A stretch of 58,034 nt of DNA from Actinomycetota bacterium. Lineage in GTDB: Bacteria; Actinomycetota; Humimicrobiia; Humimicrobiales; Humimicrobiaceae. This document shows, in pieces, positions 1 through 58,034 of the stretch. The notes under the pieces are model-generated. The model searched no databases. It had not been told where the DNA came from and was given only the letters and a program-made list of their open reading frames with translations. Each line of letters begins with the position of its first letter. Positions within the stretch are counted from its first letter, which is position 1. Position numbers and translations under genes: made by a program. Location: positions 1-58,034 of the forward strand of contig JAQVDY010000011.1 in the NCBI GenBank assembly GCA_028698215.1. The letters are read 5' to 3'.

Positions 1-467
1 ACCATATAAGGAGCCCACTCGTCAGTCCATGCAGTTTCTACATATACAACGTCATAAACACCGGTTCCTGCAACCAGCTCTACGTTCTCTTTAGAATATA
101 CTACAGGAGTAGCAATTCTCTCAATATTAACTGGTACACCTGTGGCCTCAGTAAATTTCTCGAAATAAGGAAGTGTCAGGTCAAAGGTAGAACCAGTTTC
201 CAGAATAGTGTTCAAAGGAGTTTTGTTCTCTATCTCTGGAATATCTGCCAGAGAGAAAGCTTTACCCTCTACAACTTCTTCTGCTGGCTCTTCAGCAGCT
301 GGCTCTTCAGCAGCGGGTTCTTCGGCAGCTGGCTCTTCAGCAGCTGGCTCTTCAGCAGCTGGTTCTTCAGCAGCTGGCTCTTCAGCAGCTGGCTGTTGTG
401 CGCAACCAACGAATGAGAATGTAATTGCTAATGCAACTACAAGCAAGAGAATTAGAAATCTCTTCAT
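1..467 (-). CDS. ABC transporter substrate-binding lipoprotein, N-terminal part (sugar type)
   Basis: Partial gene; the C-terminal part runs off the left edge, about 155 residues visible. The start is the ATG at 467, preceded by GAGG about 7 bases upstream. The first 21 residues are a lipoprotein signal peptide (MKR, hydrophobic run, then FVGC), so Cys22 should be lipidated and the protein anchored outside the membrane. A low-complexity spacer of seven PAAEE units follows. The visible mature part (pattern [14 protein letters not shown], then [16 protein letters not shown] and VYDVVYVET) resembles the N-lobe of family 1 extracellular solute-binding proteins. Function as a sugar importer receptor is inferred; the xylulokinase genes across the divergent gap and the MsmX-type ATPase at 38666-39763 fit that reading. 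Confidence 0.8.
276..395 (-). repeat. 15-bp tandem repeat encoding PAAEE linker
   Basis: About eight head-to-tail 15-bp units (consensus ttcagcagctggctc on the plus strand) lie inside the binding-protein gene. Read on the minus strand they give seven exact PAAEE units and one degenerate one. Units differ by one or two silent changes. The product is an acidic, alanine/proline-rich tether between the lipid anchor and the binding domain. Such arrays change copy number easily by slippage. Confidence 0.9.
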
Positions 468-495
468 AGCTCGTTACCTCTTTCTTACGTTTGCA

Positions 496-513
496 ATGTT
501 AAAACCTTAACAT
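496..513. promoter_or_regulatory. Palindrome upstream of binding-protein gene
   Basis: A perfect 7-bp inverted repeat, ATGTTAA-N4-TTAACAT, lies 28 bases upstream of the start codon of the solute-binding protein. Its size and place suit a repressor operator or a small leader hairpin. No regulator is encoded nearby in the window, so assignment is tentative. Confidence 0.3.
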
Positions 514-1410
514 CAGTTTTATTACAATCTAAATAAATAATCCTGTACTTAATATAGCTTATAATTTATCCCACCACCTCCTTCTATGAACAAGGTTGAT
601 ATTCAGCCATTGTTTAAAAACTCACCTCCTAATAGCCTATAGTTATAATCAAAACTTAAAAAACCAAATTTTTCCTAGAATTTGGACCAGCTATTATAAA
701 AGCTAATGTTTTACAGTAAGCAATTTAATCTTTTCAAAGAACTGCTGCCAAATAACTGGCAAAAATTTAATTGAACTTTTTATTTATATGAAACCTTGAA
801 TTATTAAATTAATTGTATCTAATTGAATTTGCGATTGATAATAATTATATTACTTTTATAGTTTAGTAATTTTAATCCCAATATGAGTTGTTTGTCAATT
901 TATTCTTTTATCCCGGGTCTTATATGGTAATAGCAATCTTGGTACTTAAGAGGTTCCCCCGAGCTTTAATATTTAACCTCCCCGCAAATATAATGACTCA
1001 TAACTTTTAACATATTTTCAATATATAGTCAAAAATAATTTCCTATTTTTATTCCAGTCTCCAGCAGCTTGACCCAAATCTCTAATAAATACTCTAGCGA
1101 ATATTTTATGTTTAAAGCATACGGATATTATAAGCCTATTAAAGAAACTTTTAAAGAGAAAACCAGAATTTATTGCACTATTGCATATATTCTAAACATT
1201 TACATGATTGCAGTTCTGCATTTTTTAGGTTCAATTCTCTTTTACCCTTATATGGAAACCATTTAGTAAATATTTTTTAGCCAAAGTGGGAATATTTTGT
1301 AGATTTGAATATGAAACATATGCTGTTATAATATTGCCAATTTAAATGATTTATGGCCGTTAAATATGCCTTTATTTATAGTGAAGCTTTCGAGGGCAAA
1401 AATAAATCAA

Positions 1411-1438
1411 TTGCTAACATTTTAAATTTGTGTAAAAT
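1411..1438 (+). promoter_or_regulatory. Putative promoter of cupin-ALDH-xylulokinase unit
   Basis: TTGCTA, a 16-base spacer and TAAAAT match a housekeeping sigma promoter. Transcription would begin near 1445 and give a leader of about 90 bases before the cupin start. Prediction from sequence only. Confidence 0.45.
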
Positions 1439-1534
1439 CTATTCTGAACCAGGCAGTAAGTAACAACATTGTTCTTTTTTAAACCACTGCCCAAACATGT
1501 ATTAATTATATTTTATATCAGGGAGGTAAACAGA

Positions 1535-1930
1535 ATGAAATATGTAAAAAATATTCAGGATGCAGCCGCAGACCTTGATCCCCGGTCTCTAAGAGACAGG
1601 GTCAAGAATAGGGATAAGGCAGTACTCAGAGATACTTACTATCTGATAAATCCTGAAGACGAAGGCTGTGAATCCAGGAGATTGACTTTAGGACATACCA
1701 CTATCTATCCTACTGGGACTACCACTGGTCATACCCATGATGATATGGAAGAAGTTTATTATGTAGCCATGGGAAAAGGGACCATGGTTGTAGGAGAAGA
1801 CGAGTATGAAATTGAGCAGGGTGACGCCCTGTATGTTCCACCAGGTGTTTTTCACACCACCAAGCAATCCGGAAATCTTCCTTTAATCGTAGTTTGGGTA
1901 ACCTGCAAAATAGACCCTGAAGAAAGATAG
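1535..1930 (+). CDS. Single-domain cupin protein
   Basis: 131 residues from the ATG at 1535, chosen because GGGAGG lies 9 bases upstream; a longer frame reaching back to 1469 lacks such a site. One cupin barrel is visible. Motif 1 contains GHTHDDMEEVYYV (His66, His68 and Glu72 or Glu73 as metal ligands) and motif 2 contains PPGVFHTT (His107). The combination resembles small sugar-isomerase or glucose-6-phosphate-isomerase-type cupins, but the substrate cannot be read from sequence. It leads an apparent operon with an aldehyde dehydrogenase and a xylulokinase, so a role in sugar or sugar-acid conversion is plausible. It could instead be a small-molecule-sensing cupin. Confidence 0.75.
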   Translation: MKYVKNIQDAAADLDPRSLRDRVKNRDKAVLRDTYYLINPEDEGCESRRLTLGHTTIYPTGTTTGHTHDDMEEVYYVAMGKGTMVVGEDEYEIEQGDALYVPPGVFHTTKQSGNLPLIVVWVTCKIDPEER

Positions 1931-1964
1931 TTTCAATAATAAACAATTATAGGGAGCAAATATT

Positions 1965-3407
1965 ATGATAAAAGGACAAATGCTTATTGGAGGTAAATGG
2001 ATTAGCGCCGATAGCGGAGATAAAATTGATGTAGTGAATCCAGCTTTAGGAGAGGTCTTTGCGCAAGTTCCAAAAGCCCACAAAGAAGATATAGATAAAG
2101 CCATAGATGCTGCAAATTCTGCCTTTAAAGCCTGGGCATCATTATCTCCCTTTGCCAGGGGCAATTATTTAAGAAAAGCTAGCCGGCTGGTTGAAGAAAG
2201 AAAAGAAGAAATTGCCAAACTCATGACTCAGGAACAGGGCAAGCCTTTCCAGGAGGCCCTGGGTGAAGTGGAAAAAGGAGCAGATATCTTAACCTATTAT
2301 GCAGAGGAGGGAGAGAGAATCTATGGCAGGATTGTTCCCAATGTAGAACAAGATATGGAGAGCAGGGTAATTTACCAGCCCATTGGAGTAGCAGCTGCCA
2401 TATCCCCCTGGAACTACCCTATCGAGCTACTGGCCTGGAAAATAGGCGGCGCGCTGGCTTCAGGCTGCACCATGATTGCCAAACTTCCCTCCGAAACCCC
2501 GCTATCCCCTCTGGCTTTTGTAAAATGTGTACAGGATGCTGGTGTTCCCGCAGGAGTTATAAATGCAATTACCGGATCAGGTTCTGAAGTTGGACCAATC
2601 CTGTTTGACAGCAAGTTAGTAAAAAAGATAGCTTTCACCGGCTCTACAGATACCGGCAGGCAGGTACTCAGAGGTTGTGTGGATACTTTTAAAAAAGTGT
2701 CTTTGGAGCTGGGGGGAAGCCTTCCTACCATAGTTTGTAAAGACTGTAACCTGGACCAAGCCGTAAAGGGGGCAGTAAGGCGGTCTTTTAGGAACATGGG
2801 GCAAATTTGTATTGCCATTAACCGTATATATGTGGATGAAAATATATATGAGGAATTTATGGAAAAATTTGTGGAAGAAACCAAGAAGTTAACCATTGGC
2901 GATGGTTTAAAGGAAGAAGTTAATCTGGGGCCCATGTGTACTATGGGAGGAGTCAACACCGCTAAACAGCATATAGAAGATGCCCTGGCTAAAGGGGCTA
3001 AGCTGGCTTACGGAGGACACAAACCACAGGGTAAAAAATATGAAAAAGGCTTCTATTTTGAACCTACCATTTTAAGGGATGTAACTCATGATATGCTGGT
3101 TATGCAGGAAGAGACCTTTGGGCCGGTAGTAGGCGTTATGCCTTTCAGCAGCATTGAAGAAGCAGTTGAGCTGGCCAATGATTCTGTATACGGACTGGCA
3201 GCAATAGTATTTACCGAGAGCCTTAGTCTGGCTAATTATTTATCCAAAAATATAGAAGCTGGAAATGTAGCCATCAATAATGTAGATGCCGGAGTATTAT
3301 ATGCACCCTACGGAGGCTGGAAAGACAGTGGATTTGGACATGAACACGGCCCTGAAGGTTTATATGAATACCTCTTAATAAAACATATAAGAGTAAAATA
3401 CCTTTAA
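1965..3407 (+). CDS. NAD(P)-dependent aldehyde dehydrogenase (succinate-semialdehyde/lactaldehyde type)
   Basis: 480 residues, full family length. GGGAG precedes the ATG. Key residues are present: Asn150 in PWNYP, Lys173 in the cofactor site, general base Glu248 in LELGG, and nucleophile Cys282 in GQICIA; the EETFGPV motif follows. The closest recognisable class is the GabD/AldA type that oxidises short aldehydes such as succinate semialdehyde, lactaldehyde or glycolaldehyde to acids. The gene sits 34 bases after the cupin and 14 bases before the xylulokinase, suggesting one unit for carbohydrate catabolism in which an aldehyde fragment is oxidised. Exact substrate unknown. Confidence 0.88.
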   Translation: MIKGQMLIGGKWISADSGDKIDVVNPALGEVFAQVPKAHKEDIDKAIDAANSAFKAWASLSPFARGNYLRKASRLVEERKEEIAKLMTQEQGKPFQEALGEVEKGADILTYYAEEGERIYGRIVPNVEQDMESRVIYQPIGVAAAISPWNYPIELLAWKIGGALASGCTMIAKLPSETPLSPLAFVKCVQDAGVPAGVINAITGSGSEVGPILFDSKLVKKIAFTGSTDTGRQVLRGCVDTFKKVSLELGGSLPTIVCKDCNLDQAVKGAVRRSFRNMGQICIAINRIYVDENIYEEFMEKFVEETKKLTIGDGLKEEVNLGPMCTMGGVNTAKQHIEDALAKGAKLAYGGHKPQGKKYEKGFYFEPTILRDVTHDMLVMQEETFGPVVGVMPFSSIEEAVELANDSVYGLAAIVFTESLSLANYLSKNIEAGNVAINNVDAGVLYAPYGGWKDSGFGHEHGPEGLYEYLLIKHIRVKYL

Positions 3408-3421
3408 ACGAGGGGAGAAAA

Positions 3422-4963
3422 ATGCAAGAACAATATATAATAGGTACCGACATCGGGACTTCGGGCTGTAAGTCAATAATAATAGACAGCAACGGAAAAG
3501 TAGTGGCCTCGGCCATGGAAGAGTACCCTTTGTATACACCCAAGCCGGGCTGGGCGGAACAAGACCCTAATGACTGGTGGGAAGCCACTGCCAAAACCAT
3601 AAGGGCAATAATCAACAACAGCGGTATAGACCCTAAGAACATAAATGGCATCGGCCTTTCCGGCCAGATGCATGGACTGGTAGCTTTAAATAAAGACCAT
3701 CAAGTAGTCAGGCCTGCTTATCTGTGGAATGATCAAAGATCCCACCAGCAATGCCAGGATATTTATGAAGCTGTAGGAGGCAGGGAAGAACTGCTGAAAT
3801 ATACCAATAACAGCATGCTGCCGGGGTATACTGGAGGAAAAATTTTGTGGCTCAAACAGGAAGAGCCGGAAAATTACCAGCAATCGGTAATATTTTTAAA
3901 TCCTAAGGATTATATCAGGTTCAAGCTAACCGGTGAATTCGCTACCGAAGTATCAGATGCTTCAGGAACTGGTTTGTTTGATGTAAAGAATAGAAGGTGG
4001 AGCCATGAATTGCTGCAGATACTGGAGATACCTTTGGAACTATTACCAAAATGTTATGAATCACCAGAAATTAGCGGTTACTTGAGCCAGGAAGCAGCTG
4101 AAGCTACCGGGCTGTTAAAATCAACACCGGTGGCGGGAGGGGGCGGAGATGCGGTAATCCAAACCACCGGAACCGGACTGATAATCGAAGGTATATTGGG
4201 AATAACCCTGGGTACAGCCGGTGTAACTTCTATGGGCCTTAATAACTATACTTTCAACCATACCGGTAATTTCCAGGTATTCTGCAACAATGCTCCCAGT
4301 AAATGGAATATTATGGGAGTTACCCTGGCTGCCGGCGGATCATTTCAGTGGTTTAAGAATATGATGTGCAAATACGAAAACAAGGCAGCAGAAGAAACTG
4401 GCCAGGATGTTTATAAAATCATTGATGAAGCAGTGGAAAAAGAATCTGAACCTGGAAGCAAAGGCTTGGTCTTTCTTCCTTACCTCATAGGCGAAAGATG
4501 CCCTTACCCTGATCCTAATGCCAAAGGTTTGTTTATCGGGGTTACTTTAAGGCACAATCATGAAGACTTTGCCAGAAGCGTAATGGAAGGGGTTACTTTT
4601 AGCCAGAAACAGATCTATGAGCTTATGACAGAAATGGATAAGAACTTGGTGGCCAAAGAAATAAGGGTATCCGGAGGGGGTTCTTCCAGTAAATTATGGA
4701 GACAGATGCTGGCAGACATATTCCAGCTTCCGGTAAAGACAGTCAGTGGAAGCAAGGAAGGCGGGGCTTATGGCGCCGCCCTGGTAGCTGGGACCGGCTG
4801 CGGTATTTGGGATAGTGTAGAGCAGGCTACCGAAGTGATTAAAACCGAAACCGAGGTATTTCCTAACAGCGCTAACCAAAAGATATATGATGAGCTGTTT
4901 GAAATATATAAGAGTCTCTATCCTACTTTAAAGCCTACTTTCGACCGTATGTCAGAAATATAA
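3422..4963 (+). CDS. xylB: Xylulokinase (FGGY family)
   Basis: 513 residues, normal length. It phosphorylates D-xylulose to xylulose 5-phosphate for the pentose phosphate pathway. The N-terminal FGGY fold begins with GTDIGTSGCKS (phosphate loop). SGQMHGLV at residues 80-87 is the hallmark of xylulokinases, WNDQRS follows near 102-107, and the catalytic Asp is Asp243 in GGGGDAV. The C-terminal lobe has VSGGGSSSKLWRQMLADIF. Ribosome binding site is GGGGAG. Last gene of the cupin-aldehyde dehydrogenase unit, followed directly by a terminator. No xylose isomerase gene is visible, so the xylulose source (an alditol or another ketose route) is unclear. Confidence 0.88.
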   Translation: MQEQYIIGTDIGTSGCKSIIIDSNGKVVASAMEEYPLYTPKPGWAEQDPNDWWEATAKTIRAIINNSGIDPKNINGIGLSGQMHGLVALNKDHQVVRPAYLWNDQRSHQQCQDIYEAVGGREELLKYTNNSMLPGYTGGKILWLKQEEPENYQQSVIFLNPKDYIRFKLTGEFATEVSDASGTGLFDVKNRRWSHELLQILEIPLELLPKCYESPEISGYLSQEAAEATGLLKSTPVAGGGGDAVIQTTGTGLIIEGILGITLGTAGVTSMGLNNYTFNHTGNFQVFCNNAPSKWNIMGVTLAAGGSFQWFKNMMCKYENKAAEETGQDVYKIIDEAVEKESEPGSKGLVFLPYLIGERCPYPDPNAKGLFIGVTLRHNHEDFARSVMEGVTFSQKQIYELMTEMDKNLVAKEIRVSGGGSSSKLWRQMLADIFQLPVKTVSGSKEGGAYGAALVAGTGCGIWDSVEQATEVIKTETEVFPNSANQKIYDELFEIYKSLYPTLKPTFDRMSEI

Positions 4964-4971
4964 GCCAATCT

Positions 4972-5005
4972 ACAGGCCATCAGTAAAGCTGGTGGCCTGT
5001 TTTTT
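4972..5005 (+). terminator. Rho-independent terminator after xylB
   Basis: A 12-bp stem (ACAGGCCATCAG paired with CTGGTGGCCTGT, one G-U pair) with a 5-base loop is followed by TTTTTT. It starts 9 bases after the xylB stop codon. Confidence 0.9.
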
Positions 5006-5525
5006 ACCAATAATAAATAGAAACCATTTCCCAGACTACCCCAAGCAAAAACAAGCCCGCAGACAATGATATTATAGTAATAGACATCGTACGGGGCTTA
5101 AATTTATAAAAAGAAAAATATTCTCCATAGCTTAACATCATCAACCTGTAAGCAGTTTCTACTGACACCAAAAAAATAACATCGCCAGGTATGTTTTGGG
5201 CATGCCTAATAGTGCCGGTAAACAAAAAAATAATTATAAAAAACCCAGTTATAAAGCTCATGGGAAGCGTAGTCTTAAGATAACCCAGCCCAAAGTAACC
5301 AAGAGTGGAAAAGAGGTTACCGAAGAAGATTATAAGAAAAATATACAGTGGGGCCATCCCCTGGCTGTACTGGCGTATTCCAAAAAAATTCTGAAGAACC
5401 CTAAATTTATCAATTATGAATAAGGATGGGTTCTGCCAGAAGTAGAAAAACAGGTACCCTGCTAATGCCCCTGCTGAAGCCAGGATTATAGCCAACACCA
5501 GTATCCTGTTATATTTTTTTATCAT
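5004..5525 (-). CDS. Multi-pass membrane protein of unknown function
   Basis: 173 residues with about five hydrophobic segments (roughly 8-28, 58-78, 86-106, 112-130, 148-170). The sequence GYFGLGYLKTTLPMSFITGF is faintly reminiscent of SpoIIM-type membrane proteins, but the family's diagnostic motifs are not evident and I do not assign it. Its start codon overlaps the stop of the upstream HD-GYP gene (ATGA type), implying translational coupling and a partner role with that sensor. Confidence 0.7.
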   Translation of the reverse strand: MIKKYNRILVLAIILASAGALAGYLFFYFWQNPSLFIIDKFRVLQNFFGIRQYSQGMAPLYIFLIIFFGNLFSTLGYFGLGYLKTTLPMSFITGFFIIIFLFTGTIRHAQNIPGDVIFLVSVETAYRLMMLSYGEYFSFYKFKPRTMSITIISLSAGLFLLGVVWEMVSIYYW

Positions 5526-6766
5526 ACCTGCCTTCTGGCTAAAACTTTGATCATAGCCTCCGTAACTTCCTCATCAAATTGGGTTCCTGAATTCTTTTTT
5601 AGCTCCTCAATAGCTTCAGTTTTAGTAAGGGCCCTGGTATAAGGCCTGTCTGTAGTCATAGCATCATAAGAGTCAGCTACACATAAAATTTTAGCAAATA
5701 ATGGTATTTGATTCCCTTTTAGTCCCCGGGGATAGCCGCTGCCATCAATCTTTTCATGATGATACAATATGGCAGAGGCAGCATCCTTTAAGAAAGTTAT
5801 CTCCTTTACAATTTCGTACCCTACTTCTGGATGTTTTTTTACTTCCTGCCAATCTTCTTCACTCAAAACAGTAGGTTTATTTAAAATGGATAAATCAACC
5901 TGTATTTTCCCTATATCATGTAAATTTGCCAGATTCTTAATTATTTCAATATCATATTCATTAAGCTTCATTTCCCTGGCCACCGCCTCGCTGTAAGTAG
6001 CTACTCTTATGGAATGGCCTGCAGTATAGACATCCTTTGCCTCCATTATCTTTACAATCTGTAAAATACTGTTTAACAGAGCTTTCCTTTCCTTGATCCT
6101 TAGAAGATAAGTATACTGTGCAATTATTAGAGGCAGCGATGTAAACAACAGAGTAAAAGGCCCATATGCAGAGTACAAGAAAGATATGGCCAAGGCCATC
6201 AAAGTCAAGAATATATGGAAAGGTATGAGCCAGGCAAAGTTAAAAACCCATATATTTAAGAAATTTGCAGATTCGCTTATAGATATGGCCCCAGTAGTCA
6301 AAGCAGTGTTTAGTATGAAAAATATAAATGCTGATAAGAAAATAACCCCGATATTTTTTGGAGATAGGAAATTATTGCCGGACCGGTCAAACCAAAATTC
6401 AAATATTATGCTGGCCGCAGCAATGGATATAAGGTACTGGCCAGCGTTAAAAAAGTGCTTATAATAAGGAGTTTTCCTTACGAATTCCTTAATATTAAAT
6501 ACTGAAATAATGGTAACCAGGCAGGCAGTAGAAGGACCAAAAAGAATCAGGCTGGCCAAGGTAATACCAAAATTAACTGATACGCTGCCAGTCTTAGGGA
6601 GTGGAGACGAAAGGTTATCTGACACAAATACCAGAAAACCAAACAACCCCACTCCCAACCAGGAAACGCTACGATAGCTTATAATTACATAAACCAACAA
6701 GGCTATGCCAATTATAAACACAGCGTGAACATAGAGCTGTAGAATCAACTTATTAGTTTTGCTCAC
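5522..6766 (-). CDS. Membrane-anchored HD-GYP phosphodiesterase
   Basis: 414 residues from a GTG start with AAAGG 11 bases upstream. The first 220 residues form about six to seven transmembrane segments, probably a membrane sensor. Residues about 230-410 are a complete HD-GYP domain: HDIGK (His283-Asp284), paired His336-His337, and GSGYP at 342-346, followed by DSYDAMTTDRPY. All metal ligands look intact, so active hydrolysis of cyclic di-GMP is expected from knowledge of the family. No GGDEF partner is in the window. It lies downstream of the CpaE-like/HTH/small-peptide genes on the same strand and could be co-transcribed. Confidence 0.88.
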   Translation of the reverse strand: MSKTNKLILQLYVHAVFIIGIALLVYVIISYRSVSWLGVGLFGFLVFVSDNLSSPLPKTGSVSVNFGITLASLILFGPSTACLVTIISVFNIKEFVRKTPYYKHFFNAGQYLISIAAASIIFEFWFDRSGNNFLSPKNIGVIFLSAFIFFILNTALTTGAISISESANFLNIWVFNFAWLIPFHIFLTLMALAISFLYSAYGPFTLLFTSLPLIIAQYTYLLRIKERKALLNSILQIVKIMEAKDVYTAGHSIRVATYSEAVAREMKLNEYDIEIIKNLANLHDIGKIQVDLSILNKPTVLSEEDWQEVKKHPEVGYEIVKEITFLKDAASAILYHHEKIDGSGYPRGLKGNQIPLFAKILCVADSYDAMTTDRPYTRALTKTEAIEELKKNSGTQFDEEVTEAMIKVLARRQV

Positions 6767-6835
6767 TAGTTTTGTTTACCTTTTAATTCAAATATAAAAA
6801 ATTATACCAAAACAAGGCGATTTAATATAATCTTT

Positions 6836-6907
6836 CTACCATCTTACTGTAGAGCAAATACCAACCAATGATCCTAATACGATCAATACTCTCATTAACT
6901 TCTTCAT
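6836..6907 (-). CDS. Small hydrophobic peptide, copy 2 (23 aa)
   Basis: Reading frame MKKLMRVLIVLGSLVGICST followed by VRW. A GGAGG site lies 8 bases upstream of the ATG. Lys2, Lys3 and Arg6 are followed by a hydrophobic stretch from residue 7 to 17, so it may insert in the membrane or act as a secreted or signalling peptide. It is identical in DNA and protein to the copy at 6943-7014. No family is recognised. The gene is too short for usual gene finders. Confidence 0.65.
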   Translation of the reverse strand: MKKLMRVLIVLGSLVGICSTVRW

Positions 6908-6942
6908 TGTTTTCACCTCCCTTTCTTTTTTAAATATCTTTT

Positions 6943-7014
6943 CTACCATCTTACTGTAGAGCAAATACCAACCAATGATCCTAATACGATCAATACTCTC
7001 ATTAACTTCTTCAT
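6943..7014 (-). CDS. Small hydrophobic peptide, copy 1 (23 aa)
   Basis: Upstream member of the tandem pair, with the same 23 residues and the same GGAGGTGAAAACA leader. A longer overlapping frame (7060 back to 6836) exists in another register, but it has no better ribosome binding site and cuts across both copies, so the short frame is preferred. It follows the 52-residue membrane protein by 32 bases and is probably in the same transcript. Confidence 0.65.
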   Translation of the reverse strand: MKKLMRVLIVLGSLVGICSTVRW

Positions 7015-7046
7015 TGTTTTCACCTCCTCCTTTAAACTTATCGCTG

Positions 7047-7205
7047 TTAACCACTTTCATACCAGGCTTTCAAAATATGTAGATATTCCACTATTTGGTC
7101 AAAAAAGATCAGAACCAGTATAGTTATTATTAGTATCAATATTATAAAAATAGATGCTTTTTCCCAAAAGGTAAGGCCTCTTTTTTCCTTATTATCCCCT
7201 TTCAT
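7047..7205 (-). CDS. Small single-span membrane protein (52 aa)
   Basis: A 52-residue frame starting MKGDNKEKRG, with a charged N-terminus, one transmembrane helix (residues about 17-35, FIILILIITILVLIFF core) and a short tail ending KAWYESG. The ATG has GGGGAG 6 bases upstream. It sits 9 bases after the double-HTH gene, so it is part of that operon. No family recognised; size and topology fit an accessory subunit or a small regulator of a membrane machine. Confidence 0.7.
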   Translation of the reverse strand: MKGDNKEKRGLTFWEKASIFIILILIITILVLIFFDQIVEYLHILKAWYESG

Positions 7206-7214
7206 ATCACTCCC

Positions 7215-7607
7215 CTAAATGCTTTTCTGGGTCCTTCTTTCAATAAACTCTTCAATACTGCTCTGGGGAATTCTCCAGGAACTCCTCCCTTCTCTTATCT
7301 TGAACCCCTTAAGGTCTCCGGTTTTTAAAAGACTCCAAATATTATCCACGGAAAGTTTCAAAATTTTTGCTACCTGTTCTGCAGTATATAGGACAGGAGC
7401 TTCTTCTCCGGCTGGTGAGGCTAATTCCTCTTTTCCTATAAAGTTATTCAAGAATTCCTCTAAATCAGTTTCATTTATCCTTATGGCTTTACCCAGCCTT
7501 ATAGCTGGTAATTTTTTCAACATGACCATTCTTATTATCTCTGATTCACTAATCCCCACTAGCTCCGATACTTCACTGATGGTATATAATTTTTTTTCCT
7601 GTTCCAT
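7215..7607 (-). CDS. Protein with two tandem excisionase/MerR-type HTH domains
   Basis: 130 residues. Two winged-helix HTH_17-like modules are visible, residues about 7-55 (YTISEVSELVGISESEIIRM, then RLGKAIRINETDLEEFL) and about 73-125 (YTAEQVAKILKLSVDNIWSL, then GRSSWRIPQSSIEEFIE). Such modules are found in phage excisionases and small DNA-binding regulators. There is no phage or integrase nearby. The start lies directly after the stop of the CpaE-like ATPase, indicating coupling. The two domains could bind paired sites or bridge DNA; autoregulation through the upstream palindrome at 8749-8780 is possible but unproven. Confidence 0.82.
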   Translation of the reverse strand: MEQEKKLYTISEVSELVGISESEIIRMVMLKKLPAIRLGKAIRINETDLEEFLNNFIGKEELASPAGEEAPVLYTAEQVAKILKLSVDNIWSLLKTGDLKGFKIREGRSSWRIPQSSIEEFIERRTQKSI

Positions 7608-7608
7608 T

Positions 7609-8637
7609 TTAAATAATCATTTCTTCCATAGAGTATAGTTGCTGCTGCATATCAGGGAATCCCTGAATGGTTTGATCCTGATTTATGATAGGAATCCATC
7701 CCCTCAAATCTATGTTTAGTTCCCTTTTTAAGTTTTTTTTCTGGCTTTCATCTGCAGGCGCCCTGTTTATAACAGCTTTCTGGTATTGCTGTTGAGGTAA
7801 ATACTTCAATAGTTTGTTTGCCCTGCCAACCGCCCCCATATTTGGGGTTAGAACCAGTAGCAGCTTAGTGGAAATATTGATCATCTCCAGTACATTGTTT
7901 TGATAACTATAGGGAAGATCAACTACTATGTAATCATATTTTTTCCGGGCAGAGTAAACCATTTCATCTATCATATCTACGGTAATCTGGTCACTCTGTT
8001 CAAGAGTTAATGGTGGCTGTAATATATCTATATTTAATTCCTTTAGCTGATAAATAGATTCCCATAAGGATTGTGGACTTTTTTCAGTATTCTTAATAAA
8101 TATCCCCATGTTTGGTATTTCCGGCAGGTTTAACCTAAATGCTAAATCAGTTTGTCCTTCCCCAAGGTTAAAATCAATTAGTAATACCTTAATTTTTCCC
8201 AGGTTGGCCATATAATAGGCAATGTTTAATGCTAAGCTGGTTTTACCAACTCCTCCCTGTACTGAAAATAAAGAAGTTACCTGCTGGTTAATAACCCGGT
8301 AGTTTTCCTTTTCACTTTCCAATCTTTTTATTATATCTAGAATATTGCTTAGATGTGCCCAGCTATTAAGCTCTTTTATATATATGTTTCCGTCTTTGGC
8401 TTTGCTTTTACCCGCAACGATCAATTCACACTGGGTATTTTCAGTAATATATTTCTTTATATTATATAACTGAGGTATATCTTGGGTAATTATTATATAT
8501 TTTGGCATATATTCCTGTATTATGGATATTATATGGTTTAAATTTGTTTGTACCAGAATATTAAAATTTTTTATATCTATATTATGTATTCTACTAGCTA
8601 ATTCCTGGTTTTTGGTTATTATTAAAATAAATTCCAT
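7609..8637 (-). CDS. CpaE/TadZ-like ParA-family ATPase with receiver-like N-domain
   Basis: 342 residues. Residues 1-105 look like an atypical receiver-type domain, and residues about 120-340 a ParA/MinD-type ATPase. The P-loop is VQGGVGKTS at 126-134. The signature lysine normally preceding GG in MinD/ParA is Gln here, as in atypical TadZ/CpaE proteins. LLIDFN (Asp155) and YIVVDLP are the other nucleotide motifs. CpaE/TadZ proteins place type IV pilus or Flp machinery at the pole; no pilus genes are in view, so the partner is unknown. It leads the operon with the double-HTH protein. Confidence 0.8.
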   Translation of the reverse strand: MEFILIITKNQELASRIHNIDIKNFNILVQTNLNHIISIIQEYMPKYIIITQDIPQLYNIKKYITENTQCELIVAGKSKAKDGNIYIKELNSWAHLSNILDIIKRLESEKENYRVINQQVTSLFSVQGGVGKTSLALNIAYYMANLGKIKVLLIDFNLGEGQTDLAFRLNLPEIPNMGIFIKNTEKSPQSLWESIYQLKELNIDILQPPLTLEQSDQITVDMIDEMVYSARKKYDYIVVDLPYSYQNNVLEMINISTKLLLVLTPNMGAVGRANKLLKYLPQQQYQKAVINRAPADESQKKNLKRELNIDLRGWIPIINQDQTIQGFPDMQQQLYSMEEMII

Positions 8638-8704
8638 GCTTTTTTTAAGTTATTATTAGCTTTTTTTGGGATTAAATTTTTTTATATACTTTATTATGGT
8701 AATT

Positions 8705-8733
8705 ATAATATATTTTTAGTATTTTTTTGTCAA
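8705..8733 (-). promoter_or_regulatory. Near-consensus promoter of CpaE-like operon
   Basis: On the minus strand TTGACA (8733-8728) and TATTAT (8710-8705) are separated by exactly 17 bases. Transcription would begin near 8697, about 60 bases before the ATPase start codon. This is the strongest sigma-A-type promoter seen in the window. Confidence 0.7.
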
Positions 8734-8748
8734 TTTTGTATTTTATAT

Positions 8749-8780
8749 TATATTATTAACTATTATTAGTTAATAATATA
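8749..8780. promoter_or_regulatory. 14-bp perfect inverted repeat upstream of the promoter
   Basis: Perfect 14-bp arms (8749-8762 and 8767-8780) with a 4-base centre, core TATTAACTA-TTAT-TAGTTAATA. It lies 15 bases upstream of the -35 box of the CpaE-like operon and about 90 bases after the last dcw-cluster gene. No T-run follows on the minus strand, so an operator is more likely than a terminator. Confidence 0.5.
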
Positions 8781-8869
8781 TATTAGGTAATAGTTCTCTA
8801 TATCATTAGGTATTTCAGGGTTATCAGTTATTTTTTTTACTTAATTAATGTATTGAGATAAATTATGGC

Positions 8870-9139
8870 TTATTTCTGTAGTAATTCTGATATAATGTCT
8901 TTTTGGAGGGGTTTTTTTATTGATACCTGCTTATAATTTGACCTATGTCCAGATAATATGGTTATGTTTTGGGGAGGCAAATTTAGTTTGGAGGCAATAA
9001 GTTTAATTAAAGCTTTGTTAGCCTTTCCCTTTTGAGGTGCTTTGGCAAGCCTTATTTTTATGTATTTTCCATGCCAGCCATCAATACTGTCTACTGAAGA
9101 ACCTGGCCGCACATAAATATCCAGTATCTCATTTTTCAT
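8870..9139 (-). CDS. yggU: DUF167 (YggU) family protein
   Basis: 89 residues from ATG 9139, which overlaps the divIVA stop; a frame seven codons longer begins at 9160. The family pattern is clear: IYVRPGSSVDSIDGWHG near the start, then IRLAKAPQKGKANKALIKLI and ILSGHRSNYKQV. The biochemical function of the family is not established. It is the last gene of the division cluster, where YggU homologues often follow yggS, yggT and divIVA. Confidence 0.8.
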   Translation of the reverse strand: MKNEILDIYVRPGSSVDSIDGWHGKYIKIRLAKAPQKGKANKALIKLIASKLNLPPQNITILSGHRSNYKQVSIKKPLQKDIISELLQK

Positions 9140-9905
9140 CAGTCTTGAAGAAATCATCAATGATATCAGGGTTAGCTATATCCAGGCTTTTACCCTTTTT
9201 ACCAATATTGAAATCCTCTTCTTCCTCTTCTTCCTCTAACATGTTTTTCTCTTCTTCAATATCTTCTACCGGTTCAGCTGTTTGTTTTTCTAACTGCTCT
9301 TCTTCTACTGGAATAGGTGTTGACTGGTCTTCTGGAGCAGGCCCGCTATTTACCCTATCTGATCCTTGTTTGTCCTGCAGGTTATCTTCTTCTAACTGAG
9401 CCAATTCTTCCTGCTCCTGGAGCCGGTCCTGGCTTTCTGCATCCTGGCTGCTAAGCTCTCCAGTTTCACCTTTTTCAAAACCTTCTAGATTTTTAAGGGC
9501 ATCCTGTAAATATTGTTTCAGGCTCAAGTATTTTTCCTTTACCTTAGCCATATCATGCTCAATACCCTCTTTTTTCAACTCCAGGTCCCTCAATTCGTTC
9601 TCTGCTTCTTCTTTGCGCTGATTATAAATATTATCTGCTTCCAATTTAGCTTTTTGCTTTATATCTTCCGCCACTTTATGGGCAGATATTAAGGCGTCCT
9701 GAAGAACCTGCTTCATTTCATCGGAGTCATTGGTTCTATCGTACTTCAATTTATCCACAGTTTCCTGCAATTCATTGGTTTTCTTAGCTAAACGGTCAAA
9801 CTCTATGGAAATCATATCTAAAAATTTATCAACTTCTTCTGGTTTATAGCCCTTAAACGCAATATGAAATTCTTTCTTTTGAATATCTCCTGAACTTATT
9901 GGCAT
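9129..9905 (-). CDS. divIVA: DivIVA cell-division/polarity scaffold
   Basis: 258 residues with GGAGGAG before the ATG. The conserved N-terminal domain (residues 1-60) includes KKEFHIAFKGY; Phe17 matches the membrane-inserting Phe17 of Bacillus DivIVA, and Lys18 replaces its Arg18. Residues about 60-150 are a long coiled coil. Residues about 155-240 are an acidic, glutamate-rich low-complexity region longer than in Bacillus, ending in a short tail. DivIVA marks negatively curved membrane at poles and septa. It lies 13 bases after yggT. Confidence 0.9.
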   Translation of the reverse strand: MPISSGDIQKKEFHIAFKGYKPEEVDKFLDMISIEFDRLAKKTNELQETVDKLKYDRTNDSDEMKQVLQDALISAHKVAEDIKQKAKLEADNIYNQRKEEAENELRDLELKKEGIEHDMAKVKEKYLSLKQYLQDALKNLEGFEKGETGELSSQDAESQDRLQEQEELAQLEEDNLQDKQGSDRVNSGPAPEDQSTPIPVEEEQLEKQTAEPVEDIEEEKNMLEEEEEEEDFNIGKKGKSLDIANPDIIDDFFKTDEK

Positions 9906-9918
9906 AGTACTCCTCCTG

Positions 9919-10206
9919 TCAAATTATTACCCTATACATAATTATCCTTAATAAAAATATTATAACCTGTATAGCCAAAACAGCCACTATAAAAGATAAA
10001 TCCATGTATGCCCTGCCTACCCTTACCATAGGTATGATACGCCTGAATATCCTTAAAAAAGGATCAGTTATTTCCATAATAAACCGGTAAAAAGTTAACC
10101 ATATTCCTCTAGGCCTAAAATTAAACCAGCTCAATACAGCTCTTAATATTATAACCCAAACATAAATCTGTAAAAAATAAATAACCAAGTCAAAGGCAAT
10201 TTTCAT
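9919..10206 (-). CDS. yggT: YggT family membrane protein
   Basis: 95 residues from ATG 10206, chosen because AGGAG overlapping the proC stop precedes it; a 13-codon longer frame has no such site. Two hydrophobic helices (about 3-25 and 68-90) flank the family motif ILRAVLSWFNFRP and ITDPFLRIFRRIIP. Function is poorly known; homologues have been linked to membrane physiology and, in chloroplasts, to cytochrome assembly and nucleoid distribution. Its place between proC and divIVA is typical. Confidence 0.85.
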   Translation of the reverse strand: MKIAFDLVIYFLQIYVWVIILRAVLSWFNFRPRGIWLTFYRFIMEITDPFLRIFRRIIPMVRVGRAYMDLSFIVAVLAIQVIIFLLRIIMYRVII

Positions 10207-10216
10207 GATGCCACTC

Positions 10217-11029
10217 CTAACTGTCCTGCAAACTTTCCAATTCAAATGCCCTTTTTACTGCGCTATCCAAAGCCTTGCCAACTATATCCGACATACCGCT
10301 GCTGCTAAACTGCTCCAGGGCCCTTTCTGTGGTGCCTCCAGGAGAGGTGACCATAGCAATCAGCTGCTCCAGGTCCTTGCTGCTTTCCTTTACAAGCAAA
10401 GCTGATCCTTCCATGGTAGATATAACCAGCTTTTTGGCAGTTTTCTTATCCATACCCCTCTCTGCAGCAGCATCTATTAAATATTTACAGAATTGGAAAA
10501 AATAGGCTGGCCCACTACCGCTTAAAGCGGTGGCCAAATTCTGGTATTTTTCATCTATTACCACCGTCTCTCCCAAACCAGCAGTTATCTGCCGGGCAAA
10601 GGCCAAATCATGGGGACCGGCATACCTGCCCCGGCTTACTATAAAAACACCCTTTTTAACCAATGCAGGAGTATTGGGCATAACCCTGATAACTGCTATT
10701 TCACCCAGCTTCTGTTCAAAATAGCGGGTAGATATACCGGCTAGGATACTTATTATGCTTTTGCCTTCAACACTGCATGATTTTATTTCTTCTACAAAAT
10801 CCTGTAGGTTCTGGGGTTTAATAGCTAACAGAATATTCTTAGCCTCTGCTGCTTCTGCCAAACTGCCAGATATTTTAACAGAGTAAGTAGCTTGAATAAA
10901 TTTTAGCCGGATTTTGTCCCGGTCGTAAATTACTATACTGCTGCGGTCCAAAACCTTTGAATCTATTATTCCCTTCAGCAGGGCTTCCCCCATATTGCCG
11001 CAACCTATTATAGCCAAACAATACTGCAA
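10217..11029 (-). CDS. proC: Pyrroline-5-carboxylate reductase
   Basis: 270 residues from a TTG start with AGGAGG 10 bases upstream. It makes L-proline from pyrroline 5-carboxylate using NAD(P)H. The Rossmann motif IGCGNMGEALLKG is at the N-terminus. The C-terminal helical domain has the family signature around ALSGSGPAYFFQFCKYLIDA and VTSPGGTTERALEQF. Biosynthetic gene embedded in the division cluster between sepF and yggT, an arrangement common in Gram-positive bacteria. Confidence 0.93.
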   Translation of the reverse strand: MQYCLAIIGCGNMGEALLKGIIDSKVLDRSSIVIYDRDKIRLKFIQATYSVKISGSLAEAAEAKNILLAIKPQNLQDFVEEIKSCSVEGKSIISILAGISTRYFEQKLGEIAVIRVMPNTPALVKKGVFIVSRGRYAGPHDLAFARQITAGLGETVVIDEKYQNLATALSGSGPAYFFQFCKYLIDAAAERGMDKKTAKKLVISTMEGSALLVKESSKDLEQLIAMVTSPGGTTERALEQFSSSGMSDIVGKALDSAVKRAFELESLQDS

Positions 11030-11043
11030 TCTAAAACAACCTC

Positions 11044-11520
11044 CTAAAATTGGTTAAATAGCCCTTTTTCCTTTAATAATTCCTTGTCCTCTGAGTTAAC
11101 CTCCACATTATAAGGGGTAATTAAATATACCCTATCGGCGACCTTTTGTATGCTGCCTTCAAGGGCAAAGGTCATCCCACTGCAGAAGTCGATGATTCTT
11201 TTAGACAAATCCATATTGGTATTTTGAAGATTGATTATCACTGGAATAGCTGATTTAAAATTCTGGCCAACAATCTGCATTTCTTCAAAATTATGAGGCT
11301 CTGCTATAAATACTTTTGATTTCGGTTCCGGCTTTACCGGATTTAGGAAAGACACTTTACGTTTGGACCGGCTAGAGCCTCCTGACCGGCCGCCACCATA
11401 ATATTTCTCCCTTAAATCGTAATCTTCCTCATTGCTGTCTTCCTGGATGTTTTCCTGATCATATTCTTCCGGATCCGAAAAACCTAGAAAAGCTAGCGTT
11501 TTCCTGATTAATCCGCTCAT
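11044..11520 (-). CDS. sepF: SepF, membrane anchor of the Z-ring
   Basis: 158 residues with AAAGGAG before the ATG. The N-terminal MSGLIRKTLAFLGFS can form the membrane-binding amphipathic helix. An acidic, then Gly/Ser/Arg-rich linker (residues 16-60) precedes the conserved SepF domain (about 70-155: IAEPHNFEEMQIVGQNFKSA, then RIIDFCSGMTFALEGSIQKV). SepF polymerises and tethers FtsZ, partly redundantly with FtsA, which is also encoded here. Confidence 0.92.
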   Translation of the reverse strand: MSGLIRKTLAFLGFSDPEEYDQENIQEDSNEEDYDLREKYYGGGRSGGSSRSKRKVSFLNPVKPEPKSKVFIAEPHNFEEMQIVGQNFKSAIPVIINLQNTNMDLSKRIIDFCSGMTFALEGSIQKVADRVYLITPYNVEVNSEDKELLKEKGLFNQF

Positions 11521-11545
11521 TTCATCTCCTTTGCTACTTTTATTG

Positions 11546-12220
11546 CTACTTAAATAATACTGAGCCTACCCTTATCATAGTGGCTCCTTCTTCTATTGCT
11601 ATAGTATAATCATTGCTCATACCCATAGACAGCTCAGTAAGAGCTAATTGACTAAATTTACGGCTGTAATTATCCCTTAGTACCCTGAGTTCTCTAAATA
11701 TATCCCTGATATAGTCAATATCCCGGCTTAAGGGAGCCATGGCCATAAATCCCCTAACCTCAACATGGGAAAGCTTAATGGCTTCCCCAAACAGTTCTTC
11801 CAACTGTCCGGGCTCTGCCCCATATTTGGACTCTTCCCCAGAAACATTTACTTCTATCAGAACTTTTTGTACCTTGTTATTTTTGCCCGCCTCCAGGTTT
11901 ACTTTCTCTAATGTACTTATTTTATCTATAGAATGTATATATTCAACCAAGGGCACCACTATTTTTGCCTTCCTGCTCTGTAAATGTCCGATAAAGTGCC
12001 AGACAGCATCTTTTTTTACCAGAGAGGCCTTTTCTACTAAATCCTGGGCCCTGTTTTCTCCCAGGTTAATAATTCCACAATCTATAATCTCCTGGATTGA
12101 TTCCGCTTCTGCATATTTGGTAGCTGCTATAATTGTAACTTCTTGCGGCTCCCTGCCTGCTTTAAGGCAGGCCTGGGCTACCTTCTCCTTAAGCTCTTCA
12201 ACCCTATGTCCGTAATCCAA
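11546..12220 (-). CDS. yggS: PLP-binding homeostasis protein (YggS/PROSC family)
   Basis: 224 residues from a TTG start with GGGGG about 8 bases upstream. It is a single-domain alanine-racemase-like TIM barrel; the pyridoxal phosphate lysine is Lys35 in IIAATKYAEAE. NLGENRAQD, WHFIGHLQS and MGMSNDY are the usual family motifs. It controls intracellular PLP levels and has no known catalytic activity. It is positioned between pgeF and sepF as in many Gram-positive division clusters. Confidence 0.92.
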   Translation of the reverse strand: MDYGHRVEELKEKVAQACLKAGREPQEVTIIAATKYAEAESIQEIIDCGIINLGENRAQDLVEKASLVKKDAVWHFIGHLQSRKAKIVVPLVEYIHSIDKISTLEKVNLEAGKNNKVQKVLIEVNVSGEESKYGAEPGQLEELFGEAIKLSHVEVRGFMAMAPLSRDIDYIRDIFRELRVLRDNYSRKFSQLALTELSMGMSNDYTIAIEEGATMIRVGSVLFK

Positions 12221-12223
12221 TTA

Positions 12224-13015
12224 CTACCCCCTGATAATACCTATGGCTGCCTGTCTTCCGGTAACTTTTGCCCTGCGGTAAGAGAAAAATCTCTTATCAC
12301 AGAAAGTACACAGCCCGGAGTCTACTATGTTTTCTAACGGAATCCCTGCCTGCAAAGCCTGGGTTTTATTTAAATCAGCCAAATCCATAAAAATTTGTCC
12401 GTGATCAAAATCATAATAACTGCCCTGGCCGTAAGCGCCGGTAAACTCCGCTAACCTATTTTTATCAACCCGGTAACAGCATCTCCTTATGCTGGGGCCT
12501 AGAAAAACCAGGCAATCCTCAGGCCTGCTGTTCCAATAATTAATTATAATCTGAATGGTTTTGCCTAAAATCTTAGCCAAAGTCCCTTTCCATCCGGCAT
12601 GGACTGCAGCAATGACCTTTTTTATTTTATCTGCCAGTATTATCAGATTACAGTCCGCCCCCATAACCATCAGGGCACTATTTTCCACCTGAGTAATCAA
12701 GGCATCTGCCTCAGGAGCACTATTGTCCCAAAAGCTAAGGTTGCCCTCATTAAGACTGATTGCTTTATCTGAGTGAACCTGGCATAAATCATAAAGCCTA
12801 TCCCCCAAATCCAACTTTTTTAGCACTTGTTTTCGGTTAGCGCTAACCCGGCTTAAATCATCACCCACGTGAAAGGCCAGGTTCAAGGAATCATAAGGAC
12901 CGTTACTAACCCCTCCGTAACGGGTAGTAAAATAAATGCCTATCCCCTGTTCCCTTAATCCCTGGGGGCTAAATACGGGCATGCCCTCCAGGTTTATTTC
13001 CTTTAGGTCATACAT
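12224..13015 (-). CDS. pgeF: Purine nucleoside phosphorylase-type PgeF/YfiH (laccase-domain) protein
   Basis: 263 residues. YfiH-family features: TTRYGGVSNGPYDSLNLAFH near the N-terminus, QVHSDKA (His), MGADCNLI (Cys) and AAVHAGWKGT (His), which together form the zinc site. Members were once called multicopper polyphenol oxidases but characterised ones cleave purine nucleosides, and E. coli PgeF edits wrongly built peptidoglycan precursors, which suits this location. In the usual second metal motif the aspartate-cysteine dyad reads AD-C as expected, so the site looks intact. Confidence 0.88.
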   Translation of the reverse strand: MYDLKEINLEGMPVFSPQGLREQGIGIYFTTRYGGVSNGPYDSLNLAFHVGDDLSRVSANRKQVLKKLDLGDRLYDLCQVHSDKAISLNEGNLSFWDNSAPEADALITQVENSALMVMGADCNLIILADKIKKVIAAVHAGWKGTLAKILGKTIQIIINYWNSRPEDCLVFLGPSIRRCCYRVDKNRLAEFTGAYGQGSYYDFDHGQIFMDLADLNKTQALQAGIPLENIVDSGLCTFCDKRFFSYRRAKVTGRQAAIGIIRG

Positions 13016-13016
13016 C

Positions 13017-14162
13017 CTATTTATCTTTATCTTTTCTTAAAAACGTAGGTATGTCCAGATAGTCATCATCCATAGAACCAATTTCATCAGTTTGGGCTTC
13101 CTGCTTTGTTTCCTGCTCTTTTTTTTCTTCGGCAAAGAAGTCTTTTTCAAAAACCTTATCTATTTCTTTCTGTTCTTTTTCAGGCTCTTTTTTCTTCTCC
13201 TTACCCACAGTCTCAATTATTTTATCGCTAAAACCAGTAGCAATAATGGTTACCTTTATCTGCTCATTCATGTTTTCATCGATAACTGCTCCAAAAATTA
13301 TATTAGCATCTGAGCTGGTTGCATTCCTTATAATTTCAGCAGCTTCATTAACTTCAAATAATTTAAGGTCGGGGCCTCCGGATATGTTTAGCAGAATGCC
13401 TTTGGCACCTTCAATAGAAGCTTCAATGAGGGGGCTGTTAATTGCTTTCTGGGCTGCCTTTATAGCCCTGTTTTCGCCAGATGCGACCCCATCACCCAAC
13501 AAGGCATTACCCGCATCCTTTATCACTGCTTTCACATCAGCAAAATCCAGGTTGATAAGGCCGGGTAAAGTTATCAGGTCTGTAACTCCCCTGATGCCTG
13601 CCTTAAGTACATCATCTGCCAGTTTAAAAGCATTAAGCAGGGTGGTGTTCTCATCTGATATTTCCAATAATTTGTCATTGGGAATAATAATAAGGGTGTC
13701 TACTTTACCACTTAGCTCTTTTATGCCTTCCTCGGCAGTAATCATTCTCTTGGTTCCTTCAAAGGTAAATGGCTTGGTTACCACTGCTACGGTCAAACAG
13801 CCCATTTCCTTGGCTACTGAAGCAATAACCGGGGCTGCCCCTGTGCCTGTACCACCGCCCTCACCACAGGTTATAAATACCATGTCCGCATCTTTTACTG
13901 ACTCTTTTATGGAATCAATAGACTTTTCTGCGGAAACCCTACCAATTTCAGGATTAGATCCCGCGCCCAGCCCGGAACCGCCAATCAGTATTTTTTTATC
14001 TGCATTAGACATCATCAATGCCTGGGCATCAGTATTTATTGCTATAAACTCACAACCATTTATATTATCTTCCATCATTCTATTAACAGCGTTGCTTCCG
14101 CCGCCGCCAATTCCAATAACCCTTATTACTGCATAATAATTTTTATCGAACTCAAGATTCAC
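13017..14162 (-). CDS. ftsZ: FtsZ, tubulin-like division GTPase
   Basis: 381 residues from a GTG start with AGGAGGG upstream. The tubulin signature GGGTGTG is at residues 102-108, with GIGGGGSNAVNRM near 17-29 and the T7-loop region NLDFADV at about 208-214. A Lys/Glu-rich linker (about 322-366) ends in the conserved C-terminal peptide DIPTFLRK that binds FtsA and SepF. Polymerises into the Z-ring. Only one base separates its stop from the pgeF start. Confidence 0.97.
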   Translation of the reverse strand: MNLEFDKNYYAVIRVIGIGGGGSNAVNRMMEDNINGCEFIAINTDAQALMMSNADKKILIGGSGLGAGSNPEIGRVSAEKSIDSIKESVKDADMVFITCGEGGGTGTGAAPVIASVAKEMGCLTVAVVTKPFTFEGTKRMITAEEGIKELSGKVDTLIIIPNDKLLEISDENTTLLNAFKLADDVLKAGIRGVTDLITLPGLINLDFADVKAVIKDAGNALLGDGVASGENRAIKAAQKAINSPLIEASIEGAKGILLNISGGPDLKLFEVNEAAEIIRNATSSDANIIFGAVIDENMNEQIKVTIIATGFSDKIIETVGKEKKKEPEKEQKEIDKVFEKDFFAEEKKEQETKQEAQTDEIGSMDDDYLDIPTFLRKDKDK

Positions 14163-14179
14163 CTTTTTCCCTCCTAAAA

Positions 14180-15424
14180 TCAGCTTTTTAATATCTTATT
14201 TATAAATTCCTTAAACCTGGACAGAAAACTGCCGTTTGATCTCCTATCATCATAAGGTTCTGCACTGGCAAAAGTCTTTAACTGAAATGCGTATTTAAGC
14301 AGTCCTACCCCAGTTGAATATATGGGATCATTTACTACCTCGGAAGGGCCTTCCACATCACATGAAACTCCTATTCTTACCGGTAGATTAAACTCTGAAT
14401 GTGCTATATTGGCAATTCCTTTCATCTGGGAAACCCCTCCAGTAAGAATCACTCCGCAAGGCACTGAATACATAAACCCGTAACTTTCAATCTTCTCCTT
14501 AATAAGCCTCAGAAGCTCTTTTACCCTGGAATTTACAATAGTATACAGCCTTATATTAAGGGTAGCTTTATTGCGGTCAATTTTTATATCCCCCATATTA
14601 ACCCGGTTAAGGGATTCATAAAAATTATAATCAACATTAGCGAACTTCCTTTTGATTTCTTCAGCTTTAGAAAAGGGAATATTGAGTCCAATAGATATAT
14701 CATTAGTAATCAGGTCTCCCCCTACTGGAAGGCAATAGGTAAACACCATCTTATTATCCTTATACACCGCCACATCCGTGGTGCCTCCCCCAATATCTAG
14801 AAGAATTGCTCCACTCTCCTTTTCATCAGCAGTAAGAACCGCTTCACTGGAAGCTAAAGCCTCCAATATTATATCTTCCACTTCAATATTGGCAGCTTTA
14901 ATGCTATTAACCGTATTCTTAATCAAAGTAGCGGAACCATATACTACCATTAACTCTACTGCCAGCTTTTCAGTAGCTAAACCTACCGGATCTATTATTC
15001 CTTTCTCATCATCGACTACAAACTGCCTTATAAGGGTATGGATGATTTCATTTTGTGCCGGAAGGCTAATCTTGTTAGCATGGCCCAGCAGCCTGTCTAA
15101 ATCTGACTTTCTTACTATTTTATTTGGAGAATTTATATTTATTTCGCTCCAATTGTTCACTACGGAAATATGTTTCCCGGTAACTCCGATATAAGCGGCG
15201 TCTATGAATAACTTAGTGTTTTTCTCCGCTGCTTCAATTGAATTAAGAATGGATTTAGTAGCTTCATTTATATCAACCACAATACCTTTTTTAATACCCT
15301 TACAGGGCGATGTTCCAAAGCCTTTTATTTCTAATATGCTGTTCTTCCTTAACCTTCCAATCAAGGTAACCACTTTAGTAGTTCCTATATCAATAGCTGC
15401 AATATATTCATCCTTAGCAGGCAA
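14180..15424 (-). CDS. ftsA: FtsA, actin-like Z-ring membrane tether
   Basis: 414 residues from a TTG start with GGGGAGG upstream. Actin-type ATP motifs: AIDIGTTKVVTLIG at the start, ILLDIGGGTTDVAVY near 200 and ILTGGVSQMKGI near 330. SHS2/1C domain lies about residues 84-165. The C-terminal SFLSRFKEFINKILKS can form the amphipathic membrane-targeting helix. Lies 17 bases before ftsZ and is certainly in the same operon. Confidence 0.95.
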   Translation of the reverse strand: MPAKDEYIAAIDIGTTKVVTLIGRLRKNSILEIKGFGTSPCKGIKKGIVVDINEATKSILNSIEAAEKNTKLFIDAAYIGVTGKHISVVNNWSEININSPNKIVRKSDLDRLLGHANKISLPAQNEIIHTLIRQFVVDDEKGIIDPVGLATEKLAVELMVVYGSATLIKNTVNSIKAANIEVEDIILEALASSEAVLTADEKESGAILLDIGGGTTDVAVYKDNKMVFTYCLPVGGDLITNDISIGLNIPFSKAEEIKRKFANVDYNFYESLNRVNMGDIKIDRNKATLNIRLYTIVNSRVKELLRLIKEKIESYGFMYSVPCGVILTGGVSQMKGIANIAHSEFNLPVRIGVSCDVEGPSEVVNDPIYSTGVGLLKYAFQLKTFASAEPYDDRRSNGSFLSRFKEFINKILKS

Positions 15425-15438
15425 ATTCTACCTCCCCA

Positions 15439-16215
15439 TCAGTTTATTACCGGATTCTCAAAATTTGTTAAATCTATTATATTATAATTTACATCATCTT
15501 TTAATAATTCTTTTAATATGCTCAATTTTTGCGGAATATGGTCACTACTGCCAAATACTACCCTGCCCCCCTGATTGGTTATAAAAATAATATCGCCCAG
15601 CCCGCTTTCTACCTGCGCATGTTTGAAAATTGTTCTGAGCTCATTATCCATACTGGAATAAACTTCTCCACAGCTAAGAACATTCTTCTTAGCCACTTTA
15701 TCTCCTATTTCCGGCTTAAAATCAAGAGCATTTACTACCAGGACTATTTGATTGTATTGCTCCAGTTCCTGGGGGCTTATTGATTCTAAAACCACTCCTT
15801 GATTATCCAACAAAAAATAGCCACCCCGGTAATGAGCAATTAAGAAAGGTTTTCTTTCAATTACTGCTACCGACACCTTATCTGGAAATACTTTACTGAA
15901 ATTTATTTCTTTTACCCAGCTGCAGTCCTTAAAAATAACTTCTTCTACCATTTTCTGGTCGACCTCAAAAAAGTTTTTACCCTTAAATGAGCCCAGGCAA
16001 GCACTCAATTCCTGCTGGCTGTAATGCTGGTAACCGCTTATTTCAATCTCCTTTATTTTAAAGTATTCACTATTATAAAAATAGTTTAATCCATATACTG
16101 CTGCTCCCAAAAACAGGAACATCAAAAAAAATTTAAAAAAATACCAGAACCTTCTTAAGGCTACTTTTCTTCTGCGGGCAGCTATTTTTTTGTTTTCAGC
16201 TTTTCTACCATTCAT
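15439..16215 (-). CDS. ftsQ: FtsQ/DivIB cell-division protein
   Basis: 258 residues. A basic cytoplasmic tail (AENKKIAARRRKVALRR) is followed by one transmembrane helix (about 27-47) and a POTRA domain beginning FKIKEIEISGYQHYS; VFPDKVSVAVIERKPFLIAHYR is the typical POTRA/beta-domain junction. Recruits FtsL and other late divisome proteins. The start codon directly follows the ddl stop. Confidence 0.9.
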   Translation of the reverse strand: MNGRKAENKKIAARRRKVALRRFWYFFKFFLMFLFLGAAVYGLNYFYNSEYFKIKEIEISGYQHYSQQELSACLGSFKGKNFFEVDQKMVEEVIFKDCSWVKEINFSKVFPDKVSVAVIERKPFLIAHYRGGYFLLDNQGVVLESISPQELEQYNQIVLVVNALDFKPEIGDKVAKKNVLSCGEVYSSMDNELRTIFKHAQVESGLGDIIFITNQGGRVVFGSSDHIPQKLSILKELLKDDVNYNIIDLTNFENPVIN

Positions 16216-17190
16216 TTAAATTTTCAAATCAGCAAAATTTAAGATAATTTCTACCAGATACTCAAAACTTATCCCGGCAGCGGCTGCCGCTTTGGGCACC
16301 AGGCTGGTAGGAGTCATTCCCGGCATGGTATTTACTTCCAATAGATAGGGCACATTATGCTGGTCCAGGATAAAATCAACCCGGGACAAGCTGGAACAAC
16401 TCAGCAGTTTATGGCTCTGAATAGCATACCTGCTTATACCCTCAGCCAAATCGTCATCCATTTGTGCCGGGACCAGGTATTCAGTCATGTTAACCGTATA
16501 CTTGGACTGGTAGTCATAAAAACCGCTCTTCGGCCTTATTTCTATTATAGGCAAAGCTATGGCCTGTCTGCCCAGTATGCTGACCGTTAACTCCCTGCCG
16601 GTTATAAACTTTTCAATCAATATTACATTATCATGTTTTGCCGCCTCCGCTATACCTGCTTCTGTCCCTTTTTGGTTACGGGATATGGTGATACCGATGG
16701 TAGAACCTTCACGATTAGGTTTAATAACTACCGGATAACCCATAGTAGACTGGATCCTGTCCTCTATATCGGCCAGGGCACCATAGTCAGGCCCCTCCAA
16801 AGCAATGTATTCCGGAGTAGGTATACCTTCACATTGCAGCAACTTTTTGGTTAAAACCTTGTCAATAACCATTGCGCTGGATAACACCCCGGAACCGGTA
16901 TATGGAATTTTGAGAAGCTCCAGTGCCCCCTGCACGGTACCATCTTCCCCATACCTGCCGTGTAAAGCCAGAAAGGCGATATCTATATCACTAAATTGAG
17001 ATGTAAAATCATTTTTAAAATCAATAAATTTAACCTGGTACCCTAGATTCTGTAAAGCGTTAAATATCTGGGTTCCAGTTTTAAGGGATACTTCCCTTTC
17101 TGCAGACACTCCTCCTGCAATTACCCCGACCCTAATAGAATCTTTTTTTCCCCTGATAGATAAATTACTAAAATACTGCGCATAATCCAT
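16216..17190 (-). CDS. ddl: D-alanine--D-alanine ligase
   Basis: 324 residues, slightly longer than the usual 305-315 because of an N-terminal extension before RVGVIAGGVSAEREVSLKTG. ATP-grasp motifs: HGRYGEDGTVQGALELL, YPVVIKPNREGSTIGI, and EVNTMPGMTPTSLVP. It makes the D-Ala-D-Ala dipeptide for MurF. The subsite motif SKYT with tyrosine suggests D-Ala rather than D-lactate as the second substrate; this follows family knowledge. Placed between murB and ftsQ. Confidence 0.94.
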   Translation of the reverse strand: MDYAQYFSNLSIRGKKDSIRVGVIAGGVSAEREVSLKTGTQIFNALQNLGYQVKFIDFKNDFTSQFSDIDIAFLALHGRYGEDGTVQGALELLKIPYTGSGVLSSAMVIDKVLTKKLLQCEGIPTPEYIALEGPDYGALADIEDRIQSTMGYPVVIKPNREGSTIGITISRNQKGTEAGIAEAAKHDNVILIEKFITGRELTVSILGRQAIALPIIEIRPKSGFYDYQSKYTVNMTEYLVPAQMDDDLAEGISRYAIQSHKLLSCSSLSRVDFILDQHNVPYLLEVNTMPGMTPTSLVPKAAAAAGISFEYLVEIILNFADLKI

Positions 17191-17191
17191 A

Positions 17192-18073
17192 TTAAAATCC
17201 TACCAATCTTACTTCATGCTCCAGGTTTATATTATATTTTAGAAATATCAGCTCCTTAACAATTTGGGATAAAACAAAAATATCCTCTGCGCTGGCATGG
17301 CCGCAATTAATCAAAAAATTAGCATGCTGCCCGGAAACTGCAGCATCCCCATACCTAAAACCTTTAAGCCCTGCTTCCTGGATAAGCTGTCCCGCAGCAT
17401 ATCCCGGGGGGTTTTTAAAAAAACAACCCGCACTTCTGGCTCCTATAGGCTGGGCTAGTTTCTTCTTACGGATAGCTTCCCTTATATTTTTCATTATTTT
17501 ATCCGGTTTTCCGCGGGATCCTGCCAATTCTGCTTCCAATATGATTTCTGCCTGGCCAGCCTTAAACTGGCGATAGCCATAATCGCTTTCTTTTAACTTA
17601 TGGCATTTGACTTCCCCCTGCCCGGAAAAGTACCGTATACTATCTACATAGCTGCAAATATTACCGCTATTGCCCTTGATGGCTCCTCCTATCGTACCGG
17701 GAATGCCGGACAGTGGGGATAAATCATATCCGATCTTAGCACCCTCTACAATAACTTTACCCAGATTTGCTGCCGCCCCTGCCTTAATCAATCCTTTGGC
17801 ATTTGAAATATGCTTAAAATCTCTTCCCAGCTGCAGCACCCCAATATTGGTAAAATCCTGATGGAATAAAATATTGGTACCGCTGCCCATCACCATAACC
17901 TCAAGTCCAATATTCCTTAAGAAATCATAAGCATGCTGAAGCTGCTCCAGATTATCTACAGCGGCAAAGGCAAAGACTCTGCCCCCCGCTTTAAGGGAGC
18001 ATTTACCAGAAATGTCATAATTAAACACCATTCCCTGGATATCCGGCTGGCCTTTGATCTTCAAATTACCCAT
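17192..18073 (-). CDS. murB: UDP-N-acetylenolpyruvoylglucosamine reductase
   Basis: 293 residues, consistent with the shorter type II MurB. FAD-binding PCMH-type region includes VMGSGTNILF and SGIPGTIGGAIKGNSG; the catalytic serine is in the SAGCFFKNP motif, with a downstream glutamate-containing EVRLVGF end. It reduces UDP-GlcNAc-enolpyruvate to UDP-MurNAc with NADPH. Its ATG overlaps the last codons of murC by 8 bases, so the two are translationally coupled. Confidence 0.94.
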   Translation of the reverse strand: MGNLKIKGQPDIQGMVFNYDISGKCSLKAGGRVFAFAAVDNLEQLQHAYDFLRNIGLEVMVMGSGTNILFHQDFTNIGVLQLGRDFKHISNAKGLIKAGAAANLGKVIVEGAKIGYDLSPLSGIPGTIGGAIKGNSGNICSYVDSIRYFSGQGEVKCHKLKESDYGYRQFKAGQAEIILEAELAGSRGKPDKIMKNIREAIRKKKLAQPIGARSAGCFFKNPPGYAAGQLIQEAGLKGFRYGDAAVSGQHANFLINCGHASAEDIFVLSQIVKELIFLKYNINLEHEVRLVGF

Positions 18074-19439
18074 TAGCTGTACCTTTCAGTAAATCCTCGG
18101 TTACCCTGGTTATGTCTCCCGCTCCCATTAGCAGCACCATATCATCCTTGCAGATATGCTGTTCCAGGTAAATGCTTATCTGGTCCAGCTTGGGCAGATA
18201 AGCCAGCTTGTTTGGAAACCCTGCCTCAATGACAGCATCTATCAGTGTTTTTCCGTTAACCCCGGGTATGGGCTGCTCTCCTGCACTGTAAACATCAGTT
18301 ATAATAAGGATATCAGTTAAGTCAAAGCAGGTTCCAAATTTTTTCAAAAGATGAGAAAGCCGACTGTAGCGATGAGGCTGGAACACTGTAATCAAGCGAT
18401 TTTTTTTATCCTGGTAGGCAGCCTCCAGGGTAGCTTTAACCTCAGAAGGGTGGTGGGCATAGTCATCAAATATTAACGCCCCTCTTTTTTCACCTTTCTT
18501 TTCAAACCTTCTTTTAGTGCCGGTAAAATATTGAATAATCTCTACCGACTTATGCATATCCAGACCCAGGCAGCGGCATACCGATAGGGCAGCCAAGCTG
18601 TTCTTTACATTATGCATGCCGGGCACACTTAACTTTACTGGCAGTTTCCGGCAGCTTTGCCCCTCCCTTACCATTAAATCATAGCTGCTCTGTAGATTTT
18701 TATGTTTTATATTCTCAGCATACAAATCATTTTTTTCTGATAATCCGTATGATAATACTTTCCTGCCTATACTTTCACTGCTCACCTTCACCTGGTCCCC
18801 GTCTACAATCACAAAACCATCTTGGTGAGTATTCTGCATAAATTCATAGAAACTCTTTTTTAACGCATCATAATTTTTATAATGGTCGATATGGTCATCT
18901 TCAATATTGGTTACGATGGATATAAAAGGATTATATTTCAAAAAGGAACCATCACTTTCACAAGCCTCGGCCACTACATATTCGCCCTGGCCGTACCTGG
19001 CATTGGACCCCAGTTCATTTAGTTCTCCCCCTATAATAATGGTAGGATCAAGGTCTAAGCCCCTTAACAGTAAACCTACCATGGAAGTAGTAGTAGTTTT
19101 GCCATGGGTACCGCTTACCGCTATACCTTTCCTAATATTAAGTATCTGGGCCAGTGCATCCGAGCGCCCTATCAGGGTTAATCCAGCTTTCCTGGCTTCC
19201 ACCATTTCCACATTTTCCTCAGGTATGGCCGCAGAATATATTACTATTTGGCTATCCTTTAAATTTTGGGCACGGTGACCAATTATTACCTCGATGCCCT
19301 CATTTTTCAACAAACTGGTGTATCTTGATTCTTTCATGTCAGAACCCTTTACCTGATGGCCCATACCTTTGAGCACCAGGGCAATGGCACTCATGCCTGC
19401 CCCGCCTATCCCGATTAAAAAATATTTATTTCCGGTCAC
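18066..19439 (-). CDS. murC: UDP-N-acetylmuramate--L-alanine ligase
   Basis: 457 residues from a GTG start. The N-terminal Rossmann part has GIGGAGMSAIALVLKGMGHQ; the ATP loop is GTHGKTTTTSM near residue 110; YAHHPSEVKATL is a hallmark of MurC. It adds L-Ala to UDP-MurNAc, the first step of stem peptide synthesis. One base separates it from the murG stop. Confidence 0.96.
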   Translation of the reverse strand: MTGNKYFLIGIGGAGMSAIALVLKGMGHQVKGSDMKESRYTSLLKNEGIEVIIGHRAQNLKDSQIVIYSAAIPEENVEMVEARKAGLTLIGRSDALAQILNIRKGIAVSGTHGKTTTTSMVGLLLRGLDLDPTIIIGGELNELGSNARYGQGEYVVAEACESDGSFLKYNPFISIVTNIEDDHIDHYKNYDALKKSFYEFMQNTHQDGFVIVDGDQVKVSSESIGRKVLSYGLSEKNDLYAENIKHKNLQSSYDLMVREGQSCRKLPVKLSVPGMHNVKNSLAALSVCRCLGLDMHKSVEIIQYFTGTKRRFEKKGEKRGALIFDDYAHHPSEVKATLEAAYQDKKNRLITVFQPHRYSRLSHLLKKFGTCFDLTDILIITDVYSAGEQPIPGVNGKTLIDAVIEAGFPNKLAYLPKLDQISIYLEQHICKDDMVLLMGAGDITRVTEDLLKGTANG

Positions 19440-19440
19440 T

Positions 19441-20580
19441 TTAGCTGTTCACCAAACTTTCTACTATTACTTTATGGCTATCCATTTTTTGTATCCTTGC
19501 CGGACGGGACACCCACTGTTTATAATGTTCTCTATTATGTTCAATTAAACCACGGATATTGTCAATCAATAAATCAGAACTTAGATCTTTTTCAGGTATT
19601 AATATGGCTTTTCCCCTATCAGCCAGAAACTGGGCATTAAAATATTGATGATTTTGTACCGCATAGGGGTAGGGGATCAAAATTGCCGGTATGCCTGTAA
19701 TCAGCAACTCAGCAATAGTGTTGGCTCCCGCCCTGGATATAATCAGGTCAGAAATCCTGTAGACCTGATCCATTTCTTCTACATAAGGCAATATATTTAA
19801 TATCATCTTGCTCTGGCTATCCAAGATTTCATCCTTCTTTTGCTTAAAATATTCATAAAAACGGTTACCGGTAATCAATACCAATTGCAGATCCTGGCTC
19901 TGTTTAAAGTAGCGGTAAATATCAATCATGATATGATTTAATTTATCTGCCCCCAGGCTGCCTCCAAAAGCTACTATGGTAAACCTTCCCTTTTCCAGGT
20001 TCCATTTTTGATAATCCTGCTTGCCATTATTATACTCCCTAATTATTTTTCTTACCGGATTGCCGCTGTACACCGTAGAAGCAGAGGGGAAATAATTTTT
20101 AGTCTCTTCAAAACTTATAAATACCTGTTGGGCATATTTGGAAAAAAACCGGTTAAGCCTCCCCGGAATATAGTTCTGCTCATGCAGCATAAACCGCTTT
20201 CTGAGAATCATGGCTGCCAGCAGCACCGGGGTGCAAACATAGCCTCCCATACCCAGGATGATATTGGGTTTAAAATCCAACAATACTTTAAGTCCTGACC
20301 AGAAGCCCAAAAAATTGGTAAAAATAAACCTGGCAGTACCGGCCAGCTTTTTTAATTTTCCCTTGGCTGCAGTCAGTCCTTTAGCTTTTATGGTGCGGAA
20401 GTTTATCCCCAGGGGAGGTATAAATTTGCTCTCCATGCCTTTGGCAGTCCCCACATACAGCAGTTCCACATCAGGATAGCTGGCCCTTATTTCTTCTATT
20501 ATGGCTATGGCCGGATATACATGCCCGGCTGTACCCCCGCCGCAGATTAAAATCCTTTTATTGGTCTTCCTGGTCCTCAT
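19441..20580 (-). CDS. murG: MurG, lipid II-forming GlcNAc transferase
   Basis: 379 residues. GT-B fold with the donor-acceptor motif GGGTAGHVYPAIAI at the N-terminus, FGGSLGADKLN mid-protein and ISRAGANTIAELLITGIPAI in the C-domain. It transfers GlcNAc onto lipid I at the inner face of the membrane. The start overlaps the ftsW end by 23 bases; GGAGAGG supports the chosen ATG. Confidence 0.95.
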   Translation of the reverse strand: MRTRKTNKRILICGGGTAGHVYPAIAIIEEIRASYPDVELLYVGTAKGMESKFIPPLGINFRTIKAKGLTAAKGKLKKLAGTARFIFTNFLGFWSGLKVLLDFKPNIILGMGGYVCTPVLLAAMILRKRFMLHEQNYIPGRLNRFFSKYAQQVFISFEETKNYFPSASTVYSGNPVRKIIREYNNGKQDYQKWNLEKGRFTIVAFGGSLGADKLNHIMIDIYRYFKQSQDLQLVLITGNRFYEYFKQKKDEILDSQSKMILNILPYVEEMDQVYRISDLIISRAGANTIAELLITGIPAILIPYPYAVQNHQYFNAQFLADRGKAILIPEKDLSSDLLIDNIRGLIEHNREHYKQWVSRPARIQKMDSHKVIVESLVNS

Positions 20581-21712
20581 CCGATACCTCTCCTACAATC
20601 ATATTTTGCCTGGATATATTAAGCAGTACCCCTACGCTTACCATGGATATAAGCAGTGAGGATCCTCCTGAACTTATAAAAGGCAGGGTTAGCCCGGTAA
20701 CCGGCAGCAGTCCTACTACCACCCCCATATTGATTAGGGCCGGGATAGAAATCATGGCAGTAAGCCCGGCAGCTAAGGTACGGCCAAAGGGTTCCCTGGT
20801 CCTAAGGCAAACCCTTATGCCAAAAAAAGTGAATAAAATAAACATCAGGATAACGGTTAATGTGCCTATCAAGCCCAGCTCTTCCCCAATAATGGCAAAG
20901 ATAAAATCGGTATGTGCTTCTGGAAGATAAGAATATTTTTGCACACTGTTGCCCAGCCCCAACCCTACAATATTTCCTGAACCCAGGGCTATAAGCGACT
21001 GGTTTACTTGAAAATTAGCAGCATCCAGCTCACTGCTGCGGTTCAGAAAGGCAAACAGCCTTTCTCTTCTATAATCCTCTAAAAACATGTAACCTACCGT
21101 AATCAATCCCCCTATAAAAGTAATACCTATAAGGTGCCCCAGCCTAACTCCTCCGGCATACATAACCACAAATACCAAAACCCATATGACTACCGCTGTA
21201 CCTAAGTCGGGCTCTAGAAAAATCAGCACAGTTATGGCCAGCAGTACTAAAAAACCAGGAAGAAACAAGTCTTTAGCCCTTAGGGTTCTGCTATACCTCC
21301 GGTTAAGGTTATCTGCAAAAAACAGGATAAGGGCTACTTTGGCAATCTCTGAAGGTTGAATATTAAAAAACCACAGGTTTATCCACCTTTTGGCCCCCCC
21401 GATCTCTTCTGCTATTCCCGGAATCAATACCAGGGCCAGCAGAACTATGGCAACAAGGATGGCTGCTATGGATATTCTCCTATATACCTGGTAGTTTATC
21501 TTGGATACGATAATCATAGCCGCTATAGACAATACCCACCACAAGATCTGGCGCCTGAAATACCAATAGGGGTCGCCAAAGTACCTTTCACCTATAACCG
21601 TAGAAGCACTGGAAATCATTATTATGCCCAAAACAGATAATATGAAAACCAGTACAAACAGTACATAGAAATCAACGTTAATTTTAAGTATGTTCCTTCG
21701 GTCTACGGTCAT
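20558..21712 (-). CDS. ftsW: FtsW, septal SEDS peptidoglycan polymerase
   Basis: 384 residues with about ten transmembrane segments. SEDS motifs: PSEIAKVALILFFA, FLEPDLGTAVV (catalytic Asp region), and the C-terminal GLTLPFISSGGSSLL. FtsW polymerises glycan chains with its cognate class B PBP, encoded in the same cluster (26998-28719). The start overlaps the murD end by 29 bases. SpoVE and RodA are close relatives; the dcw position argues for FtsW. Confidence 0.94.
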   Translation of the reverse strand: MTVDRRNILKINVDFYVLFVLVFILSVLGIIMISSASTVIGERYFGDPYWYFRRQILWWVLSIAAMIIVSKINYQVYRRISIAAILVAIVLLALVLIPGIAEEIGGAKRWINLWFFNIQPSEIAKVALILFFADNLNRRYSRTLRAKDLFLPGFLVLLAITVLIFLEPDLGTAVVIWVLVFVVMYAGGVRLGHLIGITFIGGLITVGYMFLEDYRRERLFAFLNRSSELDAANFQVNQSLIALGSGNIVGLGLGNSVQKYSYLPEAHTDFIFAIIGEELGLIGTLTVILMFILFTFFGIRVCLRTREPFGRTLAAGLTAMISIPALINMGVVVGLLPVTGLTLPFISSGGSSLLISMVSVGVLLNISRQNMIVGEVSDEDQEDQ

Positions 21713-23072
21713 TTATTCTTTCCTCCACCAGGGCCCTGAACTGATTGCCCCTGTCTTTGTAATCCACAAACATATCCATGCTGGCAAAAGCAGGAGACAG
21801 CAAAAATACACCGCCTTTGGGAGTCACAGCTAGACCTGTATCTACCGCCTGTTTTAAAGTTTTGGATTTATATACCTTAAAATTTATGTCCTTAGATTCT
21901 AACTTTTTTAATATTTGAGTTTTTGATTCCCCTATCAGCACCAGGTGCGATACCTTGATATTTAAAACCTTGAGCAAATCATCCAAATCCATGCCCTTGT
22001 CTTTTCCCCCCATCACCAGGGTTACCGGTTGGTTAAAGTTTTCTAAAGCAGCTATGGTGGAATGGGGGTTGGTAGCCTTGGAATCGTTATAACAGTCAAT
22101 GCCCCGGCATTGACCAATATATTCCAGGCGGTGCTCCAGAGGCTGGAAAGTATTTAGGGCTTGCTCTATCTCTTCATCGGCCAAATTTAAAATTTTAGCT
22201 GCAGCCACCGATGCCAAGATATTGGAAATATTGTGCTTGCCCTTAAGCATGGATTTTTCTATATTTATGCTGCCCTTTTTACCTAAAAGACTGTATTTTA
22301 TCTGCCCGGGCTTATACCACAAGTTAAGATCCCGTTTCCTGTTAAGCCCATAATTGATGATCTGCGATGGAATCCCAGTCTCAGCTAAGGTACGGTTAAT
22401 AATGGCATCATTCCTGTTTAACAGGCAAAAGCTGGATTTATTCTGGTAGGCGAACAGCTTAAATTTGATTTTAGCATATTGTTCCACACTTCCATGCCGA
22501 TCAATATGGTCACTGCTGATATTGAGCAAAATACCTATATGAGGCGAAAAACTGTTAGACCTTTCCAACTGGAAACTGCTAACCTCTATCACCCGGTACA
22601 GCTCACTGCCTTCCAGGTTATTAATTAAAGGGTCCCCCACATTCCCGCATACCCTGGCCTCTCTACCATTTTTTTTAAGAATATGGCCCAGCAGGTTAAC
22701 TACCGTAGTCTTGCCATTGGTTCCAGTAACAGCAATAGTTCTTTTTCTCTCTGCCCTGGGAAGCAAGCTCCAGGCTAACTCCAATTCACTCCATACCGGT
22801 ACATTTATCTCCAGGGCATATCTAATCACTGGGTGGCTGGCAGGAATACCGGGGCTGGCAATAACTATATCAGCATCATCTAAAGCTTCTTTTTTTCTGG
22901 CATCTGGGCCCAGAACAACCCTTACGCCCAATTCCCTGATATTTCCAATATCTGCGTGGGCATTATCATCCAGGGCAATCAAAGTCTCAGCCATAGGCTT
23001 CATCTTTTTAATAACCGCCTGTCCGGTCTTACCCAATCCCAACACTAATATGTTTTTACCTTTTAAAAACAT
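21684..23072 (-). CDS. murD: UDP-N-acetylmuramoylalanine--D-glutamate ligase
   Basis: 462 residues from ATG 23072 (MFLKGKNILVLGLGKTG); a 25-codon longer frame reaching 23147 would overlap mraY and lacks family similarity, so it is rejected. ATP loop AVTGTNGKTTVVNLL is near residue 115, with YNDSKATNPHSTIAAL in the C-terminal domain. Adds D-Glu to UDP-MurNAc-L-Ala. Confidence 0.94.
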   Translation of the reverse strand: MFLKGKNILVLGLGKTGQAVIKKMKPMAETLIALDDNAHADIGNIRELGVRVVLGPDARKKEALDDADIVIASPGIPASHPVIRYALEINVPVWSELELAWSLLPRAERKRTIAVTGTNGKTTVVNLLGHILKKNGREARVCGNVGDPLINNLEGSELYRVIEVSSFQLERSNSFSPHIGILLNISSDHIDRHGSVEQYAKIKFKLFAYQNKSSFCLLNRNDAIINRTLAETGIPSQIINYGLNRKRDLNLWYKPGQIKYSLLGKKGSINIEKSMLKGKHNISNILASVAAAKILNLADEEIEQALNTFQPLEHRLEYIGQCRGIDCYNDSKATNPHSTIAALENFNQPVTLVMGGKDKGMDLDDLLKVLNIKVSHLVLIGESKTQILKKLESKDINFKVYKSKTLKQAVDTGLAVTPKGGVFLLSPAFASMDMFVDYKDRGNQFRALVEERINDRRPKEHT

Positions 23073-23080
23073 TTGCAGCC

Positions 23081-24094
23081 CTAATCTATAAATTTTACAT
23101 AATAGAGGAAAAATCCCAAACCAGCCAGAAGGCCCCCCACTATCCAAAACCTGATTATTACCTTGATTTCAGGCCAGCCCATTAACTCAAAATGATGATG
23201 GATAGGAGCCATCTTAAATACCCTCTTTTTAAACATTTTAAACCAGAGTACCTGTATGATCACAGAAAGGGTTTCTATCACAAAAATTCCTCCAATTATA
23301 ACTAACAGCAATTCCTGTTTCAAAATAATGGCCACTGCAGCTATTAAACCGCCCAAGCCAAAGGATCCAGTATCTCCCATGAAAATCTCTGCAGGAGCGG
23401 TATTCCACCACAAGAAACCGATGCAGGCAGCAATGGTGCCTCCGCATATTACTGCAATATCAACACTGTAGCCTATATCAAAGATAGTCCACTCCAAAAA
23501 AGCAATAAACATAAACATGCCCAGCACAATAGATGAAGTGCCTGCAGCCAGCCCGTCCAAGCCATCAGTTAGGTTTACCGCATTGGTTGCACTGATAATT
23601 ATTACTACTACCAGCAGGTAATACCAATAACCCATATCCCAAACCAGCGAAGTCAAGGGAAGGCTGATAGTAGTATCCAGTTTTAACACCCATATGCCTA
23701 TAACTATAAAATAGATGCATATCACTATCAGCAAAAATATTTTCACCCAGCCCCTTAAACCCAGGGACCTCTTTTTCTTTAAGGAGATATAGTCATCTAT
23801 AAATCCAACCAGAGAGCACATTAAAAAGACGGTAAACACAAATATTCCTTCACGGCTGAACTCCTGGTATCTAAAATATTTAATGAGGCTTACTACGGTA
23901 AAGGCAATAAGAGAAGACAAAATGAAGACCAGCCCTCCCATGGTAGGAGTGCCCACCTTGGTGGAATGTGTTTTAGGTCCATCTATCCTTATTTTTTCAC
24001 CAATTTGCTTGGTTTTCTGAAACTTGATAAAAATAGGGGTGGCAATCAGTGATATCAGGCCTCCAATTATTATCGACAAGAAAATCCAGTTCAT
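23081..24094 (-). CDS. mraY: Phospho-N-acetylmuramoyl-pentapeptide transferase
   Basis: 337 residues with about ten transmembrane helices. Diagnostic motifs: KTHSTKVGTPTMGGL near the N-terminus, NAVNLTDGLDGLAAG (catalytic Asp), GDTGSFGLGGLIAAVAI, and APIHHHFELMGWPE, which binds nucleotide. It transfers phospho-MurNAc-pentapeptide to undecaprenyl phosphate, forming lipid I. Between murF and murD as in most dcw clusters. Confidence 0.96.
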   Translation of the reverse strand: MNWIFLSIIIGGLISLIATPIFIKFQKTKQIGEKIRIDGPKTHSTKVGTPTMGGLVFILSSLIAFTVVSLIKYFRYQEFSREGIFVFTVFLMCSLVGFIDDYISLKKKRSLGLRGWVKIFLLIVICIYFIVIGIWVLKLDTTISLPLTSLVWDMGYWYYLLVVVIIISATNAVNLTDGLDGLAAGTSSIVLGMFMFIAFLEWTIFDIGYSVDIAVICGGTIAACIGFLWWNTAPAEIFMGDTGSFGLGGLIAAVAIILKQELLLVIIGGIFVIETLSVIIQVLWFKMFKKRVFKMAPIHHHFELMGWPEIKVIIRFWIVGGLLAGLGFFLYYVKFID

Positions 24095-24105
24095 TTATTT
24101 TCCAT

Positions 24106-25473
24106 TCAAATTTGGTTAATAATATCTTCCATACGGTTAGCCCTGGACCCCTTAACCAGCACCACATCACCGTCTTTTAGCAGTTTCCCAATATTGTCCA
24201 GGCAATCCTGCTTGCTTTCAAAGTGAACGCTTCTACCCTTATACCCATCATTAAAATATGCAGACCAATGGCCAAAAGTGATTAATAAATCAATTCCCGC
24301 CTGGGCAGCTTTTTCGCCCATCTGGTAATGTAAGCGGGCAGAATCAGGTCCCAGTTCCAGCATATCAGCCAGTACTGCTACCGACCTGGACTGATTAGCA
24401 TCAGCTATCTGTTTTAAACTTTCCAAAGCAAAAGAAACTGACAGGGGATTAGCATTATAGCAATCATTTATAATTAAAATTGATCCTTTCTGCATTACCT
24501 GCATCCGGTCATGCTCCAGGCTGGCCTGCGATAATCCTTCCCTTATAACCGATGGAGCCAGGCCCAGGTGATGGCTAACTCCAGCCGCAGCACAGGCATT
24601 ATAAATATGGTGATAGCCGGCAATATTCATATTGACCGAAGTCACCTTTTGCTCCCGGTAAAAAAAATCAAAAGAAAATCTTCCCCTGCAGTCCGCTTTG
24701 GGATTCCTGAAATTATAATCCAGGCTGGGGTCACCCCCAAACTCTTTAATCCGGCAGCAGACCAAATCCTTAATATGCGGGGTCCATTGATTATCATGGT
24801 TTAAGAATAGTACTCCCCCTTTTTCAGAAATATATTCTGCAATTTCTGCTTTGGTATTGGCTATCTCTTCCATACTGCTAAAGAATTCCAGATGGGATTC
24901 ACCTACAGCAGTAATTACACCTATGTCCGGATGTATTATTTCTGATAACTGCCTTATTTGTCCTTTTTGCCTCATGGCTATTTCAGCAATAAAGTATTTG
25001 GTGCCCAGCTTTAAATCCAGTATAGCTTTTGGCACCCCTATATCATTATTGAAATTTTTAGGGGTAAAGCCTATGGGATATTTCCGGCCCAAAATGCTAA
25101 CCAGCATATTTTTAGTAGTGGTTTTTCCCACACTTCCCGTAATGCCTATTACCACCGGATTGATATATTTTAAATAATGGCGGGCAAGATCATGTAGGAA
25201 TATTAAATTATCAGCAGCTGATAAAATTAAACATTTTTCAGGCCGGTTACTGCTGTAGCCTTCTTCTGCCACAAACCCCGCCGCTCCCCTCTTTACCGCT
25301 TCTTCTATAAAATGGTGCCCGTTAAAATTAGGTCCCCGTAAAGGCACAAAAAAATCACCGGGTTTAATATGGCGGCTGTCCGTAGAAATAGAACCAATAA
25401 AGTCCCCAGGATTTCCCCTAACCAGCTTGGATGAGGTCCAATCAAGCACCTGCTTTATTTCTGTTTTTTCCAT
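24106..25473 (-). CDS. murF: UDP-MurNAc-tripeptide--D-Ala-D-Ala ligase
   Basis: 455 residues. N-terminal Mur domain with STDSRHIKPGDFFVPLRG, ATP loop ITGSVGKTTTKNML near residue 112, and INDCYNANPLSVSFALESL in the C-domain. It adds the D-Ala-D-Ala made by Ddl to the tripeptide. Separated from murE by one base. Confidence 0.95.
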   Translation of the reverse strand: MEKTEIKQVLDWTSSKLVRGNPGDFIGSISTDSRHIKPGDFFVPLRGPNFNGHHFIEEAVKRGAAGFVAEEGYSSNRPEKCLILSAADNLIFLHDLARHYLKYINPVVIGITGSVGKTTTKNMLVSILGRKYPIGFTPKNFNNDIGVPKAILDLKLGTKYFIAEIAMRQKGQIRQLSEIIHPDIGVITAVGESHLEFFSSMEEIANTKAEIAEYISEKGGVLFLNHDNQWTPHIKDLVCCRIKEFGGDPSLDYNFRNPKADCRGRFSFDFFYREQKVTSVNMNIAGYHHIYNACAAAGVSHHLGLAPSVIREGLSQASLEHDRMQVMQKGSILIINDCYNANPLSVSFALESLKQIADANQSRSVAVLADMLELGPDSARLHYQMGEKAAQAGIDLLITFGHWSAYFNDGYKGRSVHFESKQDCLDNIGKLLKDGDVVLVKGSRANRMEDIINQI

Positions 25474-25474
25474 A

Positions 25475-26944
25475 TTATCCCTTTAAAATATCTTTAACTG
25501 TTTCCTGATCGCTAAAATGAATTCTATAGTCTGCAAACTCCTGGTAATCCTCATGGCCTTTCCCCGCTATTAGGATTATGTCTTTGGGCCTGGCTATACT
25601 TAGGCCTTCTTCAATTGCTTTGCGGCGGTCCTCTATCACCAAATACGAATCCTGGGCACCAAAGCCCTGCTCTATCATTCCTATAATGGCCGACGGGTTT
25701 TCAGTTCGAGGGTTATCCGAAGTTATGATGCTGATATCTGAATACTTGCTAGACACTTGCCCCATCAGCTTTCTTTTTTGCTTGTCCCTATCCCCTCCAC
25801 AGCCAAAAATAGTAATAATTCTTCCTTTTTTCTGGTTTAACTGCTTTATGGTCGACAATACATTTTCCAAACCATCCGGAGTATGGGCATAATCTACAAT
25901 AACTGAAAACTGTTGCCCCGTATCAATTTTTTCAAATCTCCCCGGTACCCCAGGCAGCTCCCTTATGCCTGAGCTAATATCTGCAGGGCTAATTCCCAAT
26001 AGGTGGGCGGCCCCGGCCGCTGCCATAATATTATAAACATTAAACATACCGGAAAGGCCAGACCTTATCCCTGCCCATTTTTCCCCTTTCAGCTGCAGGT
26101 TAAAGCTTAACCCTTCTATGCTGTTTATAATGTTTTCTGCTTTTAAATCAGCTGGGTTTTTAGCAGAGTAAGTTAAGGAAGGCAAGTCAGTGGCAGCTAT
26201 TATTTTCTGTCCATAAGGGTCATCTTTATTGATAACTGCAAACCTTCCCCCATAAAGAGGCCTGCGGTCCGGGCTAAACAGTTTTAACTTGGCCTGAAAA
26301 TAATTCTCCATATTCTGATGATAATCCAAATGATCCTGAGAAAGGTTGGTAAAAATAAAACCCTCAAACTGGATATGGTCTACCCGGTGTAGATCCACGG
26401 AATGAGAAGAAACTTCCATCACTGCCGCTTCTACTCCTTGGCTCCAGCTTTCTGCAAAGAAACGATTAAGTTCCAATGCTCCAGGAGTAGTGCGGTCAAA
26501 TTCAACCCCTGTTTGGTCCAGGAATGATTGAACGGTTGTAATCATGGAACATTTTAGGCCTGCTTTTCTAAATATGGAATCCAGCAAGAAGCTGGTAGTA
26601 GTCTTTCCATTGGTACCGGTAACCCCTATCAGTTTTAGCCGTGTGGTGGGGCCCTGGTAAAAATTAGATGATATGCCGGCTAAAGCCGCCCTGGTATCCG
26701 GTACCTTGATTTTTATCATTGGAAAGTTAAGATTGATATCCTTTTGTATTACCGCTGCTTTGGCCCCCCTGCGGGCAGCTTCACCTATAAATTCGTGGCC
26801 GTCAACTTTAAAGCCTTCTATGGCAATAAACAGGCTGTCTTTGGCGGCCTGCTTGGAGTTGATACATATGTCTTTTATCTCATCTTCCAGGCTTCCTTCT
26901 AAAACCTCATAATCTAATGTTCCTAGTAAGTTTTTTAATTTCAT
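25475..26944 (-). CDS. murE: UDP-MurNAc-L-Ala-D-Glu--meso-diaminopimelate ligase
   Basis: 489 residues. ATP loop VTGTNGKTTTSFLL near residue 110 and VDYAHTPDGLENVL in the C-domain. The substrate motif reads SDNPRTENP; DNPR is the signature of enzymes that add meso-diaminopimelate rather than L-lysine, so the peptidoglycan is probably of the DAP type. Inferred from the motif. Followed downstream by murF with a 1-base gap. Confidence 0.94.
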   Translation of the reverse strand: MKLKNLLGTLDYEVLEGSLEDEIKDICINSKQAAKDSLFIAIEGFKVDGHEFIGEAARRGAKAAVIQKDINLNFPMIKIKVPDTRAALAGISSNFYQGPTTRLKLIGVTGTNGKTTTSFLLDSIFRKAGLKCSMITTVQSFLDQTGVEFDRTTPGALELNRFFAESWSQGVEAAVMEVSSHSVDLHRVDHIQFEGFIFTNLSQDHLDYHQNMENYFQAKLKLFSPDRRPLYGGRFAVINKDDPYGQKIIAATDLPSLTYSAKNPADLKAENIINSIEGLSFNLQLKGEKWAGIRSGLSGMFNVYNIMAAAGAAHLLGISPADISSGIRELPGVPGRFEKIDTGQQFSVIVDYAHTPDGLENVLSTIKQLNQKKGRIITIFGCGGDRDKQKRKLMGQVSSKYSDISIITSDNPRTENPSAIIGMIEQGFGAQDSYLVIEDRRKAIEEGLSIARPKDIILIAGKGHEDYQEFADYRIHFSDQETVKDILKG

Positions 26945-26997
26945 ATTGTTTCAAGACCTATAATAATTTGGTTTAGGATAAAAATCAAAACCTGAAA

Positions 26998-28719
26998 TTA
27001 TGGTTCAATCATATTCAATCTCTGCAAAGAAAATTTCATCAATTTGCTAAATAAAGGGGCAGCTACCGTTCCTCCCCAAATTTCATTATCCCCTCCCTGG
27101 GGCTCATCTATTACAATCAACATGGCTGCCTTTGGTTCCTGGTAAGGGGCAAAGCCGATAAAAGAGGTTATTACCCTGCCTTCATCATAACCTACCCCGT
27201 TCTGGTTGGCTTTCTCTGCAGTACCAGTTTTACCGCAAACCTGAACCCCCTCTACACCAGCATTCTGGCCGGTCCCTCCTTCTACCACTGCCAGCATCAT
27301 ATCCTTTACCTGATGGGAGGTCTCTGCATCCAGGATTCTAACCTGGTTCTGCTCGCTATTGTTGAGAATAGACTCTTCGTTTTTCTTTATCTCTTTTACT
27401 AATGTGGGGCTAACCAAGAATCCTCCATTAGCAATAGCGCTGGCAGCCCTCACCATTTGCACCGGGGTAACAGTTATGCTCTGCCCAATGGCCATAGCCC
27501 CGATAGTAGACTCAGGCCAAGTTTTATAATCATACATATAGCCTGATTCTTCTCCCGGAAAATCAATTCCGGTTACCTGGCCAAAACCGAATGTTCTTAC
27601 GCTTTCCCAAAAAAGCTGTTTGCCCATAGACAGGGCAACCACTACCGCTCCTACATTACTGGAATTTACTATAATCTCTTTGGTGCTGTAATCAATATAG
27701 CCGGTCCTGAATATTTCTTCTATAAACCTGTCTCCTACCTGTATTTTAGGAGGCAGGCTAAATAGCTGATCTGGCCCCACACAATCATGTTGCAGCGCAG
27801 AAGATATATTTACTATTTTAAAAGTAGAGCCCGGCTCATAGGTATAGGAAGTACCCAGAAGCTTGAAGGTTTCTGCCTCAAAGTCTTCATAATGATTTGG
27901 ATCAAAACCAGGGTAATTAGCCATAGCATAAATCTCCCCATTATTGGGATTCATTATTACCACCATTCCCCTTAACGCATTGTAATCCTCTACCACCTGG
28001 GCCAATTCCTGTTCAGCCAGATACTGTATCTGGGAATCTATGGTAAGTACTATATCGTCACCATTTATAGGCTCAATGTGGGTCTGGTTATCCCCGGGAA
28101 TTACATTCCCAAATACATCTTTTTCAGCTATGAACTTCCCATCTACCCCTCTTAGGTTTTTTTCATATTGAAGCTCAATTCCCGAAAGCCCGTCATTATC
28201 TATACCGGTAAAACCAATTATAGCTGCACCCAAACTGTTCTGGGGATAAAATCTTTTAGCCTCGTTCTGGATATAAACTCCTGGTAGGTTTAGTTTTTCT
28301 ATTTCTTCTGCAACTTCAGTACTAACCTTGCGCTTGATATAGACAAAACCAAGGTCCTCCTGTCCCAGTTTTTCTTCCAGCTCCTGCTTATCTACACCTA
28401 AAATTTCAGATAATATCAAAGCTTCATCTGAAGCATCTGCAATCAGCTGGGGATTGGCATATACTGTTTTCTCTATAAGGCTCACTGCCATTTCTACTCC
28501 GTTTCTATCCAATATCTTCCCTCTTTTGGCACTGATTATAGATTCACCCATATGCTGGTAGTCCGCATATGTCTTATACTTGGAAGCATTGAGATACTGA
28601 ATGTCTACCAGCTTATAGGATAGTATAAAAAAGCCCAATAAAAACAAAATAAACAGGAAATAAATTCTTTTCCTGCTTACTTTATGATCCTTTTTCCTTA
28701 TCATTTGCCTGTTTTTCAC
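26998..28719 (-). CDS. ftsI: Class B penicillin-binding protein (FtsI/PBP2B)
   Basis: 573 residues: short cytoplasmic tail, one transmembrane helix (about 19-38), pedestal domain (about 55-220) and transpeptidase domain (about 245-565). Active-site motifs are STFK with nucleophile Ser298, SSN at 353-355 and KTG at 497-499. No PASTA domains follow, unlike Bacillus PBP2B/SpoVD. Crosslinks septal peptidoglycan with FtsW. A 53-base gap separates it from murE. Confidence 0.94.
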   Translation of the reverse strand: MKNRQMIRKKDHKVSRKRIYFLFILFLLGFFILSYKLVDIQYLNASKYKTYADYQHMGESIISAKRGKILDRNGVEMAVSLIEKTVYANPQLIADASDEALILSEILGVDKQELEEKLGQEDLGFVYIKRKVSTEVAEEIEKLNLPGVYIQNEAKRFYPQNSLGAAIIGFTGIDNDGLSGIELQYEKNLRGVDGKFIAEKDVFGNVIPGDNQTHIEPINGDDIVLTIDSQIQYLAEQELAQVVEDYNALRGMVVIMNPNNGEIYAMANYPGFDPNHYEDFEAETFKLLGTSYTYEPGSTFKIVNISSALQHDCVGPDQLFSLPPKIQVGDRFIEEIFRTGYIDYSTKEIIVNSSNVGAVVVALSMGKQLFWESVRTFGFGQVTGIDFPGEESGYMYDYKTWPESTIGAMAIGQSITVTPVQMVRAASAIANGGFLVSPTLVKEIKKNEESILNNSEQNQVRILDAETSHQVKDMMLAVVEGGTGQNAGVEGVQVCGKTGTAEKANQNGVGYDEGRVITSFIGFAPYQEPKAAMLIVIDEPQGGDNEIWGGTVAAPLFSKLMKFSLQRLNMIEP

Positions 28720-28727
28720 ATCTTATA

Positions 28728-29258
28728 TCAAGGGATAAAAAATGTTAGAACACTCTCGGATACTACCATCACTATATCCTGTATATAATAAATGGTACCC
28801 ATAAAATTATTATACCTGCTGGTATTATCGGAAGGGCTTTTAGCCAGGTATTCCTGCATCTGTTCATTGGCCCTGATATCATTTTGGGCCACCTCGATAA
28901 CTGCCATGTTTTCAGATATCTCCATACCCAGGTTTTCAGATGCAGAATCAAGTATTCTCTGCGGAGACTTCAATTCAGATATCTCCAGCAGGACCCTATC
29001 CTGCCTTTCCTCTTCCATGGATATCATTTGGTTCAAGTTCAGAATTTCCTTTTGATAATTGATGCTCTGTATTTTTAAGCCGACATTAAACAGGGCTCCC
29101 ATGCATATCATCAATACAGCAGCTATGATTAAGTAAAAAAGACTGCTGTTGGAATAGACAATCTTTTCCCTGCCCTTTTGGCTTTTATCCACCAAATAAA
29201 GCAGGGGATAAGATTTCCTGGTATATATATTTTCTTTTTGCGCTAATCTAGATTCCAT
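28728..29258 (-). CDS. ftsL: FtsL-like divisome protein
   Basis: 176 residues: a charged cytoplasmic part, one transmembrane helix (about 38-60) and an external coiled coil (about 65-110) with leucine heptads. The sequence itself is poorly conserved; assignment rests on topology and on the invariant place between rsmH and ftsI. At 176 residues it is longer than usual FtsL (about 100-120), with a C-terminal extension ending in a hydrophobic stretch (YIQDIVMVVSESVLTFFIP). Confidence 0.75.
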   Translation of the reverse strand: MESRLAQKENIYTRKSYPLLYLVDKSQKGREKIVYSNSSLFYLIIAAVLMICMGALFNVGLKIQSINYQKEILNLNQMISMEEERQDRVLLEISELKSPQRILDSASENLGMEISENMAVIEVAQNDIRANEQMQEYLAKSPSDNTSRYNNFMGTIYYIQDIVMVVSESVLTFFIP

Positions 29259-29260
29259 AA

Positions 29261-30199
29261 TTATAATTTCTCTATTGCTCTTAGTTTGGCACTGCTGGCT
29301 CTGGGATTCCTCTCTGCCTCTTCTGCGGAGGGTTTTACTGCCCTTTTGGTTAAAATATGAGCCTGCTTTTTAGCCCCGCAGCTGCAAACCGGTAAACCTG
29401 GAGGACAGGTGCATTTGCCGGCATAATTTAGAAACTTATTTTTTACTATCCTGTCTTCCAATGAATGGTAGGATATAATAACCATTCTCCCGCCTTTATT
29501 TAAAACCTCAAAACCATCTTCTATAGCCCTGCTCAAATTTTCCAGTTCACAATTTACCTCGATGCGAATAGCCTGAAATACTCTTTTTGCTGGGTGGCCT
29601 CTCCTGGATTTTTTATGCCGGGGAATTGATTTTTCCACTATTTCTGCCAACTTGGAGGTAGTGCCAATTTCCTCTTTTTGCCTTTCTTTAACAATATTAG
29701 CTGCTATCACTTTAGCCCACCTCTCTTCACCATACTGGTAGAAAATCCTCTTTAGATCCTCTTCCTGGTAATGGTTTACCACTTCATAAGCACTTAAACC
29801 CTGGGAACCGAATCTCATATCCAGCTGTTCTTCTTTCATATAGCTAAAGCCTTTTTCTGACTTATCTATCTGATAAGAAGACAATCCCAGGTCCAACAGA
29901 ACCTTGTCCAGCTTCTTAAGTTTTAACTGATGGATAATACCCTTTATATTGGCAAAATTATCATTGACTAAAATGGCATTATCCTTTAAATTTTCAAGTT
30001 TTCTGGTGGCGGTGCTTAAAGCCTGGCTACTAAGATCTACTCCAATTACTATGCCTGTGGGGGCAATTTCTTTAATTATTGCTATGGTATGGCCAGCACC
30101 GCCAAGTGTCCCATCAAAAACAGTATCGCCTTGTTTTAAATCTAAATAATTTAAAACCTCCTTTAAAAGAACCGGTTCATGATAATCATTTACCATCAT
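29261..30199 (-). CDS. rsmH: 16S rRNA m4C1402 methyltransferase
   Basis: 312 residues. SAM-binding DGTLGGAGHTIAII near residue 30, then DLGLSSYQID, GFSYMKEEQLDMRF and the C-terminal KRAVKPSAEEAERNPRASSA, all hallmarks of RsmH/MraW. It methylates N4 of C1402 in the ribosomal decoding centre. The start has two adjacent ATG codons; the first is used here. Seven bases downstream of mraZ. Confidence 0.96.
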   Translation of the reverse strand: MMVNDYHEPVLLKEVLNYLDLKQGDTVFDGTLGGAGHTIAIIKEIAPTGIVIGVDLSSQALSTATRKLENLKDNAILVNDNFANIKGIIHQLKLKKLDKVLLDLGLSSYQIDKSEKGFSYMKEEQLDMRFGSQGLSAYEVVNHYQEEDLKRIFYQYGEERWAKVIAANIVKERQKEEIGTTSKLAEIVEKSIPRHKKSRRGHPAKRVFQAIRIEVNCELENLSRAIEDGFEVLNKGGRMVIISYHSLEDRIVKNKFLNYAGKCTCPPGLPVCSCGAKKQAHILTKRAVKPSAEEAERNPRASSAKLRAIEKL

Positions 30200-30205
30200 G
30201 CTCTT

Positions 30206-30640
30206 TTAAAAACCTAAATCTTCAAAAGTTGTATCCTGACCCATAAACTGTTGGTCTGCCTGCTGATAATAAGTATCCCAAACTTCCTTGGCCCATATTT
30301 CAGCCCTGTCCGATACCCCTACCAGCACAATATCTTTTTTTATTTGAGAATAATCTATTAAGCTCTGCGGTATTTTAACCCTTCCCTGCTGATCCATGGT
30401 TTCTTCAGTAGCAGAAGAGAAAAACCATCGGGAAAATTTCTGAGTATTTTTTTTAGTAACCGGCAAAGCCATTATTCTATTCTGCAGGTTGGCCCAGCCT
30501 TCCTTGGAAAATAAAAAAAGACACCTTTCATCAAAGCCCTTTGATATTACAGTGCCACTTATTAAATCCTCCCTAAATTTGGAAGGTATAAATATTCTTC
30601 CTTTTTTATCTATTACCCTTTGGTATTCTCCCAGGAACAT
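30206..30640 (-). CDS. mraZ: MraZ, transcriptional regulator of the dcw cluster
   Basis: 144 residues with two SpoVT/AbrB-like halves: GEYQRVIDKKGRIFIPSKFRE and TMDQQGRVKIPQSLIDYSQI, each carrying the DxxGR core. MraZ forms ring-shaped oligomers and binds spaced repeats in its own promoter; three such repeats lie 53-77 bases upstream. First gene of the cluster. Confidence 0.95.
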   Translation of the reverse strand: MFLGEYQRVIDKKGRIFIPSKFREDLISGTVISKGFDERCLFLFSKEGWANLQNRIMALPVTKKNTQKFSRWFFSSATEETMDQQGRVKIPQSLIDYSQIKKDIVLVGVSDRAEIWAKEVWDTYYQQADQQFMGQDTTFEDLGF

Positions 30641-30692
30641 TAGCCGGCCCCACCATTTTTTTGCTAAATGGAGGTTATTTTATGTATTTTCC

Positions 30693-30717
30693 CTCCACTT
30701 TCCACCACATCACACCA
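30693..30717 (-). promoter_or_regulatory. MraZ-box operator: three TGGNG repeats at 10-bp period
   Basis: Read on the minus strand, TGGTG (30717-30713), TGGTG (30707-30703) and TGGAG (30697-30693) are separated by exact 5-base spacers. MraZ of E. coli binds TGGGN repeats with 5-base spacers upstream of mraZ, so this array very probably is the autoregulatory site. It overlaps the expected transcription start. Confidence 0.75.
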
Positions 30718-30719
30718 TT

Positions 30720-30748
30720 AAGGTAACACATTACTACATATTTGTCTA
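30720..30748 (-). promoter_or_regulatory. Putative promoter of the dcw cluster
   Basis: TAGACA (30748-30743), a 17-base spacer and TACCTT (30725-30720) on the minus strand. The -10 match is weak, but the placement immediately upstream of the MraZ repeats is right for repression by MraZ. Confidence 0.35.
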
Positions 30749-30778
30749 CTATTTTTATATTTATTTTAATTTTCTTGT

Positions 30779-30802
30779 GGTGAAAGTATTGGTACTTTTA
30801 CC
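30779..30802. other. Hairpin between xseB and the dcw promoter
   Basis: A 10-bp stem (GGTGAAAGTA with TACTTTTACC, one G-U pair) and a TTGG loop, starting 20 bases after the xseB stop on the minus strand. No U-run follows, so it is at best a weak terminator or an RNA end-stabilising structure. Confidence 0.3.
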
Positions 30803-30821
30803 TAACTTTGAGAGGACTCTG

Positions 30822-31061
30822 CTATTCCTCTATTTGCAGTTCTTTGGAAATGAGTTTTCCGTTTTCAGAGTGGGAGAGTTCTTCAATCTTCTTTTCTGCT
30901 TCATTTAATTTATTTAAACAGAACGAGGACAACTTTATTCCAGTTTCAAATTTTTCCATAGCGCTTTCTAAAGATATATTTTCATCTTCCAATTCTTTTA
31001 CTAATTTTTCCAGCTGTTTTAATGCTTTTTCAAAATCCATTTTTTCTGACTTCTCATTCAT
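30822..31061 (-). CDS. xseB: Exodeoxyribonuclease VII small subunit
   Basis: 79 residues, normal length. FEKALKQLEKLVKELEDENI then LESAMEKFETGIKLSSFCLNKL is the standard XseB coiled-coil signature. It binds the XseA C-terminal helices to form the single-strand-specific nuclease. The start overlaps xseA by 8 bases. Confidence 0.93.
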   Translation of the reverse strand: MNEKSEKMDFEKALKQLEKLVKELEDENISLESAMEKFETGIKLSSFCLNKLNEAEKKIEELSHSENGKLISKELQIEE

Positions 31062-32421
31062 ATTTCAACCTAACCTTATCCTTTATTTTTTCCAATACCT
31101 TAGACCATAGATAACCATCCTGCATAATAACCTTTATAGTCTGGCCCACCTGTACCTGGTTTATACTGTGCACTATCCTGTCCTGTTCATATATTATACC
31201 AAAACCTTTGCCAAGTATATATGCAGGACTGTGGTGATGCAGGCTTTTTACCACAAGCTGTACCCTGTTTTTTTTGTTTTCCCAAATTTTGGACATGGAA
31301 GAGCTGAGCCTGCTTCTGTAATTATCCAGGGCTAGAATTTGGTTCCCAACCTTATTAGCCATGTCCCGGTAACTGAGCCTGCCGGCCAGCTTAAGTAGCT
31401 TCTGATGCCTGGCAGCAACCATTTTCCGTCCTGAATCCGCCAATTTCAGGTTATAGTCATCCAGAAGCTGCTGCCGTCCTGCCAGCAAGGATAAAGGCTG
31501 CTTGAATATTTTTCTATCCAGAAGAAAATCCAGTTCCCTATAATAATATTTCAATTTCGCCGCCGCCGCACCATAAAGCTTAACCTTTAAATTATTTATA
31601 TCCGCTATAGCCTTGGCTTTATCCAGGGTTACCATTTCTGCTGCAACTGATGGGGTAGCTGCCCGCACATCAGCTACAAAATCAGAAATGGTGAAATCAG
31701 TCTCATGGCCTATGGCAGAAATTATGGGAACCGGGCAGGCCACTATCTTGTCTGCCAGTATTTCAGTATTAAAGCCCCACAGATCTTCCAGGGAGCCGCC
31801 GCCCCTGGCAATTATGATAACATCCGCCCCGTAGCTGCTCAAATCATCAATAGCCCGGCATACATCTTCTGCCGAATCCCTTCCTTGTACATTAACATTT
31901 CTTACCACCAGGTGATACTTCCTGCTCCTGCGGCTAAGCACTGATATTATATCCCTTATTACTGCTCCTCCCGTAGAGGTAGCCAGCCCAATTTTTTTAG
32001 GCAATACAGGTATTGGTTTTTTTCTTTCCGGGTCAAAATATCCTTTAGCCTGGAGCTTCTCTTTCAATTGCTCAAATGCCAGTATGAGAGAACCTTTGCC
32101 CACTGGTTTGGCATCAACCGCTATGATCTGGTACTCTCCCCTTTTTTCATAAAGGGAAACATAACCCCGGATTAAAAGATGCAGCCCATCGGCCATCTCA
32201 AACAGCAAATTACGGTTCTGCTGGTAAAACATTACCACCTTGATTTTGCTGTATTCATCTTTTAGGTCAAAATACATATGTTGGTTGTTATGGAAATAAA
32301 AATTGCTGACCTCACCCTCTACCCAAATATCCTTAAAAGAGCTTTCTAGGGTTTTCTTAATATGAGAGTTTAGCTCGCTTACTGAATAAACCTGCGGAGA
32401 AGATAATTTTAATTCTTCCAT
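31054..32421 (-). CDS. xseA: Exodeoxyribonuclease VII large subunit
   Basis: 455 residues. N-terminal OB fold (about 8-105; WVEGEVSNFYFHNNQHMYFDLKD is split by the usual conserved residues), catalytic domain (about 120-315) with LATSTGGAVIRDI, IIARGGGSLEDLWGF and SAIGHETDFTISDFVADVRA, then a coiled-coil tail. It degrades single-stranded DNA from both ends in mismatch repair and damage tolerance. Confidence 0.95.
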   Translation of the reverse strand: MEELKLSSPQVYSVSELNSHIKKTLESSFKDIWVEGEVSNFYFHNNQHMYFDLKDEYSKIKVVMFYQQNRNLLFEMADGLHLLIRGYVSLYEKRGEYQIIAVDAKPVGKGSLILAFEQLKEKLQAKGYFDPERKKPIPVLPKKIGLATSTGGAVIRDIISVLSRRSRKYHLVVRNVNVQGRDSAEDVCRAIDDLSSYGADVIIIARGGGSLEDLWGFNTEILADKIVACPVPIISAIGHETDFTISDFVADVRAATPSVAAEMVTLDKAKAIADINNLKVKLYGAAAAKLKYYYRELDFLLDRKIFKQPLSLLAGRQQLLDDYNLKLADSGRKMVAARHQKLLKLAGRLSYRDMANKVGNQILALDNYRSRLSSSMSKIWENKKNRVQLVVKSLHHHSPAYILGKGFGIIYEQDRIVHSINQVQVGQTIKVIMQDGYLWSKVLEKIKDKVRLKYE

Positions 32422-32427
32422 GGATTA

Positions 32428-32982
32428 TTATAGTTGCCAATAAATAATCATAATTTCAGTTTCTTGGTCCTGGGCAGCATTAATAAGCACATTGACCACT
32501 TGGTCCCTCTGAATACTATTATAAGTATACTTGGCACTTCTGCTGCTGTCCTGGCCTATAAACTGCTCTTCCCGGAACAAGGAACTGCTTTCATAAGTTT
32601 CAGCCTGTGACCAGATAGACTGGACTTTCTTGTCTTGATAAAATTTCTCTACTGCAGACAGGTCCTGGCTGGTTTCCAGTAATATGTACATGGACTTTCC
32701 GTCCTGGCCCAGGATATCAAAATCTTTCAGGCTTGCTTGTGGATAATAAAAACAGGAAAAAGTATCTACCAGCCCCTGGTTTTCTTCAAAAATATCCAAT
32801 AATCCTTCTGCTTCGTTTCCGGTGTCTGTATCATTGGGAACTATAATCTGGCTGGCTGGCTGCTGGCTGCGGTTTAAATTAATTAGCTGGGGGATAAAAA
32901 TGACCGCAAAAGCAATAAGGCCTACCCCAAGCAGTATGCCTATTAATACAGGAAGCCTTTTAGTTGTATTTAGTTTTGCCAC
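32428..32982 (-). CDS. Membrane-anchored protein of unknown function
   Basis: 184 residues. Basic N-terminus and one transmembrane helix (about 11-31), then an external domain with no recognised family (VDTFSCFYYPQASLKDFDIL, VEKFYQDKKVQSIWSQAE). The alternation of hydrophobic and polar residues suggests an alpha/beta fold. Four bases from the next membrane protein and six from xseA, so it is co-transcribed with the nuclease genes. Confidence 0.7.
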   Translation of the reverse strand: MAKLNTTKRLPVLIGILLGVGLIAFAVIFIPQLINLNRSQQPASQIIVPNDTDTGNEAEGLLDIFEENQGLVDTFSCFYYPQASLKDFDILGQDGKSMYILLETSQDLSAVEKFYQDKKVQSIWSQAETYESSSLFREEQFIGQDSSRSAKYTYNSIQRDQVVNVLINAAQDQETEIMIIYWQL

Positions 32983-32985
32983 CTG

Positions 32986-33453
32986 TTAGAAAACCTTGTA
33001 TTTAATAAGTAATTTTATAAGTATATATGAACATAGAACAATTTCAATAGACGACATAACCAAATTCAGGATTCTCTCCAAACCCATGGTTTTTTGTTTC
33101 AAGTATTGAGCTGGTTTCTGCAAAAATACCTTTATCTGGGGAACAAACTTAATGATGGTATAAATAGAATAGCCCACCATAATGGAGCCACCCAAAGAAA
33201 TAAAGAAATCGTTAAAAATATAAACGCTAAATACAAAATAACCAATTTCTACCAGGTTAAAGAAAAGAACCATGCCCAGGGAAAACAGGACCGGTAAAGA
33301 TTTAAAGGACATGTTTCTATCTTTAGGCATCCTTTGCTCTACCTGTTCTGCCTGGTTTAAAATTGAGCTGTTATTTTTTACTGCCGCCAAAAATCTTAAA
33401 CTGGATACCTGCATCCATATAAGAACCAGGGACAATATTAATATTAAAAACAT
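32986..33453 (-). CDS. Multi-pass membrane protein of unknown function
   Basis: 155 residues with four hydrophobic segments (about 1-16, 52-74, 80-100 and 128-148). No motif is recognised. It lies between the FmdB-type zinc ribbon gene and the anchored protein at 32428-32982; the short spacing suggests one operon, and the two membrane proteins may act together. Confidence 0.65.
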   Translation of the reverse strand: MFLILILSLVLIWMQVSSLRFLAAVKNNSSILNQAEQVEQRMPKDRNMSFKSLPVLFSLGMVLFFNLVEIGYFVFSVYIFNDFFISLGGSIMVGYSIYTIIKFVPQIKVFLQKPAQYLKQKTMGLERILNLVMSSIEIVLCSYILIKLLIKYKVF

Positions 33454-33496
33454 TTGATGTAATTATAGGAAGAATTAGTAATTTTTACAAAGCAGC

Positions 33497-33793
33497 CTAG
33501 CTAGCCGACTTAGAAGTTTTAGCAACTTCCTTATCTGAAGCCTTCTTTTCTTTCTTTGTACCCTTATCCTGGGTACTGGAAGATGAAGTGCTGCTGGTAG
33601 AAGAAACTTTGGACTTAGAGCCGTAATCAGTTTTATAAAAACCTGAGCCCTTAAATATTATTCCTACAGGGGAAAATACCTTTATTGCTTCTCCCTCGCA
33701 ATACTCACATTTAATTTTTCCGTTTCCACCAGGTTTCTGCAGTTTGTCAAATACTTGCCCGCAGCTGGTACATTTATAACTATATATAGGCAT
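33497..33793 (-). CDS. FmdB-family zinc ribbon protein
   Basis: 98 residues with AAGGAGGAA before the ATG. The start MPIYSYKCTSCGQVFD and Cys8, Cys11, Cys29, Cys32 form the FmdB-type zinc ribbon. After GSGFYKTDYG comes a Ser/Thr-rich, then Lys-rich disordered tail (about 60-98). Members are named after a regulator near formamidase genes, but most are uncharacterised; a regulatory or nucleic-acid-binding role is only suggested. Confidence 0.85.
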   Translation of the reverse strand: MPIYSYKCTSCGQVFDKLQKPGGNGKIKCEYCEGEAIKVFSPVGIIFKGSGFYKTDYGSKSKVSSTSSTSSSSTQDKGTKKEKKASDKEVAKTSKSAS

Positions 33794-33819
33794 TATTCCT
33801 CCTTAAGAATTATTTAGAA

Positions 33820-33848
33820 AATATAGCTTATAAAAAATATTAAGTCAA
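33820..33848 (-). promoter_or_regulatory. Promoter of the FmdB-xse operon
   Basis: TTGACT (33848-33843), 17-base spacer, TATATT (33825-33820) on the minus strand, about 27 bases upstream of the FmdB-type start codon. Good match to a housekeeping promoter. Confidence 0.6.
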
Positions 33849-33861
33849 ATACAATTGAAAC

Positions 33862-33885
33862 TGAGTAAAATACAAATTTTACTCA
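33862..33885. promoter_or_regulatory. 10-bp inverted repeat between divergent promoters
   Basis: TGAGTAAAAT-ACAA-ATTTTACTCA, perfect 10-bp arms. It lies just upstream of the -35 of the FmdB promoter and just upstream of the putative plus-strand promoter. Position and symmetry suit a shared operator; no regulator is assigned. Confidence 0.4.
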
Positions 33886-33887
33886 TA

Positions 33888-33917
33888 TTAGAAAAAAAGA
33901 TGGATACCCCTTATAAT
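33888..33917 (+). promoter_or_regulatory. Putative promoter of gene 33941-34357
   Basis: TATAAT at 33912-33917 is an exact -10 box. The best -35, TTAGAA at 33888-33893, is partial with an 18-base spacer. The leader would be under 20 bases. Confidence 0.4.
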
Positions 33918-33940
33918 ATCCTAAAAATATTGAAGTTATA

Positions 33941-34357
33941 ATGAGCAAGAGAAGCATTATTATTATAGTAGTAGTAACCTTAATTTTGGTAGCCATATCA
34001 CTGACTACCTATTACCGGGATCCCGAAATAAAGAACATCTATTTATCAGAGCTTAAAACTAAGCCGATGCCTTCAACTATAGAGCCACTGTTTTATGCCA
34101 GTTCAACTTCTGATATTTATTTGATTATCGAAGCAGAAAATCTTAAGACTCAACACACCCTGGCTGTGGATTGGGAAAAAGAAAACCAGGATGGGTATAG
34201 CCTGGTTCAGCATGATACCATTACTCCCCAAACAGAAGGTTCAGGGACTATCACTATAAGCATGATAAAAAGAGATGGAAGCCTGCAGCCCGGCAAATAC
34301 AAGGTCTCTGTAACCCTGGCCGACCAGGTAGTGGTAGCTTACTTTAAAATTGAATAA
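33941..34357 (+). CDS. Signal-anchored extracytoplasmic protein of unknown function
   Basis: 138 residues. One N-terminal transmembrane helix (about 5-24) followed by an outside domain with a beta-rich, immunoglobulin-like look (SSTSDIYLIIEAENL, GSGTITISMIKRDG, LQPGKYKVSVTLAD). The pattern resembles small ligand- or cell-surface beta-sandwich domains, but no family is assigned. Single-gene unit convergent with the 2-phosphoglycerate kinase gene, 3 bases apart. Ribosome binding site is weak. Confidence 0.65.
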   Translation: MSKRSIIIIVVVTLILVAISLTTYYRDPEIKNIYLSELKTKPMPSTIEPLFYASSTSDIYLIIEAENLKTQHTLAVDWEKENQDGYSLVQHDTITPQTEGSGTITISMIKRDGSLQPGKYKVSVTLADQVVVAYFKIE

Positions 34358-34360
34358 TAC

Positions 34361-35293
34361 TTAAGGACCTACTTTGCTAAACTCTTTTTTAATCCTGGCA
34401 AATATGATTTCCAGAACTTCGGCTACTGTACTGTCCAGGTCATAGTTTATAATTTTTTTTACCCCATTCTTTGCTGCCAGTTCTTCAATATAGAGCTGAA
34501 TTATTTGAATCTTGTCCAGGTGCTTTATATATCTTTGCATGGGTCTGGAGCCCTGGGTCTCAAAAGTCCTTTTAGTAAAATGTTCTTTATGCACTTCCCG
34601 GTCAGGTACTGATATTACTATCTCAATTACCAGGGCCTTGGAAGCAAATTCCTCTATGTCCAGATATCCTGGTACTACATGAGCGCCTTCAATTACAATG
34701 TCTGATTTCTCCTCTACACTTCTCCTTATAATAGCTTCCACTCCTACCGCCACTGCCATTACCTGTTCCCTGAAACCTAAGATAACAGGTTCCACCCCTG
34801 ATGGCGGAAGGGTAAGATTTTTATAAGCATTATAGGAGGAACCTCTCAATGGTCTTATTAATTTATCGGAAACGGATGCTCTCATCACTTCCCTGATGGC
34901 ATCCGTAGATACTATCCTGGTAATGTTTAACCTGCTGGCAATAAGAGTAGCAATAGTTGACTTTCCTACCCCCGTTGCACCCCCTATCAAAATGATGGTT
35001 GGTTTTTTTAGCTTGCCCACTGACTGCCATAAAAGGTATTTCTCCGCATGCTCCAAACCTACTTCCTCTTTTATGAAACGAAAAGCAAGCGATCTCAGTT
35101 CCTCCAGTGAAACGGAATTTATTTTATTGGCAATAAAATACTCCTGTATATCTGAAGCAATTCGATGAGAAGTAACATAATCAAGACCAGCTACTGATAT
35201 GGAAGAAGCTAAAATTCCCTTGGAAAAAGGCAAGCCGCTCTTTTTATCAGAAATTACTATTACATCCGGTTCCAGCGGGTACTGGTTATCCAT
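34361..35293 (-). CDS. pgk2: 2-phosphoglycerate kinase
   Basis: 310 residues. An ATP-cone-like domain (about 12-92) precedes a P-loop kinase domain with GGATGVGKST at 104-113 and STDAIREVMR at 129-138. This two-part architecture is that of archaeal 2-phosphoglycerate kinase, which makes 2,3-bisphosphoglycerate from 2-phosphoglycerate and ATP. The next gene upstream is the cyclase for this product, with no base between them, which strengthens the assignment. Expected cytoplasmic. Activity is inferred from family and context; an alternative is a kinase for a related acid. Confidence 0.82.
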   Translation of the reverse strand: MDNQYPLEPDVIVISDKKSGLPFSKGILASSISVAGLDYVTSHRIASDIQEYFIANKINSVSLEELRSLAFRFIKEEVGLEHAEKYLLWQSVGKLKKPTIILIGGATGVGKSTIATLIASRLNITRIVSTDAIREVMRASVSDKLIRPLRGSSYNAYKNLTLPPSGVEPVILGFREQVMAVAVGVEAIIRRSVEEKSDIVIEGAHVVPGYLDIEEFASKALVIEIVISVPDREVHKEHFTKRTFETQGSRPMQRYIKHLDKIQIIQLYIEELAAKNGVKKIINYDLDSTVAEVLEIIFARIKKEFSKVGP

Positions 35294-36652
35294 TTACTTA
35301 CTTATCCTTCCGTAAATATTTAATAATTCTGCTTCAAACCGGGAATCATTATCCATCACTGGAATATTGTTCATATAGATAATGTTCCGGTTATGGCTAA
35401 AAGCAAAGTCAGTTAGCACATCTACTGATGCCGCTTTCAGTTCGGTCAGTATGGTATCGTAACCTGGGGCTGTTTCCAGATCCTTTCTTAGCAATTTGCG
35501 ATTAGACAGGTTAAAGGAAATATAAACTACCTCGCATTCAAATTGTTTTTCAATATATGATTTCATTTCATCTTCAATCCTGTGTTTGGCTGTCATAGCT
35601 ACAAACACTTTCTTTCCGCTTATGTCTTTCAGGGGTTTGGGCCTAAACACCGAAGTAAATACTTTCGCCTCAGGGTTAAAAAAGCTAACCCGCTCTTTTA
35701 TAAATTCAACCTGTGCCCTGGAGGCTAAAGGAGGCTCGCCCATGGTAATGATAACCATATCTGCCTTCATTATCCGGTAAAGCCCCAGATAACCAATAAT
35801 GCTGTCCCAATCCTGGTAAGCGCCTATTACACAAATTACCGCATCTGTGGCTACATCCGGAACCGAAGCCCCGCTTCCTTCAATAATTACCAGGTCAGGG
35901 CCTATTTTCTCTACCTCTTGTAGTCCCTCCTCTAAATTGGTGAGAAAAATCTTGCCGCCAAAGCCTCCCCCGCATCTCCTGCAGCCAACTGTAGTTATTC
36001 TGCTCATTAGAGCATCTTCCAGGTAGTCTGAACTGGCATGAAGACCCTTCTGGCTTAAATTTAATAAAAATTCCGGAGTTATGTCTATATCTCCCCCTTT
36101 TATCACCTGGGGCTGGGCTGGACCACCCCTGCCCATGGCCAATACGCATACATTTACCCCTTCTTTTACCAATTCCTTGGAAATATGGGAACTAATAGCT
36201 GTCTTGCCAATCCTCTTTCCAGTACCAATAATGGAAATGCTGGGTTTGCTGACAGTATAGGTATTCCGGTTATACTCAAATAGGAAATCTGGACCCATAT
36301 AGCTGCATCCTGCAGCCAGGCAGAAAGAAGCTATTTTCATCCTGGTTCTGTAATTAACTACCGGCTCATCGCTCAAATCATAAGCAATATCAGCATTAAA
36401 TAAGCTCAGGCCCTTGCTGAAATCAGTATCCAGGTCCTTGATGATAAATAGTTTTTCACCAAAATATTGTTCCGGATCATCCATTACCAGCTTCTCTGTC
36501 CCCCCTAAAAAAATGATTCCTACCACTTCCCCTGGAAAAATATTTTTTAACTTCTGTATGGCATCATGGGTAACATCGGGATAATGCTCTCCGTCTATTA
36601 AGGCTACCAGCCGTTTATTTAAGTTCTTTTTTCTCTTTAATAAATCTATCAT
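35294..36652 (-). CDS. cpgS: Cyclic 2,3-diphosphoglycerate synthetase
   Basis: 452 residues, matching the length of the Methanothermus enzyme. The N-terminal third starts RLVALIDGEHYPDVTHDAI; a P-loop GTGKRIGKT lies at 143-151, followed by MGRGGPAQPQVI (173-184), a glycine/cysteine-rich CRRCGGGFGG (224-233) and IIEGSGASVP (257-265). This pattern is that of the COG2403 family containing cDPG synthetase, which closes 2,3-bisphosphoglycerate into its cyclic anhydride with ATP. Adjacent 2-phosphoglycerate kinase supports this. It overlaps the upstream phosphoesterase gene by 38 bases. Confidence 0.8.
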   Translation of the reverse strand: MIDLLKRKKNLNKRLVALIDGEHYPDVTHDAIQKLKNIFPGEVVGIIFLGGTEKLVMDDPEQYFGEKLFIIKDLDTDFSKGLSLFNADIAYDLSDEPVVNYRTRMKIASFCLAAGCSYMGPDFLFEYNRNTYTVSKPSISIIGTGKRIGKTAISSHISKELVKEGVNVCVLAMGRGGPAQPQVIKGGDIDITPEFLLNLSQKGLHASSDYLEDALMSRITTVGCRRCGGGFGGKIFLTNLEEGLQEVEKIGPDLVIIEGSGASVPDVATDAVICVIGAYQDWDSIIGYLGLYRIMKADMVIITMGEPPLASRAQVEFIKERVSFFNPEAKVFTSVFRPKPLKDISGKKVFVAMTAKHRIEDEMKSYIEKQFECEVVYISFNLSNRKLLRKDLETAPGYDTILTELKAASVDVLTDFAFSHNRNIIYMNNIPVMDNDSRFEAELLNIYGRISK

Positions 36653-37421
36653 TTATTTTCTTCTTATCCGTTTTTCTTTTTAAACCTAATACTTTTTCCA
36701 CCTTATCAAAAGGAAACCTTCTGTATATATCTATGGAATCCGGCCTGATATTTATTACATTGTAGCTGGGTTCAATTTTACCCCTTAAACGAAGGCAGGA
36801 AACTGTACCGGCAGTAAGTATGTACATGTCTTCTACACTCCAGATATAAGGAACATGCTTATGGCCGCAAAGGACCAGATCAACCTCACATTCAGCCAGG
36901 ACCTCCAGCACATCCCCGGCATCAGTAACTATATTTCGTTCACGGCCAGTTTTGGGGATGGGGATAAGGTGATGGTGCATGCTAAATATTTTGTATTGGC
37001 TTTGGTCACATTTATTGAATTCATTTCTAATGAACTTATAATATTCCCTTCCTATCTGCCCATTGTCTAAATCAGGTTCACTGGAATCAGCCGCTACTAC
37101 CGTTACTCCCTTATCCTTAAAACTAAGATATCTTTCTCCATATATATCTTCAAAGTGGAGGTATCCCACATTTCGGGAATCATGGTTTCCCGGTTGCACT
37201 ATAATATTGGCACATTTTATCGGAGCCAGGTAATTCTTGACTGTATCATATTCCCTTCTATACCCGTTGCCGGTAAGATCCCCGGTAATTATTACCATAT
37301 CCGGATCAAGTTCATTTATTTCATCTATGGCCCTGGTTAGCAGGCTGGGAACAAATTGAGCTTCTCCCACATGCAAATCAGATATTTGAACAATGGTAGT
37401 CTCCTGTTGTTTACCATTCAT
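36615..37421 (-). CDS. Calcineurin-like metallophosphoesterase (CpdA type)
   Basis: 268 residues with AAAGGA before the ATG. All dinuclear metal motifs are present: DLH (Asp15, His17), GDLT (47-50), GNHD (78-81), HHH (149-151) and GHKH (186-189). This is the class III phosphodiesterase arrangement, whose members cleave cyclic nucleotides or other phosphodiesters. It overlaps the cyclic-diphosphoglycerate synthetase gene and is first of the three. Hydrolysis or recycling of cyclic 2,3-diphosphoglycerate is an attractive inference from context alone. The tail (about 240-268) is very lysine-rich. Confidence 0.85.
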   Translation of the reverse strand: MNGKQQETTIVQISDLHVGEAQFVPSLLTRAIDEINELDPDMVIITGDLTGNGYRREYDTVKNYLAPIKCANIIVQPGNHDSRNVGYLHFEDIYGERYLSFKDKGVTVVAADSSEPDLDNGQIGREYYKFIRNEFNKCDQSQYKIFSMHHHLIPIPKTGRERNIVTDAGDVLEVLAECEVDLVLCGHKHVPYIWSVEDMYILTAGTVSCLRLRGKIEPSYNVINIRPDSIDIYRRFPFDKVEKVLGLKRKTDKKKINDRFIKEKKELK

Positions 37422-37455
37422 AACATTCCTTTCCCAACATTAATAAAACAGCAGT

Positions 37456-38586
37456 TTAATATCTTAAAAATCTAATTTTACGGGCAAGTTGCTGATAACT
37501 CTTTTCTCCTCTCAGAACCTGGCAGCATGTCTTAAACATCTTATCATTTTTTTTAAGTATATTATATATTAGATAGGGAAACAGGAAAAAAAGCCTGGAA
37601 AAAAGCATGGAAATCCTGATATCTTCATATAGGCTGTCCCCTATCTCCTGGCTGTAATGGTTAAAATCGTAACTGCCCGCATCCAAAGCGGATTTTATGC
37701 TGTGATAAGCCAATAATGCGCTCCTAAAACCATTATATAAGCCTTCGCCGGTAAAGGCATCTCCCAATCCTGCGGCATCTCCTACTGCCAGTATCCTGTA
37801 TTTGCTCACCGGGGCAGAGGATTTTTTTACCGGAATGCACTGCCCGTAAAGCTTAAAAACAGTATCCACCCCTTTAAATAGGGCATAACCGGAAAGAAAC
37901 TTCTTAAAATATTCTTTTATATAAGCAGCATTTTGATAGGGGCCTCCAATACCTACAGATAAGTAATCTTTTTTAGGAAATATCCAAGCGTATCCCTTCC
38001 TAATTCCTCCAAAATCTATGGAGGCATTGTTATCAAGATCAAGTATTCCGTTTAAGCCCTCCCTGCCAAGTTGGAATTCGTAACCTATGATTTTAAATAA
38101 TTGCCCGGATGATATAAGGGTCCTATGCACCAGCCCCCTTATTCCATCTGCCCCCACCAGGACCTTGCCCTCAAAACTGGCCCCAGGTGTATCTACCGTA
38201 ACCCCATAGTTATGGGTTTTGTAACCTGTAACCGGGCATTTATACCGGTACCGGGCACCCTTTTCCTGCGCCTTTTGTGCTAAAAATTGGTCAAATATTT
38301 TCCTATCAACCATATATATTAAAGGGTCATCAAAAATACGGTTAACTATATTTTGAGCCCGGTATGAAAAATAAATACCATAAATAGTCTTTTCCACCAC
38401 CGGGGAGATATCGAAAGGCAGCAATTGGGCGGCTCTATACTGGAGGCCTCCGGCACATATTTTTAAACGGGGAAATAATTTTTTTTCCAGCACCAGGGTT
38501 TTTATATCGTTTGAAGCCAGAAGGTAAGCCAGAAGGTTGCCCGAAGGCCCTGCGCCTGAAATAATTACATCATATTTATGACTCAT
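37456..38586 (-). CDS. Geranylgeranyl-reductase-family flavoprotein
   Basis: 376 residues from ATG 38586. Starts at 38595 or at GTG 38619 are possible, but the latter lies inside a perfect hairpin and is unlikely. FAD motifs: ISGAGPSGNLLAYLLA, VGADGIRGLVHR and AVGDAAGLGDAFTGEGLYNG. The PxxxCxGG-like region FPRLKICAGGLQYRA is characteristic of geranylgeranyl reductases, which saturate isoprenoid chains of lipids, quinones or chlorophyll. Substrate unknown here; a menaquinone side chain or polyprenyl carrier is possible. 34 bases upstream of the phosphoesterase, perhaps the same transcript. Confidence 0.78.
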   Translation of the reverse strand: MSHKYDVIISGAGPSGNLLAYLLASNDIKTLVLEKKLFPRLKICAGGLQYRAAQLLPFDISPVVEKTIYGIYFSYRAQNIVNRIFDDPLIYMVDRKIFDQFLAQKAQEKGARYRYKCPVTGYKTHNYGVTVDTPGASFEGKVLVGADGIRGLVHRTLISSGQLFKIIGYEFQLGREGLNGILDLDNNASIDFGGIRKGYAWIFPKKDYLSVGIGGPYQNAAYIKEYFKKFLSGYALFKGVDTVFKLYGQCIPVKKSSAPVSKYRILAVGDAAGLGDAFTGEGLYNGFRSALLAYHSIKSALDAGSYDFNHYSQEIGDSLYEDIRISMLFSRLFFLFPYLIYNILKKNDKMFKTCCQVLRGEKSYQQLARKIRFLRY

Positions 38587-38604
38587 ATAATTCATTTTAC
38601 TTAA

Positions 38605-38650
38605 AATACAATAAAGCACAATATAGTTAAATACTGTGCTTTATTGTATT
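38605..38650 (-). terminator. Perfect 16-bp hairpin after the MsmX-type ATPase gene
   Basis: Arms 38605-38620 and 38635-38650 pair perfectly (core TACAATAAAGCACA) around a 14-base loop. On the minus strand it lies 16 bases after the ABC ATPase stop and is followed by a short TTTTAAG run, so partial termination is likely. The AT-rich, symmetric structure could also act in the plus direction or as an operator for the flavoprotein gene. Confidence 0.5.
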
Positions 38651-38665
38651 CAATCAGCAGTGAAC

Positions 38666-39763
38666 TTAAATATAAGCCTGTTCAGTTTTTCTGTCAAAAA
38701 GATGAGCCTGGTCTATATCCACATAAAGCTTGATATCCTGCCCATCAGTAACCTTGGATTTGGGAGATACCCTGGCCGTAATCAGAACCCCATCAATATC
38801 TATATAGGCATATATCTCTGCCCCCATAGGTTCGGTTACTTCCACCCTGGACACCAGGGTATTGCCTTCACCAGCACCCTGGATAAAATCACTATCCTCC
38901 AAGTCTTCAGGCCTAATGCCCAATACTACATCTTTGCCTGCCAGATCGTTGTTCTTTATAACTTCCCGCAGCTTCTCGGTAGTATCTAATGTGAACTTCT
39001 TATTGTAAAGCTTTAAGTCATCTGTAACCTTTACATCCACAAAATTCATAGCAGGGCTGCCAATAAAACCAGCCACAAACATATTGTTAGGATGGTCATA
39101 GACTTCCTGGGGAGGCCCTATTTGCTGTACTAGTCCATCCTTCATGATGATAATTTTATCAGCCATGGTCATGGCTTCTGTTTGGTCATGGGTTACATAG
39201 ATGATGGTTGCATTAAGCCTATGATGGAGCTTGGCTATCTCGGTTCTCATCTGTACCCTTAATTTTGCATCCAGATTAGACAGCGGTTCATCCATTAAGA
39301 ATACTTTGGGATTTCTAACAATAGCCCTGCCTAATGCCACCCTTTGGCGCTGGCCGCCAGATAATTGCTTGGGTTTTCTTTTAAGCAGTTCCTCAATTTT
39401 TAATATTTTGGCCGCTTCCTGCACCCTCTGTTCGATCTCTGCTTTGGGGGTTTTCCTTAATTTAAGGCCAAATGCCATATTATCATATACATTCATGTGG
39501 GGGTAAAGGGCATAGTTCTGGAAGACCATAGCGATGTCCCTATCCTTGGGAGGAACATCGTTGACCAGCCTGTCTCCGATATATATTTCTCCTTCCGTTA
39601 TCTCCTCCAGCCCCGCCACCATGCGCAGGGTGGTTGTTTTCCCGCAACCGGAAGGTCCTACCAATACCACGAACTCCTGATCTTCTACCATCGTGTTCAT
39701 CTCGTTTACAGCAATAACGTCATCGAATTTTTTGGTTAGGTTTTTCAGAGTAACCTTGGCCAT
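38666..39763 (-). CDS. ABC transporter ATPase, UgpC/MsmX/MalK type
   Basis: 365 residues with AAAGGAG before the ATG. Nucleotide-binding domain (1-235): Walker A GPSGCGKTT, Q-loop VFQNYALYPHMNV, signature LSGGQRQRVALGRAIV, Walker B VFLMDEPLSNLDAKLR and H-loop YVTHD. The C-terminal half has the MOBE/TOBE-type regulatory domain of sugar importers. It stands alone, with no permease or binding-protein genes nearby. Such orphan ATPases (MsmX) serve several sugar importers, and the binding protein at 1-467 is a possible partner. Confidence 0.9.
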   Translation of the reverse strand: MAKVTLKNLTKKFDDVIAVNEMNTMVEDQEFVVLVGPSGCGKTTTLRMVAGLEEITEGEIYIGDRLVNDVPPKDRDIAMVFQNYALYPHMNVYDNMAFGLKLRKTPKAEIEQRVQEAAKILKIEELLKRKPKQLSGGQRQRVALGRAIVRNPKVFLMDEPLSNLDAKLRVQMRTEIAKLHHRLNATIIYVTHDQTEAMTMADKIIIMKDGLVQQIGPPQEVYDHPNNMFVAGFIGSPAMNFVDVKVTDDLKLYNKKFTLDTTEKLREVIKNNDLAGKDVVLGIRPEDLEDSDFIQGAGEGNTLVSRVEVTEPMGAEIYAYIDIDGVLITARVSPKSKVTDGQDIKLYVDIDQAHLFDRKTEQAYI

Positions 39764-39819
39764 TTTGGTCTCCTTTATAGAAAATAATAATTACTTAAGG
39801 ATTATATACCAAAAAAAGC

Positions 39820-40659
39820 CTATTTTCTATAATCGGCTATATAATTCATGCCGTAAGGATCCCGTCCAGCCAAAAAATCTGCTGCTTTCATGGCTGTCCT
39901 AAGGCCCTCGGTTAAAGGATCAGCAATGGGGGCACACAAGCCTTCAAAGATGGACATGGTTATAAAAGCAATATTTAGCAGGCTGCGGTTAGGCATACCA
40001 AAACTTATATTGGAGGCTCCCATAGTGGTGGAAACCCCAAATTCCCGGGTAACCATCCGTAAGGTATCCAAAGTTATCCTGGCAGAATTGGAATCAGTAG
40101 AATTAGTCATAACCAGGCAATCAAAGACGAGATTTTCCCTGCCAATATTTAATGACTCTGCTTTGGCTATTATTTTTTTGGCAATATTGAACCTGGTCTC
40201 AGGGTCTTTGGGAATACCCTTCTCATCGCAGGTTAAACATACAACTGCGCTTCCGCTTTCCTTTACCACCGGGAGTATTTCTTCCATAGATTTTTCTTCC
40301 CCAGTTACTGAATTTATCAGTAACTTATAAGGGCAAACTTCCATGGCCGCTTTTAAGGCCTGCGGATTAGATGAATCGATACAAATTGGCCTGTCAGTAA
40401 CTTCCATAACCGCTTTGACTGCCTGGGGAAGCAATTTAACCTCATCTACCCCCACTGCACCTACATTAATATCAATAATTTCTGCCCCTGCCCCTGCCTG
40501 TTCTATGGCATCCTGTTTTACCATTTCCAGCTTTCCTTCTTTCAGCTCCTCAGCTAATGCTTTTCGGCCAGTAGGATTTATCCTTTCGGCAATAATTACT
40601 GTAGGAAGATTAAGGCCAAATTTTACTTCACATTTATTTCCGGTTAAAACTGTTTCCAT
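39820..40659 (-). CDS. Methyltetrahydrofolate-dependent methyltransferase (MeTr/AcsE-like)
   Basis: 279 residues, a pterin-binding TIM barrel of the dihydropteroate-synthase type. IIAERINPTGRKALAEEL, GAEIIDINVGAVGVDE, CIDSSNPQALKAA and NSVTGEEKSMEEILP are hallmarks of enzymes that move the methyl group of methyl-tetrahydrofolate to a corrinoid protein. It lacks fused homocysteine, cobalamin or activation domains, and no corrinoid protein gene is adjacent. A role in one-carbon or acetyl-CoA metabolism is inferred. Lies 16 bases after hisC. Confidence 0.83.
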   Translation of the reverse strand: METVLTGNKCEVKFGLNLPTVIIAERINPTGRKALAEELKEGKLEMVKQDAIEQAGAGAEIIDINVGAVGVDEVKLLPQAVKAVMEVTDRPICIDSSNPQALKAAMEVCPYKLLINSVTGEEKSMEEILPVVKESGSAVVCLTCDEKGIPKDPETRFNIAKKIIAKAESLNIGRENLVFDCLVMTNSTDSNSARITLDTLRMVTREFGVSTTMGASNISFGMPNRSLLNIAFITMSIFEGLCAPIADPLTEGLRTAMKAADFLAGRDPYGMNYIADYRK

Positions 40660-40675
40660 AGTTTATCACCCTTTT

Positions 40676-41785
40676 CTAATTATTATATTGATGGTATATT
40701 TTTATGAAATTTTCCAAAAATTTATCATTAATGGGGGGTAGGGAAATAGTTACCCTTATAAAACCGTCAATCCCCAAATTACATCCAGGCCTGACTATAA
40801 AACCCTGTCTTAGCAGCTCTTCTATTATTTGATTGGTATACTTGCCGGTTTCAATAATAAAAAAATTAGCCTGGGAGTCAATATACCTAATATTGTGTTC
40901 ATCCAGCCTGCTATAAAATTTCTTCTTTTCCTGCTGTATTTGTTTTACCGAAGACTCTATTTCCTGGCGGTGATTGAGAGCAGCTAACGCTGCAGCCTGG
41001 GCCAGGGAATTGACATTAAAGGGTAGTCTTATCCTATTTAAGTCCTTTATAATCCTTTTATCTGCCGCTCCATAGCCTACCCTTAGCCCGGCTAAAGCAA
41101 ATATCTTGGAAAAGGTCCTGAGTATTACCAGATTGGAAAATTTATTCAGGTAACTCAAACTATTAACATCAGCTTCAGGAGATACATATTCCACATAGGC
41201 TTCATCCAGTACTACCAAAGCCTGGCCCTGGAGCCGCTCCAGGACATATTCAAAATCCTTTTGGCTTATGGCAGTACCGGTAGGGTTGTGGGGGCTGGTT
41301 AAAAACAATATTTTGGTATGGCTGTCTACCGCCGAAACCATATTTTTAATATCCTGGCGGAATTGGGACAGGGGAATTTTTCTTACTTCTCCCCCGCATT
41401 TTAGGGCAGCCTTCTCATAGATGAGAAAGGTGGGGTCAGCTACCACTACATTACTGCTGTTTTCCACATAACAGTCGCAAAGCATCTCTATCACTTGATC
41501 GGTACCATTACCTATTATTAAGTTATCCTCATCCGTATTAAGCAACTGGGCTAATTTTTCCCTAAGCAGTGTACAGTTGGCATCAGGATAATAATTAACC
41601 TTGGCCGCTTCCCGGCATATTGCATCCACCACTGCCTTATGGGGACCTTCCATGTTTTCATTGGAAGCTAGTTTGTAAACCTCTCTTAATCCGTATTTTT
41701 TCTTTATTTCCTCTAAGGTCCTGCCCGGAATATATTCCGGTATATCCTGCAAACATTTTCTTATTTCCATATTAGTCCTGTTCAA
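40676..41785 (-). CDS. hisC: Histidinol-phosphate aminotransferase
   Basis: 369 residues, fold-type I aminotransferase. ASNENMEGPHKAVVDAI near the N-terminus, ASNENM- and SPHNPTGTAI substrate motifs, and the PLP lysine in TFSKIFALAGLRVGYG. It converts imidazole-acetol phosphate to histidinol phosphate. The ATG overlaps the end of hisD by 14 bases. The other his genes are not in the window. Paralogues acting on aromatic or cobalamin precursors exist, but hisD adjacency favours histidine synthesis. Confidence 0.9.
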   Translation of the reverse strand: MNRTNMEIRKCLQDIPEYIPGRTLEEIKKKYGLREVYKLASNENMEGPHKAVVDAICREAAKVNYYPDANCTLLREKLAQLLNTDEDNLIIGNGTDQVIEMLCDCYVENSSNVVVADPTFLIYEKAALKCGGEVRKIPLSQFRQDIKNMVSAVDSHTKILFLTSPHNPTGTAISQKDFEYVLERLQGQALVVLDEAYVEYVSPEADVNSLSYLNKFSNLVILRTFSKIFALAGLRVGYGAADKRIIKDLNRIRLPFNVNSLAQAAALAALNHRQEIESSVKQIQQEKKKFYSRLDEHNIRYIDSQANFFIIETGKYTNQIIEELLRQGFIVRPGCNLGIDGFIRVTISLPPINDKFLENFIKIYHQYNN

Positions 41786-43100
41786 ATCTTATTCCTATTG
41801 AATGATTATGGGCATAAAGACGCTCAAAAGCAGAAAAATCCTGGATATATTTTTTTTCTTCCGCTAACATATCCCTGCTGTAACACATAACACTGCTTTT
41901 CTTTAAGAAATCATACACTCCCAGGGGAGAAGAAAACCTGGCATTACCCGAAGTTGGTATAATATGATTGGTACCACCAATATAATCTCCAACAGCCACC
42001 GGGGTGTAATTGCCCATAAAAATTGCCCCGGCATTATTTATCTGCTTAAGTATCTGTTCAGAATTAGAGCAGGCAATCTCCAAGTGTTCCGGGCTAATCT
42101 GGTTGCACGCTTTTACCAGTTTCTGCATATCGCTATCATAAACAATACTGCAGTTGGCCCTCAAAGACCTTTCTGCTATTTCCCTATTCTGCCCATATTG
42201 TCCTAATGAATCCAATAGATGGCCCAGCTGTTCTATTACCTGTAACCCCAAATACTGGTCAGTGGTAAGCAGGATAGAAACAGCCTGGGGGTCATGCTCT
42301 GCCTGGGACAAAAGGTCTGCGGCCACAAAACTGGGCTCAGCGCTTGCATCAGCAATTACAACTATTTCACTGGGACCTGCCAGGCTATCTATGCCTACCT
42401 GCCCATAGACTTCCCTCTTGGCGCTGGTAACATAAATATTTCCTGGACCTACCACTTTGTCTACTTTACCTGTATCATCGGTACCATAAGCAAACAAGCC
42501 TATAGCTTGGGCTCCTCCTATCTTATAAATTTCTTCAATGCCCAGCTTACGGCATAAATAAAGCAGGGCAGGATTGGCTTTTCCTCCCGGCAAAGGAGGG
42601 CTGCAAACTGCAATTTCCTTTACCCCTGCTATCATGGCTGGTATGGCTCCCATCAATACCGAGGAAGGATAAGGATATCTGCCGCCGGGCACATATATAC
42701 CTACTCTCTTTAAAGGATTTACCAGCTGGCCTAATTTCTTTCCTTTACGGGGAGCATTGAACCAGGTTTTGCTTTCATGCTCCATTTGCTGCTGATGATA
42801 GTAAGTTATGTTTTCCATGGCTACTTTCATAGCCTGCACCAGTTCAGGATGATGGTCTTTGGTATACTTATAGCCCTCTTCTAGTTCTGGGGTGCCTACC
42901 TTGACATCTGGCCAATTCCTGGGCTTGTATCCGTCAAAAGCTTCCACATAATCCAGAATAGCTTCCTGGCCCCTGTCTGAAATATCGGCAAGAATGTTTT
43001 TAACTGTTTCTTCTACCTCTTCCGGTATAATGTTCTGGCTGGTCTTCTTTTTCTGGGATAATTCCTGCAAGCTGGAGACCTTTAAAAAACTTAATTTCAT
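41772..43100 (-). CDS. hisD: Histidinol dehydrogenase
   Basis: 442 residues. NPLKRVGIYVPGGRYPYPSS, GTDDTGKVDKVVGPGNIYVT, LAGPSEIVVIADASAEP and QISPEHLEI are the classic HisD motifs, the last carrying the catalytic Glu-His pair. It carries out two NAD-linked oxidations of histidinol to histidine on a zinc site. First gene of the hisDC unit, likely also transcribing the downstream methyltransferase and ABC ATPase. Confidence 0.94.
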   Translation of the reverse strand: MKLSFLKVSSLQELSQKKKTSQNIIPEEVEETVKNILADISDRGQEAILDYVEAFDGYKPRNWPDVKVGTPELEEGYKYTKDHHPELVQAMKVAMENITYYHQQQMEHESKTWFNAPRKGKKLGQLVNPLKRVGIYVPGGRYPYPSSVLMGAIPAMIAGVKEIAVCSPPLPGGKANPALLYLCRKLGIEEIYKIGGAQAIGLFAYGTDDTGKVDKVVGPGNIYVTSAKREVYGQVGIDSLAGPSEIVVIADASAEPSFVAADLLSQAEHDPQAVSILLTTDQYLGLQVIEQLGHLLDSLGQYGQNREIAERSLRANCSIVYDSDMQKLVKACNQISPEHLEIACSNSEQILKQINNAGAIFMGNYTPVAVGDYIGGTNHIIPTSGNARFSSPLGVYDFLKKSSVMCYSRDMLAEEKKYIQDFSAFERLYAHNHSIGIRFEQD

Positions 43101-43170
43101 GGGTTATTTCCTTTGTTTCTTGTTCTTGTTAATATATTAAAAAAAACTTAATTATACAAGCTAAAATAAG

Positions 43171-43710
43171 ATGCAAAACAAGCCAAAAATGCTTATGCAT
43201 ATCTGTTGTGCAGTATGTGCCGCCCATCCTTACCAGATCCTGTCTGGTGAGTATGATATAACCTTCTATTATTATAATCCCAACATACATCCTGAAGAAG
43301 AGCACCAAAAAAGGCTGGAGTCAGTACAAAAGCTGGCCCATCAGTATAAAATCCCTTTAATAATAGGACCTTACCAAACTCAGCTATGGTTTGAATTTAC
43401 TGCCGGCCTGGAATTGGAAAAGGAAGGGGGAGCCAGGTGCCTCAAGTGTTATGAATTCAGGTTAAAACAAACTGCCCAACAAGCCAAAAAATTAGGGTTT
43501 AGCTGCTATTGCACCACTCTTTCCGTAAGTCCCCATAAAAATGCCCAGGCCATCAATATTTTGGGATCTGCCCAGGGCCGGGAGCAGGGCATTGATTTTT
43601 ATCAGTCCGACTTTAAGAAAAAGGACGGTTTTAAAAAAACCATCCTTTTATCCAAGCAATTAAAGCTTTACCGGCAAAACTACTGCGGCTGTATTTACAG
43701 CCAAAGGTAG
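43171..43710 (+). CDS. queH: Epoxyqueuosine reductase QueH
   Basis: 179 residues. Conserved cysteines fit QueH (DUF208): HICCAVC (Cys12, Cys13, Cys16), RCLKCYEFRL (Cys90, Cys93) and the end YCGC (Cys172, Cys174). The enzyme performs the last step of queuosine synthesis in tRNA, using an iron-sulfur cluster and a second metal. It replaces the cobalamin-dependent QueG. Single gene on the plus strand, convergent with lgt by 4 bases. The ribosome binding site is weak. Confidence 0.88.
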   Translation: MQNKPKMLMHICCAVCAAHPYQILSGEYDITFYYYNPNIHPEEEHQKRLESVQKLAHQYKIPLIIGPYQTQLWFEFTAGLELEKEGGARCLKCYEFRLKQTAQQAKKLGFSCYCTTLSVSPHKNAQAINILGSAQGREQGIDFYQSDFKKKDGFKKTILLSKQLKLYRQNYCGCIYSQR

Positions 43711-43714
43711 ACGC

Positions 43715-44515
43715 CTACTGTTCTTTATCTTTGTTCTTAAACTTGGTAATCAGGTAATTGGCAATGATAATAGCAGCTATAATAGCTAAAAAATTTAACA
43801 GGTAAACTACTTTGATTGGTCCAAAATAGGTACTGTCTACCCTGTACGCTTCTATGAAAGTACGGTACAGGGCATAGATAGCCAGGTAAGCGCATATAAT
43901 TAAACCATCAGGCAATCTGCCGGGCCTTTTCTTATAATAACGGTGCAGCAGCAGCAAAATTCCAAACAATATAAGATTAGCAATAGACTCATACAAAAAA
44001 GTAGGATGAAAATATTCAGAACTGGCATAATCTGCAGGCCGATAAGCGGGATCTATAAAAATGCCCCAGGGTAAATCAGTAGGCCTTCCAAAGGCTTCCT
44101 GGTTAAAAAAGTTTCCCCACCTGCCGATAGCCTGGCCCAGCACCAAAGCAGGTGCTATGATATCTGCCCATGTCCAAAAATTCAGCTTCCTGACTTTGCA
44201 GAATATTGCCAGGGCGATAAGTCCGCCCAGCATTACACCCTGTATGGCCAGGCCTCCTCTTCTAAAAGCAAAAATATAGCTGGGGTTACTGGCATAGTAA
44301 GACCAGTTAGCCATTACATGCACCAGCCTGGCACCGATGATTCCAGCAATTACTGCAAAAGGAGCAAAATTGATAACCTCTTCTTCTCTATGGGAACGAT
44401 AACGGGCAATAAGGTAAGCCGCTAGAATACCCATCAGCAGTCCTGCCGCAATGATTATTCCATACCATCGAACTTGAATATTGCCTATATAAAAAGCTAT
44501 AGGATCAACGGACAC
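43715..44515 (-). CDS. lgt: Prolipoprotein diacylglyceryl transferase
   Basis: 266 residues with seven transmembrane helices. The Lgt signature GRWGNFFNQEAFGRPTDLPW sits near residue 130, with FHPTFLYES and IYALYRTFIEAYR downstream. It attaches diacylglycerol to the lipobox cysteine, needed for the lipoproteins at 1-467 and 45304-45816. Lies 54 bases after the ccdA start region on the opposite side of a short gap. Confidence 0.93.
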   Translation of the reverse strand: MSVDPIAFYIGNIQVRWYGIIIAAGLLMGILAAYLIARYRSHREEEVINFAPFAVIAGIIGARLVHVMANWSYYASNPSYIFAFRRGGLAIQGVMLGGLIALAIFCKVRKLNFWTWADIIAPALVLGQAIGRWGNFFNQEAFGRPTDLPWGIFIDPAYRPADYASSEYFHPTFLYESIANLILFGILLLLHRYYKKRPGRLPDGLIICAYLAIYALYRTFIEAYRVDSTYFGPIKVVYLLNFLAIIAAIIIANYLITKFKNKDKEQ

Positions 44516-44569
44516 TTTGCCCTCCCTCTAAATATTTTTTATTTTTGGGAAATAATACCATAAAAACAA

Positions 44570-45304
44570 TTAAATATTAATTTTATTTAGGAAGGGAAAT
44601 AACCTGGTAAACCAGCCCATAACCAGTATCATAGCATCAGCTACAAAAATTATACCTAAAATTATTAAAAATATTCCGCTGATTATTGATACTATATTAA
44701 GGTGACGGTTAAGCTTTTTAAGCAGCCTGGAAAAAAATCCTATAAAAATAGAGGCTAGCACAAAAGGCAAGCCCAGCCCTACCGAAAAAGCGGCCAATAA
44801 TCCAATGCCCTGCAGCAGGGTATCCATCTGGCTGGCCAGTAGTAAAATTCCTGAAAGGATAAGCCCTACACAGGGTACCCACCCAAAAGAAAATACCAGG
44901 CCTATTAAAAAAGAGGAAAGATATCCGCTTTTTAAGCTGGTAGGCATTTCAAACCTTTTTTCGATATTTAAAAATCTAAGCTTAAAAACTCCCATATAAT
45001 GGAGGCCAAATATAATTAAGAATACTCCACCCACCCTGGCTATTATGCTGGAATACTGGCTTAGCAGCCTGCCTACAAAAGTAGCGGTGGATCCCAGCAA
45101 TATAAATATCAGGGAAAAACCAGCCACAAACAGCAGGCTGTTAATGAAAAGGTACAGCCTCTCAGACATCTTAATCTGGCTGCTCTTATAAATGGCCTTA
45201 TTAGACATAAGGCTTATGTAAACAGGCACTAAAGGCAGTACACAGGGTGATACAAAAGCCAGAATACCTGCCAGAAATGCTGAAAATATTCCTATTTGTA
45301 ACAT
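44570..45304 (-). CDS. ccdA: CcdA-type thiol-disulfide transporter
   Basis: 244 residues with six transmembrane helices. The two membrane cysteines of the family are present: Cys21 in FVSPCVLPL and Cys145 in GWVPCVG. It carries reducing equivalents from cytoplasmic thioredoxin to outside thiol proteins. It abuts the TlpA-like lipoprotein gene (stop and start share a base), its probable redox partner. Cytochrome c maturation genes are not seen, so other targets are possible. Confidence 0.9.
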   Translation of the reverse strand: MLQIGIFSAFLAGILAFVSPCVLPLVPVYISLMSNKAIYKSSQIKMSERLYLFINSLLFVAGFSLIFILLGSTATFVGRLLSQYSSIIARVGGVFLIIFGLHYMGVFKLRFLNIEKRFEMPTSLKSGYLSSFLIGLVFSFGWVPCVGLILSGILLLASQMDTLLQGIGLLAAFSVGLGLPFVLASIFIGFFSRLLKKLNRHLNIVSIISGIFLIILGIIFVADAMILVMGWFTRLFPFLNKINI

Positions 45305-45816
45305 TATAATCTTTTCTCCAGTTCACTAATCAATTTTTCTTTGGTGAGTAAACCAGTAAAATGGATTAATACTTCGCCCCGTCCATCCAGGATATAGGTA
45401 GTGGGTATGGCCCTAATCCCCCACCCGGGCATAATGGTATCCACACTTCCATCTATAAGGATTGGATAGTTGATACCATATTCTTCTATAAAAGCTGCCA
45501 ATTCCGGCTTGGTTTCATTGGACACCCCTATGAACTGAACTCCCTTGTCCTTATACTGGCCATAAACTTCTATGAAGTCAGGTATTTCTGCCCTGCAGGG
45601 TGGGCACCAGGTAGCCCAAAAATTAAGCACCACCAGTTTGCCTGCATAATCAGACAATGAAACTTCCTTATCTTCTAAATCCAGCAAAGTAAAATCATTA
45701 CTGTAACCATCCTGGGCTCCAGCCTCAGCTGCCGGTGCCTCCTGCGGATTGCTGCAACCAGCAACAGCTAGAGCTAAAAAACTAATTATAATTATTAATG
45801 CCAAGATTTTTCTCAT
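45304..45816 (-). CDS. TlpA/ResA-like thioredoxin lipoprotein
   Basis: 170 residues from ATG 45816, chosen because it gives a proper lipoprotein signal (MRKILAL..., Cys21 in VAGC). A frame 25 codons longer would overlap the flavoprotein gene. After an Ala/Pro-rich linker, residues about 38-170 form a TlpA-type thioredoxin fold with active site WATWCPPC and the cis-proline region IRAIPTTYIL. Probably reduces extracellular disulfides with electrons from CcdA. Confidence 0.88.
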   Translation of the reverse strand: MRKILALIIIISFLALAVAGCSNPQEAPAAEAGAQDGYSNDFTLLDLEDKEVSLSDYAGKLVVLNFWATWCPPCRAEIPDFIEVYGQYKDKGVQFIGVSNETKPELAAFIEEYGINYPILIDGSVDTIMPGWGIRAIPTTYILDGRGEVLIHFTGLLTKEKLISELEKRL

Positions 45817-45820
45817 CTTA

Positions 45821-46426
45821 TTATTCACCAACCTTAAGTAGATTATAAAATTGTTCGCTTCTGCCCCAGTCATATACCTGCTTAAGGGCATGGGGATGCT
45901 TGTTTATATCCCCTTTTTCATCAACCTTTAAATATACATAATCAGAATGATAGTTTATATCTAAAACATCAAAAAAAGACCGGATAACCTTACGGGCACA
46001 ATCAAATATTTTTCCAGAACCTGAGCCTGCACAGGATAAGAATATGCCCTGCCTTTGGCTTTCTACCACCTTTTGCCTCAATTCATATTTTAAGGACCAA
46101 TACTTCTGGCACCTGTCAATTAATGCCTTCAAACCTGCAGGCACACTGGTAAAAAAAATAGGGCTGGCCACTGCTATAAAATCTGCCTTCTCCAGCAGCC
46201 CATAAACCTTTTGCATATCATCTTGGATTACGCATTGCCCGGTTAGGCTGCAGCTTCTACAGCCCCTGCAGGGAGAAATATCCAAGCTGTTTATCCTAAG
46301 CCTATGCACCTTTAGGCTGCCCCCAGCCGGGTTTTCTTCTACTCCCGCTATAAAACTGGCCATCAGGGTTGATGTATTGCCCCCAGTACGGGGGCTGCCA
46401 TAAACCGCAAGAATGTTTTTTTCCAT
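45821..46426 (-). CDS. Iron-sulfur flavoprotein (NADPH-dependent FMN reductase fold)
   Basis: 201 residues from ATG 46426; a start six codons earlier at 46444 overlaps the DUF1638 stop. Flavodoxin-like N-terminus ILAVYGSPRTGGNTST (FMN phosphate loop), then Cys53, Cys56, Cys59 and Cys65, matching the compact C-x2-C-x2-C-x4-7-C cluster motif of Methanosarcina-type iron-sulfur flavoprotein, and VASPIFFTSVPAGLKALIDR. Likely a low-potential electron carrier or oxygen/peroxide scavenger in an anaerobe. Substrate unknown. Confidence 0.85.
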   Translation of the reverse strand: MEKNILAVYGSPRTGGNTSTLMASFIAGVEENPAGGSLKVHRLRINSLDISPCRGCRSCSLTGQCVIQDDMQKVYGLLEKADFIAVASPIFFTSVPAGLKALIDRCQKYWSLKYELRQKVVESQRQGIFLSCAGSGSGKIFDCARKVIRSFFDVLDINYHSDYVYLKVDEKGDINKHPHALKQVYDWGRSEQFYNLLKVGE

Positions 46427-46433
46427 AAATTTT

Positions 46434-47159
46434 TTAATTATCATTTATAAACATATTAAACTTTAAGCTCTGCCCTGGTTCCAGCACTACAAAATTCTGG
46501 TCGAAATCTCCCCTTATCATTTGGTCAAAATAATTATTGCTGCCCTTTATCTCTTCAAAACGCAACCCCAGTTTTTCCGCTTCCTTCCGGGCCAATTCCC
46601 TACAGCTTTCCGGATCATAATTACCAGTATTTATATATACCAGCCTTTTGTAGTTTTTAAGCATCTCGCCCCTGATCCATTCCCAGGTCTGTTCATCATA
46701 TTTATCTTTTATCTGCTCCACTTCACCAATCATAAAATCATCTGAATCCCCAATATAGCCCCGGGTAAGGTAAAAAGTACCGGGCTCTGCCTGGTGCTGC
46801 TTCCGGTATTCTTCTACCGATCCCAATAGCATGGCTATGCAATCATCACACCTGGACACTACCAGATGAGTGTGGCTGGAACACAGGCCTTCCACACCCT
46901 TTCCACATAATCCGTAACCTAAAATTATTAAATCTTTATCCTGAAACTTATCTATTTCCTGCTGCAGCCTGGTTCGCAGTTCATCGCTTCGCTCATGCAG
47001 TTTCCTCTCCAGATTAACTACCGACCAATTAGCAGGTATCTTATCCTTTAACTCGTCATATACTACATCACAAGCTATAAATGCTACTTTTTTATCTTCA
47101 ATATCCAATATTTTGCTGTCCTTTCTATATCTTTCTGATCCAGCTAAGGTAAGAGCCAT
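46434..47159 (-). CDS. DUF1638 family protein
   Basis: 241 residues. The core has KKVAFIACDVVYDELKDKIP, LIILGYGLCGKGVEGL and SRCDDCIAMLLGS; the conserved Cys/His and GYGLC pattern points to DUF1638, a family often near corrinoid methyltransferase genes (methylamine type), although no function is established. The start overlaps the CoA-disulfide reductase gene by 35 bases. Conserved cysteines may bind a metal or cofactor. Confidence 0.75.
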   Translation of the reverse strand: MALTLAGSERYRKDSKILDIEDKKVAFIACDVVYDELKDKIPANWSVVNLERKLHERSDELRTRLQQEIDKFQDKDLIILGYGLCGKGVEGLCSSHTHLVVSRCDDCIAMLLGSVEEYRKQHQAEPGTFYLTRGYIGDSDDFMIGEVEQIKDKYDEQTWEWIRGEMLKNYKRLVYINTGNYDPESCRELARKEAEKLGLRFEEIKGSNNYFDQMIRGDFDQNFVVLEPGQSLKFNMFINDN

Positions 47160-48786
47160 TCAGAAGTTTTACCTTGTAGCCTTTTTGAACCATGATCCGG
47201 TAAGCCAGGTAAGCCCTGTAGCCGGTCTGGCAATATATAATTATTAATTTATCCAAGCCTATGCTTCCCAGGTTTTCCCGCAGCTGGTCTATGTGAATAT
47301 TTACTGCACCTTCTATATGTCCCTGACTGAATTCTTTTTCCGTCCTGACATCCAGCAGAAACAGGTCCCGGCCTTCATCCCTGAGGTTTCCGAGTTCTTC
47401 AGTGTCTATAAACTCGACTTCATCTTTGCCCAGGTTTTCGCCAATCATACCCAGAATGTTAATTGGGTCCTTTGCTGAACCATATTCCGGCTGGTAGCAA
47501 AGATCGATTTGCCCTAAATCCTCTATATTCAATTTGGCTTTGATAGCAGTAGAGACAATATCTGCTCTCTTGTCCACTCCCTTTCTGCCAATAGCCTGTA
47601 GTCCCAGAACAGCACCATTTTTGCGGTCATAAATCAACAACATATGAATCATCTCTGCCCCTGGGTAGTAACCGGCATGATCCAGGTAATGTACCTCTAT
47701 TTGGCCCGCATCAATACCGGCAGACTTAGCTTCCTTAAAACTGATGCCGGTTTTGGCCAGGGCCAAGTCCAGTACCTTAATTATGGAGGCAATATGCGTC
47801 CCCTCAAAACTGTCCTGGCCGCCAGCTGCATTATAGCCGGCTGCCCTTCCCTGGCGGTTGGCTATTGATGCCAGGTTATAAGGACCGTGCCTTCCAGTAA
47901 GGTTATGAATGCACTGGCAGCAGTCACCGGCAGCGTACACCCCGTCTACATTAGTCTGCATATACTGGTCAACCTCTATGGCTCCGCTTTCTCCAATAGC
48001 TATTCCTGCCTTTTTAGCCAAATCTACTGAAGGCCTGGTCCCTATGCCCATAAATACCAGGTCTGCAGGAATCTTTTTTCCTGACTTGGTATATACATGG
48101 GCTACCATCTGGTCTTTGGTAATAAATTGCTGGGCCTGTTCACCGGTTAGAAGATTTATGCCCTTATCCCTTAAGTAGTTATGCAAATATTCCACTATCT
48201 TAAAATCAAACATGGGAAGAAGCTGGCTGGTTTTTTCCAGTATGGTAACTTTCATGTTTTTACCCAGAAAAGCATCCAGAAGTTCCAGGCCTATAAAACC
48301 TCCCCCGATGATTACCGCACTGGGGTCCGGGGTAGTGATCCGGTCCAAATATTTCTTTAACCTTAAACTGTCGTCTATGGTCTTTAGCGCGAAAACATTT
48401 TCAGAATCCAACCCCGGCATATCCAGCATTATGGGATTTGACCCGGTAGCCAGGATAAGCTTATCCCAGTCCTGGGTAAAAACCTTGCCGCTTTCCAAAT
48501 CTTTGGCTGCTAATGTTTTATCCTCCAGGTTTATTTGGGTCACTTCATGCCTGGTGTATACTTTCAAATTGAACCTTTTTTCAAAATTCTTAACCGTATT
48601 TATTAGCAATCTGGACATATGGTTTATGGTCCCTGACACATAGTAGGGAAGCCCGCAGGTACCATAGGAGATATACCTGTCTTTATCAAACATTATAATA
48701 CGGGCATCCTCGCTGGCCCGCCTAATTTTGGCAGCTGCTGAAGTACCCGCAGCAATAGCACCTATAATCACATAAGTAGTGGCCAA
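47125..48786 (-). CDS. CoA-disulfide-reductase-like flavoprotein with rhodanese domain
   Basis: 553 residues from a TTG start with AGGAGG 7 bases upstream. FAD/NAD-linked oxidoreductase (1-450): YVIIGAIAAGTSAAAKIRR, single redox-active Cys44 in TCGLPYYVSG, AVIIGGGFIGLELLDA and VYAAGDCCQC. A C-terminal rhodanese domain (about 465-550) carries Cys519 in YCQTGYRA. This fusion is typical of CoA-disulfide or CoA-persulfide reductases, linking thiol redox to sulfane sulfur. Substrate is inferred. Confidence 0.87.
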   Translation of the reverse strand: MATTYVIIGAIAAGTSAAAKIRRASEDARIIMFDKDRYISYGTCGLPYYVSGTINHMSRLLINTVKNFEKRFNLKVYTRHEVTQINLEDKTLAAKDLESGKVFTQDWDKLILATGSNPIMLDMPGLDSENVFALKTIDDSLRLKKYLDRITTPDPSAVIIGGGFIGLELLDAFLGKNMKVTILEKTSQLLPMFDFKIVEYLHNYLRDKGINLLTGEQAQQFITKDQMVAHVYTKSGKKIPADLVFMGIGTRPSVDLAKKAGIAIGESGAIEVDQYMQTNVDGVYAAGDCCQCIHNLTGRHGPYNLASIANRQGRAAGYNAAGGQDSFEGTHIASIIKVLDLALAKTGISFKEAKSAGIDAGQIEVHYLDHAGYYPGAEMIHMLLIYDRKNGAVLGLQAIGRKGVDKRADIVSTAIKAKLNIEDLGQIDLCYQPEYGSAKDPINILGMIGENLGKDEVEFIDTEELGNLRDEGRDLFLLDVRTEKEFSQGHIEGAVNIHIDQLRENLGSIGLDKLIIIYCQTGYRAYLAYRIMVQKGYKVKLLNGSYLSWIRKI

Positions 48787-48799
48787 TTAAATCCTCCTG

Positions 48800-49015
48800 T
48801 CAGGTAATTATTTCATAACCTATTTTTTTAAGCATTTCGCCTATCTGTTCTATGCTTGTTTGATCACTATCATATTCCACCGTTAATTTTTCTGTAGCCA
48901 GGTTAACCACGGCTTCTACTATTCCCGGCTGTTTTTTTAATACTGTTTCAATTTTTTTAACACAGGAAGCGCACTCAACTCCCAGCAAAGGATAGCTTTC
49001 TTTTTTTACGGCCAT
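48800..49015 (-). CDS. Heavy-metal-associated (HMA) domain protein
   Basis: 71 residues from ATG 49015 with AAGGGG 7 bases upstream; a GTG two codons earlier is possible. A full HMA ferredoxin-like fold with the metal site CASC (Cys15, Cys18), then VEAVVNLATEKLTVEYD. Copper-chaperone-like. No P-type ATPase gene is adjacent, so the partner is unknown. It precedes the CoA-disulfide-reductase-like gene by 13 bases. Confidence 0.85.
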   Translation of the reverse strand: MAVKKESYPLLGVECASCVKKIETVLKKQPGIVEAVVNLATEKLTVEYDSDQTSIEQIGEMLKKIGYEIIT

Positions 49016-49193
49016 AATCACACCCCTTGATCATTTTCAAATTAATATTATTTTAGTTTTAATTTATATTTAGCCTTTTTAGCTTCAGATTTTTATTTTA
49101 TTTATAATAGCAACTTTTTTTAACATATGGTAACTAAAAAAAGTTAACCTGAGATATATTGATATTATTATATATTAATTATCTAATATTTCA

Positions 49194-49226
49194 AATAAAA
49201 ACTAAGCCCTGTCTTGCAGGGCTTAG
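49194..49226 (-). terminator. Rho-independent terminator after YtxH gene
   Basis: On the minus strand CTAAGCCCTG pairs perfectly with CAGGGCTTAG across a 5-base loop, followed by TTTTTATTT. Starts 12 bases after the YtxH stop codon. Confidence 0.9.
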
Positions 49227-49238
49227 AGTTTGCTTGTA

Positions 49239-49556
49239 TTATTCTGTTTCTTTTTGGCCATATATAAGATGCTTTATGGCCTCTATTTCCTTTTGGGTAA
49301 GTTCTTTTACTTTCTCATAGCCGGCAATAGTGCTGTTAACTATATGTTCGTATTTTTTCTGGGTAAGATCTTTTACTTGGCTCGCTTTATGTTCTGCTTC
49401 CTTCTTTATATCAGCAGCCACTTTCTTTATGTCTGATCTCAGCTCTTTTCCTGACTTAGGGGTAAGCAGCATAGCCGCTATCGCTCCCGCTACCACTCCC
49501 AGCAAAAAGCCGGTAAACACAGCTCCTGAATTTCCCTGTTGATTATTATGGCTCAT
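49239..49556 (-). CDS. YtxH domain protein
   Basis: 105 residues with GGGAG before the ATG. The N-terminal GFLLGVVAGAIAAMLLTPKSGKELR is the glycine-rich membrane segment and LTPKSG motif of YtxH. The rest is a lysine/glutamate-rich helical tail with repeats of K-x-E and A-x-H-K. Often linked to general stress; function is not established. Own transcription unit: promoter at 49602-49629 and terminator. Confidence 0.85.
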   Translation of the reverse strand: MSHNNQQGNSGAVFTGFLLGVVAGAIAAMLLTPKSGKELRSDIKKVAADIKKEAEHKASQVKDLTQKKYEHIVNSTIAGYEKVKELTQKEIEAIKHLIYGQKETE

Positions 49557-49601
49557 AGAATCAGCTCCCTTGGGTATTATTTCAATATTTAATTTCTTTT
49601 T

Positions 49602-49648
49602 ATAATAACACCTAAGGCCAAAATGATAAAATTAGTTAATATTTTATC
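49602..49648 (-). promoter_or_regulatory. Putative promoter and overlapping palindrome of YtxH gene
   Basis: TTATCA (49629-49624), 16-base spacer, TATTAT (49607-49602) on the minus strand. The -35 box is overlapped by GATAAAAT-N8-ATTTTATC (49625-49648), a perfect 8-bp inverted repeat that may be an operator controlling this gene and the divergent hydrolase gene. Confidence 0.4.
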
Positions 49649-49704
49649 TAATTATCTTACGGCAGCAGCACCGGTACCCGGTAAAAACTAAAAAGAGGTA
49701 ACTA

Positions 49705-50739
49705 TTGTCCTATTCTACCTTTCCCCATTTTTTGGTATCATATTTATCTGAAAATAGGATGAAACTATACAGCTATAACCATCAAGATAAAAAGTTAAAC
49801 TATAAGCTGGAAGGCCCCCTGGATTGCCCCCAGGTTCCAGGAGCATTGATGCATGTATTAACTTTTACATCTCCCTACCATAGCGGTAACCCCTTAAATG
49901 ACAGGGCTTACTGTGAACTATTTTCTGCGGAACCATTGGACCGCCGGGCCAAGCTGTTAATATTTCTGCACGGTTTTTCCACCCAAAAAACAAAAATGCA
50001 AAACTATTATTATTTTATAAAGGAAGCGGTAAAAAGGGGCTATAGTTGTGCTTTCCTTAATTTGCCCTTGCATCTTAACCGTTCAGAAGACCAATCCGGC
50101 AGCAGCAGGGACCTCATCTACTATGATGATGTGGATACCTTAAAATACTTTCACCAATGCGTGGTGGATATAAAGCGGCTAATGGATATAGCAGAATTGG
50201 AAAAATGGCCGCTAGGTTCTATCCATATATGCGGACTCAGTATGGGAAGCATGATTTCAGTATTGGCCATGGCCCATGACCAGCGCATAGAAAAAGGAAT
50301 ATTGCTAATAGGGGGCGGACACTGGGAGCAAATTCACTGGAAAGGCATATTAAGGTTTATACTAAAGGGAGATTGTGCTGATGATGGCCGTATAAGCAGG
50401 GATAAATGCCATCATTATTACAGTACTTTTCCCGCTTTTCTGCAAAAACTAAAACAAGCAAACCCGGACCATATCGATACCAAAGACCTGGATTGGCTTT
50501 CTCCTGACCTTTCCAAAATGTGTTTTCTATGCGATCCCCTAGCCTTTGCCCACCGGATTGGCCCGGAAAGGGTACTGATGATTAATGCCAAATATGATTT
50601 ATATTTTTCACGAAAATCTACATTGATGCTTCACCGCCAGCTGGGTTATCCCCAGATTCACTGGCTGGCTGCTTTCCATTCTTCCAGGGTACTTACCCAG
50701 TCCAAGGTACTGGATAAAATTTTTGAATTTTTAAAATGA
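49705..50739 (+). CDS. Alpha/beta hydrolase
   Basis: 344 residues from a TTG start with GAGG about 6 bases upstream; ATG at codon 19 is an alternative. Alpha/beta hydrolase motifs: oxyanion region LIFLHGFSTQ, nucleophile elbow GLSMGS, acid near NAKYDLYF, and the catalytic histidine in AAFHSS. The region around 120-150 is insertion-like. Large soluble esterase/lipase-like enzyme; substrate unknown. Not recognisably related to its neighbours. Confidence 0.75.
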   Translation: MSYSTFPHFLVSYLSENRMKLYSYNHQDKKLNYKLEGPLDCPQVPGALMHVLTFTSPYHSGNPLNDRAYCELFSAEPLDRRAKLLIFLHGFSTQKTKMQNYYYFIKEAVKRGYSCAFLNLPLHLNRSEDQSGSSRDLIYYDDVDTLKYFHQCVVDIKRLMDIAELEKWPLGSIHICGLSMGSMISVLAMAHDQRIEKGILLIGGGHWEQIHWKGILRFILKGDCADDGRISRDKCHHYYSTFPAFLQKLKQANPDHIDTKDLDWLSPDLSKMCFLCDPLAFAHRIGPERVLMINAKYDLYFSRKSTLMLHRQLGYPQIHWLAAFHSSRVLTQSKVLDKIFEFLK

Positions 50740-50744
50740 GGCGG

Positions 50745-51938
50745 CTACCCGTCTTTCTTACCGGCCCACCCTGCTTTATTCAGCAGCAAATCTGCCCACC
50801 ATTTATACCTTATATCAATAGCCCCTTCCGGGCATAGCTCACTGCAGCAAAAGCAGCGAATGCATTTGTTGTAATCATAGAGCACCTTGCTGGAAGTTAC
50901 TTTAATGGCACTATTGGGGCAGACCTCCTGACAGGTGCCGCATAGGGTGCACCGGCCAGGTTCTGTTACCGGATAAGGATTAAACAGGCTGCGGGCCCGG
51001 GGCATTATGTGCCTGGCAGCAAAACTATCTCCCATCATTTGTTTTTTAGCAATATTGCGGGGCAGCAGGTAGTTCTCTATCAGGTAACCCTTTTCTATAT
51101 CCCCTACTATCTCCACTTCATCTAAACGGGGGACTCCCTCCAGGCCCAACAGGGCGAAGTTCTGGGCATTAAGCCCTATAAAGCTGGCTGCAGCTACATC
51201 CATAGCCAGGGGATCTCTGCTGGCCAGTATCAATCCCGTGTGTCGGGGGGTTCCCTTTACTCCCGGGCCTTCCCCTTCCATGGCCAGCACCGCATCCATA
51301 ATATTTATGCTCGGCTTTATAAAATAAGCTATGTCCACCAGCATCTGGGAAAAGTCCTCTATCTGGGTAAACCTTAGGTGATGGCCTATTTTAGTATAAC
51401 CCGGCACCAGGCCAAACATATTCTTAACCGCTCCGGTCATAGAAGTCAGGTTATGGGTTTTAAGCTTGCACAGGTTGATTATCCTGTCTGCTTCCAATGC
51501 CGGCTTTATTATATCCACTTTCCTTATGGCTTTACCCTGCTTTAAGGTACAGCTGATATAGGCAGTATCAAAATTAAGCACACATCCTGTCCTCTGGGCC
51601 ACTTCCATCATTCCTGTGGCCTGGTACACTTTTTCCAGGCTTTCCTTGGTAAAAGGAATCCCTGCTCCGGGACTGTCTGCTATGGTTATCCGGCTAACAT
51701 CTGTAAAGGATGCTAAAATTTCTATTAATGATTCCAGGAACCGGGGATGGGTAGTAACTGCTTTTTCAGGACCGGCAGCCAGCAGCAGGTTAGGCTTTAT
51801 CAGTACCCTGTGATCAGGCCTGATAATATTTTTAAATCCTCCCAAAATATCTACTGCCCTATGGAGGGCAGGAATTGTTTGCTGTCTCAGGTAACTGTCG
51901 CACTTTACCACACTAACTTTATTTAAATTATCTTCCAT
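50745..51938 (-). CDS. DUF362 protein with C-terminal 2x[4Fe-4S] ferredoxin domain
   Basis: 397 residues from ATG 51938; a 27-codon longer frame overlaps the neighbouring gene and is unlikely. DUF362 core (about 10-300): HRVLIKPNLLLAAGPEKAVT, IADSPGAGIP, KLKTHNLTSMTGAVKNMFG and DAVLAMEGEGP. C-terminal Cys-rich part reads CTLCGTCQEVCP and CIRCFCCSELCP, two four-iron clusters. Probably a redox or metal-cofactor protein; the DUF362 function is unknown. Its partner at 52010-52783 is a paralogue. Confidence 0.85.
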   Translation of the reverse strand: MEDNLNKVSVVKCDSYLRQQTIPALHRAVDILGGFKNIIRPDHRVLIKPNLLLAAGPEKAVTTHPRFLESLIEILASFTDVSRITIADSPGAGIPFTKESLEKVYQATGMMEVAQRTGCVLNFDTAYISCTLKQGKAIRKVDIIKPALEADRIINLCKLKTHNLTSMTGAVKNMFGLVPGYTKIGHHLRFTQIEDFSQMLVDIAYFIKPSINIMDAVLAMEGEGPGVKGTPRHTGLILASRDPLAMDVAAASFIGLNAQNFALLGLEGVPRLDEVEIVGDIEKGYLIENYLLPRNIAKKQMMGDSFAARHIMPRARSLFNPYPVTEPGRCTLCGTCQEVCPNSAIKVTSSKVLYDYNKCIRCFCCSELCPEGAIDIRYKWWADLLLNKAGWAGKKDG

Positions 51939-52009
51939 CAGCCTGACTTTCTTTTGCCTTTTATCCTTGTTATTATACTGTAACCTTATTCCGGTGTATA
52001 TGCAGCTTA

Positions 52010-52783
52010 TTATTTGCAATTATGGTCATAAGCCAGGTGTGCCACTTTGTCAGGATCAATTCCCAGCAATTTAGAGCCAACCCGGTCTACCTGCCAGGCT
52101 TCATAGCCTCCCACCAATTTTTTGCAGGGAGGTTTACAGGGCCTGCCCCCTGGAAGGTGGCTGTCAGCCTGGCCAATACCGGCATCAATTATGGCCATAT
52201 CTATATTCACGTAATGGTTTAAATCCTCTATGGCTTGATTTACCCCCACCCGGTGAACATCACTGCGATGGTAGTGCCAGTAGCCTCCATAATATTTTTG
52301 GGGCAGCAATCCAATAAGATTCTTGCGGCTTAAGGTAACGCCAGTAATGGTGTGGGCCTTAAGTGTGGGCACAGAGATAAAATAGTAACCTTCAAACAGT
52401 ATCCGGGGGAGGTATAGCCGGGGATAGGCCAAGGCCCCCTCACCCCTGCGGATAACCAGAGGGCAGCGGTCTACATCCACCAGTTTTACCTTATGGTTTT
52501 CTGCCAGCCGGCAGTAGCCCAAAGCCTGGAAAGCCCTTGGGGTGTCACACCCTCCTGAACCCTCTATTATAGCCAGCTGGGCTTGCGGATTATTGCTTTT
52601 TATATATCGGACCAGGGCCTCTATGCACTCCACCGAAGTGGTGCAGGGAGGAGGTACATCTTCCAGAAGGTTGGGCTTGATTAAAATCCGGTCAACCCTG
52701 CTTAACACTGAATCAAATTTTAGCAGGTTAAGCAATTCAAACAATGATGATTCATAATTGGTTAAATTTACGGTTTCGACCAT
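52010..52783 (-). CDS. DUF362 protein without iron-sulfur domain
   Basis: 257 residues. Shares DUF362 motifs with the next gene (DRILIKPNLLEDVPPPCTTS, IIEGSGGCDTPRAFQ, SVPTLKAHTITGVTLSRKNLIG, DAGIGQADSHLPGGRP), but lacks the ferredoxin part. A stray group of cysteines (CKPPCKK) is seen near 220. The gap to its paralogue downstream is about 70 bases, so the two are probably co-transcribed. AAAGG precedes the ATG. Confidence 0.8.
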   Translation of the reverse strand: MVETVNLTNYESSLFELLNLLKFDSVLSRVDRILIKPNLLEDVPPPCTTSVECIEALVRYIKSNNPQAQLAIIEGSGGCDTPRAFQALGYCRLAENHKVKLVDVDRCPLVIRRGEGALAYPRLYLPRILFEGYYFISVPTLKAHTITGVTLSRKNLIGLLPQKYYGGYWHYHRSDVHRVGVNQAIEDLNHYVNIDMAIIDAGIGQADSHLPGGRPCKPPCKKLVGGYEAWQVDRVGSKLLGIDPDKVAHLAYDHNCK

Positions 52784-52961
52784 AGTATTTGCCTTTGCTT
52801 TTCCTATTGTCTGCGATTATAGGATAAATGCCCAAAAAGTAAAAATAGAGGGTATAAAATAGCCCAAATTGTAATAAAACACTATATTTGGTAAACTAAC
52901 AACTAAATTTTATCTATATATAGGGGTAGTTCCCTAAATTTAATAAAGGGTGATATGAAAA

Positions 52962-54434
52962 ATGAGCGGTATAGCAGGAATAATTAGTAAAAGAAAGCAG
53001 CCAAAAGCAGCCAAGGAAGTCAAACAGCTGCTGAAAAAAATCAGGCACCGGGGCAGCAGGCAGGAAACATTACTGGAAAAAAACGGATGCTGCCTGGGGA
53101 TGGTATCTAATGACTCCATGCCCCAAGACTCATCAGCGCTGGTGGATGGGAGAATATATAATATTGACCAGGTATCTAAACGGCACGGCTTAAATTTTAG
53201 GCCGGGCTACCCTGATGGTAAGAAAATAAAAGAATTGGTGGATGCTGAAGGCCCTTCCATTATCAAGGAATTCCAGGGTGCATTTTCCCTTGCTTTGGCT
53301 GATTTTAGCAATAATTTTTATCTGGCCCGTGATACTATTGGCATCAAACCCCTTTATTTTGTCCAGGATTCAGACCGGGTGGTTTTTGCCTCAGAAATTA
53401 AATCCCTGACTGGCTACGGGGACAAAGTGGCAGAATTTCCTCCAGGCCATGTCATGAAAAACACTTTCCTGCCCCGTGAATATGACAGTATTGAAATAGG
53501 GGATTATGATTTTCTCCAATCCATGGGTGCTGCAGAGATAACAGACAAACTGGACCAGCTGCTGCAGGATGCTGTTAAAAAAAGGATAGAAGGGCAACAG
53601 GGAGAAATTGGGGTTTGGCTTAGCGGAGGCGTAGATTCCAGCCTGATAGCAGCACTGGCAAAAAAATTTACTTCCAGGCTTTATACTTTTTCCGTAGGTT
53701 TTGAGGGATCGCCGGACCTGGAAGCTTCCCGGGTGGTAGCCCAGGCCCTGGGTACCAGGCATATAGAGCATAAGCTGGATCTAGATCAGCTATACCAGAC
53801 CATACCAGAAGTAATCTATCATCTAGAATCTTTTGACGCTCCCCTGGTCAGAAGCTCTTTGGGCAATATGATCGCTTCCAGGATTTCATCCAGGTCAGAT
53901 ATCGTCTTTTCCGGTGAAGGGGGGGACGAGGTTTTCGGAGGTTATAATTATTTTCTGGATTTTGATTCTTCAGAGAAGATACAGCAGGAATTGATAAAAG
54001 CCATTAACAGCCTGCACAATACTGCCTTACAAAGGGTAGACCGGCTGGCTAATGCCCATAACGTAAAAGTAAGGCTTCCTCTTTTAGATGAAAACCTGAT
54101 TGATTTTGCCTTGACCATACCTACCAAACATAAGGTAAAAAAAGCCAAGAACATATCCAAATATATCTTAAGAAAAGTAGCAGAAAGGTATCTGCCTTAT
54201 GAGATAGCCTGGAGGGATAAGGAAAAATTCTGGGAAGGTGCCGGTATCCAGGATACCCTGACTGAAAAGATTGAGAAAAATATCAATGATGAATATTTTG
54301 AAAAAAACCGTAAACTGGATAGCGGATTTAAATTAAGAAATAAAGAAGAGATGTATTTCTACCAACTGTTTAAGGAATATTTCGGCCAGGTGGACGTAGC
54401 AAATATCCTGTCTTTTACCCAGGACTTTAACTAA
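52962..54434 (+). CDS. Asparagine-synthetase-like protein lacking the glutaminase cysteine
   Basis: 490 residues, shorter than AsnB (about 550-630). The N-terminal glutaminase-like domain starts MSGIAGI: the invariant nucleophile Cys2 is Ser2 and the usual RGPD is RGSR, so glutamine hydrolysis is probably lost. RDTIGIKPLYF remains. The synthetase domain is intact: SGGVDSS (221-227, PPi loop) and SGEGGDEVFGGY (317-328). It should adenylate a carboxylate and use free ammonia or another amine. Could be an ammonia-dependent asparagine synthetase or amidate another substrate. It overlaps the next gene tail-to-tail by 8 bases. Confidence 0.85.
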   Translation: MSGIAGIISKRKQPKAAKEVKQLLKKIRHRGSRQETLLEKNGCCLGMVSNDSMPQDSSALVDGRIYNIDQVSKRHGLNFRPGYPDGKKIKELVDAEGPSIIKEFQGAFSLALADFSNNFYLARDTIGIKPLYFVQDSDRVVFASEIKSLTGYGDKVAEFPPGHVMKNTFLPREYDSIEIGDYDFLQSMGAAEITDKLDQLLQDAVKKRIEGQQGEIGVWLSGGVDSSLIAALAKKFTSRLYTFSVGFEGSPDLEASRVVAQALGTRHIEHKLDLDQLYQTIPEVIYHLESFDAPLVRSSLGNMIASRISSRSDIVFSGEGGDEVFGGYNYFLDFDSSEKIQQELIKAINSLHNTALQRVDRLANAHNVKVRLPLLDENLIDFALTIPTKHKVKKAKNISKYILRKVAERYLPYEIAWRDKEKFWEGAGIQDTLTEKIEKNINDEYFEKNRKLDSGFKLRNKEEMYFYQLFKEYFGQVDVANILSFTQDFN

Positions 54435-55434
54435 TATGGGGCTGATAGCTTTTGGCGGTTTCAGCAATTTGCTTTAAATTAGCCAGGGGAGTCCTCAAGG
54501 GTACTGCGCATTCGGGGCCGATAATATCTACTCCGCAGTCCATAGCGTATTTTACCTCCCGGGCTACGTCTTCAGGGGTTCCAAACAGGAGAGTTTGAGG
54601 ATTATTTATATTGCCTATGAGCACTATCCTGTTCCGGGCTAATTTTACTGCCTGGCAGGCATCCACTTTGGATTCAAAGTGGAAAGCATTTATCTTGGTC
54701 TGGCATATATATTCAATACGGTCTGCTGTATTTCCGCAAATATGCAAAATGGTGGGTACCTTTATCTGCTGGGCCAGGCGGCTGTGTATGGGTATTAAAA
54801 AATCCCGGTAGGATTGGGGGCTGCATAAGTCACGGGTAGCATGATCAGCTATGGTAATCACATCTGCCCCTGCCTTTATCTGGGCTTCTGCAAACCATAG
54901 AGTTACCTGGGCCAATTTATCCAGTATGCCTTTTACCTCCTGGGGATCGGTTATGGTTTTTATCAGGAAATCCTCTATGCCAAACAAGTGATAACTTAAG
55001 GTCCAGGGCCCAAATACCTTGCCCGCTATCAGTACCTGGGGATATTTGTCTTTAAGCATGGAAATACATTCCAACACTGCTTTTACTGCAAGGTTATCCA
55101 AAAAACCTTTATCCAGTTTGATATCCTGGTATCCCTTCCATAATTTCCCCTTTACGGTTGGCATCTTATCTACCTGGCCCCAATCGACCTGGCAGCCTAG
55201 AGCATAAGACTCTATCACCACTGAAAACAAGGGCATTATGGCATCGTAGCCCAAAATTTCATAGCTGGACCGGGATAGCTCAAACATAGGCTTTGCTTCG
55301 GTGTGGGCCTGGGGGAAAAAGGAATGCATCAGCTCCATCTGCTCTACGGTAATGGTGGATACAGGATTAAATACTGCTTTTCTGGGGGTTTTCTTTCCCC
55401 GTAGCTGATTTAATGCTATTTCTCTTGATGTCAT
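54427..55434 (-). CDS. Uroporphyrinogen-decarboxylase-like methyltransferase (MtaA/MtbA type)
   Basis: 335 residues from ATG 55434 (MTSREIALNQL); an earlier ATG at 55455 has a weaker upstream context. TIM barrel with the zinc motif His231-x-Cys233 ... Cys309 (HIC, then PECAVPL) seen in methylcobamide methyltransferases MtaA/MtbA, not in true HemE. Probable role: moving methyl groups between a corrinoid protein and a thiol such as CoM or homocysteine. No corrinoid protein is adjacent. Substrate unknown. Confidence 0.8.
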   Translation of the reverse strand: MTSREIALNQLRGKKTPRKAVFNPVSTITVEQMELMHSFFPQAHTEAKPMFELSRSSYEILGYDAIMPLFSVVIESYALGCQVDWGQVDKMPTVKGKLWKGYQDIKLDKGFLDNLAVKAVLECISMLKDKYPQVLIAGKVFGPWTLSYHLFGIEDFLIKTITDPQEVKGILDKLAQVTLWFAEAQIKAGADVITIADHATRDLCSPQSYRDFLIPIHSRLAQQIKVPTILHICGNTADRIEYICQTKINAFHFESKVDACQAVKLARNRIVLIGNINNPQTLLFGTPEDVAREVKYAMDCGVDIIGPECAVPLRTPLANLKQIAETAKSYQPHIS

Positions 55435-55527
55435 GCCGCCTATCCCTATCGTCATTTTGCTTGTAATGCATGGTCTAACTTATTACTTTGCCCCTTTTAT
55501 GTCAAGGATCAAGCCCCAATTTAGATA

Positions 55528-56358
55528 TTACTTAACCGGGTAGGATTTAAATTCCTGCACTGCATTTATTACTGCTTTTTCAATCGGTATTCTTTCTATG
55601 CTGGAAGCACCTACAAACCCTACTGCTTCGGTATGGCGGTAGAGATATTCTGTATCTTTTGGTTCGGCAAAAGGACCACCATGGGCCAGGCAGATAAGCC
55701 GGGGATTTATTTTTTTGGCTGCGGTTATCATATCCTGTATTTTCTTTGCCCCCAAACCGTAATCCACCGTTGCAAACCCCTGCAGGCCGCCAGCTGTCCC
55801 CCCGGCATGGGGCACCAGGCAATCGACTCCTGCCCTGGCCATGTCCTCTGCCTCCTGGGCAGTAAATACATAAGCCATGGTAAATATTTCCTGCTGGCTG
55901 GCCAGCCTCACTAGCTCTACTTCCCGGCCAAAACCCAATCCTACTGATTCTTTCATATTTCTCCACAGGGTGCCTTCTTCAAACAGTCCCATGGTAGGAA
56001 AATTTATAATCCCCGAAAAACCAGCAGATTTAAATTTATCCAGAAGCTGCCCCAAATCCCAGCTAGAAGCGTCACAGGCTTCTATCCCCCCTATTACGGG
56101 AGTATCCTTTACCACATTATTTATTTCGTCAGCCATGTCTAAAGTCATATGGTTGGAATGCCCCAGATTATGGCTGGTAGGAAGCCCCTTTAGCCTGGAA
56201 ATGCCGGTGCTGTATACTATAATTAAATCAGCTCCCCCGATTTCTGCACATTTGGCCACCAGCCCGCAGCTGCTTCCTGCTCCAATCAGGGGTATGCCCT
56301 GCTCTATCTTTGCTTCCAGCCTTGCCTTTATTTGTGCCCGCTTAAATTTTTTTGCCAT
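55528..56358 (-). CDS. PEP-hydrolase-like TIM-barrel protein
   Basis: 276 residues with GGAGGAG before the ATG. Motifs: PLIGAGSSCGLVAKCAEIGGADLI, PVIGGIEACDASSWDL and CLVPHAGGTAGGLQGFATVDY, of the phosphoenolpyruvate-hydrolase-like/TIM-barrel signal-transduction family. It is separated by 30 bases from the Tm-1-like gene; in fungi and plants these two modules are fused. Function of the bacterial pair is not known, but phosphoenolpyruvate-mutase-type chemistry is suggested by the fold. Confidence 0.8.
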   Translation of the reverse strand: MAKKFKRAQIKARLEAKIEQGIPLIGAGSSCGLVAKCAEIGGADLIIVYSTGISRLKGLPTSHNLGHSNHMTLDMADEINNVVKDTPVIGGIEACDASSWDLGQLLDKFKSAGFSGIINFPTMGLFEEGTLWRNMKESVGLGFGREVELVRLASQQEIFTMAYVFTAQEAEDMARAGVDCLVPHAGGTAGGLQGFATVDYGLGAKKIQDMITAAKKINPRLICLAHGGPFAEPKDTEYLYRHTEAVGFVGASSIERIPIEKAVINAVQEFKSYPVK

Positions 56359-56388
56359 CCCCTTACTCCTCCCATTTATTTAAAAAAA

Positions 56389-57612
56389 TTATGTCATCAT
56401 ACCAGTTAATGTCTTAACCAGTATAGCTGCAAATTGTTCCTCATTAATGTGGCAGTCGCATTTTATAACTTTAATACCTGGCCTTAGGTTCTTTTCTACT
56501 GACTCCAGGAAAGCCTGGTCGGTTTCTGGATTAAAGAAGGGGCCCCCTTTAATATCGTAAGAAGAGAAACCCTTAAGGGGTGCTACAAAAGCAGTTCTGC
56601 CCTTAGACAGGTTAAGTTTTTGAGCCAGCGCTTTTCCTGCTTTAATATTTTCCTGTAGGCTGGTCCTCATCAGCACTGCTGCCGGATTATGCTGGTAAAA
56701 CTGTCTTTTTTTATATTTGGATGGAATATTTCCAGTCCAGAAGTTTACAAAATCGATGGCTCCGCAGGTTACCACCTGGGGCACGCCTTTAGATCCGGCA
56801 GTTTCAAACCGGTGCCTGCTGGCCGGAAATACGCCTCCTGCTACAATATTGATAATCTCGGTAGTAGTAATATCTAAAACTCCCTGTACCCATCCCTCTT
56901 CTATCATGTTTTCCATAGCTCTTCCCCCGCTGGAGGAAGCGGCAAAGGCTACCAATTCCATATCCTGCCTTTTTAGCATTTGGCCGGCAAAAGTAACACA
57001 GGGGGTGGTAGCCCCCATCATGGTAGCTGAAATCAATGCCTTATTATCACCTGCTTTTTGGCCAGTGCCCAGGCTGGGGGTGCCATATTGCACCATTCCC
57101 GCCACTGCAGCAGCAGCATTGACTATAATCTGGCGGGTAATACGGTTTATGCCCAGGATATCAGCCACAGAATAAACCATCATTATATCTTTTTCCCCCA
57201 CAAAAGGTGTAGTATCACCAGAAGCCAGGGTGGATATTACCAGCTTGGGAAAACCCAGGGGAAGCGCCCTCATGGCAGCACAGGCCAGATTGGTGCCGCT
57301 GCCTCCACCCATTCCGGCTACTGCCGCTATTTCTTGCTGCCGGTATAGTTTCCTGGTAATCCCTACTACACCTTTGGTCATTACTTCCATGGATCTTCCC
57401 CGGTCCCGGATAGATATCAAACGCTCAATTTCTTCTCCCCCCTCCCGGGCTACTTCTTCCCGGGAGATATCCGGTTTAAAAGCGGGGGGTCCCAGCACAC
57501 CAGCATCCATGACTAGAGTTTGTATTCCCCTCTCCTGTAAGGTAGATTTAAAAAACTGGAATTCCTCTCCTTTGGTATCCAGAGTGCCTATAAGCAGAAC
57601 CTTTTTAACCAT
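56389..57612 (-). CDS. Tm-1-like ATP-binding domain protein (UPF0261)
   Basis: 407 residues. LLIGTLDTKGEEFQFFKSTL at the N-terminus, VAGMGGGSGTNLACAAMRALPLG, and ISTLASGDTTPFVGEKDIMM are the UPF0261/Tm-1-like signatures, including the ATP-binding glycine loop. The tomato Tm-1 resistance protein carries this domain fused to the PEP-hydrolase-like barrel. Here it precedes that gene as a separate partner. Biochemical role in bacteria unknown. Confidence 0.82.
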   Translation of the reverse strand: MVKKVLLIGTLDTKGEEFQFFKSTLQERGIQTLVMDAGVLGPPAFKPDISREEVAREGGEEIERLISIRDRGRSMEVMTKGVVGITRKLYRQQEIAAVAGMGGGSGTNLACAAMRALPLGFPKLVISTLASGDTTPFVGEKDIMMVYSVADILGINRITRQIIVNAAAAVAGMVQYGTPSLGTGQKAGDNKALISATMMGATTPCVTFAGQMLKRQDMELVAFAASSSGGRAMENMIEEGWVQGVLDITTTEIINIVAGGVFPASRHRFETAGSKGVPQVVTCGAIDFVNFWTGNIPSKYKKRQFYQHNPAAVLMRTSLQENIKAGKALAQKLNLSKGRTAFVAPLKGFSSYDIKGGPFFNPETDQAFLESVEKNLRPGIKVIKCDCHINEEQFAAILVKTLTGMMT

Positions 57613-57815
57613 ATGCCCTTATCCCCTATGCCAGATGATGTTAACTATTTTATTTTAGCATACCAGCCTTATCCATAATATAGGGTTTTGATTTTAATTA
57701 AATTTACTTTTATCCAACCCATAAAGGCTAGTTACTGTCTTCTTTTATGGTTTTTGCCCCATCACTGCCGTGTATTTATCTACATTGCGCACCTCGGTTT
57801 TTCTTTTTTATTTTA

Positions 57816-57844
57816 TTGATTTTTATTTTTTTTTGTTGTATTTT
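57816..57844 (+). promoter_or_regulatory. Putative groES promoter
   Basis: TTGATT, a 17-base spacer and TATTTT (57839-57844). Transcription would begin near 57851, directly before the CIRCE element, the normal layout for HrcA repression. Confidence 0.5.
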
Positions 57845-57854
57845 TATCTTAAAA

Positions 57855-57881
57855 TTAGCAGTCTGTTGATTAGAGTGCTAA
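57855..57881 (+). promoter_or_regulatory. CIRCE element (HrcA operator)
   Basis: TTAGCAGTC-N9-GAGTGCTAA. The right arm is exact; the left arm has one mismatch to TTAGCACTC. Controls heat-shock chaperone genes through HrcA. Confidence 0.9.
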
Positions 57882-57922
57882 TCTTGCATTGTGTTTTTGT
57901 GTATTTATTAAAGGAGGTAACC

Positions 57923-58034
57923 ATGAACTACAAACCACTGGCCGACAGGCTGCTGCTTAAGGTTAAAAAAGCAGAGGAAATGACCAAGAGCGGCATCGTG
58001 CTGCCTGACAGCGCCCAGGAAAAGCCCCAGGAAG
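57923..58034 (+). CDS. groES: Co-chaperonin GroES, N-terminal part
   Basis: Partial, 37 residues visible. AAGGAGG lies 6 bases before the [23 protein letters not shown] followed by [11 protein letters not shown] is the conserved GroES start, with the beginning of the mobile loop. GroEL presumably follows outside the window. Preceded by CIRCE, so heat-shock regulated. Confidence 0.95.

Follow-up and report, generated by a model that had tools for sequence, protein, structure and literature searches.

Twin micropeptide genes beside a membrane HD-GYP gene in an Actinomycetota bacterium: candidate precursors of a tiny pheromone

The window analyzed here, a 58,034-nucleotide stretch from an Actinomycetota bacterium of the family Humimicrobiaceae, carries two identical 23-codon genes 5' of a gene for a membrane HD-GYP c-di-GMP phosphodiesterase. 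These micropeptide genes are real and conserved, their linkage to HD-GYP genes extends across the phylum, and in one family of relatives, termed f46, the C-terminal tail of the peptide covaries with the sensor domain of the adjacent enzyme. Based upon these features, we propose with moderate confidence that the peptide, which resembles a signal peptide, is cut to give a tiny pheromone sensed by the neighboring HD-GYP protein, as a peptide signal and its receptor would be the simplest single account of the data.

Twin micropeptide genes and their orthologues in Humimicrobiia

The two genes reside on the minus strand within a tandem repeat. A repeat search placed its 88-bp perfect units at 6940-7027 (copy 1) and 6833-6920 (copy 2), in agreement with the sequence-only reading, and these form the perfect core of a longer direct repeat with 100-nt copies (6928-7027 and 6821-6920; 95% identity) and a period of 107 bp. 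Copy 1 of the micropeptide gene spans 6943-7014, with its ATG at 7014 and its stop ending at 6943, while copy 2 spans 6836-6907, with its ATG at 6907 and its stop ending at 6836. Both would encode MKKLMRVLIVLGSLVGICSTVRW, copy 2 being identical to copy 1. The ribosome-binding site previously noticed before each copy is present in both as GGAGGTG located 6-7 nt 5' of the ATG (GGAGGAGGTG at 7021-7030 for copy 1 and GGGAGGTG at 6914-6921 for copy 2). The minus-strand gene order is a CpaE/MinD-like ATPase (7609-8637), a two-domain excisionase-type HTH protein (7215-7607), a 52-aa single-TM ORF just 5' of the peptides that several Humimicrobiaceae also have (7047-7205), the two peptides and the HD-GYP gene (5522-6766). 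An extended -10 promoter-like sequence, TGGTATAAT (6801-6809), lies past the stop of the last peptide and before the HD-GYP gene begins; it was recognized by eye and was not picked out by a generic promoter scan. Since TGNTATAAT-like sites, likewise read by eye, occur at the same place in most Humimicrobiaceae, the HD-GYP gene probably has a promoter of its own. Elsewhere in the window, a plus-strand frame with tandem GSSAA repeats was encountered at 208-510.

By combining a DNA search with a C-terminal pattern search, the micropeptide frame was found in 16 of 40 genomes of the class Humimicrobiia, with 1-3 copies in each. The frames of these relatives end in VRW* and occupy the same locus position as in the window, and the reversed C-terminal pattern, used as a control, yielded zero matches in any genome. 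Reading the DNA 5' of HD-GYP orthologues added further orthologues with the variant ends ANVRW, SAVRW and TSVRW, such that most genomes of the class having the neighboring HD-GYP gene share the frame, at the same position and with its ribosome site. Among named relatives, Candidatus Humimicrobium is near the window's organism, and Candidatus Hakubella, from another family of the class, exhibits the same gene arrangement. When the C-terminal pattern was searched across 397 genomes of the phylum, a single match arose outside the class (G260), and this was rejected as chance because it fell in a long frame and no small gene was present there.

The sequence-only reading had held that the short frame is real and had proposed both a copy-number search among relatives and a comparison of synonymous with non-synonymous changes. 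Both analyses have now been performed and they uphold the claim, as the frame is kept in relatives and pN/pS is about 0.29. Peptides of the class are either 23 aa (MKKLYRVLIILGSLIGICSTVRW type) or 20 aa (MAKFFKMVLKMVGFGSTVRW type) long, and their pooled pairwise pN/pS equals 0.295 (17 distinct genes) and 0.285 (12 distinct genes), respectively. The window gene differs from that of its nearest relative by 6 synonymous and only 1 non-synonymous changes. By these comparative measures, the two tiny frames are genuine genes under purifying selection. Because the two copies are identical inside G000 and identical inside G002, yet only 88% identical between these genomes, the tandem copies have likely been homogenized within genomes by concerted evolution, which had been anticipated alongside recent duplication. 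An assembly artefact was ruled out as a source of the tandem copies, given that independent genomes also carry them.

A phylum-wide peptide family with a constant HD-GYP partner

The window peptides give nothing over cut-off against Pfam, NCBIfam and PADLOC models. The earlier statement that they have no recognized family is thus correct for these databases, but similar peptides do form a family that spans the phylum. A profile of the window sensor domain detected relatives in 41 of 297 Actinomycetota genomes, and just 5' of most of these lies a frame of about 24 aa with the same layout as the window peptide: a basic start, a hydrophobic core, small residues (GGA) and a short basic-aromatic end (e.g. 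MKTKIIVLLTSLAALVLGGGAGWRW and MKRVFAVLATLAAMFLAAGAHARW). When 28 such peptides were built into a profile, 45 of 297 genomes gave hits at E<=0.01, some of them in families that had not contributed to the profile. In 40 of the 44 genomes checked, a membrane HD-GYP gene starts no more than about 300 nt after the peptide; in the other four, two peptides sit at contig ends and two (G127 and G244) have no HD-GYP gene downstream. The genes 5' of the peptide vary between families and the excisionase-type HTH neighbor is not constant over the phylum, leaving the HD-GYP gene as the constant partner. Peptide profiles built from the class only and from the other families show no significant cross-detection (best E about 0.5-0.7), and therefore the one-family claim rests on position, layout and shared partner. 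On these criteria, the window peptides belong to an unrecognized family of putative membrane peptides of about 24 residues distributed across the Actinomycetota. The sequence-only reading, partly supported as a whole, had missed both this constant partner and the variable tail found in other lineages.

Several variations upon this theme were observed. Some tails outside f46, such as SYVVSR and LKIPTQ, depart from the aromatic-basic rule. In one genome (L177 of G083, minus strand), tandem copies carry unlike tails, ...GAHFKW and ...GAQFKW. Orphan copies also exist that have no HD-GYP gene downstream or lie away from any such gene (genomes G016 (C52), G017 (C157), G008 (C8) and, as a second copy, G062; loci L135:19-90, L136:3952-4020, L137 near 2795 on the minus strand and L170:1260-1334 on the plus strand). 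Family f4 matches the HD-GYP profile weakly (E 1e-12 to 1e-21), and the GYP motif is missing from some of its proteins. At three f4 loci (L175, L176 and L181), the protein following the peptide has no clear GYP motif and is itself followed by a response-regulator-like frame; consequently, the output of f4 may differ.

The window's partner protein (414 aa; minus strand) is the proposed receptor. Its N-terminal membrane sensor domain (6107-6766) matches MASE9 of Pfam with 35.2 bits against a cut-off of 24.3, and its catalytic HD_5 (HD-GYP) domain (5564-6055) scores 129.8 bits. The HD and HHExxDGSGYP motifs are intact, with HD and HHE..GYP invariant, which identifies the protein as a MASE9-HD-GYP phosphodiesterase. 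Sensor and catalytic domains are about equally conserved in the window's family (0.59 vs. 0.67). The sensors of the window lineage and of f46 are homologous (hhalign probability 99.3, E=3e-20, 214 columns). A search of PDB sequences with the sensor domain gave no match. An AlphaFold model of the window sensor (pLDDT 82.5, pTM 0.82) predicts a fold like that of the ECF S-components RibU, ThiT and BioY, to which Foldseek assigned probabilities of 0.96-1.00 and TM scores of 0.44-0.57 at weak E values of 0.05-0.7. ECF S-components are membrane proteins that bind small vitamins. A literature search, thin on subscription journals, found no peptide-sensing HD-GYP or MASE9 proteins, and one review on c-di-GMP inputs does not mention pheromones. 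Among the flanking genes examined, there is no dedicated processing, modifying or export gene (ComQ, AgrB) beside the peptide.

We also encountered a candidate new regulatory RNA around the peptide frame in other Actinomycetota families (L145, L147, L151, L157, L161, L164, L166, L170 and L178). The leader contains a conserved AGCGGAGCGG and a hairpin with TAGCGG in its loop, and a rival hairpin over the ribosome site shares one strand with the former. An inverted repeat of 11-21 bp pairs a site 5' of the leader with one just past the peptide stop, so enclosing the peptide frame in a long-range stem, and its stem sequences have changed between families with the pairing kept. No Rfam family matches these leaders. 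RNAalifold returned no consensus pairs from the leader alignment, probably because MAFFT misaligned the stems and the alternative hairpins have a strand in common. In the window lineage, the long-range stem does not exceed shuffles in most loci, neither a structured leader nor a c-di-GMP-II riboswitch was found, and Rfam detected nothing relevant in the window. In Candidatus Hakubella, a c-di-GMP-II riboswitch (L093:4087-4171, plus strand; 54.4 bits with a gathering threshold of 53.5) lies just 5' of two micropeptides and an HD-GYP gene.

Peptide tail and sensor domain in family f46

Of the 27 f46 genomes, 23 carry the peptide. Codons 1-20, which close with GGA, hardly vary between genomes, in contrast to four hypervariable residues at the C-terminus. 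In the 24-aa forms, tail positions 21, 22 and 24 measure 2.0-2.9 bits and position 23 is always K/R. The tails include IWKW, VWKW, IWKG, VWKY, AWKM, MWRM, WFRA, WFRL, SFRW, SLRW, SFKM, NFRM, QFKW and MYRV, among others. Across 17 genomes of this one family, tail similarity correlates with sensor identity after accounting for a single clock gene, gene X (partial Mantel r=0.414, P=5e-5; 20,000 permutations), or for the catalytic domain (r=0.373, P=2e-4); its correlation with the catalytic domain itself is weaker (r=0.226, P=0.006). Among pairs of genomes with at least 90% identity in gene X, those with near-identical tails (SFRW/SLRW, WFRA/WFRA and IWKW/VWKW) have sensors that are 74-84% identical, as compared to 35-57% for those with different tails; the WFRL/WFRA pair is lower, with a sensor identity of 56%. 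Similarly, fixed tails accompany a conserved sensor, as family f20 exhibits sensor identities of 0.91-0.97 at gene X identities of 0.85-1.0, vs. about 0.43 in f46.

In the G407/G408 pair, the locus is 93-99% identical outside the tail and sensor. Nucleotide identity starts at 0.96 upstream, reaches 0.99 in the leader and 0.98 in codons 1-20, falls to 0.59 in the tail and to 0.67 and 0.63 in the sensor, and returns to 0.93 and 0.94 in the catalytic part. In G412/G413, the catalytic part has diverged as well, so some exchanges spanned the whole HD-GYP gene. The most variable stretches of the f46 sensor include the link between helices 1 and 2 and the loop near residues 131-150, and the catalytic motifs are intact in the f46 proteins that could be read end to end. 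Taken as a pattern of sequence variation, a tail and a sensor changing in step suggests a signal and its receptor. The tail of the window lineage is nearly fixed as [TSNA]VRW, which is too constant for the co-variation test to speak to that lineage. Protein X is a conserved protein of about 220 aa (IEEIHVLA...) with no Pfam match, whose gene in several families has hpf on one side and the peptide locus on the other (L178:706-1467, L179, L201 and L161).

Competing explanations and parallels to known systems

The main rival explanation, which we consider unlikely, is that the micropeptide never leaves the membrane and regulates the HD-GYP protein as a small subunit whose tail touches the sensor. 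Its signal-anchor-like sequence and constant gene pairing would both be expected of such a subunit, small membrane regulators beside their partners are common, and direct contact would also yield co-variation of tail and sensor. A packed helix should covary with its partner as well, but residues 1-20 of the f46 peptides are nearly invariant while the membrane helices of the f46 sensors fall to 25-45% identity. A subunit therefore explains the pairing, but not the fixed helix. Furthermore, the GGA ahead of the variable tail resembles a cleavage site, and extra copies exist away from HD-GYP genes, though these would be compatible with a subunit. MgrB and AcrZ are tiny single-helix proteins of this kind, each with one membrane partner, and for them neither an invariant helix against a diverging sensor nor a hypervariable tail after GGA would be expected. 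Less probable still is a cis-acting leader peptide whose translation, or stalling near the stop, attenuates the downstream HD-GYP gene. The frame does lie directly 5' of that gene, in other families it sits inside the structured leader with its long-range stem, and in f4 there are terminator-like hairpins after the stop, as judged by eye. This reading is weakened by the orphan copies lacking a downstream HD-GYP gene, by tandem copies that each have their own ribosome site and, in the window lineage, by a promoter-like TGNTATAAT ahead of the HD-GYP gene and by the failure to find the long-range stem; the hypervariable final residues of f46 also argue against it.

The sequence-only reading had offered signals, membrane modulators and toxin-like peptides as possible functions, among which the comparative evidence favors signals. 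The toxin-like option would correspond to a type I toxin silenced by RNA structure or antisense RNA. Such toxins (Ibs, AapA and Hok) are small, hydrophobic and found in repeats, all of which applies here, and in other families the hairpins sequestering the ribosome site and the end-to-end RNA pairing recall toxin messages. Conversely, the ribosome sites of the window lineage are strong and open, comparable RNA structure was not seen there, PADLOC gave no match, the position beside one enzyme is kept across the phylum, and the peptide combines purifying selection on its leader with a co-varying tail. We regard a toxin as very improbable on these grounds and the earlier suggestion is not supported. 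That the repeat arose by recent duplication of non-coding DNA and contains its frame by chance would fit the short length and the lack of database matches, but the frame, stop and ribosome site are conserved across genera with a pN/pS of 0.29, reducing the probability of this explanation to almost nothing.

The pheromone reading would operate as follows. Translation of the 23-codon gene would yield a precursor from which a very short signal is derived. In this precursor, the first ~19 residues (a basic start, a hydrophobic core and the small residues GICS) would function either as a signal peptide or as an anchor in the membrane. A cut behind the small residue would free the C-terminal tail, about TVRW in the window, for secretion. 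If the f46 pattern carries over to the window lineage, the tail would presumably be bound by the sensor domain of the adjoining HD-GYP protein, altering c-di-GMP breakdown either upward or downward, while the homogenized tandem copies would raise the dosage of a single signal. A tail of four residues after cleavage would be unusually short, which counts against a pheromone.

Among known systems, one close parallel is ComQXPA of Bacillus, in which a short precursor likewise adjoins a membrane receptor and a conserved propeptide carries a hypervariable C-terminal signal, the ComP receptor having a hypervariable N-terminus (PMC4008528). ComX also carries a C-terminal tryptophan, as does the window tail. 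Unlike ComP, a histidine kinase, the receptor here would be a c-di-GMP phosphodiesterase; the precursor is about 24 aa rather than 52-73, and there is no adjoining ComQ-like modifying enzyme. The agr systems of staphylococci and others similarly pair a polymorphic peptide (AgrD) with a polymorphic sensor domain (AgrC) encoded by adjacent genes, but here there is no AgrB, no thiolactone ring is expected and no two-component kinase is involved. The traits shared with both systems are the placement of a precursor gene beside that of a membrane sensor (40 of 44 genomes) and, in f46, a conserved leader with a hypervariable C-terminus and a sensor varying with it, while HD_5/HD-GYP stands in place of the histidine kinase and response regulator. 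Rgg-SHP and ComRS pheromones derive from 20-23 aa precursors with an MKK-hydrophobic layout and a C-terminal signal, which is re-imported to bind cytoplasmic regulators. In contrast, the constant neighbor here is a membrane enzyme, and no cytoplasmic Rgg or TPR-repeat receptor was found beside the peptide.

It is quite possible, though we suggest this more tentatively than the pheromone reading itself, that these loci represent a new signaling class, in which tetrapeptide-size pheromones from precursors of about 24 aa are received by an S-component-like domain fused to HD-GYP, thus linking cell density or pherotype to c-di-GMP, and that at least one family has private pherotypes. If so, peptide cell-cell signaling and c-di-GMP would be joined in one protein without a kinase relay, and the reach of such signaling would extend to a phylum whose members are mostly uncultured. 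MASE9 and its relatives, an orphan sensor domain, would gain a natural ligand, and pherotype specificity would be directly testable using four-residue peptides. The case also demonstrates that a gene this short, though unannotated, can be recognized through its partner and its pattern of variation.
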